In this document: in pieces, positions 1 through 64,000 of the stretch
How the letters are laid out: every line of letters starts with the position of its first letter
Numbering within the stretch: position 1 is the first letter of the stretch
Assembly: GCF_004210375.1 (NCBI RefSeq)
Contig: NC_134830.1
Span: 66,938,326 to 67,002,325, forward strand
Source of the DNA: Tachypleus tridentatus
Taxonomy: Eukaryota > Arthropoda > Merostomata > Xiphosura > Limulidae
Length of the DNA: 64,000 nt
Direction: 5' to 3'
Notes under the pieces: generated by a model
The model's input: the letters and a program-made list of their open reading frames with translations, nothing else
The model's database searches: none
Told to the model about the DNA's origin: nothing
Translations under genes and position numbers: made by a program

Positions 1-1045
1 ATGTAAACATGAGTGGATGTACGGTACGGGTGACGTTTGAGCAATGCAAATCGGTTGAAATGGAAATGGAAATTGAAGAAAATGTGTGACGTCCAACAAC
101 AGTGGAGACGTGAATATGCGCCAGCACCTCAAACGAGCTATACGCTAGTCATACATATATATATATAAGGTTAAGCGTAGTAAATATATATATATAAATA
201 TTCATTGCACCACCACGTGCACTTTGTATTTTAAGCGTTTAATTACATTCTGTTCATCTAGCACATTAAGAAGACCGGTAGCTGAAGAGCAAGCAGTGTT
301 AAAGATGCAAAAGCGTCACCTACATAATGAAACCAAAAATATAAATAGAAAGATGTGATACATCGAAGCTGTTTTGAATATGTGTATATATATTTTTTTT
401 TCATAACTTAGGTGGCTGAAGTAAAGTAAGAAACTAACAAAGTTATAGTGAATAATTACAAACGACAAATGTTATTATTGGCATATTCCTCAAACACAGA
501 TTATGATATTGAAAAATATTAACATTCCCCATGCTGAGCCTGAAAATTACTGCAAAAGGTTTCTTGCAGAGGCGTTTCTAGATTCTTAAAAGGTTTGGGG
601 CTCGGGCCCATAAACGGGAAAATTTTCAGCTTTTCATTAAGATATCGATCATGGTTTTTTCTGCTCTAATGGGGGCACTGTTAATTAGAATCAGGGCACG
701 AGTCCCGTGTACCAGTGCCTAGCGATGCCTCTCTTCCCCTGTTTTGCTGTTGTTGCTCTTTTCATTTTTTTATTCCATACAAATAATTTCCCCTCGTCAT
801 ATGAATAAAAACAATGCTCATATTTATAAATATTCGGCCATGAGTAAAAAAAAATTGTGTATTCGTAAACGCAGTATCTTTAATAATGAACAGTCTGATG
901 TTCGTTTCTAACATGGTTACCTTATGTATCAATATTACATGTGCGTACTATTCTACTAGAAAGCTAAATAATAGCTAAAAAATAAATAAAACAATTATAA
1001 ACATTCTTAAATAAAGCACAAAGTAAATAAAATGTATCATACAAT
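1..1045. other. AT-rich sequence, no gene seen
   Basis: Contains short (TA)n runs near 157-205 and a possible degenerate hAT-like end near 570-610. No exon or RNA gene is recognised. Confidence 0.5.
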
Positions 1046-1057
1046 TTTAATGTGTGA

Positions 1058-1329
1058 TGTTGTTTTGGAATTTCGCACAAAGCTACTCGAGGGCTATCTG
1101 TGCTAGCCGTCCCTAATTTAGCAGTGTAAGACTAGAGGGAAGGCAGATAGTCATCACCACCCACCGCCAACTCTTGGGCTACTCTTTTACCAACGAAAAA
1201 TGGGATTGACCGTCACATTATAACGCTCCCACGGGTGGGAGGGCGAGCATGTTTGGCGCGACTCGGGCGCGAACGCGCGACCCTCAGATTACGAAGCGCA
1301 CGCCTTAACGCGTTAGGCCATGCCAGGCC
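1058..1329 (-). repeat. SINE A (tRNA-headed, ~270 bp), full copy
   Basis: tRNA-like head at the right end on the minus strand (A-box-like TGGCC..., B-box-like segment followed by GGTCGCGCGTTCG), conserved body and 3' tail at the left. Flanked by a perfect 12 bp target duplication TTTAATGTGTGA (1046-1057 and 1330-1341), which fixes both ends. Confidence 0.95.
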
Positions 1330-1341
1330 TTTAATGTGTGA

Positions 1342-2190
1342 ACTAGTAGTACTCAGTCTTAAAGATGTAGAGTTAATTTTTCGTTAAAAGTGGTCTATTA
1401 CATAGTAACAAACAGTTTTGGTTATAAATTATGTTTTAAAGTTTACACAAGTTATGAAAGTTAGATATACTAATATAAAAACCAAATTTATGTGCATAAA
1501 TTAATTTTTATTTACGTTTTTGTAACCTGTATTCTATTGGAAAATTAATACTGGTAAAATTTCTGCTCTGGTCAGTTGTCTTCTCAGTTGTTGTTGTTTT
1601 TTTTGTATTACTATTAATATTGTTATCACCTAATAATATAAAATATTTTAAATGACTTTGTTTTCCTTAAATTTTAGCTCCACAAACCATTATAAACAAC
1701 ATACTATTCAGTCAAGCATACAGTATAATTTATATGTTTTATTTTTAACCAAAAATGCATTAGACATCCATTTAACCACTGTTTAACATTTTAGTGCATC
1801 GTCGTAATGGATGAGAAAAATCAAACACCATTTCGTGGCATTCGTCAAAGAGTTCCTTAACCTTTTCGGATGGCAGTGAATTTTACAACTAAGGAATAAT
1901 TTAAAAGCTGAAACTTAACTTCTTTCGACTTGACTGCAAGAAGTATTTGGTTACAATACGAATATCTAACAAAAGCTTACCATAATTGTTCGTTTTCGCT
2001 GTTTCATAAAAAACCTTGACATCATATTTTAAAAGATGCACTTTGATACTTGGAACACATTAGTACGAATTCTCTTCTTCGTTAAAAAAAAACAACAAAA
2101 AATAATATAACAAAAGTACTTTTATAAGACAGATCGGTCCTCACGACTGGTCCAGCAAAGCTGCATGCCTGAACTGAGACAGTCCGAACT
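1342..2190. other. AT-rich sequence, no gene seen
   Basis: No exon, repeat or RNA gene recognised. Confidence 0.4.
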
Positions 2191-2197
2191 CACTCCA

Positions 2198-2367
2198 CTA
2201 GTCCGTAACAGTTCCTGTGGCAGGGTAAGTGAGCGCGTGCTCGCTGACTCTCCAGATATTGATGGTCATCACAAAGCGCGTGAAGTGTAGCGCCATCCAG
2301 TAAAAACTGGCAACAATGGCCTCTATTATGCTCGCTTGACAGGCAAGACTACTCCAATCTTGGATTC
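2198..2367 (-). CDS. Candidate last exon of an unidentified membrane protein
   Basis: A 170 bp stretch opens after a pyrimidine-rich tract and AG (2369-2368) and runs in one frame to TAG (2200-2198), 55 codons. It is richer in G+C than its surroundings. The predicted peptide has a membrane-like segment (IIEAIVASFYWMALHF) followed by TRFVMTINIWRV and a polar tail. I do not recognise the family and found no partner exon upstream, so this may be chance. Confidence 0.3.
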
Positions 2368-2369
2368 CT

Positions 2370-3063
2370 TAAGAATAAAAGAATAGATAAATTGAAATAT
2401 TATTGTACATAAATATACATACTTCTAGTTCTTAAACTGCAACCTACAACAGCTGATACGAATGATGAACCTCATCAGAAAAAATCTAATACTGATGGAA
2501 TAAACAAACATCGCATAAAACGAAAAGTATATGCGTATCTGTACTACATTACACACTGGTGTGGCGTGTAAACTGTAAAGGTATTTATACATTTACTATG
2601 CTTTTATTATTGAATAGTCAACTTTAAAGACACTCAGAAAGGTTTTTCAAATTTATTTGGTTTATATATATATAAATGCAAAAAAATGGGAAGGAAATTC
2701 GAAGGCCTCGTTAGTTGTAAGTGCACCATAAAGCAAATGTCTGTAAATATAAAACCTAGCAGCACTGAGCTTTGATTTATTGTCGGCAGTGGGCTCAAAC
2801 AGGAACACTAATCTAACGGTGTAACATTCACAGCTTCGACAGTAAACACTATTAATGCTTATTACTAGGATAGAAAGGTAAGGAAGACCCTTAAAATGAT
2901 AAAATATAAAATATCGTACCTTTGTCTGGTTAAAGAAATTCTACATTCTACAATCTGTACTATTATAGCTACTTTTTTTAAATAAACAACCAAACCAGTT
3001 TTATAAGGAAATACAAACATACTCATGCATTAAAATATTTACATGACCAATTTATGAGTGTTA
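2370..3063. other. AT-rich sequence, no gene seen
   Basis: Would be intron if the candidate exon at 2198-2367 is real. Nothing recognisable. Confidence 0.4.
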
Positions 3064-3200
3064 CCTGTAGCTCCCCGCTAGTACAGTGGTATGTTTACGG
3101 AGTTACAATGTTAAAATCAGGAATTCGATTCCCCGCGGTGAGCTCAGTAGATATCCAGATGTAGCGTTGCTATAAGAAAACACACGCAAACACACTGTTA
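3064..3200 (+). repeat. SINE C (short tRNA-derived, ~125 bp)
   Basis: tRNA-like head (CCCCGCTAGTACAGTGGTA, GGAATTCGATTCCCCG) followed by a CAGATAGCC-like tail and (ACACAA)-type end. Confidence 0.85.
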
Positions 3201-3221
3201 TCCGTAACATCTATAAATAAT

Positions 3222-3331
3222 ATACAGTGGTATATGTTCAAACTTACGGTGCTAGAAACCGTGTTTCAATACCCGTGGTAGGCGGAGCACAAATATCCCC
3301 TTATGTAGTTTTGTACTTAACTACAAACAAA
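3222..3331 (+). repeat. SINE B (short tRNA-derived), diverged copy
   Basis: Matches the full copy at 45889-46012: GCTAGAAACCGTGTTTC, GGTAGGCGGAGCACAAATA and the AGTTTTGTACTTAA tail. Confidence 0.7.
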
Positions 3332-3800
3332 CTATAAATAATTATAATTATTACATACTAATACATATTTAAAATGAATAATTATTTTAATACAACGATT
3401 TCTTTTAATTATAATGCACAACCTCAGAAGCGATAGTTGTAAAATGTTGAATTAAATTTGGATACTTTGATCAAAGCATTCATGTATTACAGATAGATAC
3501 ATAAATTAACGTGATTGTACAGCCGTCATATACAGTGATCTATTAGTTGTTTTTATTTCTTACCGAAGGAACAGCTTGGAGAGACAGAAAAGGTTATTCG
3601 AATAGCAAATAGAGACATTTGAACTAACATTTAAAAAATATGCTGCCACCTATTGGTTGGTTCAAATATATGAACATTATTCACTCGTTCGCTTTGTCCC
3701 TGAGAAGGTGGCTCCGCCTATAGCACACTCAAATAAAATCATGTGATGAGACAAACTTATTGCACACTCAATTCCGTGTATGCATACATTTTTTGTTTTT

Positions 3801-4055
3801 TTTAATTTCACGTAATGCTACACGACGGCAATCTGCGCTAGCCGTCCTTAATTTAGCAGTGTAAGACTAGAGGGAAGGCAGCCACTCATTACCACCCGCC
3901 GCCAACTCGTGGGCTATTCTTTTACCAACAAATAGTGGGATTGACCATCACGTTATAACGCCCCCACGGCGAGCATGTTTGGCGCGATGGGGATGCGAAC
4001 ACGCGACCCTCAGATTACGAGTCGCACGCCTTAACACGCTTGGCCATGCCGGGCC
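3801..4055 (-). repeat. SINE A copy
   Basis: Body and tRNA head well conserved; head ends in GGCCATGCCGGGCC. An apparent 62-codon frame here is only translated repeat. Confidence 0.92.
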
Positions 4056-4608
4056 TGTCCTAAGTAAAAACGTAATTCATCTATACAGCCTAGCTAAATC
4101 AGCATCATATGAATATGACTTAACTAATTGTACTTTATCATTTTACGTAGATATCATATTCTATTAAAATAAAATTATTCTTCCAAGACAATGTTTTTGA
4201 GCTTCGAAATAATGACTTACCGATAATTACGAAACTCTTTAAAAGCTAAAAATAAGTAGCTAAAAATTTTGTAAAAAAATAGTAAATTTTAATAAATTTT
4301 TGATTAAACTGGCTATGCTTCTGTACAAAAAAAGTTGCAGTTCCTCATTTTGATTCGTTGATACGAAGATCAAAAGATGAGGTTGTTAAACGTTATACAG
4401 TGTTACAGACTTAGAGTCACGTGAATATGTCGCACACATTATAAACGTGTATGTGAAAATACGTGAACACAATACTACATGATAAAACAAAGGTTTCTTG
4501 GCGCTTTGTTATTACGGTAATTGAATTTATTTCTTTTATCAAACCATAAAGGCTTTTCTATAGACACCTTACAAGATGTTAGTGTACACCACGATCCGAC
4601 TGCAGGAT

Positions 4609-4867
4609 GTTGAAACACAAGCTACACGAGGCTTATCTATTCTAACTGTCCATAATTTAGTAGTGTAAGACTAGAAGGACGGCAGCTAGTCATTACCACC
4701 CACCGCCAACTCTAAGGCTACTATTTTAGCAAGGAATAGCAGAAGTGACCGTCACATTATAGTGTCCTCACGGCAGAAGGAGGGTGCATGTTTGGTTAGA
4801 GGTGGATTTGAACCCGCAACCCTCAGATTGCAAGTCGAGTGTCCTAACCATCTGGCCATGCTGGGCC
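4609..4867 (-). repeat. SINE A copy, diverged
   Basis: Recognisable from the CTACACGAGG tail through GTGTAAGACTAGAAGG to the GGCCATGCTGGGCC head. Confidence 0.9.
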
Positions 4868-5095
4868 AGAAGACTCTAGATCCTTAAATTATTCAGTTTA
4901 TTGAACAGAAACGTATAATGTAGCACGTGGTATGTTTTTCATTATTTTATACTTTTATCAATTATCTTCAAACGTAGAAATCACTGCTTCTCTAGCGAAA
5001 CTAAGCGTTAATAGTTTGACATTTCTTGTCGCAAAATGAGCAGCGCCGGCTGATGAAAACTTCGTGGAAACACTTCAGACATTTCAAAGTAGTTT

Positions 5096-5352
5096 GTTTG
5101 GTTTGGTTAGGAATTTCGCGCAAAACTACACGAGGACTATCTGCGCTAGCCGTCCCAAATTTAGCAGTGTAATACTAGAGTGAAGGCAGTTAGTCATCAC
5201 CACCCACCGCCAGCTCTTGGGTTACTCTTTTACCAACGAATAGTGGGATTGACCGTAACACTATAACGCCCCCACGGCTGAAAAGGCAAGCATGTTTGGT
5301 GTGACGGGAATTCTAATCCGCGACCATCGGATTACGAGTTGAGTCCTGAATG
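5096..5352 (-). repeat. SINE A copy, head truncated
   Basis: Tail and body intact (GAATTTCGCGCAAAACTACA). The tRNA head is lost after ATTACGAGTTGAGTCCTG. Confidence 0.88.
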
Positions 5353-5889
5353 GTCCTGTTCCACATCTTTATCCCAAAATAATAAATTTTCTATGACATC
5401 ACACTACTTACAAGACACCAAACAATATCAATGTAATTAATATACTTTCTATTCCTTCACAGTTTCATATAGTTATATTTTATAGTTATTAGTTATGTTT
5501 TGTGTGTCAGCAATATCAAGCGTGGGACACGTGTACACTAATTTAATTTTTATTACTCATCAGAATCTCTACCATCCTCCTATCAAAGTAAAATTCTTTT
5601 AGGCGGAATTAGAGTAAATTAATTTACGAGACTTTGGGCGTGGTCATATACATCAGTCGAAAGGGTTTGACCTACTGAGTCCAAAACTGTAATTAGATCT
5701 CAAATCGGTCAAGATAAGAATAGTACTGACTCATTGCAATCAACACTTTTTAAAAAAAAAATTACTATATTGTCTTACTTCAGCCACTATCAGTGTACGT
5801 CTGACTCAAGAAACATAAAATATTAGACTGGCTACCAAAACATATTTGATAAGTGTTACAAGTTAACTCATTTTGATTTGTATTTCTTT

Positions 5890-6010
5890 GTATGTTCGTT
5901 AGCGCAAAGTTACACAAGGAGTTATCTGTGCTCTGCTCACCATGGATATCGAAACCAGGTTTCTAGCTTTGTAAGTCTACAGACATACTGTTGTGTCACT
6001 GGGTGGGGGT
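5890..6010 (-). repeat. SINE B copy
   Basis: GCGCAAAGTTACACAAGG, CTCTGCTCACCATGG, TATCGAAACCAGG and CACTGGGTGGGGG match the SINE B family in reverse. Confidence 0.75.
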
Positions 6011-7306
6011 GGAGCTGTTCAGGTCTCCCGTTGTGTAATTTTTGCTTAAATTAAAACAGTAATATAGAGAGTAAGAGTTACTATAGCTTTGTTTTTGGCA
6101 ATTACCAATTTACCTTGTTGACTTTCATATGTGTAATAATAACTTTCTATATTTGTAAAGAATTTAATAAAAAAATCAGTCACTGGCACAGTACACTTAG
6201 TAACCACAAGTTTATCACATACTGACGGCTAGCTATTGTTCTATTGTTTTTCAAAGTAGAGTATCGTTCTTTGTAAACATATTTCTTAATTACTTTACTT
6301 GTGTACGTACTCTAGAGCGAAATTGGCACAAGCTTAATATAACATAATTTAAACTACATATTTAAAATCTTATAGGAGTAGCTATACGAGAGTCATCTTA
6401 ACATTTGAAAACTTTTAATTAAATTCGCCTCAGTAATTACCAAGAATAACATAAGCTAAATGTATTAAAGAGGCCTATTGATTTAAGATGTGACGCTCTC
6501 ATCCAGAAAGACTAGAGACGTCACTATAAAACCACTGATAATATATTGTATAACCTGAACATATGTTTTGTTCTGGCCTCGTGATCCTGTTGTAATATTA
6601 TTGTACGTTATAATCTATATAGTCACAACCTTATGAAAACAACGCATTTCCTAATATGTTCCTAATTTGTCCAACAACGAAGGTCAGTAATATAAAGTAG
6701 AAAATGCAATTAGAAACACTTTAGTATGATACAGAGGAATCACTTAGACAATATTTTTAAAATATTTATTGAATTGTTTAAATATCATAAAATATTTGTT
6801 TTATATACAGTATATATATTATTTTGTATACAGTACAAATAATCCTTTTAGAAAACAATCCTGAACTGTCATATTTAAACCATAAACAAACAGTTTCAAA
6901 GGAAGATAAAAGATTTTAGAATGGGGAGAGTCCAACTCTTAAAAAATACGCTTAATGATATACAAATTTAGTTGAAATGATACATATAATTCCTCAGTAA
7001 TTTATTTATTTATAAAACAAATATAAGATTCCTTTTTCCAAAACATAATATTATTAACGGTAAAGGTATTATCCTGGTAGCCCCGTGATAGGTCAAAGAA
7101 TTATATCTTTAATCCTTCACTTTGAACAAGATAAACTTAAAGGTGGAAACAGGACGGCTCGGGAGGGGGGGGGGGCAAGACTCCCATCTATTTTTTCCAA
7201 AACTTAAGAAATAAGTCAATTATAGATGCTTTGTTACTCAATTTGTGAAGCTCTAACACAAGTAATAATTGTTTTATACCTTCAATACAAATTTAAACAG
7301 GACATC
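6011..7306. other. AT-rich sequence, no gene seen
   Basis: Includes an 11-base G run near 7165. No exon recognised. Confidence 0.4.
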
Positions 7307-7400
7307 TTTGTTTGTTTGTTGTAAAGCACAAAGCTAGATCACAGGCTGTTTTTGTGTGCTCTTTCCACCATGAGTTTGGAAACCTGATTTTAATTATTTA
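7307..7400 (-). repeat. SINE B fragment
   Basis: GTAAAGCACAAAGCTAGATC, CTCTTTCCACCATGAG and GGAAACCTGA match part of SINE B. Confidence 0.6.
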
Positions 7401-7879
7401 TGGAAGACCACTTTTCTTTCTTAATGATAATAAGAAACTTTATTGTCCATAGAAGACGTTTAGAAAATACTTTTCTGATGGATTTACCATTTATCCTGGA
7501 TAAAGTTGCGAGAAGAGGGCACTGATCGCAAGATCATACCAAACTAAAATCAACTTTGTATTTGCTTTAGAGAAAAAAAAAATGTTTCGTAGCTTCAACG
7601 TTGCATTTAATACAACACAAAAACAGAGGGAAAACAATCACTTCTTCATGTTTCTTTTGATATTTTGAATGTTAGTACATATTCTTTGTTTGTTATATAC
7701 ATATCTATATCGGAACAAAACAATTAACGACAAAATAAACAGCACTTTGGACTTTTTCAGTTGCTTTTTTCTTTTGCAAGATTACATGTTATTGCAGCTA
7801 TTGTAACTGAATTTTTAACCCTTTGTTATAGATGCCAATCCATAGTTTTAGTAGAGGACAGTCTCAAACACAATAATTG

Positions 7880-8132
7880 AGTTTTTTTGTTTGTGTTTTT
7901 AAGCTCCGCGAAAAACTACACGTGGGATATTTGCGCTCCCTACTTTAGTAGCTTAAGACTAGATGGAAAGTACCAACAACGCTTCGGCTACTCTTATTAC
8001 CAGAGAATAATAGGATTGACCGTCACTTTATAATGTCCTCACAGATAAATGGAGCTACCATGTTTGGTATGTCGTGGATTCGAACCCGTGACCCTAAGAT
8101 TACGAGTCGAGTACTCTTAACCATCTGCACGC
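7880..8132 (-). repeat. SINE A copy with internal deletion
   Basis: Tail, GACTAGATGGAAAG, GATTGACCGTCAC and the GATTCGAACCCGTGACC head segment are present; about 30 bases of body are missing. Confidence 0.85.
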
Positions 8133-9042
8133 ATGTAAAAAAAAAAATGTTCCTTGTTGTTAAGAGGTATTTTGGCATTATCGAAATTTAAATAATGATA
8201 CATCAATACATAAATATATGCATAAATCTAAATTATATGCATTTGTATGTAACTACCATTAAAGTTGCGATATCCAACAAAACGGTAATGTTTTATTTGT
8301 TGTTGTTGTTTCTATAAACGAGATTATCTCATTTCATCTGATAGATTTTTTTTAAATTCAGAATATAGGCACGTATTTCATGCACTATCATATTTTAACT
8401 CAAAGTGATGTTGGTGTGAGTGCCTGTTCGGAAGTTAAACCTACCCAAAAAAAAAAAAAAAAAGTTAACAAACTATTACGAAAGACTACTTAAAGCTAAA
8501 AGCAAAAATGACACATTTTATTAGTTTCACAAGATTAATGAAAATTGAATGTACTATTAAATTACTCTAAGGTGCGTCCTCAAGTGGCGTGTGAAGTCGA
8601 TAGAGGCCGCGAAACTATAACTATAGGAGTATACAAAATATCTCTGACAGCGATCATAAAAATAAATATCTAAGAACCACTGTACAAACATTACTTCTAT
8701 TATAGTATCATAGTAACAACAATTTGCGTGGGAAGATAACGAAAGGATGCAACAAGACATATGTTTAGAAAAGGGACGCTTTGAGAAAAATTTGTGAATC
8801 ACTCACGAAAAAGAAACCACTAAAAATGGTCTATTCTCGCTAAAAATATTGTCTTGATCCCAATCTAATTAACGTTCTTGAGATTTAATTATTTCGTCAT
8901 TTTAATTGGGGCTGTACGAAGTTCTTGCATGTTATTTTATTTGTTTCAGTTTATTATTTTGTTTTTATTGTTATGAAATTGCAAAAACATTAAATATCTA
9001 AAGACATGATTTCGTGATGACGAGAAAGTCCACTTGACGTAA
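8133..9042. other. AT-rich sequence, no gene seen
   Basis: A 17-base A run at 8447-8463 could be the tail of an old retro-insertion; otherwise nothing recognised. Confidence 0.4.
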
Positions 9043-9100
9043 AAATGTATTTCATGATGGCTGGTGTGGGTATTAAAAACCTTTATTGAAATAAACTAGA

Positions 9101-9134
9101 GAACAACATTTCGACCTTCTTAGGTCATCTTCAG
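9101..9134 (-). ncRNA. Hammerhead-ribozyme-like motif in PLE terminal repeat
   Basis: Read on the minus strand: CTGAAGA, then GACC-TAAGAA-GGTC (stem II), then GAAA. This is the order of the hammerhead core CUGANGA / stem II / GAAA. The cleavage-site strand and stems I and III are not clearly seen, so activity is not claimed. Confidence 0.4.
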
Positions 9135-9148
9135 GTAAACAAAGAGAG

Positions 9149-9270
9149 AGTACCCCACTGATACAATGGTAAGTCTTCGGATTTACAACGCTAAAATCAG
9201 GGGTTCGATTCCCGCGGTTGACTCAGTAGATAGCCCGATGTGGCTTTGCCATAAAAAAAAACACGCACAC
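9149..9270 (+). repeat. SINE C, full copy inserted in the PLE
   Basis: Bounded by a perfect 12 bp target duplication AAACAAAGAGAG (9137-9148 and 9271-9282). Head has GGGGTTCGATTCCCG; tail has GATAGCCCGATGTGGCTTTG. Confidence 0.93.
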
Positions 9271-10477
9271 AAACAAAGAGAGTTTGCAACTGACCGTTGC
9301 CGAGCTCACATCTTAGGGATAAGAGTATAAACGGATACGGAATTGTAAGGGTCGTTGCAGTATATGTTAGGTTATTAATTAGTTTAAGTATAAAAGAGTT
9401 CCTTTATATTGGTGTAATTTTGGTTTGAGTAGTTGAATAAGTAGGACTTTTTTTATTTTGTGTTTGTTTCCCTACTTAATATCTGAGTGTTTTCTATGGT
9501 TATGTTGTGTTTATTTGACTTACAGTATTCAAAAAGGTGTGAAGATATTTCATGTACTATTTGAATCTAGTTTCCATTTTTCTGCTTGTTTCTCCAAAGT
9601 AGAAGCTGTGGCAGTTGTTGCATTGAATTTTATAAATAATGTTGGTGTTACCTTTCTTAGTGTAATTTTTACATAGTATGGACTTCAGTTTTATACCTGG
9701 TTTATGAATAAATTTGGTGTTTACTGTAATGTTGTGTTTTGTTGTAATATTTTCCAAATGTTAGTTATGTTTTCGTTGATATCGGGAAAATATGGTATAC
9801 AGCAGTATAAAGTTTTGTAGTTTGTTGTTAGCCGTGTTGTTGATCTAGGTGTGTGCATATAATTTTTTCAAAGGTTTTTGGAGGAAATTTGTTAATGTTG
9901 ATGCAATGTTGTTTTATTTTGCTAATTTCATCGTTAATTTTATCAGGTGAGAATAGTTTTATGGCTGTGTTTATTTGATTTCTTAATATGTTGGGTTTTT
10001 GTTTTGTTTCATGTGCTGAGTCCCAGGGAATCTATTGTCCAATATGGGTGATTTTTTTTGTGGATTTCTGTTTTAAATTGAGTATCGATTCTTGTGATCT
10101 TGATATTGAGAAATGCTATTTGGTTAGTTTATTTTTTTCCTGTTCACAGGTGAACTTAATGTTGGGGTGTATAGAGTTAACGTGATTGAAAAACCTAAGT
10201 GTGTGTTCTGTAGATGTGAATCCATCAATTGTATCGTCAACATATCTGTACCAATATAGTGGTGGATGTAAGGCTGAATTGATCGCTTGAGATTCAGTCT
10301 GTGCTATGAAAATGTTGGCTAGAATTGGTGACACGGTATTGCCTGTACTTAAGGCATTTGTTTGACCCAATCCCGTGTCATCAGTTCCAGCCAACATATA
10401 CTGCAACGTCCCCTATAATCCCGTACCTGTTTACACTATCTTTCCTAAAACGGTCAATACAAACTTACTCTGTTAAC

Positions 10478-10511
10478 CTGAAGATCGCCTAAGGAAGTCG
10501 AAACGTTGTTC
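10478..10511 (+). ncRNA. Second hammerhead-like motif in the opposite PLE terminal repeat
   Basis: CTGAAGA and CGAAAC are intact, but the stem between them (TCGCC...GAAGTC) pairs poorly, consistent with a decayed copy of the motif at 9101-9134. Confidence 0.35.
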
Positions 10512-10944
10512 TCTACTTTATTTTAATAAAATTTTAACACCCATACCAGCCGTCTTGAGATACATATCTAAAATACACTAATCTTAAGTAAATGCATTTA
10601 AACGAATAAGATAGAGCAGAGGAGACTAAAGGGAAATTAATGCAATACATTATACTGTTGATGCCATCTTTCAAATGTTTATAATTTATTCTTTATTCCC
10701 TGAGAAAAAGTTAATTAACAAAACACTGAATAATATACAACTCACTCTAAAAACCGTTCAAATAACCGTAGAAACGTTTTGTCAATGGTAATTAAATGAT
10801 TTATTATCAAAAAGATGAATAAAATCAGTTTTTGTTTCGTTACTGCTGCAGGCTTTTGAGCTCATACAACTCCATAACGCCAGCTTCTTTATATCCCAAA
10901 AAAACTGAGAGAAAGGAAACCGTACCACAGTTCATGGAATTTGA

Positions 10945-11231
10945 TTGTTTGTTTCTGGTTTGTTTTGGAATTTCGCGCAAAGCTACAAACGAATGCTATC
11001 TCCGCTAGCTGTCACTAATTTAGCAGTGCAAGACTAGAAGGAAGGCAGCTAGTCATCACCACCCACCGCCAACTCTTGGGCTACTCTTTTATCAACAAAT
11101 AATAGGATTGACCATCACATCATAACGTTCCCACGGCTGAAATGGCGAGCATGTTTGTTGCGACCGGGATTCGAACCAGTGACCCTCAGATTACGAGTCG
11201 AACGCCTTAACCAACCTGGCCATGCCGGGCC
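10945..11231 (-). repeat. SINE A copy, nearly full length
   Basis: Complete from GAATTTCGCGCAAAGCTAC to GGCCATGCCGGGCC, with imperfect flanking duplication ATGGAATTTGA / ATGAAATTTGA. Confidence 0.93.
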
Positions 11232-11393
11232 TATGAAATTTGAAACCAGCAAGTTGGATGTAGAAATCCAAACGTGTACGTTTATAAACATTTGATAGTG
11301 TGTTTATTTTTATTTGTTAGTTGTGTATATATTATGTAAATATATATTAGTTTCTGGTGACAGTTGTGGATGTTGTTTATACACATAAGTAGG

Positions 11394-11810
11394 CAGGGGC
11401 GTAGATTTTTTACACCCGATGGGGGGATACTTTTTGCAACCACTTATGTGGACTGTTCAGTTTGCAAATTGGTAATCTCTGATTACGTGAACCTGAAAGC
11501 TGTAAACATGCAGTCACAGAGTGATCTTGTTGCCACGATATTTGCATGTATACTTAGGCCTACTGACTGATACTTACGAACTATCGCTTAGATCGAAAAG
11601 CTTAGAAGCACGCCTATATTAAAGATGTACATTTCGGCTACTGAAAAAGCCTAAATCTAGGCCTAATTATGTAATTCGATTGGTAAGGACACAAGAATCA
11701 CAAGAACAAACACACAATTTGTAGGCCTGTGATGCAATAAAACAATTTAACAGACCAAACTGTAGGGGAGATGATTGTACGCACCATCCCCCCCAGGATC
11801 TACGCCCCTG
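11394..11810. mobile_element. hAT-type MITE, 417 bp
   Basis: Begins CAGGGGCGTAGAT and ends with its inverted copy. Flanking 8 bp are TAAGTAGG (11386-11393) and TTAGTAGG (11811-11818), an 8 bp target duplication with one change. CAGGG termini and 8 bp duplications are typical of hAT elements. There is no transposase. Confidence 0.85.
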
Positions 11811-11818
11811 TTAGTAGG

Positions 11819-12992
11819 TAAATAACTGTACGAATAAATAGGCAGATGAACACATCTTTGTTGCCAGCTTTCAATGAATTCTGTGTTTTGGTTCGTTTTC
11901 ATTCTCATATAATGCTAGTTGCCTTTATACTTGACATTTCTAGGATACTTTGTATTTATTTTATATATACAAAGTATCGTGGAATGCTTTAAATGTGAAC
12001 TTGTTTACAAAGAATGAACACACATTACGATCTTCTTCATGTAAGATACAAAAACATACCAGTAACAAGTAGTTGCATCACATAACCTTATTTACTTGAG
12101 ACTTGTATCAACAGAAGATGAAAAAATAAACAGTTGTTTATAAAAACTGTATCAACACAATTAATAGTTTATCCTGTAATTTATTTTTTAAATTTCTTAA
12201 CCACGTTAAACAGTTTTTATTTTAAAGTAAAATAAAGCTAAAAATTAAGAATTCATTACTTTAAGACAAGTAAATAAACATTTAGCCTACTTTTACACGT
12301 AAAATTCAACACATTAGCTGTTCTTAAGGTAACGTTCCGTTATATATCAATGCACAACTATTATGTATTGTAACTGCTATCCATCTGTTATTACCACCCA
12401 TTTCTTAAAAGAAAAGCTGTTGTTTGGAGCGAGATGTATCATATAGTACAAATAAATATTGTTCGTATATACGTATATTAATCTTTATCGCATGCTTATT
12501 ATGTCACAGAAAACGTAACTCATTAACCACTGGCCCTCAACAGTGGAATTTCAGGTTAAAACAGAGATAGCTTTAGGTTTCGTGAAGTTCGCTATTATGG
12601 AAATTAGGAGAGATGTTTATAATGAATGCATTTGTATGCATTTTCACCGCCTTTAAATTTGGAACTAAACGCCGTTTTTGTTTTTTTACCATTATTTTAA
12701 AATGTGAAGGTAAATGAAGTATTAAAGTAATTATGCATCAAAACGAGAAATTTAAGGATGTAAATTAACCGAGATTAAATTTATTTTCTCACATTCATCA
12801 AGTTGGGCCACAAACAGAATATTCGACACAATTGCTTTTTTTTTTCTTTAAAAATGTCTTCCTTTAACTTTAAGTTTCAAAATGTTAATAAGTATTATTC
12901 GAATTAAATGCTATCTTGAACAATTGAAATGACTTATTATGACAAATACATATTAAAAACGGCAAAGTATAATTAAAAAGCACTACTGTTCA
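11819..12992. other. AT-rich sequence, no gene seen
   Basis: No exon or repeat family recognised. Confidence 0.4.
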
Positions 12993-13426
12993 TGAACAGT
13001 GCCGGATGAAAACGAATATAAGGCCTAGGCATCTTTTCTTTGAAGGCCTTACCAGCCCTACAAGTTAAACAAATAGTTAGATAAATTATACATATATAAA
13101 CCATAAAATGTGATTTGAAATTTAAATATTTTTATTCGTATAATGTGTACTTGCTTTTTATATGTGACAATACACTGTAGTTGAATATCGGCTATATATT
13201 TATTATATTTACGTGAATATGAGTACACAAACTAATGCGCATATACAAAAGTATATTGTGTAACTTAAAGTAGCAATAAAGTTTCTACAGTAAAATGTGT
13301 ATTTCATTTTTTATACTTATTTTGTGGGACTCCAAAATTAATTTCAAAGGAAAATTTTCATGAACCCATAGTTTCCGTAGGTCCTAGGCACTGTGTTTAT
13401 GATACCTGATAAATAATCTGGCCCTG
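12993..13426. mobile_element. Probable hAT-type MITE, diverged
   Basis: Left end CAGTGCCGGAT with AGGCCTAGGCA inside; right end, inverted, CAGGGCCAGAT with GTGCCTAGGACC inside. Flanks ACTGTTCA and ACTGTACA match at 7 of 8 positions if four extra bases at the left end are accepted. Confidence 0.5.
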
Positions 13427-13600
13427 ACTGTACAGGTTCCACGGGCACCTGAACATTTTTGTAAGTAACCATTTATGACATTCTGCTTTCAAAATGAATA
13501 CTTCATCGGCTCTCAGTAGCCTTCAAAATTACTATTTTGGTCATATAGATTAAAAAGATGCCCAACGAATAATTTTTCTGTTAACAATTGGCAAATAATA

Positions 13601-13735
13601 TAGTGTGTATGTGTGTGTGTTTTCTCATAGCGAAGCCGCATCGGGCTATCTGTCAAGTCCACCGAGGGGAATCGAACCCTTGATTTTACCGTTCTAAATC
13701 TGCAAACTTACCACTGTACCAGTGGGGGACAAAAA
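13601..13735 (-). repeat. SINE C copy
   Basis: Reverse of the family: CATAGCGAAGCCGCATCGGG, GGGGAATCGAACCCTTG, CTTACCACTGTACCAG. Confidence 0.85.
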
Positions 13736-13844
13736 TATAGTAACATAATTATACAAATTGAAGTCCAAATATACCTTATGATTAAATATAAATCGAAATT
13801 TCAAGAGCGACAACTTATCACTATTTACATATTTGTTGAGTACA

Positions 13845-13942
13845 AACACTGGCTAAATGTGCCCTGCCCTCCAAGAATACTGAAATCCAATTTTTAGCGT
13901 TACAAGTCTTCAAACTTTCCGCTGAGCCACGAGGCACAAAAC
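13845..13942 (-). repeat. SINE B copy, diverged
   Basis: CCTGCCCTCCAAG, TTAGCGTTACAAGTCTTCA and GCTGAGCCACGAGG correspond to the reverse of the SINE B head and body. Confidence 0.65.
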
Positions 13943-13964
13943 TACCATATTTAATGATTAATTA

Positions 13965-15237
13965 CACTATGTAACAAATTTTTACTTTTTCTCGTTCCTG
14001 GGCAGAAAGTACTATTTCCCAGTTGCTTATGCCTAAAGTAAATGGAAAAAGACCTATTTTTCTCTTCAAACTTTGCTTTTGTGACTTGGGTAATGAAATT
14101 TTCAAATTTACCTATTTTCCAGAACATTCAAGGTGGATTGAGTGCTGAGTAGCTGATAGAGAATTTTCTCGAACTTACAAGAATTTTCAAGAACTTTCCA
14201 TATTAATATATATATACAGGGGCTCACCACTCACCACTTCAATTTAGTTTTAGCTGCCTAAGTGAACACATAGACCTATCCAAGGAGACTTTACCAAGTT
14301 TCCCTGTTATCTTGGCCTTTGTGACAGCAGGGACACCGCAGCGCACTACACAGAAAGCACTGGCCACAACGGACCGAGTTCTCTGTGGGGAGACACAATG
14401 TCAAGTGTGAGCCACCAGCGGACCTCCAGCAGGTGTTCCCACTATTGCACATAAAATTGGGTCTTATGAAGCAATTTGTCACAGCTCTTAATAAGGAGTC
14501 TGCAGCCTTCATGTACCTTCGAGACTTCTTCCCTAAGCTATCTGAGGTAAAGGTCAAAGCTTGTGTCTTCGTTGGACCACAAATAAAGAATATCCTGAAG
14601 TGCACAGAATTCCCCAAGATGCTCAGTAGGAAGGAAGAAAAAGCTTGGGGCAGCTTTGTTGCAGTCGTTCGAGGTTTCTTGGGCAATCACAAGGCCGAAA
14701 ATTATATGGAACTGTTTAAGACTATGGTGAAGAACTACGGCAAAATGAGCTGCAGGATGTCCCTGAAAGTCCACATCCTTGTCTCTCATCTTGGTAAATT
14801 CAAGGAGAACATGGGAGCATACTCAGAGGAGCAAGGCGAGCGCTTCCACCAAGATATACTGGACTTTGAACGCCGCTACCAAGGAGCGTATAACGAAAGC
14901 ATGATGGGAGACTATATTTGGGGGCTGATACGTGGAAGCGATTTACATTACAGTCGCAAATCTCGAAAAACTACTCACTTCTAAACATTTTTGTATAACT
15001 TTAGTATAAATACATGTAAATCTTGATTCACATGTTGTTTTATTCAGACCTTACGTGAATGAAAATGTGCAAATTTGCCCGTTTTTACATAGCAAAATAG
15101 GTTAATTTCTAAATTTCATTAGCCAAGTCACAAAAGCAAAGTTTGAAGGGAATAATGGCCATTTTCTGTACTTTTACACCATAAGCAATTAAGAAATAAC
15201 ACATACTGTCCAGGAACAAAATTTGTGTTACATAGTG
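13965..15237. mobile_element. CACTA-ended DNA transposon with ~155 bp inverted repeats
   Basis: Both ends read CACTATGTAACA inward, and the similarity continues for about 155 bp (13965-14122 against 15085-15237), including TTCAAACTTTGCTTTTGTGA on each arm. A TTA triplet flanks each end (13962-13964, 15238-15240). CACTA termini with a 3 bp duplication fit the EnSpm/CACTA (CMC) group. The interior holds the coding fragment at 14284-14984. It is too short to be autonomous. Confidence 0.8.
14284..14984 (+). pseudogene. Frameshifted fragment of a transposon-associated GERFHQD protein
   Basis: Open from about 14370 to the stop at 14982-14984, with a conserved core: PPLHIKLGLMK-type segment (here FPLLHIKLGLMKQFV), VFVGPQIKN, MSLKVHILVSHL, EEQGERFHQDI and DYIWGLIR. 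Just upstream, TKFPCYLGLCDSRD is encoded in another frame (14292-14350), so there is a one-base-type shift near 14352-14360. I associate this protein with numerous uncharacterised predicted proteins in arthropods and cnidarians; its biochemical role is unknown to me. The N-terminal part is missing. Its place inside CACTA-type inverted repeats suggests it is part of a transposase or an accessory protein of that element. Confidence 0.7.
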
Positions 15238-15240
15238 TTA

Positions 15241-16199
15241 TAAGTCTTAAATAATATCCAATACATAGCGCTACAATTAGTATCTAATTCCAGCTGAAAA
15301 TACATAGTAAAAGTGCTACAGGGAATGAAATATCTGATGCAAATACATTTACTGAGAAATAGTTCTAACAAACAGCGAGTGTAAGTACTACAAAGAGTTT
15401 CGGCTACACGAAGACAATTAATGCACGTGCATTTATACGAGCTACCTCTACATTGGCGAATATCGATTCTGATACAGGTGTAGTTGAAATACCTTCAGAA
15501 ACCAAATTATGTTGATTTCAAATTAATTTATAAAAACAATACTTTGTTTTAAAAAATATATACAAGACTACATGAATAATTAAAAAGATGTATATTTAAT
15601 GAAAATATCTTAAACTTGAACCACTAGAAAACGTTGAAACAATACATTTTCATCTACTTTGAGTTTCCACAAAATAACGCTTGAGGGTTTATAACGCTAA
15701 AATTTGTGGTTCAATCCTTAAGGTATACAGATCATATATAGCCAAGATTTACGTTTAATCACAACCAAAACATAATGATTCATTTCCCCTTATCGTTTAG
15801 TTTGAAAGTTTTATGTAACAAACTTGCCCACCCTCCTCTACAAACTGTCAAGTTTACAGAATCCTTACTTAATTAGTTTTACGTAACGAACCTGTCCAAC
15901 TACCTTTCACAATTAACTGGTTTACTGAATTCTGCTTAACTGGTTTTATGTAACAAACTTGTTCCCATTTTTTTTTCATAAGTACCTAGTTGGCTGTTAA
16001 CCAAACCATAAATGCAAGCTCAATAAGGTAGCAGAATCCTCTCCTCTTCCCAGTTCTCAGCACTTGACACCAGCAGGAGACAATCAGACCGTTTTTCGTA
16101 AGGCTTTAAATGATAAGTCTTATGGTACGTTGATGTTGCCACGTTCAGATATCAATACTTCCTATCATACCAGTAACTTTAGAATGTTCCAGAGATTAG
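15241..16199. other. AT-rich sequence with a SINE remnant
   Basis: A tRNA-SINE remnant lies at about 15678-15750 (TATAACGCTAAAATTTGTGG, TTCAATCC). Otherwise no gene is seen. Confidence 0.45.
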
Positions 16200-16414
16200 T
16201 TTGTTTTGTTTTGGGAATTTCGCACAAAGCTACACGAGGGCTATCTACGCTAGCCGTCCCTAATTTAGCAAAGTAAGGCAAGAGGGAAGGCAGCTAGTCA
16301 TCACCACCCACCGCTAACTCTTGGGCTACTCTTTTACCAACGAAAAGTAGGATTGTCCGTCACATAATAACGCCCCCGCGGCTGAAAGGGTGAGCAGATT
16401 ACGAGTCGAACGCC
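16200..16414 (-). repeat. SINE A copy, internal and head deletions
   Basis: Tail and body conserved; the segment between GTGAGCA and GATTACGAGTCGAACGCC is missing and the head stops early. Confidence 0.9.
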
Positions 16415-16504
16415 TAGAATGGAAATTGTTTATAAAAACATAATTATCACTTAATACAAAAATAATGATTCGCAGTGTCGTTTTCATGACTTCTTACATA
16501 AATT

Positions 16505-16777
16505 TGTTTCTTTTTGAACTTCGCGCAAAACTACACGAGGCCTATTTGCGCTAGCCGTCCCTCATTCTGCAGTGTAAGATTAAAGGGAAGGTAGTTAGTT
16601 ACCACTACTCTCCACCAGCTCTTGGACCATTCTTTTACCAACGAATAGTAGGATTGACCGCCACATTATAACGCCCCCATGGCCGAAAGCGCGAGCATGT
16701 TTGGTACGACGGGGATTCGAACCTGCGACCTTCAGATTACGAGTCGAGTGCCTCAACTACTTGGCAATGGCGGTCCT
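16505..16777 (-). repeat. SINE A copy
   Basis: Full length but diverged; head ends GGCAATGGCGGTCC. Confidence 0.92.
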
Positions 16778-16984
16778 CTTAGATAAGTTAGATTTGTAAA
16801 ACTTCTAAGTTTGTGTTGTTATTGTTGTTTTCTATTTTATTTTCAGCTTTTTAATTAAGATCGTTTCACTGACAATAATGCAGTAAATATTTATAAGCGA
16901 ACAAGAAGTTTTAGTACAACGATTTCATTTCAATAGTTTCTTCATAAACTAATAATAATACAGCAAAAGATAGAGAAAGTATAA

Positions 16985-17210
16985 AAGGGCCGAGTGTAGC
17001 CCAGTGGTAGTGTGTTGAACTATAGATCTACGAGTCTGAGTTCACGTCCTGTTACTGACAAAAAAAAAAACTAACAAAACTCGCACTCCATACTTTGGGG
17101 CCATGGATATGTCATAAAGGCCACAGTCATATTCCACTTTTCGGTCATATAGAGTAGCAGAAGGCTTCATGGTGGGTGCTGTCGACTAGTTTCCTTTTCT
17201 TTTAATCCAC
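16985..17210 (+). repeat. SINE D: another tRNA-headed repeat, single copy here
   Basis: Head GGGCCGAGTGTAGCCCAGTG with a B-box-like GAGTTCACGTCC, then an A run and a body unlike SINEs A-C. Only one copy in the window, so its limits are approximate. Confidence 0.5.
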
Positions 17211-17307
17211 TAGTTCGAAACTGGAAATGACTAGCTCAAGTAGATGTTGAGTAGTTTTAAGTAAATACCTGAAAACAGACTTTAAATAAAGTGAGTGAAA
17301 AGCGGAT

Positions 17308-17572
17308 CGGTTTGAATTTTACACAAAGCTACACGAAGGCTATCTGCACTAGCTGTCCTTAATTTAGCATTGTAAGACTAGAAAGAAAGCAGCTAGTCTT
17401 CAACACTCAACGCCAATTCTTGGGCTACTCTTTTACCAACGAATAGTGGGATTGACCATGCTTAGTAACAACTCCACAACTGAAAGGATAACTGTTTCTT
17501 GGGACGAGGATTCGAACCAGCGGCCTTCATACTGGGATGCACGAGCCCTGACCACCTGGTCATGTTGAGCCA
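17308..17572 (-). repeat. SINE A copy, diverged
   Basis: CACAAAGCTACACGAAGG through GGATTCGAACC to the head-end CCTGGTCATGTTGAGCC. Confidence 0.9.
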
Positions 17573-18486
17573 TAAGAGTGGTAAGTGAGAAATGCAATGG
17601 TATTTTATTTTGTGTCATTATTATAACCCAAGAAACAATAACTTGCTATCTGAGTTACCCAACAAAGACTTGAGAAAGGAGTTTGTTTGATGTTTTTAAG
17701 TAAAGCTGCTCTACGCAAATTTACGACAAACTTTTATACCCTTAACAACATACATGACACTAAAATATTAATAGAAATATTGCATTAAATTTATCTGTAG
17801 AAAATAAGTGTCTTTATTAGATATTTACGTACGCCTTTATTTAGAAACATGTTTAGAGAATCTTTATTTAACATATAAAACAGTGTAAGAAATTATTAGC
17901 TATGATACTTGTTTTTGAAATAAGTGACGAAATACACGCACAATCAGACTAAAACACGTGTGTAACTTTAATGTGTTAATAATAAAGAAAAACAGATTAT
18001 AGTAATAAGAAGCAATGAAATTTGTTAATGAACATGAATATTCAGAATTGACATACTATGAAAAATGAACCTAGAGACAGTACAATTCCAAAGTATTGCC
18101 CTTATGTATAAACACTTTTATTTCTGCTTTACAATGGCATCCACACTACACATAAATACGAATAAACACAGCAATGGTGAACAGGAAGATGTGAATTTTT
18201 AAGAACAAAAGAACGAAACAAAATGGTCGGATCACAACTGACGAAGACAACGAAGCATTTCTAAGCCAAAGGAAGTGAAATAAAAGAAATGTCAGTGACG
18301 TGCACAAATATTTAAAATTTGACTGCTATTGACAGTGTGGGGTAGATTAAAACACAGGCAAGTACATAAACTAAATCAAACATGCCCATAAAAATAAATA
18401 CCATTACACTCGCAAAAATGATGGAATGTATATGCATAGTTGTTGGAGACCTGGGCCCTCCATTGTTCACGCCAGTGCTGTTAAAT
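17573..18486. other. AT-rich sequence, no gene seen
   Basis: No exon or repeat recognised. Confidence 0.4.
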
Positions 18487-18762
18487 TATTTGTTTGTTTG
18501 TTTACTTTCGCGCAAAGCTACACGAGTGTTATCTGCGCTAGTCGTTCCTAATTTTGCGGTGTAAAATTAGAGGGAAGGCAGCTAGTCATCACCACCCACC
18601 GCCAACTCTTGGGCTACTCTTTTACCAGCCAATAATGGGATTGACCATCACATTATAAAACCCCACGACTCAAAGGGCGAGCATGTTGGGTGTGAAAGGG
18701 ATTCGAACCCGTGACCCTCAAATAACGAGTCGAGTGTCTTAACCGTCTAGCCATGCCGGGCC
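18487..18762 (-). repeat. SINE A copy
   Basis: Full length: CGCGCAAAGCTACACGAG at the tail, GCCATGCCGGGCC at the head; a (TTTG)n tail precedes it. Confidence 0.93.
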
Positions 18763-20016
18763 TAGACTATCAGTATAGCAGTGCAAAAAACTCTCAGATA
18801 AAGAGAAAAATGTCTGAGAAACTTTTCTTCTAGAAAATATCCCTAACAGGTCTTACTATGATTGTATCACACTCTCGATCTTTCGTTAAAATTATACAAG
18901 TGATTTCTTTTTAAGTCAAATATAATATTATAATTACAGTGGATCACAAAGATATTAAACTTTTAGTCATGTAATAGTAAATATAAATAACCGGTAATAG
19001 CGATATAACACACCGTAGATTATTTTATTATTTTACGATAGTTCTTTTTAAATATTTAATGCAACATCTATCATCATTGTACATCCTTTACGTCATGTTC
19101 TAAGTTTAATAATATTGTGTAAAAGGTAGAAAAGATAATTTTACTATGAAAATATTACTTTATTTTCTATATGTGTTTATACACCAGAAAATGTTTTCAT
19201 TGTTGGTAACAAGTTCAATTTATTGTTGTTATTAGACATAATGAGGGGTAACCACAAGGCAATCCTTATAGGTGCACAAACGTTTTCTTTTATGGAGCTC
19301 CCGTCCCCCCTTTTGTTTTTAATACGTGCGTTTTTGTGCCCCCTTCCTTTCTCCACAGTCCGTAAAGAAATAAAACAAATCTTAGAAAGGTGTATAACAT
19401 AAAAGGTAACAGTTTCAGCTCACCAATTCAGTTCGAAGAATCGGTTTGAGTTTGTAATAAGGTTAGGCCCATTCCTGATTGAATTGTTGCCATAGTAACT
19501 CAAAAAATCCCCTCAACCGGAAAGCGAGATTCTTGTTTTGTTTTGGTTAGTGTCAGAGACAGACAACGCTGACGCGCACGGGTATGTTGATGTGAACGGC
19601 AAAAGCACGTCAATAGCTTTCTTTGACAGATCTGGGTATTTTTTGTGAACTAGCATTCAGAAATTTCCATGAGGTCTTCACTTGAATTATACTTAAGAGT
19701 TTTTATCACGTAATAGTTCTATAAGCTCTTCTTGGGCTGAAGTTGACAGATGAGAAGTTACGCTGTCATTAAATAGATTTCTGATCCAATCGCGTTCTTC
19801 CGTTGATTCTTGGAATTGATTTGTAAGCTGACACTTAAATATTTAGAGAAAATAGAAAAATACGCAAATAAGACGATAATTTAACTTAGTTTATTCCGAT
19901 AATTCACGGAAGCAAAAATACATTTCATCGATTGATATTCAAACTGTTTTTTTCAAAGCAAAAGGTTTTGTTTGTTGTTTTTTTCCGAAATTCAAGCACT
20001 TTGTCATTCATTTACA
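18763..20016. other. AT-rich sequence, no gene seen
   Basis: A less AT-rich patch at about 19240-19640 gives no recognisable frame or terminal repeat. Confidence 0.4.
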
Positions 20017-20143
20017 CACACACCCCGCTAGTACAGCGGTAAGTCTACGGATTTACAACGCTAAAATCAAAGGCTCGATTCCCTTCGCTGGGCTCAGCAG
20101 ATAGCCTGATGTGGCTTTGCTATTAAAAAAAAACAACACACAC
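20017..20143 (+). repeat. SINE C copy
   Basis: CCCCGCTAGTACAGCGGTAA head and GATAGCCTGATGTGGCTTTG tail; flanked by TCATTTACA at 20008-20016 and 20144-20152. Confidence 0.88.
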
Positions 20144-20296
20144 TCATTTACAAAATATTGCTATTTCGATCTTGCACTGACAAGTTAAGGTCGTCGTGTT
20201 TACCGAAAATACCACCTTGATATCATTTTCTCTGCTTCGGGCTGCATTTTTTTTTTTAATTCAATGCTTTCATGTGTATGGCGAAATATGTAAATA

Positions 20297-20797
20297 CAGT
20301 GGAGCGCCATTAAGCTGCGAAATCGCTTAAGCCGCTGTAGCAAGTCTTGTGAGCGATGTGAGCGAGGATTGTCGCGGCTCACCGCTAATTTAATAACGTG
20401 TAAAAACGCGGCTTACGAAGTTAATCCTGGCTTTATAACTTCAAGGAGATATTTAAAAGGATTTGCTTTAATTTGGGAAATAAATAAAATATATTACAAT
20501 AGAAATCGACCGTTAATCTACCTTATCCGCTCTCTATGTCAGCTTTATGGGGGCCGCCATTGTTACCGAATCACACCTCTCCATACATTAAAGTTAATCC
20601 GCGGTAAATCCGTGAAAAAAGTGATCAATAATTAAAGTATTATTTTTAATTCGATAATCCGATATAATGATCACGCAATGGCGCGGATGAGGCTCCTCGG
20701 CGGAGCTGTTGGCGACTTCGGCTTTTCAGTCACAAAGGTTTAAGCCGCGGTTAAGCAGGTTGACCCCCAAATACCGCGGCTTAACGGCACTCCACTG
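20297..20797. mobile_element. pogo/Tigger-like MITE, 501 bp
   Basis: Ends are CAGTGGAGCGCCATTAAGC and, inverted, CAGTGGAGTGCCGTTAAGC, flanked by TA on both sides. CAGTGG termini at TA targets are typical of pogo-type Tc1/mariner elements. Non-coding; richer in G+C than the surroundings. Confidence 0.8.
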
Positions 20798-21254
20798 TAT
20801 TACACCAGGAGAAATAGCACTTACTTTGGTTTCGAACACTTTATCGTTTCCTATAGATGAAGCTACCCCATCAGTGCGTATCCAAACACAGTTAATCCTA
20901 GAAAGATTGTGGTGAAAAATTCCTACATAAAAGAGAAGGCTACACCTGTAACTATTCTTTCCAGTGCTCGTAAAAATAGAAACTTTTCATCACTTCATCT
21001 TCGTAGCCATATCATACAAATACCAGAAGATGAGCTAAATTTCCGATGTATGAGGTTTCATCAAGTTGTGCGACGAATTTCGGGCTGTTCTGGAAGCGCA
21101 TCATCATTTGTAATTTTACGTCAACAGGTATTGCATTTATACGCTGGCTCCTTACAGTTTCAAGGGACAAAGTTGAAAGCCTCGCCATACGTCTTTCAGT
21201 GCATGATCTTACACTTTTTTTAAGGCAGCAGGAAGAGTTAATGTCTCCTTAAGC

Positions 21255-22935
21255 TTACAAGGCGGAGGCAGCCAAAAGGCAGTATCAGTGGGTGAGATAC
21301 CTCTCACAGAAAAGCTGTTCAATCAACAGAATATCTGTGGACTTGATCAGGCCACTAACAACTGTATCTTACAAGGGCGATCAGTATGTGCTGGCAGTAG
21401 ACAACTGTGCGACACACTACCCAGAAGTCATAGCACTGCCAAAGACAGAAACAAGGAGAGTAGTAGAAGCTCCCCCAGAAGTTTTCTGCAGTAGCCTTTC
21501 AAAAAAAAACGTCTGAGTGATTTAGGGACCCAATTTACCTAAGAACTGAGGCAAGAAGTGTGCAAACTCATCAGCACTAGGCAGCTCTTTACCATCCTGT
21601 ACAACCCAAGATGTAATAGACTTTGTGAGAAAGTCGGAGTATGCTGAAGATGTTCCAGGAGAGACCACGTGACTGAAACAGGTACCTGCAGACAGTATTA
21701 TTTGCTTACCAAGAAGTCCTAGAAGTGATTACAGAATTTTCATCCTTTGAATTACTGATGTAGATATTGAAAGAACTATGGAAATAAGAAGAAGAGTCAG
21801 AAGTGAGGAACACATACTAATACTTGTTGGACCTCAGAAACCAACTGGAGGAAACTTGTCAACTCGTTCGATTTGTCTGAGCTCTAGGTAGACAGAAGCA
21901 CTTCTGTGACAAGAAAGGCTAAAGGTCGATGTTTCAAGATCAGACAGAAGGTCCTGATTCTGATATCCACAGGTCACAAAAATTCACCTTGCAGTGGAAA
22001 GGTCCCTTTTGAAATGCAGAAAATGGTCAACAGAATTAACTATAATGTGAATGTGGATGGGAAACCAATATCTACCACACCAATATTTTAAGAGGTACTT
22101 TGAGAAGGAAGACGACCTAACTATTGAGGCACAGATGGGCATTGCAGGTGTGGCTGCCACAGATGCAGAGCCAGAAGGCAGCGACTTTGTTATAGAAGAA
22201 TGAAGGCCTATTAAATGTAAGACTGCAGTATAGATGAGGAGATGAGACACACACACAGACATTAACATTCATGAAAGAATGACTAGCAAACAAAAGAAAG
22301 AACTACAAGATCTACCATGCCAGTATGCAAATGCCTTTACAAATATGTCAGAAGAGACAAGTCTTGTGCAAACAAGATAGGAACCACGACCATGGATCTA
22401 GTGAATGTGAAACTCTACCAGATGCCCTATTTGGTGAAAGACTATTTGAGCAAGAAGTCGATGTAATTGTAGAATCCAGAAACAATGAGCTTTCGAATTA
22501 ATCCTACTGCTCTACAGTGGTAATTGTGAAGAAGAGAGATTGTTCAAACCGCTTCTGAATAGATTTTTTGAAGCTGAAGGCAAAATTATAATCCAAACTT
22601 GTGGTCAACCCAGAAACTATCACGGCAAAACTTGACTGGCCCCAGTTATTTTACGAGATTGATTTCAGTAAACGTTATTGGAAGATGCCATTGAAGAAAT
22701 AATCTAAAGAGAATATACACAGATGCTACCAGTTCAAAACTGATTTAGCCAATTCATCAGAAACATTCAACCAAAAATGTTGAACAAAACTTACAACATC
22801 GAGCATTATGTGAAGAACATCCTGGTTCACAAAGCCGCATGGAAGACCACCTGAAGAAACTCAGAGAGCTGTTTGATAAAACGAAGGAAGCAGGTTTGAC
22901 TATGACACTATCTAAGTCCTACATTAGTTATGCTG
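21255..22935 (+). pseudogene. Ty3/gypsy LTR-retrotransposon remnant with integrase upstream of RT (Gmr1-like order)
   Basis: Integrase comes first: ISVDLIRPL, YVLAVDNCATHYPE, then in another frame SDLGTQFT and CEKV supply the second Asp and the Glu of the DDE triad, and WKGPFEM-type C-terminal sequence follows to about 22100. Reverse transcriptase follows: QYANAFTNMSEETSLVQ near 22320, VVIVKKRD near 22515, YWKMPL near 22675 and YVKNILVH near 22807. The RT active-site YVDD has become YVKN. Stops and frameshifts throughout make it inactive. No LTRs were found, and the 3' end is cut by SINE B sequence. Confidence 0.8.
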
Positions 22936-22937
22936 TG

Positions 22938-23125
22938 TTGTTGCTGTTTGGAATTTATTGTTTGGAATTAAGCACAAAGCTACACAATGGGCTATCTATG
23001 CTCTGCCCACCACGGGTATCGAAACTGGATTTTCAGATATTCAGCTGTGCCACTGGGAGGCTGTTTGGAATTAAGCACAAAGCTACACAAAGGACTACCT
23101 GTGCTCTGCCAGCCATGGGTACCTC
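22938..23125 (-). repeat. Two SINE B copies in tandem
   Basis: TGGAATTAAGCACAAAGCTA occurs at about 22968 and again at about 23069, each followed by ACACAA and a CTCTGCC segment. The second copy is truncated. Confidence 0.8.
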
Positions 23126-23315
23126 CAGAACTAGCGATTCTACATTGAGGCCATCAAGGAGATTACATCATGTTACTAGACCCTTCCGAGTTTTTATCGT
23201 TGGTTTAATTCAGTATTATTGCATCATATAGTATCTACTAACGTTACAGACCTCTATCGGGGGTATAAACACATGTCGAAAGTGTAGTTCAGAAGCTTTA
23301 TCTAGACTGCGAGTT

Positions 23316-23565
23316 TAGCCATAAAGCTACTCGAGGGCTATCTGTGCTAGTTATTTCTAATTTAGCAGTGTAAGATTAGAGAGAAGGCAGCTAGTCATCA
23401 CCATCCACTGCCAACTCTTGGGCTACTCTTTTACCAAGGCGTATTGCGATTGACCGTCATAATATAATGTCCCGACGACTGAAAAGGTGAGCATGTTTGG
23501 TATGACGGGGATTCGGAATGCTCCACCCTCAGGTCACTGGTCGAGCTTCCTAACAGCCTGGGCTG
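23316..23565 (-). repeat. SINE A copy, diverged
   Basis: ATAAAGCTACTCGAGGGCTA to AACAGCCTGGGCTGG; the head is mutated. Confidence 0.88.
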
Positions 23566-24162
23566 GAAACAAGGTATGTACAATTGACGAGTACATTATT
23601 AGTTACTTTTAAACATTTGTTTCTTTTACCAAAGAGCTAAACAACAGACAACCTGCACGCTATACACTGCAAAGAATCAAACTTCTAATCGTAATATATT
23701 AAATCTGTAAACTATTAGTTACTAACTGCCCACCAGTTTTGCTGTCCTGCTTTTCATCTGCTTATCTGCTGCTGTCTTCAGATAAGTCTTGAAAATAACA
23801 AGTTATTTGATGATGGTAATATATTTCTTAGAATCCATCAAGATATAGGTTTTCGTGTTTGGTTTCTGCATCTAAAATATATCAACAAAATACATTGATT
23901 TATGATTGAATTCCCAGTTCTTATTCCAAAATCCTTCATTTCTTCACACACATATAAATGTTGATATGTTGGCTGACTTAATATCCAAAATAATGCTATC
24001 AAGTATCATTAAATCATTACACTTAATGCTGAGTATGATAAGCTGCTAGGATAGCACTATCTTATTTTTATGTGAATTTCCAAAATTAGTAGATGCTTAA
24101 ATCAAATGAACTTTCCAAGTGTGCTGCTGTTTGTTTGAAGCGTGTTCTACCCAACTAATTGT

Positions 24163-24423
24163 TTGGTTTGTTTGTTTTGAACTTCGCATAAAGCCACACA
24201 AAGGCTATCTTTGCTGTCACTAATTTAGCAGTGTAAGACTAGAAGGAAGGCAGCTAGTCATCACCATCCACTATCAACTCTTGGGTTACTCTTTTACCAA
24301 TGAATAGTGAGATTGACCATCATGTTATCACACCTTCATGGCTGAAATGGCAATCATATTTGATGTGACTGGGATTCCAACCCATGACCTTCAGATTACA
24401 AATCCTTACCCAACTGAACAATT
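24163..24423 (-). repeat. SINE A copy, diverged head
   Basis: TTTGAACTTCGCATAAAGCC, GTGTAAGACTAGAAGGAAGG and GGGATTCCAACCCATGACC are recognisable. Confidence 0.88.
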
Positions 24424-27400
24424 GGGGATGGATGTGGGCCATATATTGTGTCATCCTAAGACCTATACCATTTACACCAAAAACAACACAGAATCCCATA
24501 AGAATGCCCATTTAACTAAGCTTGTTAGACCATTAGAGTATCTGGGCTTCAAATGCAAGGAGAGATTGAATTTCCACTGTTTAATTATGATCAAAACTGA
24601 AATATGGATTGTTCTTAAGATTTCCAAAATGACATGATCAAGGGAAAGGAAAGAAGCCATGTGTATAGATAATATTATTATTTTGACATTGAAAAGATCA
24701 AACAAATATTTCTTGGCTTGCACAAAAACCTAAGTTACCATTATGGTAAAATAACACCTCATTACCATAATGATTTAATCAACCCTATTGTTGACACTGG
24801 TTATTAAAACTAGGCATAAATTGATGAAAAAAATTAACTAGCAATTTCTTTAATTAGAAATGCCTTAAACGATCAAACCATCAACTTCTAAACACGATCT
24901 AAGTATAATACTTTCTGTACATTCTGAAACCACGTTACAAGTCATTATTATTAAAATGATTCTGTGATTATTCAGAAGTTAACTGCCCATAACACTTACA
25001 CATAGCTTGTTAATTGTATTTCATGAACACAGATGATGACTTATATTAAATTGAAAGCTGTAAAAAGGCATTTCTGTGTGAACAAGTTAATTCATGCATA
25101 TAATGCCACACACGAGCAAAATGTAAGCACATATAAACATATATTTTAAAAACAGAGTATTCTCTAAATAATCCATATGTCTACAAAGTACTTTTGTGTA
25201 GTCAGGTGTTTTTATATTAATCTAGAAAATTAGAACAGGGGCAACTTAATGAATAATGCCAAAGACAAAATCCTAAGAAAAAATTAATTGATTAGTAAGA
25301 TTCGATCACCACAGAGTTCGTTTTTGTGAAGTGTTAACTCTAAAATTCACAGTTCTAGCATTCTAAAATCTAGACTATATCTTACCCAATAATTTAAAAT
25401 TTCACTATATATTTAGTGACACAAACTTTAAACATATACATCCACACATTAGTAAAAGGGCATTTTATTTGTAATTCATTCCACTCTTACAATAAGGTTC
25501 TACTAGTTATTCTTACAACAATTGTTAGAGCCTTGATGTTCAATGGTATAATCTTAGACCTGAATTAGGCCCTTGAATGATAAACAATCACTACTAAATA
25601 GTTTTTGCAAATGAGCATTTTTACTGTGATGCAATTCCCACACAAGTATTTACAACGTACATATGGAGTAAACTTGTAGTTTTACTTAAGGCACATTTAA
25701 GGACTAGTAAAGGAGGGAAAAAAGTTTTAGAGATCAAGATTAGGTAGAAGAGAAATGTACATCATTTCAAAAATGCAATAATCAATACACATTAAATTAA
25801 TGAGATTACAAGGTTCTTTAACCTTGAACATATATATATATGTATGCATACATAATTGTGCTGACAGATAAATAGTCTGTCTCACATTTAAACTGTACCC
25901 ATTATTCATAAAATACTAATAACAAATAAAATATTTTTAAACAAAAATATAAACTTGCAAAACCTTTACAACCTGTTTTCCAAAGAGATAATTTTCTGAT
26001 GATCACAAATAAGAGTTAATATGATTCTTTAACAGTTTCCACACTTAAAAACTTCTTGTCATCATTATTCTGTATTATTCAATGAAGTCAATAAATTCAT
26101 CAGATCAGTTAACAAAATAGTGCAACTCTTCATGTATTACATCATATTAAACACTCCATTAGACAAATAACAGGCTATAACTAAAACAGTTTTATTAAAA
26201 CACATTTTTTAATTTTTTTTATTTACTACTTATATCATTTGCATTTGCATACAGCTTAAATGGCTCTCATGTTGAAAGGAGTAAGGAATCTAAGAGTAAC
26301 AATAATGCAATAATAAGAGTGTCATGAGTACTGGAAGGTTCTGCAATAAGTAAGTGGTTCAAACACTTATTAGGAGTTAAAAGACCAAAACATTATACAT
26401 GTCTTAAAAAGCAAGACATAATTACTACTAAAATATGAAATATATCAATATCTCTTACAAATGTTAACTAAACACCCAGTTCTTCTCAACCTTTCTTGTC
26501 CAATAATCTTGTGATGCTACTCATTCATAAAGTGTTGCATAATTTATTAAAGACTCTCTTCTACTGGTACATATTAGAAAAGACGTTACTGCATATATAA
26601 GTCATTATTTTTAAGTACACTAAATGAGGGAAGGAAAAGTGAGGATAGATAAGAGTTAAAACACTAATACGAGTTACATCTTATTGCTAAAAATGGAGAT
26701 GTTAAACAGTACTGAAAATCTTAGGAACATGCAACTAAAACTTCCAATCTGGACAAGGAAAGAAGAGTCTGAAGAAAAGAGGAGAGGAACCACATGTATC
26801 ATATGATCAATCTAGAGGTCTACCAACATGCAACACTCATAGATGAATATGGGGTTACTGTGTCCTGTGAGCAGCCACACATGTTGGGTACAAAGACTTT
26901 ATTGTAGTCATGCTACATTCTCAAGACTGATATATGAACTTTCTCAGAAGAACTATATCACTTAAAAATGAACAGTGCACAGGAACAGTTTTATAAAAAT
27001 ACAATGCAAAACAAAAACGTAGGAATGTTAAAACTGTGATCATCAAAGCAGTGTGTTAGAACAGCTGTTACTCATTAATGTACAAGTAAAGACTAGTGAT
27101 TAGTGGAGTTATAAACTACAAGATCACAAGACAGACTATGAAGAAAGGTAGAGAAAGCCTGGTTGATAACTTTATGATGGATTGCAAACAAACAGATCTG
27201 TATTGTACTTGAAGTTATAGTTACATGAATATGAATCAAGCACATTATATATTTTGCAGAATGTAAAGTTTTAGTTCTTTCTTTATTCTAACACTTTTTA
27301 GTCGTGTGCATTTTCAAGAGTTTAAACAGAACATTTTAATATTGAAGTCAAACTAAAGTGGACGTTTTTACTGGATATTTTACAAGAAACTAATTTGTTC

Positions 27401-28078
27401 CACATGCAACTTTAATAAAATATATTTTTCTATATACAGTATAGTCTTGCATCTACTGCACTTTTACCATGAGATAACTGAAGTATTTGGTAAAACAATG
27501 AATAAAAATCTACTAATAAAAAGCATCTTTTTTTTTGTTACTTTTGAGAAGTAACTTAATCTCTATAATCAATCTCTAAGTTCTGAATATGAGCCTTCTT
27601 GATATGGAGTAACAAATGCTAATAACAGATTGTTACAGATATTATCAAAGGGAAACTTGAACAGGTCATATTACCAAGAGAGCTGAGGATGTTTCTTGCA
27701 GCTAAAATTTCTAACCTGAAGTCAGTTTAAGATAACCTAGGTAGTATCCAATTGTTTTGGTGGTATTGTGTGTATTCAAGGAACAGAAACATAACTCAGC
27801 AGAAGTTGATAAAAAATTAATGAACATTTAATTTGTTTTGCTTCTCTTATTACATGTACAACAAAATGAGAAGGTGCAGTATTACTTATAAAACAATAAA
27901 TAAATGACTTTATGGGGTGTTAATGAATAAGTGCAAAATACTTGTTATCACACATTACATATATCAAAACTATAGAAATTGCCACTGTTCACATGCAAAA
28001 AGTGAAGTACAGGATGGAGGCACATTTGTTATACACCATAAAAGATAGTAGAAAAACTTTAAAAAATAATATTAAAGT
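24424..28078. other. AT-rich sequence downstream of GALNT
   Basis: No exon, RNA gene or repeat family recognised in 3.6 kb. Part could be a long GALNT 3' untranslated region. Confidence 0.4.
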
Positions 28079-28084
28079 TTTATT
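28079..28084 (-). terminator. Possible GALNT polyadenylation signal
   Basis: AATAAA on the minus strand 57 bases past the stop, followed by a TGGTGTATAAC-like G/T-rich stretch. The region is AT-rich, so chance hexamers are common and a longer 3' UTR is equally possible. Confidence 0.3.
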
Positions 28085-28140
28085 GTTACCGAAACATAAA
28101 TTATGATCATCAGAAACTGGCATTTTGCCTGTATCCATTG

Positions 28141-28278
28141 TTACACATTGACATAATTCTGAAACTGCCACATCTGCATGTCAGTCTCCTTACATTCTGT
28201 CACATAAACATCCTCATCTGCTTTACTACCAGCAACATCCAAACACTTACCTGTTCCTTTATGAATAATTGCTCCACC
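28141..28278 (-). CDS. GALNT exon 10: lectin gamma repeat and stop
   Basis: 138 bp, acceptor TTTCAG. Encodes [21 protein letters not shown] and a short tail ending NYVNV before TAA at 28143-28141. The CLD and QXW-like motifs of the third repeat are present. Confidence 0.9.
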   Translation of the reverse strand, partial: GGAIIHKGTGKCLDVAGSKADEDVYVTECKETDMQMWQFQNYVNV

Positions 28279-31200
28279 CTGAAAGTTGTAACAAAAAACA
28301 ACAGTTATACTGTAACTGTAAAATTACTGTGAATAAAAGGGAAATGTATAACAATTAATAAATAACTTATAACTTTAAGTTTCTTTCTGACATTTTGAAT
28401 TAATGTTTCTAAATGAAAATATCTTAATAAAAGAATTAATCTAATTTTTATTACGTAAATTAAACAATTTAGATGCGACTAATCCTTAATCATGGACAAT
28501 TCACAAACCTAATTCTGAAGTCTTTTGCATAAAATAGACAGTTTATAACAAAACATTTGAATATGAAATTCTAAAGAAAATTTAATCCCTAAATATTAAG
28601 ATGGAAATTAAACCAGTCAAAACTGCACTAATCCTGAGTATTTCTGAATGACCTACATATTCGTTTACTAATAAAGCAGAAAACAACATTTCAACCTGAA
28701 TATGACCTAGAAAGGTCAAAATGTTGTTCTCTGCTTATTAGTAAAAGTGTCATTAGATATACCAGCCATCCTGAGAGAAATTTTTACTTCAAGTGGGTTT
28801 CTCATCCTCAAGAAATTACGTTCTATAGGAAAAGTATTCTTTGATATTTCTGTACAAACTAAACACTATACAGTGAAGCTGGTTTTGAATATTTTCACAT
28901 AAACTAAATAACACACACCAGAAGTAATCTAAACTAAGCTACACATTCAACCCATTCATCCAAGAACTCTGTTCAACATTGTACTTTCAAATCACTTTAA
29001 AACCTCAACTAAAAGACAAAAATAAATGTCTCCATCTATAAGATAGTCTGTTTATCAGCATGCTGCCACTAAAGTCTAATTATGCTAAGTCACTTGTGAA
29101 TTTATTACGATATTGTAATGTAGAATTGTTGGTTCTATAACATCCAAACTATTAATATTGGTGGTACTATTTTTGTATATTGAATAATTCACAACATTTA
29201 CTATGCATTTACTATTCCACTAATTTAGAAATTATTAGTAAAGTATTTACAAATGAACAGGCTGTTGAAATTAATCAAAGTACCAAATCTTTACAAAACA
29301 ACTTAAAATCCACATTTTTTCACTACTTTTAAAGAAATATTACTTTTGTATGATGCCACTCCTGACCTTCACCTCTACCATGACACTTCACCATCATGAC
29401 TTTCTGTTTCTGAGAGGTAAAAGATGTCACATCTGCACAGTTTTTCTCATCTCTAAGTTCATTTTTTGCAGAGAGTGAAAACAGCTACACATGCCAAATT
29501 AGATAATAACTATATCATGAAATAAATAAACCATTTCAAAATGTCTTAAAAATGCATATATTAAACAATTCTTGATTACATGACTGATTTATTATTTGAA
29601 ATATAAAAATAAAACTGATGAAATGAGTCATTTACTACATTTACATAATTACTTACTAGAAGATATACAGCTAACAAAGCTTTGTGTCATATTTCTTCCT
29701 AAGCTACATACTTGTACATTTTATCTCAACACCTTCAAAGCACATTTACGTTTGGTGATTAACTATAAACTCTTAATTATTTAATTATTAATTTGATCTA
29801 GTAATTAATTTTAATTATTATATGTAGTAGTAAATACTAAACAGAGTTCTTGCTGGCATTATTTACAAGTAAATTTTTCTTACTTTATGCTGCTTGGAAA
29901 CATGATATTATTTTACATGTAAAACTTTCTTACTCTATATTAAATATAACAATTTTGACAGCATCAGGTGTTCTAAATAAAATCCTAGGACTGTAAGTTT
30001 AACTGTATATACATCTAGAAATGTGATTAATCTCACAATACTTTCAGGTTAAACTGTTTCCCCCAAAAGTGAATAAGATAGGTTCACTATATAATATAAG
30101 ATTGAATCAGGAAATATTGTAAAGTAATTCTGAATTTCTCTAAAACTAACAAAATCTCTACAAAGAAAGATTGTAAATAAATGTAAACACAAAGGTAAAT
30201 TAACTTTCATTTCCAACACAAAACAACATTTATATTGTTTAAATACAAACAACAATCACTTTTACTGGAAAGAAATTTCCAAGCTGTCTGTTCTCTCAAG
30301 TTTGTTCCAAACAATTTTATGTGAATATTTGTATATCCAATCTGGGAAAAGATCATGTTATGTACTTAAAACTAAACAACTTCCCAGAGTTACTAGTACC
30401 ATCCTAATGTGGTTACATGATATATCAAAATTACAACTAACCTACCAATGGAGAAAACTGCAAATATTGCATCATACTGAGCAGTATTATATTTTAAACT
30501 GCTACTACTATATTCTTCTAAAGCACTGATAATAAAAAATTATTTAATATCACTAACTTTATAAGTAATACACATAGAGACCCAAAAAAAGTATTTAGTG
30601 AGATTAATTCCAATATTGACTGTTTTTTGTTTTGTATTTTTTCTGTACTACAGGAACCTTGTGACCAACAAAACATTTGTTCAATAAGCAATTAATTGGC
30701 TAAAATGTGAAGTTAAACAGTAGTTCTAGAGTTAAGAACTGTATTTACTACTGCATTTTAATTATAATTTGCCAACAAATACAGTGTTTAATAGCATTTC
30801 ACTTAATGATTAAACTCCTTAAATAACAAAACAGAAAACTTTTTTCAATGATTTAAAATTACACTATATGTAATGCAAACCTAAAGTGATTAAAAAATTA
30901 AAGTTCAACAGCAAACACATTTAAAAACTAAATATGTGATATAGATCTCTGCATATGAGCAAAGGAAAGAATTGTGTAAATTTAAAAGAGGAAGCTTTAA
31001 CTACAATAGAATACAGAACTTGTGCAACACTAAATTGAAAGGCACCACTACTTTAAAAACTGCTAACAATGGGTCTTACTGTACGTTTTGGACATAGTTA
31101 CAAGAGAGGCTGCTGATCTAACCTCCATATGGTTGTGTCTTGTTTGAATTGGTGACATCATGTTTATGTGTGAACTGAGCTTTATGTCTAATTTTTGACT

Positions 31201-34200
31201 AACTTCCTTAATACGAACTATTCACATTTTTGAAGTACTTGAAGTTTTAACTCAGTGTTTAACAAACCCAGACACTCATGTTTAAGATAGCTTAGTCAAC
31301 TTAATTGCTTAGTAAATTGTAAAAATGAAAGTTATGCCATGTAATATTAAGGTAAAGTGATAGAAAGCAAGCTACATATGTTATAAAATAGACACAATTT
31401 AGGATTTTTTGAACCATGATTAAAGAGAAGAGAGGTGAATATGTAATAACTGAAGCTAAATTATTTGAATTAAATTTAAAATTACCTAAGAATACTTCCA
31501 GGTCAATACAGAGTATTCACAAAAAACCTCATTGGCAGAGGTTTTATAAATTTAAGACTGAAAAACAAATTGACATTAAATAACAAACTTAATACTCTTA
31601 TAAGAAACAGAAAATCATTAATATATTTATATTGCAAATCTGTAAGTTTGTATTGAATGAAACAGAGTCAATTGATCACTCATCCAAGAATTATTTTATT
31701 AAAATACACCAATAGAATAAATTAAGTTCCAAATTTTGTTTTTCTGTTAGTAGTCACTCATAAATTAAAAAAGATTTGTTTTTTATTAAAAAGTTTTTAA
31801 AAAATTAAAATTTATTATTACATCATAAAAGACACATTTATAACTGAAGTTTCTAGTAAACTGGCGTCCTATAATTTTGATTCTAAGACTAGTTTGAACT
31901 ATTAAGAGACAAGCTAACTTCTTGCTATTTAAAACAAAAAACATTGTGGTTGCTAAAACAAATAAAGAGAGTCAGATTGTCATTTTGGGTGAAAGTAATT
32001 ATGATGATAATAAGGATAAGTTTATATACTGAGATAAAGACCCAACTATCATATTTCACAGTTAAGAGTTACAAAAAGTGGTATTACGTTAATTCTTTTC
32101 ATAATTAATAAAAGTGTCTTATTATCTCCTCATTTTATTTTAGCTCAGTTTTATGATTTTCTGAATGTTCATAAAACTGGTAGATGATACAGGTTCATAT
32201 TTTTATTTGATTAGTAAACTTAGTAAGGACACACACACACATATATATATATATACACACACACATACATATAATATAAAATTCCTTGGCTTCTGTAAGT
32301 AAAATTAAAAAAGTTAATTTAGAATTCAGAAGTTCAAATCACATTCTTTGTAGTTTTATTTATTAAGTTCTGTTTTGAAAATATCCTATTAGCTAGCTTC
32401 AATTTCTTCATCATTTGAAGTATTACAATATAAATTTAATATGTTGGTGTGCAATTAATGTGTATTTTAAAGTACTAAATAACTCTAAAAGGCAGATCAA
32501 GGGCTAAACTATGGCATTTCATCTGTCATCACCACCTTCTTTGTTAGGTGTCTGAATTTGATATTAAACTTTAGCTGTGAATACTATTTTGGTTAAAACA
32601 ATTATATGGTTTCGACACATGAATCATGTTTCACATGTGGTGGCACAGCAAAATCACATTAACATATTTCAAAAAAGTAGTAATTCAATCAACTCTATAT
32701 CTCAGTGTTCACTTTAGAACTAGAACAGAATGATCATATGAATTGTTTATATGTCTGTGTATAGGAAACCTTAATCTCTTGTCCCAAAATAAACCTTCTT
32801 TCTCTACTTCTATGTTTGGAGCTAAAAAACTTGTACTCACCATAATTTATTGTCAGAGTTAATTCTTTTAATATGATGCTATTGATAGAGGTTTTAATTT
32901 AAATATTATAGGTAGAAGTTACAATAAGTATTGAAATTAATTAAAATGTCTTAACATATTGCATTCAAAGCAAAAAATAATTCTAATAGTAAACAAAATG
33001 CTTACCATATGTTCAGTTTGTTTCCACAGATTGGAAATAATTTTAACAAGCACACAAATAGTTCAGTAACGTTTTCTTCCTGTTTTACATTTAGTAAATT
33101 AAAATATGACATACAAGAAGACAGATGTGTTATTTATAATATTCCATAAAACTGTGGTTTAGTCTTTATTGGACAGACATGTGGGATCTATTTATGTTAA
33201 AGAACATAAAACTGTCAGAAATGCCACATACTGATGAGTGTGAATTAGCTAAATATGTGGAAACTTTGACTCATTTTATCAATTGGGAAAATATTAAAGT
33301 TATTAATCAGATTGGTTATAAAGACGAAATTAAATATTAGAGAGAAAAATATATATATAAGCTAGATCTTATTATTTATTTATTTCTCCTGTTAATAATG
33401 GAGTAGAACACTGTTGAAACATTTATAGTTATTCAGAGACCATGGTATCTTTTTAATAAATTATTATAATGATGCAGTGTCTTTTCATATTTAGTTATAG
33501 AAAGCTTTACCTTAATTCAATTCTGTATCTCATTCCTAAAACGATTTTCTTCATTATGCCAAACAAAATCAAAGATTTACCAGTGCAACTCCATCCTTCA
33601 CACAACCTTCAACCTGACGATTTTTAAGTACAATAATCTTATACAAAATTTTTTATTGTGTATGTTACAATCTATAAAAAATCAAAGAGAAGTATATATA
33701 TATATATTTACTAATTAACCTTAACACATACTACCTGGTTTTAAAGATAGAAAATTCAGTGCTGGCATTCTAGGTTTGAATGATGTTTTAATTACTAGTA
33801 TTTTATAATTGCCTGGTTCATTAGAAGTATTACATCCTTGTTGACTACATTTTCACCTCCATAAAACCAGTTTTCAAAAAACATAAATAGTGAAATTAAT
33901 TATACTTATGTGGTTTGTTTTTAATTTATTGTATATAATACTGATACTATACATTTTGAATATTCTTTTAACCTAAATTGAAACTCTAGAATTCTCAAAT
34001 TACTTGTTAGGTACTTCTTGATGATCCTTAAACTTAATATAAGATTTATTTTTACCTGGTTCATCACAAATGCTGTCTGGGTGTTACAGTAGAAAAGTCC
34101 TAAAGGTTCTGACTTGTCTTCGTTTCGGTTCAATTTATCCAAACAGAGGTTAGTGGTAGGGTTACGTACCTAACATTATACAAAAGATTCTTATATTCAA

Positions 34201-37200
34201 GATTTCAAAATTTTTGAAATTATTTTATTATAATGAAGACAAAAATAATTTAATCAGACAGAAATTCAATTCCACATTAACCTGACTATTAAAAACATAT
34301 TTGTAATTCACATTGACTTGTCTGGAAATACTCACCCTAATGTAAACAACAGCTAAACATTATTTTCACTAACTTTAAAATTCAAAACAAAGATATTTTC
34401 ATAAATATAAATCATACTTACAACTATAAACATGTTACTGGTGAAAAAGTCAAACACAAAAGAATAGCTGTCTATTTAGCTCTATCTACAGTGTTATTCT
34501 TTTTTTGTTTTTGAAAACTCAGAAACAATCTCCTTGTGAAGCATATTTTTCTTCATTTATTTCAAAACACATGTTCTACGAAATACTTACAAAACCCATA
34601 CACTGTATTCCTACTGCTACAATATTATAATGTATAATTATATTCAACATAATATTTTCACTTACAATTTTTATCTCTTAGTTCATTAATTACAAAATCA
34701 TAACAATGCTAAATATTTTGTGATGGTTTGTTGTAGATATATTAAATAAAATATTAATTTATAAATTGAAATATATATTTCATTAATATATTTCAAAGCA
34801 TTCAATTATATGCCCTGTGAAGTAGCAGTTCACATATCTTTGGCCATCAGTTATTCAATTCAGTTAGAAAGATATTTATCTGATATGTTTACTTTAAACA
34901 TGCAGTTTATTGTGTATCAATTATAGCTAACATTACCAATTTCAATCTCACAATACCACTGACTCACTTGTCATTTAAACAACACATTATGTGGTTAGCT
35001 ATAACAATTCCAAAAACTTTATTATTTATAGAGTGAAATACAAGTTTTCTTAATGATTTATGGTATTATTAAAATTTTAAGTTCATTATTAGTTCATTTA
35101 ATAAACCTACATGGTCCTTCTCATTATGATGCTTAATTCATTATACTTAATATGCTATACATTTTAATTTCGATTTTGACATCAGTTAAAAACTATATCA
35201 TAGGCACTGGATTATATAAATTGATAGAACTAGCTAAATATTTTTCACCTGAAATTATGAAATTATATCAGTAAAATCATTCACTGAATAAAATTTGTAT
35301 GCCACAAATGAGTTTTAACAAACACCAATTTTGTAGTTGTGTTACTGGAAGTAAAAATCCCTAACTTAAATAAAAAAACTTCAAATCAAACAAACAAGAG
35401 TTTGTGTCTTTAGAAAAAATTAAACAGATCAGGTGATTACTATGCAACATTTTCAGTTTCTTTCATACTGACTTGGAAGTTTTCATTATTAGGTTTACAG
35501 TTATCAATTACAAAATTTATCCACTACTCAAAGAACAGGATTTAAATTATTTTCAAAAAATATTAAACTAGTCAATTTTTAAATCTCTGAAATACAATGC
35601 AGCTAAATAATGATAAAAAGTACAAAAATACTTCAGCTTCTATCATCAAATATTTTAAATTTGATTTAAGCAACTTAACTCATAAAGATAATTTTTTGTT
35701 GAGAAATAAATATTTTATTGTACTAAATTATTCAACAAAGTTCAGGAGTGCAATCAACAAAATGATATCTTAAACTGCACACTAATAAAAATTCCAGTAA
35801 CATTTTTCACATACACACATTTACACTATTCAGTTTCACTAAATACAAACATGTATGTAACATTTTTCTCTGAGAAAATCTCAAACACAATAAACATAAA
35901 AACTTACTCTCCCAAAGGCAAAAACATTTTCATCTACTACAAATTTTTGTGGATAAACATTCTTCAAGTACCACCCAAAATCTTTGCATTTCAATTTGTC
36001 TCGTAGCTCAAGCCGCTTTGTTATGTCATCAAAGTCAATGCTCTGAAAAATAAACACGTTTCTACAAAAACTTTATTCCTATTCTTCACCTTTTCACAGA
36101 TAATTAAAGAAAGCCAAACTGAAAGTTGTCAGTGGTTACTATATTAAAACCTAGAACACTTATCAGGAAACTGTATAAATGTTCTTTTGCATTTCATTTA
36201 TTTCATTCCAAGTTTATTAATTGCTTTTATTCCATTTCTACCCTTGTATTTCTTACTTCCACTTTCAACCCTGTTAGTGTACTATCAAGTCACTTATGTT
36301 TTGTTGCATTGTGTTCTTTTCTGTACCATATCAAGAAAATGTTCCATCTGGAGGCAAATGTAAAATTGTGTTGGTCTCTTTTTTCTTTAGGAGCTAGTGG
36401 TTGTATTTCTTAGAAATATAATTATTATTATGTTTATTTCTATCCTCCAGTGTACAATTCAGCACCTTCACTCAGAATAAAATTATTTAAGAACTTCAAA
36501 TATTTTCCTGAAAAAAAAACAATTCAGTTGGGTATCTTCTTCCTGCTCACTTTGTGTCAGAATACTAAATTTCCACAAAAATCATTTCTGTGAAAACAGT
36601 ATATTAGCAAGATTAAAAACATTCATACCAATGGGTTACAACCAGCTGAACTTTTACCTAGTGTTCGTATATAACTAGTTTATACATGGTGATATATTTT
36701 ATCACAAAATTAAAGGCACAGCAATATTAACTTATGCATGTGTCTCAGAAACAGCTCCTTTTGTGACAGGAAAACAATTTTTGATGTCTTTAGTTCATTT
36801 ACAAACTTTCCCAGACATATGTCATAATAATCTTATACATTTTACACAAGAAATAAATGGATTCCTTACAAAAATTCACATATATAAATAATCTTGGCCA
36901 TCCTAAGTTTACCTGGTCCTTGAAGTAATGTCACACTTTGTTAAAGATTTTTTTTTTAGAATTTTGATTTATTTAATTCATATTTTTGTCACTGCAAACT
37001 AAAACAAAAGTATGGCTCTCAACTAGGCCTACAAATCATGCTTTAAATCACATGATAATAATGATTTTTTTAATGTAATAAACTACTTTAAATGCTTATA
37101 TACTAACAACAGTTATTCACTACAATTCTTACACAGAAATAACAGCTTATAAGAGATACTATAAATTTTAACTTATAATAGGAAGCTACAAATGTTTAAG

Positions 37201-40200
37201 TATACCTTTAAATCTTCCCTATACATGTAAAAATATTTCTTGTATTTATCCATCCACACTTCTACAGTTCTCACAGTGTTGATTCCATGGGTATCTTTAT
37301 TCCCAGGGAAAGAGTATGGATGAAAGCTTCGGAAGATATGACCCACGTGAGAACAAGGAATAATTTCTAAAGAACCACCACACATCCACACCTATGTACA
37401 TGAAAATTTAGAGTTACAAATAATTATATTTATGCTAAAAAACATTTATACACAGAAATAAACATTTTATTTATATGGCCAATAAAATATTGGGCAGAAC
37501 TTCAATGATACTAACATTTTTTTCTGACATGCTATAACATAATGTTTTCAATTTTTTAGATATAGTTATAACAATATAAGATTGAATTATAATATTAGTT
37601 ACTCTTTAAAATTAAGCTAATTAATACTCTTCAGAAAACTGCCAATAATTTACATACAAACTGATAGCAACATAATTAATATGAATCATAAAACTATTCA
37701 AAACATCTTAGGGAGCAAATATTTATACAATTCAAAAACAAAGAATTTATTAAAATTTTTACACATTTTTTCAGTATCAACAAAATTGTAAATATTTTGA
37801 AAATAACTTTTATATTCTGATTAAGACATTCATACTAGTATTTTTTAAAAAACAATTATTCATAATGAAAACATTTACTGTTTCAAACCAAATGTTAAAG
37901 TTTATTTCTCTTGTTATTAATGTTAGTTTATTACTTTCAATTACCTTTTCATATAAAAAGATGGCTTTGGTATTCAAATTAAAACAACAGGTGCTAGCTG
38001 TAAATGCAATGCATAACAACAGAGAGTTGTGTACTTCACACTGGGATGGTTTTGAATAAGGGATCATTGAGTCAAAGTAATTACTACAAACAATATAAAG
38101 TAATGGTATAACAGCATGTATTACAAATAAACTAATGACTTTGTTTGGCATTTCATAGGTAGTTTGATGCCATCATACATTTATCACTTTGTTTCTGGAA
38201 AGGGTATGTAGTATTCATACACTCAGATAATAAAGATGCATTCAGATCCAAATTTAGAATTTCCAAGATGGGGATGGGCATATCTTGTACTTGATGGTAC
38301 TAAGAAACTGAAGGAATATTTATTAATCTGGGACACCAGGGCCATTAGAAAGAACTGCAACATTTGTACCTTAGCTGTGGTAAGAAAAGTGCAACTTCCT
38401 ATATATGTTGTGAATACATGAACACAAAAGTCAATGGGAAAAGCTGACCACATGCCCCAGACTAAAGTATGCAACATCACGAAAGAGATCAAACTGGAAA
38501 AGCAATAAAAGTTGCATGCACACAAACTGCTTCCTCTCAAACATCACATATCTCAAGCAGCTAGAGAATGAAAGGGATATTCATGCTATTTTATAAAGAC
38601 ATACAGACCATATATAACATTCATGCATTACAGAGTAATTAGGCTGTATACAAGGTGGATTATGAAAGCCAACAAAAAAAGAAGTGTGTGATTTGGTCAT
38701 CATAACCAATGGAAACTACAGGCTGTTGTCAAGATGCATGGCCATCAGACAGAGCATGACTAAATGTGAAAAAATTGATTGTAACAACAAAGCTAAGCTT
38801 CAAAATAATTTTAGTATAATGCAGTATTTACAAGTACATATAAATGTTCAAAATAGATATTACCCCATAAATTATATTTTGGTAGACTAAAAATATTTTG
38901 CATGCACTTTCTATTTCTAAATTATTATTTTATACAACTTACTCTGAATGACATTTCTAAATTTTCCCCACCCCAAATATCCATTTTGTCATCATAGCTT
39001 CCAATTTCCCAAAAATAGTTGAGTTCAATAGCAAAGAGGCCACCTGCCATTGTTGGACTTCTGCAAAATATTAAATTATTTTATGTGTTTAATAACTAAC
39101 TAAGGTTGCTCAATTTCAATTCTACAAGCACTATAGTTTAAATATAATCTTTCTTAAAACCTTGAAAACCAATTTCATGAAAGGTAATTACATGAGTTCA
39201 AAGTTTTCCCTCAATTTTCTTAAACTAAATTAGAAATATTCGACATTCATGCAAGCATTTTATAATAAAAATTAAACTTTTCCAAATAATTGGCAATAAA
39301 TAAAAACTCTAATGTGCACTGTATTCCACTACAAAACCAAGTTTCAAGGTAACCATAAGTCCTTACTTACATTACATTTTAACATTTTGAACAATTTAAA
39401 TTAGGCAGTGAATCTTTAAAACATACATATTTCATTATCATCTAAGAACATTTTCTATAATAGATATAAAAACCAACAAAATGTTTCTTTTTATTATAGA
39501 AATATTCTATATTTTAGGGAAATATTATTAAACAACAGAACAAATTTTAAGCAAAAATAGTGAAATACAGTTCAAACCAACAGCATCTAAATTCTTGAAC
39601 AACTGTTGTAACACTTGTAATAAACAAATGCTATTCTATAATCTACACGTGCATAACAAAATACACATTAAACATTTTACCTTGTAGCAGCCACAGCATT
39701 TTCCTTACGTTCTTTTTCCCACTCAGGGATTTCTATCCAGGTAAAATGACCACTCCATGTGAAGCCACCAATCTGGAAATAATCTCCACTAATGCTAGAA
39801 TACTCTAAAGTTTTATCATCAATCACATCAATTATGGGACAAAGCACCACTTTTCTATTTTCTTTTATCCTCTGAAGCAATGGTTTAAGCCTGATCGAAA
39901 AATAAAGAGAAAATATTTCAATTCACTCTTAAGTTGTTCAATTTCTTATGAATAATAGGAGAGAATATTGTTTTGTTGAATAATTATAATGCTCATATTA
40001 CTTTAGAAACATTTCTTCTCAATGTTTCTTGCAAGGTTTTCACAAAAGCTTAATCATATAGTCTGTTAACTGTTACTAAAACAATGAAAAATTGTCCAAA
40101 AGTTTCTCTGAGAACTCATTGCTTTGTACTACCCTTTTACAATGTATAAAAAATTAATAAATTGCTTTTTTACAAACAGAATTAAAAATGTAATTCATAT

Positions 40201-43200
40201 ATCTGTATAACATAGTGATCACAAATATGGGCCTGGCTGCAATAGTAATGTCTCTCAGTTACTTCTTTGTGTGTACAATGTATATGGAAAGGGTATTTTA
40301 TATCACTATGTAATCTATTTGTTAAAAATCATATTACTATGCATGACTGGATGTGTTTGTCTTTCTATATTTACATGTACACATAAAATGATGCAAATAA
40401 TCTTTGTATGTTTGAACAAACTTAGTGAAAATGCATAATTTCAATCATGGTAAACTATAAAACAAACAGGGTGAGGCACAAAAAAAAAAAGTGTGAAAGT
40501 ACTTAAACACAGTGTAAATACAAAGAACAAGTAATTTGCTTTTCACAAGTGTTCAAAGTGATCACTGTAATCTAGACATAGCCAACATATATAAACAAAT
40601 TAGATGTTGAGTGTTTTCTTTTTAACTTTGATACACCAAAAACGTTTATAATAAATGTTAAACACTCTTTAGTATTACCCACTTACCTCAACAAAATGTT
40701 AAGGTTCTGTAGTTATAATCATTTAACAATATATATTGAGAAAACGAAAGACAAAAACAAACATACTACACATAACTACTGAAAGCATCAAACAAAATTA
40801 TAGATGAACCTTTTACAGAAAAATTTAAATTTTACGACTTTCTAAATCTCTAGCACACTCACAAGCATGTGGTAGAATACGAGTCTATATATTGTCATCA
40901 TTGATATTACCCAAGAACTGTAATGAAGTTCCATGTCAGTATGATTACATTTTGAACTAAACACACCACACACTTTGACAAAGTTCATTGTGTTTTATTT
41001 GAAGTACTTCACCTAGGGAAGAATGGAGGTTGACTAATAGAGACAATGTGATGAAAAAACACTTTATGATTTGACACAGAATCCACTTTAAGAATAAAAT
41101 AAGTATGTGAAAATAACTCCCAAAGAAGATAGTTAATTCTTGAAATAAAAAGAGATAAGTGAAACTGTGCTGCCATCCCCATACACTCAGTGTCAGGTGC
41201 CTTAAATAATGTTCTACATCACTTGTGCCCCTCTACTAATCCACATAGTGTAGCTGGAAACTACACTGGTAGCTCTTTTAAGCACTGAGTAATTAACACT
41301 TTCTGGGAAGTGATTTTAACCTTCCATTGACTCTGTAGATTGCAGCTACTTTCTTTCTTTCTTTTATCATGTACTTGCATTAAACCTACTTTCCTTTTTT
41401 TTAAAATAAAAAATGTAGAAATTAAACAATTATTATTGTACCATTATCACATTGATTTAATTTGCACACAACAAGTAACACTAGCATGACTTTCCAAGGT
41501 GTATGTTGTCATGTACTGTTTCCTATGCCTAACCAGTTAACAATGTCAACACAACCAAGTAACTGAGAAACATTAATTAAAAGCCAGGCCCATATTTATG
41601 ATCACTATACATGGCCCAGAGTTGTCAGAATCTAAAATAAAAAAAGGACACACTTTGTATAGTTGTGTAACTAGTTTGGTTTTAGTTGACACCTTGTCTA
41701 ATTTTTCTGTCACTTCTTAAAACATACTTTACAGAAAGGACCCTTCCCTAATGTATGCACAGATATGCTTCCTCTGACAGCAATGCAAAAGAAGGTAGAA
41801 TGCATGGATGAAAGCTTGTGAATTTTTTGTCTCATCTATCTCTGATGTTTACTTCCTTCAATAACTTACTACATGGATGGTCAAGCTTCTCACTCACTTC
41901 TTCAAACTTGTATTTTTGTAACCAGTGCTACAAATATCTGTGTTGTTTTATAGGAATACAAGTATATAAAAATTAATCTAGCAATGCTTTGAAATATTTG
42001 TTGTTTTTACAAGATGTAACATACAAAGCTTTTTCTAATAACTTTTTAAACTGCACAATTATATCTTAACTAAGAGTTTGATGACTGAGTATTCTTCTGT
42101 ATGTAACGTTATAATCATTTGTTAAATGTAAATAATACAAGTCTTTTTCATTTTACACAATAATTTTTTAGGCTAATATAATTTTGAATTGATTAAATTT
42201 TTTGATGCTTGAAAGCATCATCTTGTTGAAAAGAGTGTGTTGAAAAGTCAAAGCATGTAGTTATTTATTCTCAAATCTAAATATCTCTAATTGTGTAACA
42301 CAAAAAGGTATTTACATAACCTTATTTAAGATTTTACACAAGTGTCCATACAATGTTTTACAAATATCTTCCACTGGAATAAATATGACTGTTATATATT
42401 GTCTGTGTCTGTTTATTTCATAATACATAGTTAAAAGTTAGCATTATAATTAATCTGATTTGTTAAAGTTTCAGTTACCTTTGTAATTTTCTTTCATTTT
42501 TTTAAAACCAAAAACACAATCACTCACTCTCTTTCTGACTCTCTACACTTAGTATCACTAAATACTGAATGTTTTCTGTAATTACCACTTTACTTCCAAG
42601 CTTGTTACTTACCACCCAACAGTTGTTTCACAGTGTGAATCCAAGAATACCAAGACATCACCAGTAGCAACTTTGGCTCCAGCCAATCGAGCTCGGATTA
42701 AGCCAGCTCGTTTATTCAAGTGCAACAGTTTTATCTTCTTTGCTGGAAAGTTTCTTTCTATGTAGTTATCCAGCTTCCACTTCAAATGGTCTAATAAAGT
42801 AATTTCAGTTTACATTCACTTATTTGTATTAATTATTATAATCTACAATTACAAATAAGCAAGATCAATGAATGTTAGCATTTGCAGGGCCAAATTATTA
42901 AGAAAAAAAAAAAGACAGAGAGAGAAAAATTGCAATTCTATAAAGTCAAGTCAAAATTAAGTCAAAATAATAATGTTTAATGAATTATAGTAGAACAATA
43001 TACAACTAACTGCAAAGGATCAGACTTGAGCCATCCACTGTTATACAAAAAAACTTTTACATGACTTAGTTCAACATTTACAAACAGTACAATACAAAAT
43101 CTAGAACACAATTCCAGTCCAGGTTCTTCATAATTTACAAATCATCTAGGTGTACATAAACAAAAATGTCTTAAATGGCAGTAAAATTTGCACAAATAAG

Positions 43201-45420
43201 ACAAGTTTCTTATTGGCCTTAGAAAAATCATTTACCCAAACACCTTATTTGATGTTCTTTCTTTCAAATCCAACCAATGTATTTTTTAAGCAAGTTTTAA
43301 ATTGATCCTACACAACTACATTTGCACTGCATAAGTAAAATAAACCTTGGTGACTTTATATGACTACATGATGCTATGTATATATATTACACTTGATAAG
43401 ATCCATTTTTTTGTGAAAAATCTCACACTTTAACTATGAAGTTAAGAATGATTACACATTGTCCTTCTTAATAATTTATTATATATATCATTTCAGAACA
43501 AAGAATTGAACTGCATCCAATACTAAATCAAAAGATTTTGTTTTTATTTTTCAGTTGCAATGGCAAAACATACTTTTTATTACAAATAGATGATCTTGAC
43601 ACAACATTTGGCATTTTTTGATTACATGAAAGTTATTTAAAATAATATCTAATAATACTAGTACTTCCATGAAATTTTGTCTTTCAGTACTTGGTAATGG
43701 AAATGAACAATAAGTTGTATTTAGTAGTTCATAAAACTATCAAGTCTATAATGACATACCTTGATCACTGAAATCATCCACTAAAATTATTTCATGAAGA
43801 AGGTGTGCTGGACTTCTGTTTAAAACACTATAAACTGTCCTTAGGAGTGGTGACCAAGCTTCATTAGTAAATATAATCACAACACTTGCTGTTGGAAGAT
43901 CTTCATCATACTGAATATTCTTACACCTACATGTAATTTAATTTTACTTTAAATAATTAAATAAAATAGAAAGAAAGATTATACACACATTTACAACAGG
44001 TCTGTATGGCTGAGCACATTACTGTAATGCATTTCAATGCACATGTGCACAGACATACACAAAGTTATTAGAAACAATGTTAGATGTCTATATTCTCACC
44101 AATATGAATCCATCTGCATTTTAACTAAACTGCAATATTTTATAAATAACACTTGATCTTTCCACAGAAATGTGTATTCAGTTATAACAATACCTATCCA
44201 TAAACAGAATTATATAGCTATCATAAATACCTTAAGTGCAAAATGCAGATATTTTCTAACCTTAGATATTGCACTTTTCTTATTTGTTAAGAATATATAA
44301 TGGTTATGTTTGTACAGTCAATACTTTAATAACAATAATTTCATCCTTTCCTAATACGAAAATCATCCATCTCAAATATTCCATAAATCCAAGGAATTTG
44401 TAAAATATTATGAGTACCTAAAGTATTTATTATTGGTACAAGTCCTTTTAAAACTTCCTACATTCAAGTCACATTCAATGTTAAAGGTTTACATGGTTGT
44501 CAGTACTACTACTAGTAGCAACATGGGTGACTTATTTTTGTTGAAGGTTAACAGCTTAAATGAAATTCTTGCTTTCAAATGAGACAATGTGTTTTTCTGG
44601 CAATTTTTAAACCAACTTAGAACTCACCTTACCCTGAGATGTCATTATATTATTTAAATAATATTATCATTAAGTGAGAATTACACACTTACATTGGGTG
44701 TCTTGCATCTGGTAGGCTTCTATTAAGAGAAATTCTGTCACTCAGGTATATATTAAAAGCTGCTGAACGAAAGAGGTCATCAGCCAAAGTTTGTTCACTT
44801 TCATTTAGAAATACTGGTCTTCCTTGTTCCCCAAGTCCTGGTATTACTTTCATAATTCCATCATCATACACTTTTTCAACTTCTACTTTTGACTTAACAT
44901 CTTCAAAGTGTTGTGGTTTTTCCACTCCATCTTCATGTATTATTTTAATATCATTCTTTTCACCACTTTTATCACTCTGCCTCGTAAGTTCTGCAGGTAA
45001 TGGAGGAGGTAATACTCCCTTGAGATTAGCACTATAGTCATTATAATTTTTCTCCTTTAGAATAGGTTCCTGTATCTGCATATTAAGATCGTTAATGCTA
45101 ACAGCTATTTGTGGATTCTGCCTGTTCTCTGGCTGAAAAGGATTTATTCTTACAACTTTTTGGCTTTGCTTATCATTTTTAATGGTAATAATGTCAAATG
45201 GCATTATTTGCTTCATTACTAAAGCATCCCTATATCGTTTTAATTTTGAATTTGACTCCGAGTCTGAAGAATAACCCAGTTTATATGCGTGTTTGTACCA
45301 AAGTAAAACACTTAGTGTAATAACTGCTACAAAAATAAAATTAAATAGAGTTGAGCGTCGGCGTCTGACATTCGTAAACAATCGAGTAATAATCATTTTC
45401 AACCACTCAAGTAAATCCAT
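28141..45420 (-). CDS. Polypeptide N-acetylgalactosaminyltransferase (GALNT/pgant family), 10 coding exons
   Basis: Golgi enzyme that starts mucin-type O-glycosylation by moving GalNAc from UDP-GalNAc to Ser/Thr. Coding exons, in transcript order: 45420-44693, 43926-43760, 42790-42613, 39890-39681, 39060-38943, 37391-37206, 36042-35908, 34169-34056, 29484-29344, 28278-28141. Every junction has AG/GT and keeps frame; the protein is about 704 residues. Visible: basic RRRR then a membrane anchor (about 24-42), a variable stem to about 240, the catalytic domain with DSH (349-351, metal binding), WGGENLE (457-463) and CSHVGHIF (480-487), then a ricin-type lectin domain (about 575-704) with three repeats. 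Family length is usually 550-650, so the stem is somewhat long. An upstream in-frame ATG at 45483 would add 21 residues; the one at 45420 (followed by G) is preferred because it places the basic cluster and anchor normally. Oddities: FTNEAWS replaces the usual FHNEAWS, and the second lectin repeat has CAD rather than CLD. By eye it is nearest to the GALNT7/10/11-like group; the orthologue is not resolved. Confidence 0.95.
28664..28790 (+). mobile_element. Palindromic PLE terminal-repeat remnant in GALNT intron 9
   Basis: About 32-base arms (starting TACTAATAAAGCAGAAAACA on the left) are inverted around GAATATGACCTAG. The right half continues to ATACCAGCCATCCTGAGA, which matches the end of the PLE repeat at 10474-10560. 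GACC-TAGAAA-GGTC preserves the stem of the hammerhead-like motif, but the core is mutated (CTGAATA). Confidence 0.7.
29344..29484 (-). CDS. GALNT exon 9: lectin beta repeat
   Basis: 141 bp, phase 0, acceptor GTGTAG and donor GTAATA. Encodes [11 protein letters not shown], then NCADV in place of [14 protein letters not shown] (QXW signature). It is about 4.6 kb from exon 8 and lies outside any long open frame. Confidence 0.88.
29485..33114. other. GALNT intron 8, first part
   Basis: AT-rich intron sequence with a (CA)n(TA)n(CA)n microsatellite at 32229-32272. No other feature seen. Confidence 0.5.
32229..32272. repeat. (CA)n(TA)n(CA)n microsatellite
   Basis: ACACACACACAC, ATATATATATATATA, then ACACACACACATACATATA. 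Confidence 0.95.
33115..33430 (+). pseudogene. Second Penelope-like remnant (GIY-YIG domain) in GALNT intron 8
   Basis: The plus strand encodes VIYNIP, FIGQT and, after frame breaks, peptides matching the [25 protein letters not shown]-type region of Penelope-family endonucleases. It lies antisense to GALNT and has multiple stops. It belongs to a different PLE lineage from the copy at 9-10.5 kb (YIGQT against YFGET). Confidence 0.6.
34056..34169 (-). CDS. GALNT exon 8: lectin alpha repeat
   Basis: 114 bp, phase 0, acceptor TTAG and donor GTAAAA. Contains the CLD motif of the first ricin-type repeat (NLCLDKL) and the paired cysteine of YCNT. Confidence 0.9.
34170..35907. other. GALNT intron 7
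   Basis: AT-rich intron; no repeat family or extra exon recognised. The two following introns (36043-37205 and 37392-38942) are similar, as is 39061-39680. Confidence 0.5.
35908..36042 (-). CDS. GALNT exon 7: linker to lectin domain
   Basis: 135 bp, phase 0, acceptor TTCAG and donor GTAAGT. Encodes [20 protein letters not shown], the family's conserved segment joining catalytic and lectin domains. Confidence 0.93.
37206..37391 (-). CDS. GALNT exon 6: CSHVGH motif, end of catalytic domain
   Basis: 186 bp, phase 0 on both sides, acceptor CATAG and donor GTATAC. Encodes [20 protein letters not shown] (second metal-site His) and the [12 protein letters not shown] segment. Confidence 0.94.
38943..39060 (-). 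CDS. GALNT exon 5: SPTMAGGLF and WGGENLE catalytic motifs
   Basis: 118 bp, acceptor TGCAG and donor GTAAGT. Encodes [11 protein letters not shown] and [11 protein letters not shown], the most conserved catalytic block of the GALNT family (acceptor and donor site residues). Confidence 0.95.
39681..39890 (-). CDS. GALNT exon 4: mid catalytic domain
   Basis: 210 bp, acceptor ATCAG and donor GTAAAA. Contains [20 protein letters not shown] and [11 protein letters not shown], matching the strand-turn region after DXH in this family. It ends in a split Arg codon (AG|A). Confidence 0.93.
40215..41605. mobile_element. 1.39 kb inverted-repeat element in GALNT intron 3
   Basis: Left end GTGATCACAAATATGGGCCT and right end, inverted, GTGATCATAAATATGGGCCT; similarity extends about 70 bp (TCTCAGTTACTT on both arms). 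TA flanks both ends (40213-40214, 41606-41607). There is no coding sequence. It is probably a non-autonomous DNA transposon using TA targets, such as Tc1/mariner. Confidence 0.75.
42613..42790 (-). CDS. GALNT exon 3: nucleotide/metal site (DSH)
   Basis: 178 bp, acceptor TTAG and donor GTAAGT. Contains [13 protein letters not shown] and [13 protein letters not shown] is the family's DXH metal-binding motif. It ends within the conserved VGW-L codon pair, completed by exon 4. Confidence 0.93.
42791..43759. other. GALNT intron 2
   Basis: AT-rich, no feature seen. Intron 1 (43927-44692) is similar. Confidence 0.5.
43760..43926 (-). CDS. GALNT exon 2: start of catalytic domain
   Basis: 167 bp, acceptor TGTAG and donor GTATGT. 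Encodes the first beta-alpha part of the GT-A fold: [25 protein letters not shown] and the [10 protein letters not shown] strand that contacts UDP. The FHNE histidine of most family members is threonine here. Confidence 0.92.
44693..45420 (-). CDS. GALNT exon 1: cytoplasmic tail, membrane anchor, stem
   Basis: Encodes residues 1-243. A short tail with RRRR precedes a hydrophobic anchor of about 19 residues, then a charged, proline-containing stem, and the start of the catalytic region (the family signature NRSLPD appears near the end). The donor is GTAAGT at 44692-44687. The open frame continues upstream to an ATG at 45483. Confidence 0.9.
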
Positions 45421-45888
45421 AAAAAAAGAGACGGTAGAGACTTGTTTAATATAAATACAAAATAAATACGTTTTAAATAGCAAAGCTTAATGTACATACA
45501 CATTGATGCGACATTTTCAGATTTCACTAACTTTATAGTTTTGTCACGATTTACGAGTCACACCACACATTTAACTCTACACCTAACCGATCCTCCTACG
45601 AGTGCCTTATGATAGCAACACATTTATTTATTTACAAATCGCGCTGCCCTCTAGAGTGGTGACGATTATTGCAACATTTCACATACACTCAATTTATTTT
45701 CAAACTTTATTAATATTTTAACAATTAAATATTAAAATATTTAAAAGTATCAGGTGAGAAATAGTCTTTGCTTTTCAGAAATGTTGAACCTAATGTTTAT
45801 GATTTATATTTTACATACCTTTTATAAAATAGCTATGTGACGAATTTATTGGTAAAATTCACCCTTCATTATACAAAACACATTTATT
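45421..45888. promoter_or_regulatory. Likely GALNT 5' flank
   Basis: Sequence upstream of the GALNT start on the minus strand, with a patch of higher G+C at about 45540-45670. No clear TATA box or initiator can be assigned, so the transcription start is unknown. Confidence 0.35.
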
Positions 45889-46012
45889 CTGCCCCCCAGT
45901 GGCTCAGCGGTATGTCTGCGGACTAACACCGCTAAAATACAGGTTTCGATATCCATGGTGGGCAGAGCACAGATAGCCCATTTTTAGCTTTGTGCTTAGT
46001 TGAACAACAACT
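45889..46012 (+). repeat. SINE B, full copy
   Basis: CCCCCCAGTGGCTCAGCGGT head, GGTTTCGATATCCATGG, GCAGAGCACAGATAGCCCA and TAGCTTTGTGCTTAG tail. Flanked by ACACATTTATT (45878-45888) and ACACGTTTATT (46013-46023). Confidence 0.9.
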
Positions 46013-46437
46013 ACACGTTTATTTTAGTTAGTTTACTGTATTAAAACCAATAAAGCCATTAAGAGCATATTACTATTACAAATACCGTTCTTATTGTTTC
46101 GACTGATTTTGATCTTTAACAATGAAACTGTATTTAACCCTGTGAAGTATTTTTAGGTCATTTTATTGTTTATAGTCCTTTGAACCGTGTTCTAACTACT
46201 TATTGCGCCATTATAAATTCTAAATCAGCTGAAGAACATGGAGCTTACATAACGTTATTGACTTTCATTACCCATGCGCTGCTCGTGTGCGCGCGCCTTG
46301 CGAAACATTTTTATTATATTATAATTTATTTTATCTCAGTTAGTTAGTTATCACCATTAGATTCCATCTAGGAACATTGGGCCGCAATCGCTGAGTATTT
46401 AAGTGAGTAGGTTGTTAGCCCACTGCACCGAGTCCTC

Positions 46438-46654
46438 CCTAATTTAGCAGTGTAAGACTAGAGGGAAGGCAACTAGTCATCACCACCCACCGCCGACTCT
46501 TGGGCTACTCTTTTACCAACGAATAGTGGGATTGACCGTCACATTATAACGCCCCCACGGCTGGGAGGGCGAGCATGTTTGGCGCGACGCGGACGCAAAC
46601 CCGCGACCCTCGGATTACGAGTCGCACGCCTTACGCGCTTGGCCATGCCAGGCC
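46438..46654 (-). repeat. SINE A copy, tail truncated
   Basis: Starts inside the body at CCTAATTTAGCAGTG and runs to the GGCCATGCCAGGCC head. Confidence 0.92.
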
Positions 46655-46796
46655 ACTTATTTTATCTTATCTAACCTTAATTCGCTTAAAGATATAACAT
46701 ATTTTTACATTTTAGTTACTTTCATAACAACAAATAAAGAATAAATATAAAAAATAAAATAAAGTACTTACCCATGTCTTCTGCTGTCGATGACGT

Positions 46797-47066
46797 GGCT
46801 CGGCATGGCCAGGTGAGTTAAGGCGTTCAACTTGTAATCTGAGGGTCGCGTGTTCGCATCTCCGTCGCGCCAAACATGCTCGCCCTTTCATCCGTAAGGG
46901 CATTATAATGTGACGGTAAATCCCACTATTCGTTGGTAAAAGAATAGCCCAAGAGTTGGCGGTGAGTGGTGATGACTAGCTGCCTTCCCTCTAGTCTTAC
47001 ACTACTAAATTAGGGATGGCTTGCACAGATAGCCTTCGAGTAGCTTTGTGAGAAATGCAAACAACA
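46797..47066 (+). repeat. SINE A copy in plus orientation
   Basis: Head GGCATGGCCAGGTGAGTTAA, body and GAGTAGCTTTGTGAGAAATG tail all present. Confidence 0.93.
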
Positions 47067-47070
47067 AGCA

Positions 47071-47186
47071 TACATTATAACGCCCACACGGCTGAAAGAG
47101 CGAGCACGTTTGGTGCGACTGGGATTCGAACCCGCGACATTAAGATTACGAATCGAACGCCTTAACCCACCTAGCCATGCTGGGCC
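47071..47186 (-). repeat. SINE A head half, minus
   Basis: Starts at CATTATAACGCCCACACGG and runs to GCCATGCTGGGCC. It directly follows the plus copy, making an inverted pair. Confidence 0.92.
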
Positions 47187-47309
47187 TAGACCCTACTGTG
47201 AGAAAGGGTTAAGAGAAGGAAAACGTTTTCATTGCTTACACTGGGCAGTAAAACAATAAATATTTATTAAAATCTTTTGTGTTAAATAGATTGTTTATTA
47301 TTATTAAAA

Positions 47310-47405
47310 CAAATCTACTATTTTGTATATTTTTTCACTGTGTCTACTACAGATATCGGAACCAAGTTTGTAGCATTTATAAGTCTTCAGACTTTCTGCT
47401 GAACT
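47310..47405 (-). repeat. SINE B fragment
   Basis: ATATCGGAACCAAGTTTGTA and AAGTCTTCAGACTTTCTGCT match the SINE B head in reverse. Confidence 0.5.
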
Positions 47406-47424
47406 TTTGCTTGAAACACATACT

Positions 47425-47650
47425 ACTGATTATATGTTCAACTCGCAATCTAAGGGTTGAGGTCCATTATTCTCTCACCAAACATACTAGTCTTTTCAGC
47501 TGAGTGGACATAATAATATGATGGCCAATCAATTATTTGTTGGCAAGGTGTGGCCCAAGAGCTGGTGAAAATTGGTTGCCTTCCTTCTAGTCTATCATTA
47601 AAAAATTATGGATGGCTAGAGGAAATAGTTCTTGAGCAGCTTTCTACAGA
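47425..47650 (+). repeat. SINE A copy, old and diverged
   Basis: CAACTCGCAATCTAAGGGTT, ACCAAACATACTAGTC, TGGCCCAAGAGCTGG and GCCTTCCTTCTAGTCT follow the order of the family consensus. Confidence 0.8.
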
Positions 47651-50600
47651 ATTCAAGAAAACAATACAAATTAAAGACCTGCCACTATTCTAAATAATAA
47701 AGTTCTAAGAAAGGTTTTAACTAATAGGCTTTCCAAAGTTATATCAGGACTTACAGATAGTTTTCAACAATTTGCAGTAGCAAGAAGAAAATCCATGATA
47801 ATATCCAAATACAATATATAGTTTATTTGATTATATGCTATCCGATATTAGCAGTTCTACTTGACAAATACCACAACTGGAAACAGTTTTTCCTTATCAT
47901 GCAATATCTATGACCAGCAGTAATAAGTAAGAGTTATAAGTGATTCCACTATTGCTGTAATCAGCATTCAACACCAACTCAGAGTCTATCTTGAATATTT
48001 ATACACTGGAGCCTTATCTGAACTGCACTTTACTTATAGGAATGCTTGGTTACATTTTTCATTCCATTTAAAAAGTACATCAGCTTTAATGAAATTGGAT
48101 AAAGGAGATAGCAGATTGAAAACAACAGATAGACCAAGTAGCATATCCCAAAGATGTAAGAACAGATTCAAGTGACTGAAGTTTGTAAAATTGATTACAA
48201 CTATAGGTTATAAAAGCCATTTCAAGAGCATGGAGGATATGAAACTGAGAATTGGTACAAATTTAACACAGAAAAGAATTGGCATAATGCAAATATATAT
48301 CAGAAAGAGGAAAAGAGAGGAAAGCCCAACAACTGGGGGTCAGGCACCACAAATGACTGGTGTAAAAGAAAGAATAGCACAAACCACAGATGTACAAAGG
48401 ATGAACACTGAGATACTCGATCCACTTTTGGTAGAGAACCAGAAGCACTGTGTTGAGCTGTTCAGAATCAATCAAAGTTATGGCAAGTTTAGCATAAATT
48501 ACAGAAGCATGAGGCTGTGAATACCAGGCCTACAATGAAAAATGTAAAATAGAACTAACGACTTGATGCACAATGTCAGGAACACTACTCGCCATTAGAG
48601 TAACTCAATTCCCCATTAAAATAGTATAAGACTTTCAAGGTATGTCTGAGTTTCTGTCTGAATTTTTCTCTTTGTATCCTTATTTCATTAAGATCATAAA
48701 AAGGAAGCTAAGAAACAGAACAATTTGTACAAAATATTAACTGACAGTTAAAAAAATATATAAAATGCAAAAATTTCTTTGTATCTAAAAAAAAGGCTTT
48801 TAAACAGTAACTTTCCAAGAAAAAGAATAATTTGTTTGGCTTATACAAAGTGCTTAAGGGGAGTACTGTGCCAGAAGGTTGTGTCACCCTCCCTATTGGT
48901 AGAGGGGTATAGTCTAACGTTATTTACATGATAGACTAGCACTTTCAACAGCTTGGTACATGCAAAAAACAGTATAGCACTGGGAATAACAAAAATGCTA
49001 AACAACTGTATAAAATGCAAGAAAAAGCTACAAAAAAGTCTGTTCTAAAACAAAAGCAATTGAATAAGCTTGTATTACAACCAGTTACATCTCTCATGTA
49101 ACTGATATTATGAAGTGAGTGATGAAGTCCATTTTGTGTTTCTCTTACCTCTTAAAAATGATTCCCTAACTTATGCATTCCTCAGTTCCTCTTGGTCATT
49201 GGAAGATTTTGTATTACTTTTTCACTTGGTTATACCAAAAGGCTGCTACCCATTGGAAATGATGGTCTTATCTCAAATTTCTGGAAGAAAAATATTCTTC
49301 TATTTTTCTCCACATAAAATATATAAATCAATGTCCAGCTAATGTTTTCATTCAAGCACAAGTTATTGTTTAAAAATCCTTGCAAATAAAATAGCTTATT
49401 CCTCTTCATATTTCAACATTCCATCTCTTGTTTCCTTCACATTGACTAGTTATTTAGCTCTACTCCACTAGAAGCTTTCCAGTTGGCAAGTTTACAAATG
49501 AATAAAGTGTGCTGATTTCTCAGAGGCAAGTTCCCAAGTTTAAAGCTTCACCCTTGTGTTAGCACAATTACTGGTTTAAATACCTAAAACCTTTGAAACA
49601 ATACCTATACTTTTTTTCAAATTTTGTGATACAAGATACCTTGAGCAAAGCTTCATTTCCCAAGAGAAAATTATATATTAAAAATAAATGCACCTGTCAT
49701 TTGGATTAAAACTACAATTCACAAATTCCAATACCTAAAAACACACCAACATTTCACTCTGTCATACGTTTTTTTTTTACAATATGTTGGTTTTGTGATA
49801 AAATAAAGAAGAAAAAAAAACAGATGCCCAGCATGTATTAATAAAATATGAAAAAGAAGTGTCTATCAAGTTTCCTGTTCACATTATCTATTCTACTCAA
49901 AATAAATACCGTAAGCATGATTATAATATATAACATACACATTATTTTTTTAATAGCCTCTTTTAACAGGACTGCTTGTATAGAATGGTTGTCACTACTT
50001 GTGCAGCATTGTTATAACATTATAAAAGAACATAAAAAATACACCCACTGGGTTTTAGACATACAGTACTTGTTAGATTTGGTATTCATATGCGAGATAA
50101 ATAATATTTTTATTACCACTGTCAATCTTTATCTCCTTCTCTTCCTATTGTTGCAACTGTTACATATTTTCTTACATATAGACTCATGCACTATTAACAA
50201 CAGACACAAGACTACTGCTATCTAAATAATCCACACACACTCTTCATTTCAGCATTCAGTGTTTTTTAATTAGACATCAAAGAGTTACATCTGCTAAATT
50301 TACTCACAGTATAAAGTTGATATTTATCATAAAGAACACAATAAAGTTTGACCAGAATGAGATTAAGTGCAGTTTTATCACACAAAAGTTAAAATGCATA
50401 TGACCCTTACTATAAAAATAAAATAATAAATGTTAAAATGCTTAAGTACAATCACAAGTAACCATCATCCTGTATGTTTTAAATCATATACAAAAGTCAC
50501 CAATATATTGAAAAGCTCCAATAAAAAATGATAAAAAGATCATTAAATTACATTTACACATTTAAAATTAAAGTTTAAACAAAATAATAAATATAAAAAG

Positions 50601-53324
50601 AAGTTAACAAACAAATATAAAAACATATATATATATATATAGTTACTTCTACATAATTTAAACATTTCAAAATATGGACAATGACTAATATACAACCCAA
50701 CACAAAAATTCTTGCTGTAGTTCAACTATATACTAAAAATCAAATGAACTTGTATGAAAAGTTTAATTGCTAAACAGTTTACAAGCTTACAGTTGTATAA
50801 AGTATAGATACATAGGGCTATCTTAATACAGAAGTATCACTGTAATATTGAAGTCAATTATCTGGTTACTGAAATAAATTTATATTTTCTACTTCTAAAC
50901 AAGTCTTAGGAAACAAATGGGAATATCTACATATAAATGTTTCAAAACCATTCAACAATTTTACAACTTGTATACAACTGTGACATAGTGGTTAGATCAT
51001 GCAAGTGTTGGTACAAAGCCAGGCAAAAAAATATTTCATAAACCAAAGCTCCATTTAAAGGTGCAATTTTTTTAACAAAATCATTGTGAAATATTCATGA
51101 AGTATTATTTAATAGCCCTACAATAATATCACTTTTTATTAGAAGTTCTACACAAGTATTTATATGTACTTTTTATTCCCTTTTACCAACATATATTACT
51201 CTAATTCCTAAATGCTTTTGTTGCAAGTCTTTCAACCTATATCCACAATTATGAAATAAATACATAAAACCACTAAACAATTTTAGCCAGAAAATTCAAA
51301 CCACTTTTGTAAGTGTACAAGGAAAAAAATCCTATCACTGAAAACCAATGATGATTAGTGCAGTTCTTTAAGTAGTTATAGCATTGAAGGAGTTTTAGAT
51401 GAACACGCTTGACACACAAATTACACCTTTAAGCTTTAAGTTCATAAAAGCTTAAGTATTCACATTTCCTAAATACTTAATACCTTTGTTGAAATGACAC
51501 ATTAACCTAAGAGAAAAAACCAACAATTGATGACCATCATTGAAACACACAATCCGATTTTCAACAGCAAACAGCTATATTTAACTTCTTAAATACACAC
51601 ATATTAGCAAAGTTGCAGAAAAGTTCTCATAATTAGGGACCATACACTATAAGACAAAAGCTTTGTAAAGAATGAATTGCTAGATCATATAAAACAGCTT
51701 TATATGAAATATAGATTTATTTAGGTACAACATTTCATCTCTATCAGTGAAACATCATCACATAGAACATTTAATGTATTGCTTTCTTGTCAGAGCTTCC
51801 TCACATATGTAAAAACAGCTATCATATTTGAAAATTCAAAGAATCTCACAACAGTCAAGAACTGTTTGCACTGACTTCTCTCATCATGATGCCATGATAC
51901 AGTTGAATGACATTATATTTTTTTAACTACAGTATAAAATACCAGGTTACTGATTACATCAAAACTAACAATATACATTATACTATATACAATTCTTTAT
52001 ACAATAGCAGCAACTGCTACATTTACATCAATGTTTCTTCAAGAAAAACAATTTGTTAATCTTAAAATATTAATGACCAATACTTCATATTGAAGAAATT
52101 TGACTCATCACCAGCATGATGAAAACTGTATAAAATATTCTTTTTTTTTCCCACTAAGTACATATTGTAGCTGAAAATATAACCTTCTGAGACAAATTAA
52201 GTTCATTTGATATAATGGTAGAGATGTAAATGCATAGATATGAGGTCTACAAGTATACAGTTGTATAGCACCAAATGCAAGAATTACTAAATATGAAAGA
52301 ATGAATAAGTGTTGTGGAATTAAATCCCTCCAAATAAAATTATTAAATCTGATACATCAAATCTGATACATTTTCCTTTCAGAATAATACTGATAAACAA
52401 TAGTTGGATTAAAATTTTGAAATTCAGACTTTTAACCATCTTGGCAAATACAGCTTAATATAAAACTTGAAATGAACAGAAGATGGACACTTGCAAAATA
52501 ATGAATGTTAACTAACATATCCTGTACTTATCCTTGTAACTAAAATTCTCAGTTTCAATGTTTTAAACTGTAGCCACAACAATCAGTTGAACATTAATCT
52601 ATAGCTGAAAATGTAATTATTACATGAAGTTCAAATCTAAAGTAAGATTGTCCCATGTTATTTTTTTACATCACTGATATACTGTTTTCAGAAAAATAAT
52701 TCCAATTGCCATCATAACCTCATCTTTATAAGACTCAAATACAGATGTGACAACATCTTAATATGTGAAATATGTTAAAAAAAACTTTCATATATTTTAC
52801 AGAAAGAAAGAGAAACTCAGATGTGTTTTAACAATATTACTTTTATCTCCAGTTCAACTACAGCAGCAAAAGCACCTGTGTTCAGTACGTGTTTAGTTGT
52901 ATATATATTTTTACATAAGATATCTGTCTCAAGCTTAAAATGGCTAATGACTTACTATGAAGAGTAGTCTTGTACACTGACCAGGTCAACCAGTTATGCA
53001 GATATGTCAGGTTAATGATCAAAGTTCAGTGCTCTGTCAATATTGGAAAAGAATCCCTTTAAAGATTGAAAAATAAAAGACAGGAAACAGAATGTACATT
53101 CTCTCGGCTGTTTAAACAGAAGATAAGCGTAAAGTTTAGGAAGTATTACTAACTTAACATGTCTAAAGTGTTCTCAAACAATCTCCTAAAGTTTCTTGCA
53201 GCTTTCTGAAATTACTAACCACTGTCTTTACTAACTCACCCACATATTAATCACCCCCACATCAGGTCTCACCACCTGCATATACACCTCCAGTCTTTCT
53301 CTGGTTACAGTAAACATTCAAACA
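47651..53324. other. AT-rich sequence downstream of IP6K
   Basis: An open frame of 109 codons at 48191-48520 (plus) is unlike anything I recognise. A (TA)n run lies at 50624-50641. Part of the right-hand portion may be IP6K 3' untranslated region. No other feature seen. Confidence 0.4.
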
Positions 53325-53397
53325 CTTATAGAGAAATATATATGCAAAAATGGCTCATTTGGGTTGAGCCGTTTTTGCATATATATTTCTCTACAAG
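53325..53397. repeat. Long hairpin: 32-base inverted arms with 9-base loop
   Basis: Left arm 53325-53356, loop 53357-53365, right arm 53366-53397; only two mismatched positions, both of which remain G-U pairs on one RNA strand. Arms contain GAGAAATATATATGCAAAAA. Confidence 0.95.
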
Positions 53398-54875
53398 TGG
53401 GTTTTCTTGACATCACTGATTATTCAAACACATAATCTGGTCATAACATACTTAACTCTGAGTGATTTTAACAGTCATCTAAAGCTGACCAAGCCCATAT
53501 TTACTTTCACTTAATGTATAATATTGGTATGAACAGAGCTTGTCAGCCCCCCTTTTTTGCTTCCCTGTTCACCATTTAGGCTCAAATCCACCTTCTACTT
53601 AATGTTACATTAATGCTCACATTTATAAATCTGTGAAATTAACCAAAATGTGGAACTGAATACTTTTTTCTTTTTATAAATACTATTTAGTTGATAATTT
53701 TATACTATACTAAAAAAGTTTGTAACAAGTTACAATGAATTAGTCTCAACCTTTATGTAATAATCCCTTGGGAAATAATGAATGAAGGAAGACATACCAT
53801 AGTAATTAGGATATACACCCATACAGGCAGCATTTGACTGTTATTGCTTTTCCATAAAAATGTAATTCAGTTATTATAATCTTAACTAGACTATGCTGGT
53901 TCCCAATATTAACATACATTCATTACACATACAAATAAATCCAAAGTGATCCAATACATACATATCTATGTATACTTGCAACCTTATACCTATAGTTCAG
54001 AACTATTTTCAATCAGACTTTTCTGACAAGTTCCATTGAAATTTCACATTTCGTGCATTGTAGATGGATATAAATAGCTGGTATAACCAGCAGTAAATAC
54101 AGTGTAACATCTGTGATATAAACATAATACAAGACCAATATATTTTGAATCCTACCAAAAAAAACAAAAAAAGAAAAATCGCTCAAATACAAGCTTGTGT
54201 ACAAAACATAACCATTACCAACATTTGTGATTCATGAAGATTACTACAGTAAAAGAAAATAAGAAATACATATCAACATTTATAAACATATATAATACCA
54301 TTACATCAAGTGTCTAGACAATACAAAAAAAATACCTTTCAGGTTTATCACAGTTGTACTAGACATACATATTCATTTTAAAATACCATATACAGTAAAC
54401 AATAAATACAAACAAAATACTTAACACTTAAACTGTTTTTGTATTTCGAAATATTAAGTTTACACACACAGATTTTGTTCACACATTAAAACATTACTTC
54501 TGATCACATCTTGAAAATAAACATACAAATAATCAAAATACGGTGTTTTTTAAGAGAAAACAATAATGTAAATAAATTTTCAAATAAATCTACAAATCAA
54601 ACCAAACAATGGAATGAAAAGTAACACTATCCTTCATGTGGTAGTTTCTTAACACTAAAATTCCATCATCTACATAAATATAACTAAGTTATTAAAGAAA
54701 CAAATCAGCAACATACAATAAATTTTAAGATCCATAATTAAATCTTTATGTTTTCTTCAAAATCATTTTTTCATCTTTTTGCAGTTCATAGTCCAATTTT
54801 CACAAGTTTAACAGCTTACATTCACTAGATCATTACTATTCCACACATGTACTGAACAGAACTACTGATAACTCT
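53398..54875. other. Probable IP6K 3' untranslated region
   Basis: AT-rich sequence immediately after the IP6K stop on the minus strand. Its 3' end cannot be fixed by eye. Confidence 0.4.
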
Positions 54876-55448
54876 TCACTTTAGATGATTTTCTTGCCAC
54901 ATCCCTTGAACATCAAGTAGAAGACGAAGCAGATTGTCCAGTCCAAATAAGTATCCTTTGTCGGGACCTCTATGAACAGCTGTATCTCCTTCATAACCTT
55001 CATGAGTGGTGTGTGCAAAATCAATCATTCTCACATCTACAGAGCAGTAGCAGCTGTCAGATTCTTCATGTTTTGTCACAACGACTTCCTGGGGATACTT
55101 TTCAGAGCAATCTGTGTTTGAAGTGAATGACTCAGTTGAGCTAAATTCACTCTTTGTTGGGGATTTTTCTAAACTATCCTTTAACAAATCTTCTGTTTCA
55201 TCATCATCTTCCCCACATCCTTCATAGATGATAAGTAAAGAACTGGAATAAAACCTAAATGAATGTTGTTTTTCCAGAGCTCTCCGCAATTCCTGCAGCT
55301 TCTCAATTACTGTATCAATTACCCCAACACGCAAAGTAAAACCATTGTGGAAAAACTGATATAAGGTGTTTTGAAATCCATCTTCATCCAAGGCTCGTCC
55401 ATGGTATTTGTCCTTCCAGAGAAAAGCTTGGCAGTCGGCTTGGTAAAC
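54876..55448 (-). CDS. IP6K last coding exon
   Basis: 573 bp; acceptor TTTTAG before GTTTAC; stop TGA at 54878-54876. Encodes 190 residues including [10 protein letters not shown] (about 68-77) and IDF (142-144), both conserved in IP6Ks. Confidence 0.94.
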   Translation of the reverse strand, partial: VYQADCQAFLWKDKYHGRALDEDGFQNTLYQFFHNGFTLRVGVIDTVIEKLQELRRALEKQHSFRFYSSSLLIIYEGCGEDDDETEDLLKDSLEKSPTKSEFSSTESFTSNTDCSEKYPQEVVVTKHEESDSCYCSVDVRMIDFAHTTHEGYEGDTAVHRGPDKGYLFGLDNLLRLLLDVQGMWQENHLK

Positions 55449-58400
55449 CTAAAAGTTCATACAGTATAAAACAATTAAACATAGCAGTAATTTAAATATA
55501 TACAAGGGATGGACAAAATAAAGTGCTTTCCCCTGAAAATGTTGTTAATTTGTTATATCTTTTATTAGATAACAGAAAAATACATAAAACTGAATGTTTT
55601 TAGAATGCACTTGATGAAATCTGTTTAAATATGCTTTCAAATCCTAATTTTAAGACTGGCTTTTGTAAATACCTGAACTTTTCATGCTTTTAGTTACATT
55701 TTCTCACAAAAGATGTTGTGCACTTGTTGTAGTTTCTTAGATCTTATTCCAATTAGCTTACAAAATGATCAAACAAGCTTCAACTTTGACTTTTCAACAA
55801 ACACAAAGAATCATAACAGAAAACTATACTCTAGTAGTTAACTTTTTTACTGGTATCTAAAACAAAAGTACATCTTAAAATCATAGTTGAAACAAACAAG
55901 CATGAGGCCACACTAGAATCTGACGTGCCAAAGGTCATTATGAGCAGTAAAACTAACTTCTAATGTATTAAACAGTAAATTTAATTTCACATAACAGCAG
56001 CAAATAATGACTCAGGGATAAAATAGATATATATTAATTACAATCAGGTAAATACACTGTTATACATAAATGAATAAAATTCAAAGACATCAAGCCCTAA
56101 GAAAAAAAATTAAAAGATTCAAAAAAGACCTTACAAGATGCACATAACTCAAGACTTTGTTAACACAAAAGTATACTGACAAATAGGTGATTTGGTTAAA
56201 CATACCATCAACATTCTTAAAACAGGTTGAATGAAAACAGGAAAACACCATTTTTCACAAAAAATTTGAAATAACTGCACACATAACACAAACACTTTAA
56301 TAAATGATAAATTTAATATTTACGTGTACATGAATGGACTAAAGGGATTTTCACTGTTCTACTTGCTATCTAGCTTAGTCCAGTAAAAGAAACAGACTTA
56401 GTGAAGTCAGGATGATAAAAAAAAGGTATTACAATATACCTAGTTAATTTGACACAAATATTTTATCATGAAACATGAAAAAAGATGGAATTAATATCCA
56501 GACACAAATTACTCAAGAAATTTCACATATTTTTTAATTATGTTTTTTTTCCCATGTTATCCAAGAAAACCCAACCAACATATAAAGAATTTGTCAAAAT
56601 TCATAAAAAGGTTGGTTGGTTTGGTGTTTTATGGCACAAAGCAACTAGGCTATCTGTGCCAAACATCCAGTAAAAAGTTAAAATTAAAGTAAAATAAGTA
56701 AAATTCATAAAAGGAAATTAATGTAAAACAAAACAAAATTTAATTTTTGAATTAAAAAACATAAATAGCATTAAATCCAATTTTTACATTTAGTCTACAG
56801 CAGTAAGTGAAAAACTACAGTAATACAAGTTGAAAAGAACTTTCAGTTGCATAATTGTAATTATAAGAATTCGCCAGGAAGACTAACAAGTAAGCTCAAA
56901 AACCACTGTTAGTACTTGAAGTTGGCCTTTTCAGTCCTGATTGAGTTTTTGACATTATGGCCATTTTAATAAAGGAAAGTAATAAAAGTTTTAAAAGATT
57001 TGTAGCAAAATTTTAATTATAACTCACCAGGATAACTAATGGATAAGTTCAAACAGCAGTGTTAGTCACCTGAAGTTGGCCTTTCAGTCCTGGTTTTGAG
57101 TTATTTGATGTTACAGCCATTTTCTATCTTCAAATCAAACTAGATATACTTTGATTCTTAAAAGGGAATCACATTAAAAAGGTCTAATATAAATTAAAAA
57201 ACTTAAATAGCATTAAAAAGATTAATGGCCTTTAAAAAACTAAACATTTCTAAGGTGGTCAGTGTCACCACTGCCAATAGCACAAACATTACAAATAAAT
57301 CTTGGGACAGAACATGTTCAAAATGGTGCCATTATTGAGAGTCATAATAACAGCAAGACAGTAAAATGTAGTTTATTGTGACCTGAGTGTTTCACAGACA
57401 ACACATTGGTGCATCAGTCCCAAATAAAAGAAAACGATAAGTTAAAAACTGTGACCAATGCATAGTCTAGTTAGAACTACTTATTTCCAATCCCTATGGA
57501 AGCAAAATGGCCAAAGTCCAATAGAGAGTTTTATTTGGAAAAGCTTGTTTTCACATTGCTCACTCCAAGTTGACTGCCAACCAGCCTTGAATAGAGGACC
57601 ATAGTCCATGTATGGAACAGGCACAGCAGCAGTAGTGCCATAGCAGATAGATTTAGCTGTAGTGTCAGCAAGCTCATTTCAGCAAATATCAATGTGGCCC
57701 AGTGTCTAGAAAAACTAGACAGAAGTAGATGTTAAAGAGAAATGAGCCAGTCAGTTTTGAATATCAGCAAGAACAGGGTGTGAAGTGAATCCAGGACCAG
57801 TAGAGAACTAAGCGAGTCACTATAAATAGTGCAATTTGAGTACTGCTTGGCTTCTATGTAATTCAGGGCAAGAGAAATAGCATACAGAAACTGTAGAGGG
57901 GATTCTGTGTGCAACTACTGAACAAACCATGGCAGAGACCACACAGTCACCTGATTTCAAACCATCTGTATAAATAGGAATGAAAAGATGGTTTGAAAAA
58001 TGTTCAGCAAATAACACACAGTATTTCCAATTGGGAGTGCCTGCTTTTCCCAGATGACTTAAAGATAGGTCACATTTGGGGACTGTAAAAAACCATGGTA
58101 GGATGGGCTGACTAGTGGATACAGCAATGTTATCCAAAGACAAACCCAATTTATTCAACTACACCTGGTTACAAAGGCCAAAAGGAGCAATAACAGATCA
58201 TCTGTTTTGAAAAAGTATGGCCCACCGAGGAAGGAAAACACAATCCCAGGTGAGATGCATTAGTAAGGAACGAAATTTAGAGGCATATAGTAAAGACAGT
58301 TGCAAACAGCAGAGGTGCAAAGAAGGTTTGCAACACTCTGTGTATAAGCTCTGAACTGGGGAAGTATAGAAAGCCCAAGTGCAGAGATGAAGTCCTTGAT

Positions 58401-61400
58401 GATGAATGGGGTCCAGCATCTTTAAGGCTGAGGTCCTGGCAGAGCCACAGACCAGTGATCCATAGTTGAGTTTCAACTGAATAAGAGCACAATATATCTT
58501 TAGCATAGAACATCCATTTGCTCTCCATCTGATGGAAGAGAGGACATGGAGGATGTTCAGTGCTCTTGTACATTTGAACCGTAGCTGCTTGATGTGTGGT
58601 ATAAAGGTCAGCTTACAATCAATGATAAACTCCAAGAACTTTGTCTCAGGGACCACAGGCAGCACAACTTCACTGATACGGATTTCAGGATCAGGATGAA
58701 TACCCCATTGGCAGCAAAAGTGCATCAAACAGTTTTATATATAAAGAAAAGTTAGAGCCATTTGCTGTGGTCCACTTCAGTAAACGATTGAGGGCAGTCT
58801 GTAGCTGCCACTCAATATACCTCATGTTAGAGGACTGACATGAAATGTGAAAATTGTTGACATAGAGCCAGTGTGAAACAGTACGAGGGAGTTGTTCAGT
58901 GATGGCATTAATCTTTACATTGAAATATGTGGCACTCAAAACACAGCCCTGAGGGACTCCAAGTTCCTGTACAAAGAACAGGAAAGTGTCCAACCCACAC
59001 AAACTTGGAATCACATGCCCTTTATAACATTTTTAATAAAAATGGGTAAATGGCCATGTAACCCATATGTATGGAGGTCTCACAAAATGCCATACCTCCA
59101 TTTTGTATCATAAGCCTTTTCAATTTCAAAGAATATTGATACAAGATGTTGTCGTTGAGAAAGGCTTCTCTGATTGACGTTTCAAGTTGAATCAGATGGT
59201 CCACGGTGAAGTACTATCATCGGAACTCTCACTGGGTGGTTGAGAAAAGGTTGCTTGATTCAAGAAACCAAACAAGAAGAGCATTAACCATCCTCTCTAA
59301 GGTCTTACAGAGACAGCTAGTCAAAGCAACTGGACAGCAGTTTGAAGGAATCTTGGGATCCTTCCCAAACTCTGAGAAAGGTAGAACAATAGCCTGGCAC
59401 CAGGCATCAGGAAAAATGTTTTCCTGCCAGATCCAGTTAAAAACAATCAGAAGAATAGCAAGAGATAGATGGCACAGCATTTCATAGTGAGCATCATCAG
59501 GTTCAACCAATGTGCTGCCAGACTGATGAAGAGCCAATTTAAGTTCCACCAGTGTAAAGGGACAATTATAATTATAGAGACATTCAGCTCGAAAGGAAAA
59601 AGGTGATCACTCTGCCCACATCTTGATGGCTAAGAAGGTGGAGGAAGAAGCAGAAGTGCTAGATATATCTGGCAAAAGCTTTCGCCTTGAGTGTCGACAA
59701 TGCTCAGGGTATCAGCTACTTCCTGCCCATTGAGAGGGGGCAGAATTATAATTCCCACTGACCTTTTGAATCTTGTCCCATATAGGGCCGGTATGGCCAA
59801 GCGTGTTAAGGCATGCGACTTGTAATCTGAAGGTTGTGAGTTCGCATCCCAGTTGCACCAAACATGCTTTCAGCCGTGGAGGCATTATAATGTTACGGTC
59901 AATCCCACTATTCATTGGTAAAAGAGTAGCCCAAGAGTTGGCGATGAGTGGTGATGACTAGCTGCCTTCCCTCTACTCTTACACTGCTAAATTAGGGACG
60001 GCTAGCACATATAGCCCTCGAGTAGCTTTGTGCGAAATTCAAAACATACAAACAAACTTGTCCCATGTGACTTTGGAATTGGTGGTAGAAGATATGCTGG
60101 TTGTGAACTTAATCCAAGATTCCTTCCAGCTTTGACATCTTACCCACCGAGCATGTGCACGAGCCTGCTGGAAAGCAATGTGGTGCAAGAGTGTAGGATA
60201 CTACGAAAAGTATCCAAGGCCTGTTTTTGAGCTTTACGTGCCATGTGGCAGGCAAGATTCCACCACGGATGAGGATATCGTGAAAAACATGTCGAGGTTT
60301 CAGAAATACATTGAGCAGCTGCCTGTATAATAAAATCAATTAATTCTGCCAGACAGTCGTCTACAGATGGCTTACAGACGATGGTAGGATCAAGTTCTGC
60401 AAGAGCAGTGAAAGAGGGCCAGTTTGCTTGATCCAGCTTTCACCGGGGCATGCGGGTTGGGTGGCATTGACTAAGACCAGTCTCTCTCAAAATAATAGGA
60501 AAATGATCACTGCCTAGTGGATTATTGTCAACCCTCCATGAAAAGTAGGAGAATAATGAAGGGGAGCAAACTGAGAGATCAATAGCAGTAAAAAGCTGTT
60601 TAGGTGCATGAAAATAAGTATAATAACCACTACTGAAAATAGAAAGGTTGTGATCAAAAGGCATGTGCTCTACAGAGTGACTCCTCCTATCAATATCAGC
60701 ACTTTCCCAGAGGGGATGATGCCAATTAAAGTCCCCCAGGATTAAAAATGGAGATGGCAACTGTTCAATGAGAACATTAAGGTCTGATTGATCATAGGTC
60801 TCTCCAGGCAACAGATAGAGAGAACAAATGGTGATGATACAACCCAAGGAACACACAGATGGTTACGGCCTCCAAGAGTGCATCAAGGGACAAAGACAGG
60901 GTAGGTACGTGCTGATTAACCTACAGTGCCACCCCTCCATACACTCATCCATCACACAGCCTATCATTTCTGTACAAAGAAATTGGTGAAAGGTGACTGT
61001 ATTGGCAGGTTTCAGGAATGCTTCCTGTAAGGAAAGACATACAGGATTGTAGGCAGCAACCAGTGCTTCGATGTCATCGAGATTAGAACTTAAACCTCGA
61101 CAGTTCCATTGTATCAAAGTGGCCATTTTTATTGATGTGTAGAGCCCTTCCGTTTATGACCACATCGTTTTTCTTTACTGTCTTTATTCGAGGGTTTTGA
61201 AGTTGATTCATCAACTTTTAACCATGGAGGTCAAAAGACTTTTCACTTGGTTTGAGAATGATTCTTGTGGATGCACAGAGAGATCCATCTGCACTCCCAC
61301 TGTAGTAGTGGAACGAAGTAGAGCAGCATATGTCTGAGATGAAGTGGTAGACAGCAACTTTCGAGCCTCAGGATAAGTAATGTTTTGAATTGTTTTCAAA

Positions 61401-63482
61401 TGCTGCACCTCTTTTTCTTCCAACCATTTAGGGTAAGAACAAAAGTAGAACAGATGAGAACCATTGCAATTGACACAATGAGGGTCCATTTCACACTCAT
61501 ATGCATCCTGGTCCTTGCCAACTCAACAAGCACATGTCAAAGAACCACAACATAACGACTTCAAGTGACCAAACCACTGACACTGCAAACATCTGAGAGG
61601 GTGTGGAATGTATGGTTATACTCTGCAATTAAAATAACCTGCCTTGATGGTTGCAGGTGGATGTGGTGATGTAAATGTCAAAATGAGGACATTGGTCGGC
61701 ATTGCAATTCCATCTTTGCGAGTGGAGATACGTCTCACCGCAGAAACTCCTTGGGTGGAGAAACCAGTAAGAATTTCTGACTCGCAATGTTCTTCAAATC
61801 CTTGCCAACAATAACTCCTCATGATGAATTCAAAGTAGCATGAAGTGTAACATCAATAGGTACATCCCCAGCTGCCCTTGAATGCAAGAGGAGTTCACTG
61901 TGTTGAGATGTGGATGTTTCCACCAACATATCACCAGAGCAAAGCTTCTTTACTGACTTTGAAGAGCCAGCAAGTCTCTCTAGTCCCTTCTGAATGAAAA
62001 AGGAAGACATCTGCACTAAAGGTTTGTCTGAGAGAGAACGTAGTATTAAAAAATGAGATACAACAAGTGTTACAGATGTTGAAGATTGCTGCTCAGAATC
62101 TTCAAGATGTGGTCATTTACCTATGGACTGTTTTTTTCACTATTTTATTTGGAGGATCCATAATAAAAAGTAATATTTTGGTGCCCGCTGACCCCATCAC
62201 CATGGAGCCCTATGAAGAAATGCACTACAATGCCAAACAAGGACACTGAAGCAATGTGGGGATTTCATAAGCACTATACCCAAACACCAGCATCAGATAC
62301 AATGTCCACAACACCTGTTGAGAACATCCAACACTAGTACTTGGTTGACCCTCGCCTAAGTGGACCAGCTGATTGACCCCTCAACCACCAGGATCCTCTC
62401 CTCCCCTTCATGTGTCACCACACTCAGCAAACACATGGGTGGATGTTTAGATCCCTGACAAGGTAAACTAAAAGAACAGAATCTTCCCTGGGAGGTCCCC
62501 TCATCATGTACAGGAATTCACACCAAGGGAGCATCAAAAGGTTAGGTATATTCAATAAATGTACCTACACAATACAGCTAGGTGTAGTCCACAAACATGC
62601 AAAAAGAAAACAAAAAGTAATAAAAAATAAGCTATTTTAAAACTTTGAAAATAAAGAGATTAAAAAGCAGCACAACCAAGAATATTCTATTTGCCTAAAC
62701 CAGGAAATACTAATTTTTATAACAGTAAAAAAATGTGGTGCTATTTATTACTAATTATTTGTTTACTTGTTTGTTGAATTTCATGCTATCTGCACCAGCT
62801 GTCCCTGATTTAGAAGCAACAGATTACAGAGAAGGCAAAAGTCAACATAATTCAACTTTTTTATCAAAATGGGACTCACTATCACATTATAGCCACCCAA
62901 AAAATTAAATATTTCAAACATTTTTTAACAGATTCAGTTTTTAAATATGTATAAGAAAATCTAGACATATTTATAGCTGTTTACAAATAAATCAGATGTT
63001 TCTAAAATAAACCCAAAAAGGTTTGAGAAATTTTACAGGTAGAGATACAAAAATCTTATATTGTGTCTACTGAAATTCAAGGGGGTTAAAAAAATAAAAG
63101 TATACAACATCAACGTTATTCCAAAAGCTCTAATGAAATGTATACTTTCTGTGAGATTTTTGACAAGTGAACTTCATTTGGAAGCAACATAGTTTCTGTT
63201 CTAATCCTATAGTACTTAAAATTTGTTTGTCATGTGTGCAACAGTGTTTGAAACGTTTATAAAAGTATAATACATCCATTACCAAAATTTTAGTCATCAA
63301 ACCCACCTGCATTCCACATACTCGGACACCTAATGCCGAAGAAGTACTTGACGCACATTTAGCTATTTGTTTGTGTCTTTTTTCTTCTGATGCATCATCA
63401 CCATGTTGCCTTGTGCCCATCTTGAGATCTAAAATGCAAGGTCTGCGGAAGTGGTAAGTGACATTTTCTAACAGCAAGAAAT
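54876..63482 (-). CDS. Inositol hexakisphosphate kinase (IP6K), last two coding exons; 5' part outside window
   Basis: Makes diphosphoinositol pyrophosphates (5-IP7) from IP6. Exons in window: 63482-63307 and 55448-54876, joined by a phase-0 intron of about 7.86 kb; together they give 248 C-terminal residues. Visible: FLLLENV, the inositol-binding PxxxDxKxG signature as [27 protein letters not shown], then [17 protein letters not shown] and the metal-binding [10 protein letters not shown]. An acidic/Ser-Thr-rich linker of about 60 residues separates the last two blocks; this linker varies between family members. The protein ends in ENHLK. The intron contains a decayed LINE with a SINE inside it. 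Earlier exons must lie beyond 64000. Confidence 0.93.
55449..56610. other. IP6K intron, part next to the last exon
   Basis: AT-rich intron; nothing recognised before the LINE. Confidence 0.5.
56611..62560 (-). mobile_element. Decayed non-LTR retrotransposon (I/Jockey-type LINE) in IP6K intron
   Basis: Read on the minus strand: a 5' region (about 62560-62020); ORF1 with [31 protein letters not shown] and cysteine-rich knuckles ([13 protein letters not shown]) from 62016 to 61211; endonuclease with [13 protein letters not shown] (61126), [13 protein letters not shown] and GSDHFPI (60856-60440); RT with [17 protein letters not shown] (59549-59229), [14 protein letters not shown] and LYVNNFHIS (59014-58691); an RNase H-like part with [10 protein letters not shown] and [11 protein letters not shown] (58158-57732); then a 3' untranslated part with a diverged ~150 bp tandem repeat (about 56860-56995 and 57010-57130) and a tail of (AACC)-type units at 56611-56622. 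The RT catalytic YVDD has become YVNN, and many frames are broken. A SINE A is inserted at 59782-60056. Confidence 0.85.
59782..60056 (+). repeat. SINE A, full copy inserted in the LINE
   Basis: Bounded by a perfect 10 bp duplication CTTGTCCCAT (59772-59781 and 60057-60066). Complete from GGGCCGGTATGGCC head to GTAGCTTTGTGCGAAATTC tail. Confidence 0.95.
62757..62898 (-). repeat. SINE A fragment, diverged
   Basis: GAATTTCATGCTATCTGCAC, CAGCTGTCCCTGATTTAG and ATCACATTATAGCCACCC match the tail half of the family. Confidence 0.7.
63307..63482 (-). CDS. IP6K exon with PxxxDxKxG signature
   Basis: 176 bp; acceptor CTTTAG and donor GTGGGT. The first two bases complete a codon begun in an exon outside the window. 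PCILDLKMG fits the inositol polyphosphate kinase catalytic signature. Confidence 0.93.
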
Positions 63483-64000
63483 CTAAAGCAAGAATTAAGG
63501 CTTAAAAAAGTATGTAATCATTTTTCAGTAAAGCATGAATATTAAGCTACATTAAACTATGTTAACATTTTGTTTTTTAAACAAGTTTAAATGATGATAA
63601 AGACTAAAAATTATATACAACTACTAGCTTAAGTCTTTACCTAACATTCCATACAATAGTTTTTAAAGAGCATATATGTGCACACATACACGCATGTGTC
63701 CACAAAAAATGTTACACTGTTAAACAGTTTTATGTCATCAACAGGTGGTTCTCAATTTAATTGTTAATTTTTTTAGAAATACTATTATGTATATGTGGTT
63801 ATTATCTCAACAAATTTCATGTTAATTTTATATTTTTGTATTTGGCTTAATATGTGTTTCTTTTATAATATTTACGTTATTGAATATTTAAGTAGAGAAA
63901 CATCATTTGCATGAATTGTTTTGAAATGTTACACATCTTGCTTTAACCTACATTTAAGGCTGTATATATATATATAATGTACTTTAGTCATGCTGAACCA
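63483..64000. other. IP6K intron upstream of the PxxxDxKxG exon
   Basis: AT-rich sequence ending in a (TA)n run at about 63965-63976. No further IP6K exon is visible before the window ends. Confidence 0.5.

Follow-up and report, generated by a model that had tools for sequence, protein, structure and literature searches.

UnaL2 and ZfL2 are stringent LINEs of the L2 clade, for which the stem-loop in the 3′ tail is required for copying, and the ORF2 protein of ZfL2 binds the stem-loop of its own tail (PMC4176376). The RSg-1 LINE of salmonids is paired with SlmI, Hpa I, and OS-SINE1, and the Gecko SINE of Aedes aegypti carries the tail of an I-clade LINE (PMC3747384, Table 1); that table, published in 2013, lists one protostome SINE/LINE pair. 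HaSE1 and HaSE3 of Helicoverpa armigera are paired with HaRTE1.1 (PMC3272025), and SINE1-1_EBu and SINE2-1_EBu of hagfish with RTE-2_EBu, for which concurrent activity was proposed (PMC7245038).

The stretch analyzed here, called the window, comprises 64,000 nucleotides of Tachypleus tridentatus DNA. Three SINE families (A, B, and C) and a LINE (LINE-1) in this window carry a common 3′ tail (Table 1). We consider, with a probability of roughly 80%, that these SINEs were mobilized through the LINE lineage, whose enzyme would recognize the tail. No description of these SINE and LINE families was recognized in a literature search, which does not show their absence from print, and a text search of the literature using six strings of 20–22 bases gave no match.

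Table 1. Positions of the tail-bearing elements in the window and of their parts.
Feature	Position	Strand	Tail	TSD	Content or evidence
SINE A, nested and inverted inside the LINE	59786..60056	+	59995-60046	CTTGTCCCAT	
SINE A	1061..1329	-	1062-1113	TCACACATTAAA	
SINE A	46801..47061	+	47013-47064		
SINE A	10948..11228	-	10962-11015	TCAAATTYCAT	
SINE A, GCGCA/TGCGC subtype	5093..5339	-	5105-5156		
SINE A	16200..16388	-	16209-16260		
SINE A	18489..18759	-	18497-18548		
SINE B, fullest copy	45889..46012	+	45957-46008	ACACRTTTATT	
SINE B, 3′ part	22959..23033	-	22959-23011		
SINE C	9149..9275	+	9214-9264	AAACAAAGAGAG	
SINE C	20022..20143	+	20085-20135		
SINE C	13604..13730	-	13615-13665		
SINE C	3073..3195	+	3135-3185		
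LINE-1, decayed	56611..62400	-			Endonuclease, reverse transcriptase, RNase H region, 3′UTR, tail; 5′ limit (62400) arbitrary
3′ tail of the LINE (predicted hairpin plus beginning of the (CCAA)n terminal repeat)	56621..56669	-			R1 E 3.3e-8; fold; 20 genome copies
LINE tail stem, 5′ arm (TGGCACAGA)	56653..56661	-			Minimum-energy fold
LINE tail stem, 3′ arm (TTTGTGCCA)	56632..56640	-			Minimum-energy fold

Detection of the Shared Tail

A tail core common to SINE A, B, C, and the LINE had been proposed by the sequence-only reading, and its quoted strings are present in the window. The endings described for SINE B (tail 45957–46008) and SINE C (tail 9214–9264) match what is found there. Those for SINE A held in part: GATAGCCCTCGAGTAGCTTTGTGCGAAA is found without change in the copy with its tail at 1062–1113, but the copy at 59786–60056 reads CATATAGCC, not CAGATAGCC. 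The minus strand of the LINE tail at 56633–56660 reads GGCACAGATAGCC-TAGTT-GCTTTGTGCC, so that the spacer is five bases long instead of the four that had been counted.

The string AGATAGCC–gap–GCTTTG was counted nine times in the window, where 0.01 would be expected, and it always lies in a tail of SINE A, B, C, or the LINE. None of 100 shuffles reached these nine matches of the pattern AGATAGCCN{4,12}GCTTTG. Alignment A1 was built from rows at 13 of 17 places for A (two had no tail and two were mislocated), 6 of 7 for B, and 4 of 4 for C, the B row 13930 being left out as the core match is absent from it. R1, a covariance model of 23 SINE tails that excluded the LINE from its training, detected the LINE tail at 32.1 bits (E 3.3e-8) and two A tails outside the training set at E 1.9e-9 and 1.4e-4. 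All 27 of its matches with E < 0.01 lie on or directly adjoin a match to SINE A, B, or C, or are the LINE itself. A model using sequence alone gave 14.0 bits for the LINE (E 0.0028), the next non-SINE match being at E 0.2. Another model, R3, was trained on 13 A tails alone and found B (best E 1.8e-7) and the LINE (E 4.4e-4), reached just E 1.4 on C, and gave one unexplained match (17224–17275, E 0.0036). The supposition that the tails align no better than shuffled sequence was not borne out by the tests applied, which were shuffles of the pattern and E-values of the models. Apart from the tail, the last 690 bases of the window LINE exhibit no BLAST similarity to the SINEs at E 0.01. The SINE 3′ ends match that of the LINE beyond a simple repeat; C, identical to the LINE tail at 17/30 positions, has the weakest link to the other tail carriers.

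SINE Heads, Duplications, and Abundance

SINE A has a long body behind its tRNA-like head, and SINE B and C have a second tRNA-like head in common, without a body. Of 60 aligned bases of the B and C heads, 48 are identical, an alignment that none of 2000 shuffles equaled; the claim of three different heads is consequently reduced to two head types. Pol III boxes A and B were both located in the A and C consensuses, and box A alone in B by a strict pattern; ARAGORN and Rfam reported no tRNA in the window. Of 12 SINE copies inspected for target-site duplications (TSDs), 7 have one, and each family is represented (A 3/6, B 1/2, and C 3/4); the duplications are 11–13 bases long, several with one mismatch, from a search that had no chance control. 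Abundance was evaluated on twenty 10 kb stretches (200 kb), taken from contigs C1–C4 and C6 only. This sample contained 65 tails (A 41, B/C 21, and unassigned 3), or approximately 325 per Mb, the B and C labels being mixed in part owing to the homology of the two heads. In 62 of the 65 cases a match to SINE A, B, or C precedes the tail, and the other three tails are B- or C-like by eye.

LINE-1 and Its Relatives

In the window copy of LINE-1, PF14529 (endonuclease) was detected at 60440–60862 (E 1.7e-17, over the cut-off) and PF00078 (reverse transcriptase) at 58691–59032 (E 1.1e-6; 28.9 bits, slightly below the cut-off). RNase H was undetected in this decayed copy, for which a joined RNase H reading gave no Pfam match, and a PDB search using the endonuclease piece gave 0 matches. 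Other copies contain endonuclease (E 9.2e-12) and reverse transcriptase (E 9.7e-9) domains, both over the cut-off; RVT_3 was detected in copy L238 (E 1.2e-4; 22.4 bits against a cut-off of 21.6), and RNase_H stayed below its cut-off in four copies. The element is thus a LINE with an APE-type endonuclease and a reverse transcriptase, followed by an RNase H that is assigned from the other copies. A candidate ORF1 region was seen upstream by eye. A search for a TSD around the window copy found none.

Twenty LINE copies, picked from the best-scored list, were fetched from the genome of the window (2.17 Gb), and each of the 20 carries the tail at its end, with divergent sequence beyond it. L245 and L256 have a flank in common and represent one event; at least 19 copies have different flanks. 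Alignment A5 contained the window LINE and 19 of the 20, L256 having been left out for its having the same tail and flank as L245. The ending common to the 20 copies indicates that the tail is the true 3′ end of the LINE, as the sequence-only reading had assumed. Among the scored LINE matches, 40 of 41 extend to base 584 or further in the 590-base query, and another 39 scored copies in the genome have the 3′ end of the window LINE. Identity of the scored LINE-1 copies to the query is 85–89%, which indicates that they are not recent.

A related family, LINE-2, which is apparently younger than LINE-1, ends in a close variant of the tail that was found by the SINE-trained R1 (E 2.7e-6). The RNase H domain PF00075 (54.2 bits) was located at the 5′ edge of L317, a locus that includes its LINE-2 tail; L319 and L322 have a common flank and were counted as one event. 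One of the two LINE families has long open frames. SINE A1 is identical to LINE-2 at 26/30 positions and to the window LINE at 27/30, and SINE A2 at 26/30 and 25/30, respectively, so the two LINEs are about equally close to SINE A. The proposal that one LINE serves the three SINE families was therefore retained at the level of the lineage, whose tail all three carry, but not for a single LINE, since LINE-2 has the tail too. Two older LINE relatives (L290 and L296) carry the tail by eye, although R1 gave just E 2.3 and 0.32 for them; in one older relative (65–69%) the tail is terminal by eye.

Folding and Covariation of the Tail

The LINE tail (56621–56669) folds at −18.5 kcal/mol with a z of −3.4; LINE tail folds gave z values of −3.4, −5.0, and −3.9, and LINE-2 gave −3.3. 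For the SINEs, the minimum-energy fold has the proposed stem in one of six single tails (1062–1113) and in none of the four consensuses, and the centroid has it in one further tail (45957–46008). These single-tail and consensus folds are no or barely better than shuffles (z −0.3 to −1.8), and the RNAalifold consensus energy is just −1.55 kcal/mol. The stem-loop that the sequence-only reading suggested looking for by folding the shared tail is well supported as a prediction in LINEs, but less so in SINEs.

Standard pairs, wobble included, are kept in the A1, A2, B, C, and window LINE consensuses from column pair 12-40 to 16-36 and again from 19-35 to 21-33, and changes on both stem sides occur across families at 10-42, 12-40, and 13-39. 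In a test on 24 tails, all 500 shuffles scored below the structure, both in cells paired and in covariation score, as did every slid version of it. Five outer stem pairs in a row are present in the LINE and the fullest B copy. Covariation in the 20 LINE rows was not clearly above shuffles, and genome-wide counts of exact 42-mers of the LINE-1 tail (14 and 10 for the two paired forms, 11 for the form with two wobble pairs, and 8 for the non-pairing form) exhibited no linkage between the stem sides (Fisher p 0.54). Double compensatory changes from GGCACA/TGTGCC to GGTGCA/TGCACC, striking in a few LINE-1 copies, were rejected as they failed this four-way count; CpG decay of a GGCGCA/TGCGCC ancestor could be the source of all four stem forms and explains the variants equally well. 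The link at 13-39 is strong in SINE A (G-C 17, A-T 9, G-T 2, A-C 2, and other 4, of 34, leaving out 7 of the 41 sample A tails that are not 52 letters long), and one subfamily event may be its source.

Origin of the Similarity

The core is followed by (CCAA)n in LINE-1, (AATC)n in LINE-2, AATTCAAAAC in SINE A and B, and (CA)n in SINE C. Neither AATTCAAAAC nor (CA)n follows the core in the two sampled LINE families, so a LINE closer to SINE A may exist. The odds are about even that A, B, and C have their direct partners in other subfamilies of this LINE lineage that the sample did not include, one ending in AATTCAAAAC (for A and B) and another in (CA)n (for C). The window LINE would then be only a cousin, a reading compatible with mobilization through the lineage as a whole. 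The differing post-core sequences, the same head on different tails in B and C, the near-equal distance of the two LINE families from SINE A, and the age of the scored LINE-1 copies all speak for such partners; the 200 kb sample, though small, contained no such LINE, and terminal repeats may come from slippage and need not match.

It is improbable that the LINE acquired its tail from a SINE, or that template switching swapped the SINE tails, in which case the similarity would be no sign of a common enzyme. The B and C families, alike in head and different in tail, would fit a swap, but the tail is terminal in LINE-1, LINE-2, and, by eye, the older 65–69% relative, which indicates that it is old in the LINE lineage; swapped tails, too, would persist because an enzyme reads them. 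Chance or low-complexity similarity is refuted by the window excess (9 against 0.01) and the R1 value for the LINE (E 3.3e-8): the bare core does turn up by chance in huge collections, in 109 stretches of viral_contigs and at least 119 of genome_contigs, but five consecutive outer stem pairs were present in 1 of the 185 distinct collection matches. These tail-pattern matches included no relatives outside the genome and had the core alone in common; the best BLAST E of the LINE and SINE queries against the 228 loci was 0.025, and the SINE A body pattern had 0 matches in viral_contigs. That the tail at 56621–56669 is a separate SINE fragment which landed beside the LINE has no supporting point and is refuted by its position in the 20 fetched copies, of which at least 19 differ in their flanks, and by the 40 of 41 scored matches extending to query base 584 or beyond.

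Mobilization through the tail-bearing lineage is thus the preferred reading. The LINE lineage, with its endonuclease, reverse transcriptase, and RNase H, ends in a conserved tail, GCRCAGATAGCC-loop-GCTTTGYGC, with short tandem repeats behind it, and this tail is predicted to fold as a hairpin in LINEs. At the start of target-primed reverse transcription, the LINE reverse transcriptase most likely recognizes this tail in its own RNA. SINE A, B, and C end in versions of this tail, that of C departing most, and were most likely copied in trans by the enzymes of the tail-bearing lineage; since they end like an enzyme-encoding LINE lineage, they very probably borrow its copying enzyme. It is doubtful, on present data, that this lineage reads fixed letters on both stem sides (AGAUAGCC and GCUUUG) with a variable stretch of 5 to 9 bases between them, a code that would differ from that of L2-clade LINEs, and that one such module drove on the order of 0.7 million tail-bearing insertions of three SINE families in a 2.2 Gb genome, its tails having split into SINE/LINE subtypes. 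Lower odds were given to this code because few SINE tails have the stem as their best fold.

Comparison with Known SINE/LINE Systems

One LINE serving several SINEs is an already known arrangement, of which the present set is a well-populated case. It is a very abundant natural set, with one LINE tail on two LINE and three SINE families in a single genome, and makes the reading of a tail by a LINE enzyme testable outside the L2 clade, by comparison and assay. The set resembles the salmonid RSg-1 group in combining one LINE tail with several SINE heads (there tRNA-Leu, tRNA, and 5S), a likeness of description. In HaSE1 and HaSE3, from an insect, two different heads are likewise joined to one LINE tail; unlike here, HaRTE1.1 is RTE-type, and HaSE3 has a body in common with HaSE1. 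The hagfish pair also has different heads on one LINE tail, but these are 7SL and tRNA heads, and its LINE is again RTE-type. Gecko is similar in being a tRNA-headed SINE with an I-clade LINE tail, the LINE here also having endonuclease, reverse transcriptase, and RNase H, but three SINE families carry the tail here; this likeness too is one of description, and the I-type label here comes from the domains. As in UnaL2 and ZfL2, a 3′ stem-loop, here a predicted one, is located at the LINE tail. In those LINEs recognition is specific for the loop and general for the stem, whereas here AGATAGCC and GCTTTG are best conserved and the letters between them vary.

The Shared 3′ Tail of Three SINE Families and a LINE

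Three SINE families (A, B, and C) and the decayed LINE of the window (LINE-1) were found to carry alike 3′ ends, as the sequence-only reading had proposed from strings that were all located in place. The LINE spacer, however, is TAGTT, which is 5 bases and not the 4 claimed, and the SINE A tail string is present in the window but differs by one base in the copy nested in LINE-1. BLAST (E 0.01) located approximately 17 whole or partial copies of A in the window, 8 of B, and 4 of C. The pattern AGATAGCCN{4,12}GCTTTG gave 9 matches on both strands of the window against 0.01 expected, all of which were located inside A, B, C, or LINE tails. The best conserved letters, AGATAGCC and GCTTTG, are separated by 5 letters in both LINE-1 and a second, related family (LINE-2), 7 in C, 8 in A, and 9 in B. 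A covariance model, R1, was trained on 23 SINE tails with the LINE left out, and detected the LINE tail at 32.1 bits (E 3.3e-8, filters off). A model without base pairs gave 14.0 bits (E 0.0028); this gain is only indicative, because the two models were scored in different modes. A model trained on A only found B at best E 1.8e-7 and the LINE at E 4.4e-4, missed C in the window (E 1.4), and gave one unexplained window match (E 0.0036). Several SINE A copies have deletions within the tail, which could be either post-insertion or from reverse transcription, and two SINE B tails, one nearly headless, stand in tandem 103 bases apart.

Positions of observed features (window positions, unless a fetched genome stretch is named)
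Feature	Position	Strand	Evidence or remark
LINE-1 copy	56611 to ~62400	minus	Endonuclease PF14529, E 1.7e-17; reverse transcriptase piece just under cut-off
LINE-1 3′ UTR block, two copies	56819-56967; 56978-57123		77% identity
Inositol polyphosphate kinase gene, coding piece	54876-55448	minus	PF03770, E 9.6e-32
Tandem SINE B tails	22959-23011; 23062-23114	minus
SINE A, deletion within tail	62770-62805; L292:6120-6161; L279:1572-1611; L295:4252-4300
LINE-2 copy	L318:950-2001		3′ UTR appears interrupted by another element
Reverse transcriptase fragment	10116-10412	minus	PF00078, E 1.2e-7
Inverted repeat, near-perfect, 25 bases	53332-53390		Short loop

SINE Heads and Abundance

The heads were claimed to be three different ones, which was corrected to two types: B and C heads are homologous, sharing 48 identical bases over 60 aligned (0/2000 shuffles as good). 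A and B heads are alike at chance level (609/2000), and A and C heads match over 15 bases at box B (2/2000). By a strict pattern, both pol III boxes were found in A and C, and only box A in B. No tRNA was reported in the window by ARAGORN or Rfam, so it is these boxes that point to a tRNA origin of the heads. In the genome (2.17 Gb, 205 contigs, including the window), at least 7627 first-look candidates were obtained for SINE A and at least 3328 for SINE B. Twenty 10 kb stretches, chosen regardless of content at round coordinates of contigs C1-C4 and C6, contained 65 R1 matches (E 0.05 or better). Their upstream sequence was assigned to A for 41, C for 14, and B for 7, with 3 unassigned; as the B and C heads are homologous, the C label includes some elements with B-like tails. 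This corresponds to 325 tails per Mb (195-460 when loci were bootstrapped) and, by extrapolation, to approximately 0.7 million tails in the whole genome. BLAST also found two LINE relatives with 3′ ends in this sample, L290 (77%) and L296 (65-69% in coding parts); their tails are visible by eye, yet R1 gave only E 2.3 and 0.32, respectively.

LINE-1 and LINE-2

The LINE-1 3′ end gave 6384 first-look candidates genome-wide, and 40 of 41 scored matches, including the window, showed 85-100% identity and reached at least base 584 of the 590-base query. Twenty of these were retrieved, the best-scored ones, so that complete copies are over-represented. Every one terminates in GTTTGG-stem-AGATAGCCTAGTTGCTTTG-stem-CCATAAAACACCAAACCAACC, decayed to varying degree, and they diverge beyond it, except L245 and L256, which have a common flank; the tail is therefore the LINE's own 3′ terminus. 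RNase H was not detected in the decayed window copy, and an RNase H part of LINE-1 is supported by other genome copies. A SINE A copy is nested in the window LINE-1 in opposite orientation with a target-site duplication, so A was active after that LINE copy landed. LINE-1 and the kinase coding piece share a strand, with LINE-1 on the upstream side, where it may be intronic.

Searching the genome for RNase H (PF00075) yielded 150 scored matches, of which many stand in long open frames (maximum 1040 codons); from the few inspected, we infer the matches to be one family, LINE-2. The tail was reached in one of two LINE-2 3′ stretches fetched (L317; the other, L318, looks interrupted), as GGCGCAGATAGCCTCGCTGCTTTGTGCC then ATAAAACACTAAATCAATCAATC (R1 E 2.7e-6), and in four of five further short stretches (L319-L322, absent from L323), of which L319 and L322 have a common flank. 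By eye, the LINE-2 3′ UTR holds blocks resembling those of the window LINE, and blocks like the duplicated one recur in L317.

Two other elements were observed in the window. The reverse transcriptase fragment may be Penelope-like. The inverted repeat gave weak miRNA-family scores, all below cut-offs and with one family on both strands; a small element of palindromic or MITE-like type seems to us the likelier guess.

A Proposed Hairpin in the Tail

RNAalifold on 24 tails proposed a weak stem (-1.55 kcal/mol) of columns 12-17 with 35-40. When extended, 81.8% of 264 cells were paired against a shuffled mean of 74.7 (0/500 shuffles reach this), the covariation score was 0.303 against 0.188 (0/500), and 7 pairs were altered on both sides against 4.7 (27/500). 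All six slid versions scored far lower, and SINE A tails alone gave similar, weaker statistics. This signal can partly be explained by relatedness and CpG decay. Consensus pairs change on both sides at 13-39 (A-T or G-C), 12-40 (C-G, but A-T in C), and 10-42 (A-T for B and G-C for the LINE, with no pair in A or C), and we read the latter two as not CpG products. Folding gave a stem-loop for LINE tails (z -3.3 to -5.0) but hardly for SINE tails alone, where the proposed stem was the minimum-energy fold in 1/6 tails (centroid in one more) and 0/4 consensuses. No linkage of stem sides was found in LINE-1 by genome 42-mer counts (four combinations, 14, 10, 11, and 8; Fisher p 0.54), and no clear covariation in 20 LINE rows. 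The outer stem is graded as likely in LINEs and plausible in SINEs.

Proposed SINE/LINE Pairing and Known Parallels

Within a single alignment, compared column by column, the two SINE A group consensuses agreed with the window LINE at 26/30 (A1) and 23/30 (A2) positions, B at 23/30, and C at 17/30. Pairwise alignment gave 27/30 (A1) and 25/30 (A2) for LINE-1, and 26/30 with both for LINE-2. After the core, AATTCAAAAC is common to A and B, C has TATAAGAAAACACAC, and the terminal repeats are (CCAA)n in LINE-1 and (AATC)n in LINE-2. The tail common to A, B, C, and the LINE fits the proposal that the three SINEs are served by a single stringent LINE lineage, but LINE-1 and LINE-2 are only candidate direct partners, given the similar likeness of both LINEs to A and the differing post-core ends.

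Stringent LINEs copy RNAs bearing their tail. By analogy with ZfL2, enzymes of this LINE lineage would bind the tail on LINE and SINE RNA, and could then start target-primed reverse transcription on both. According to PMC4176376, ZfL2 ORF2 binds its own tail stem-loop, recognizing the stem generally and the loop specifically. Table 1 of PMC3747384 lists at least two SINEs for each of RSg-1, BovB_Pca, and RandI-2, and its sole protostome pair is Gecko of Aedes, with I-clade tails. HaRTE1.1 is paired with HaSE1 and HaSE3 in PMC3272025, and PMC7245038 describes one hagfish LINE, RTE-2_EBu, with two SINEs. One LINE with several SINEs is hence an already established arrangement, of which the present set is a further instance.
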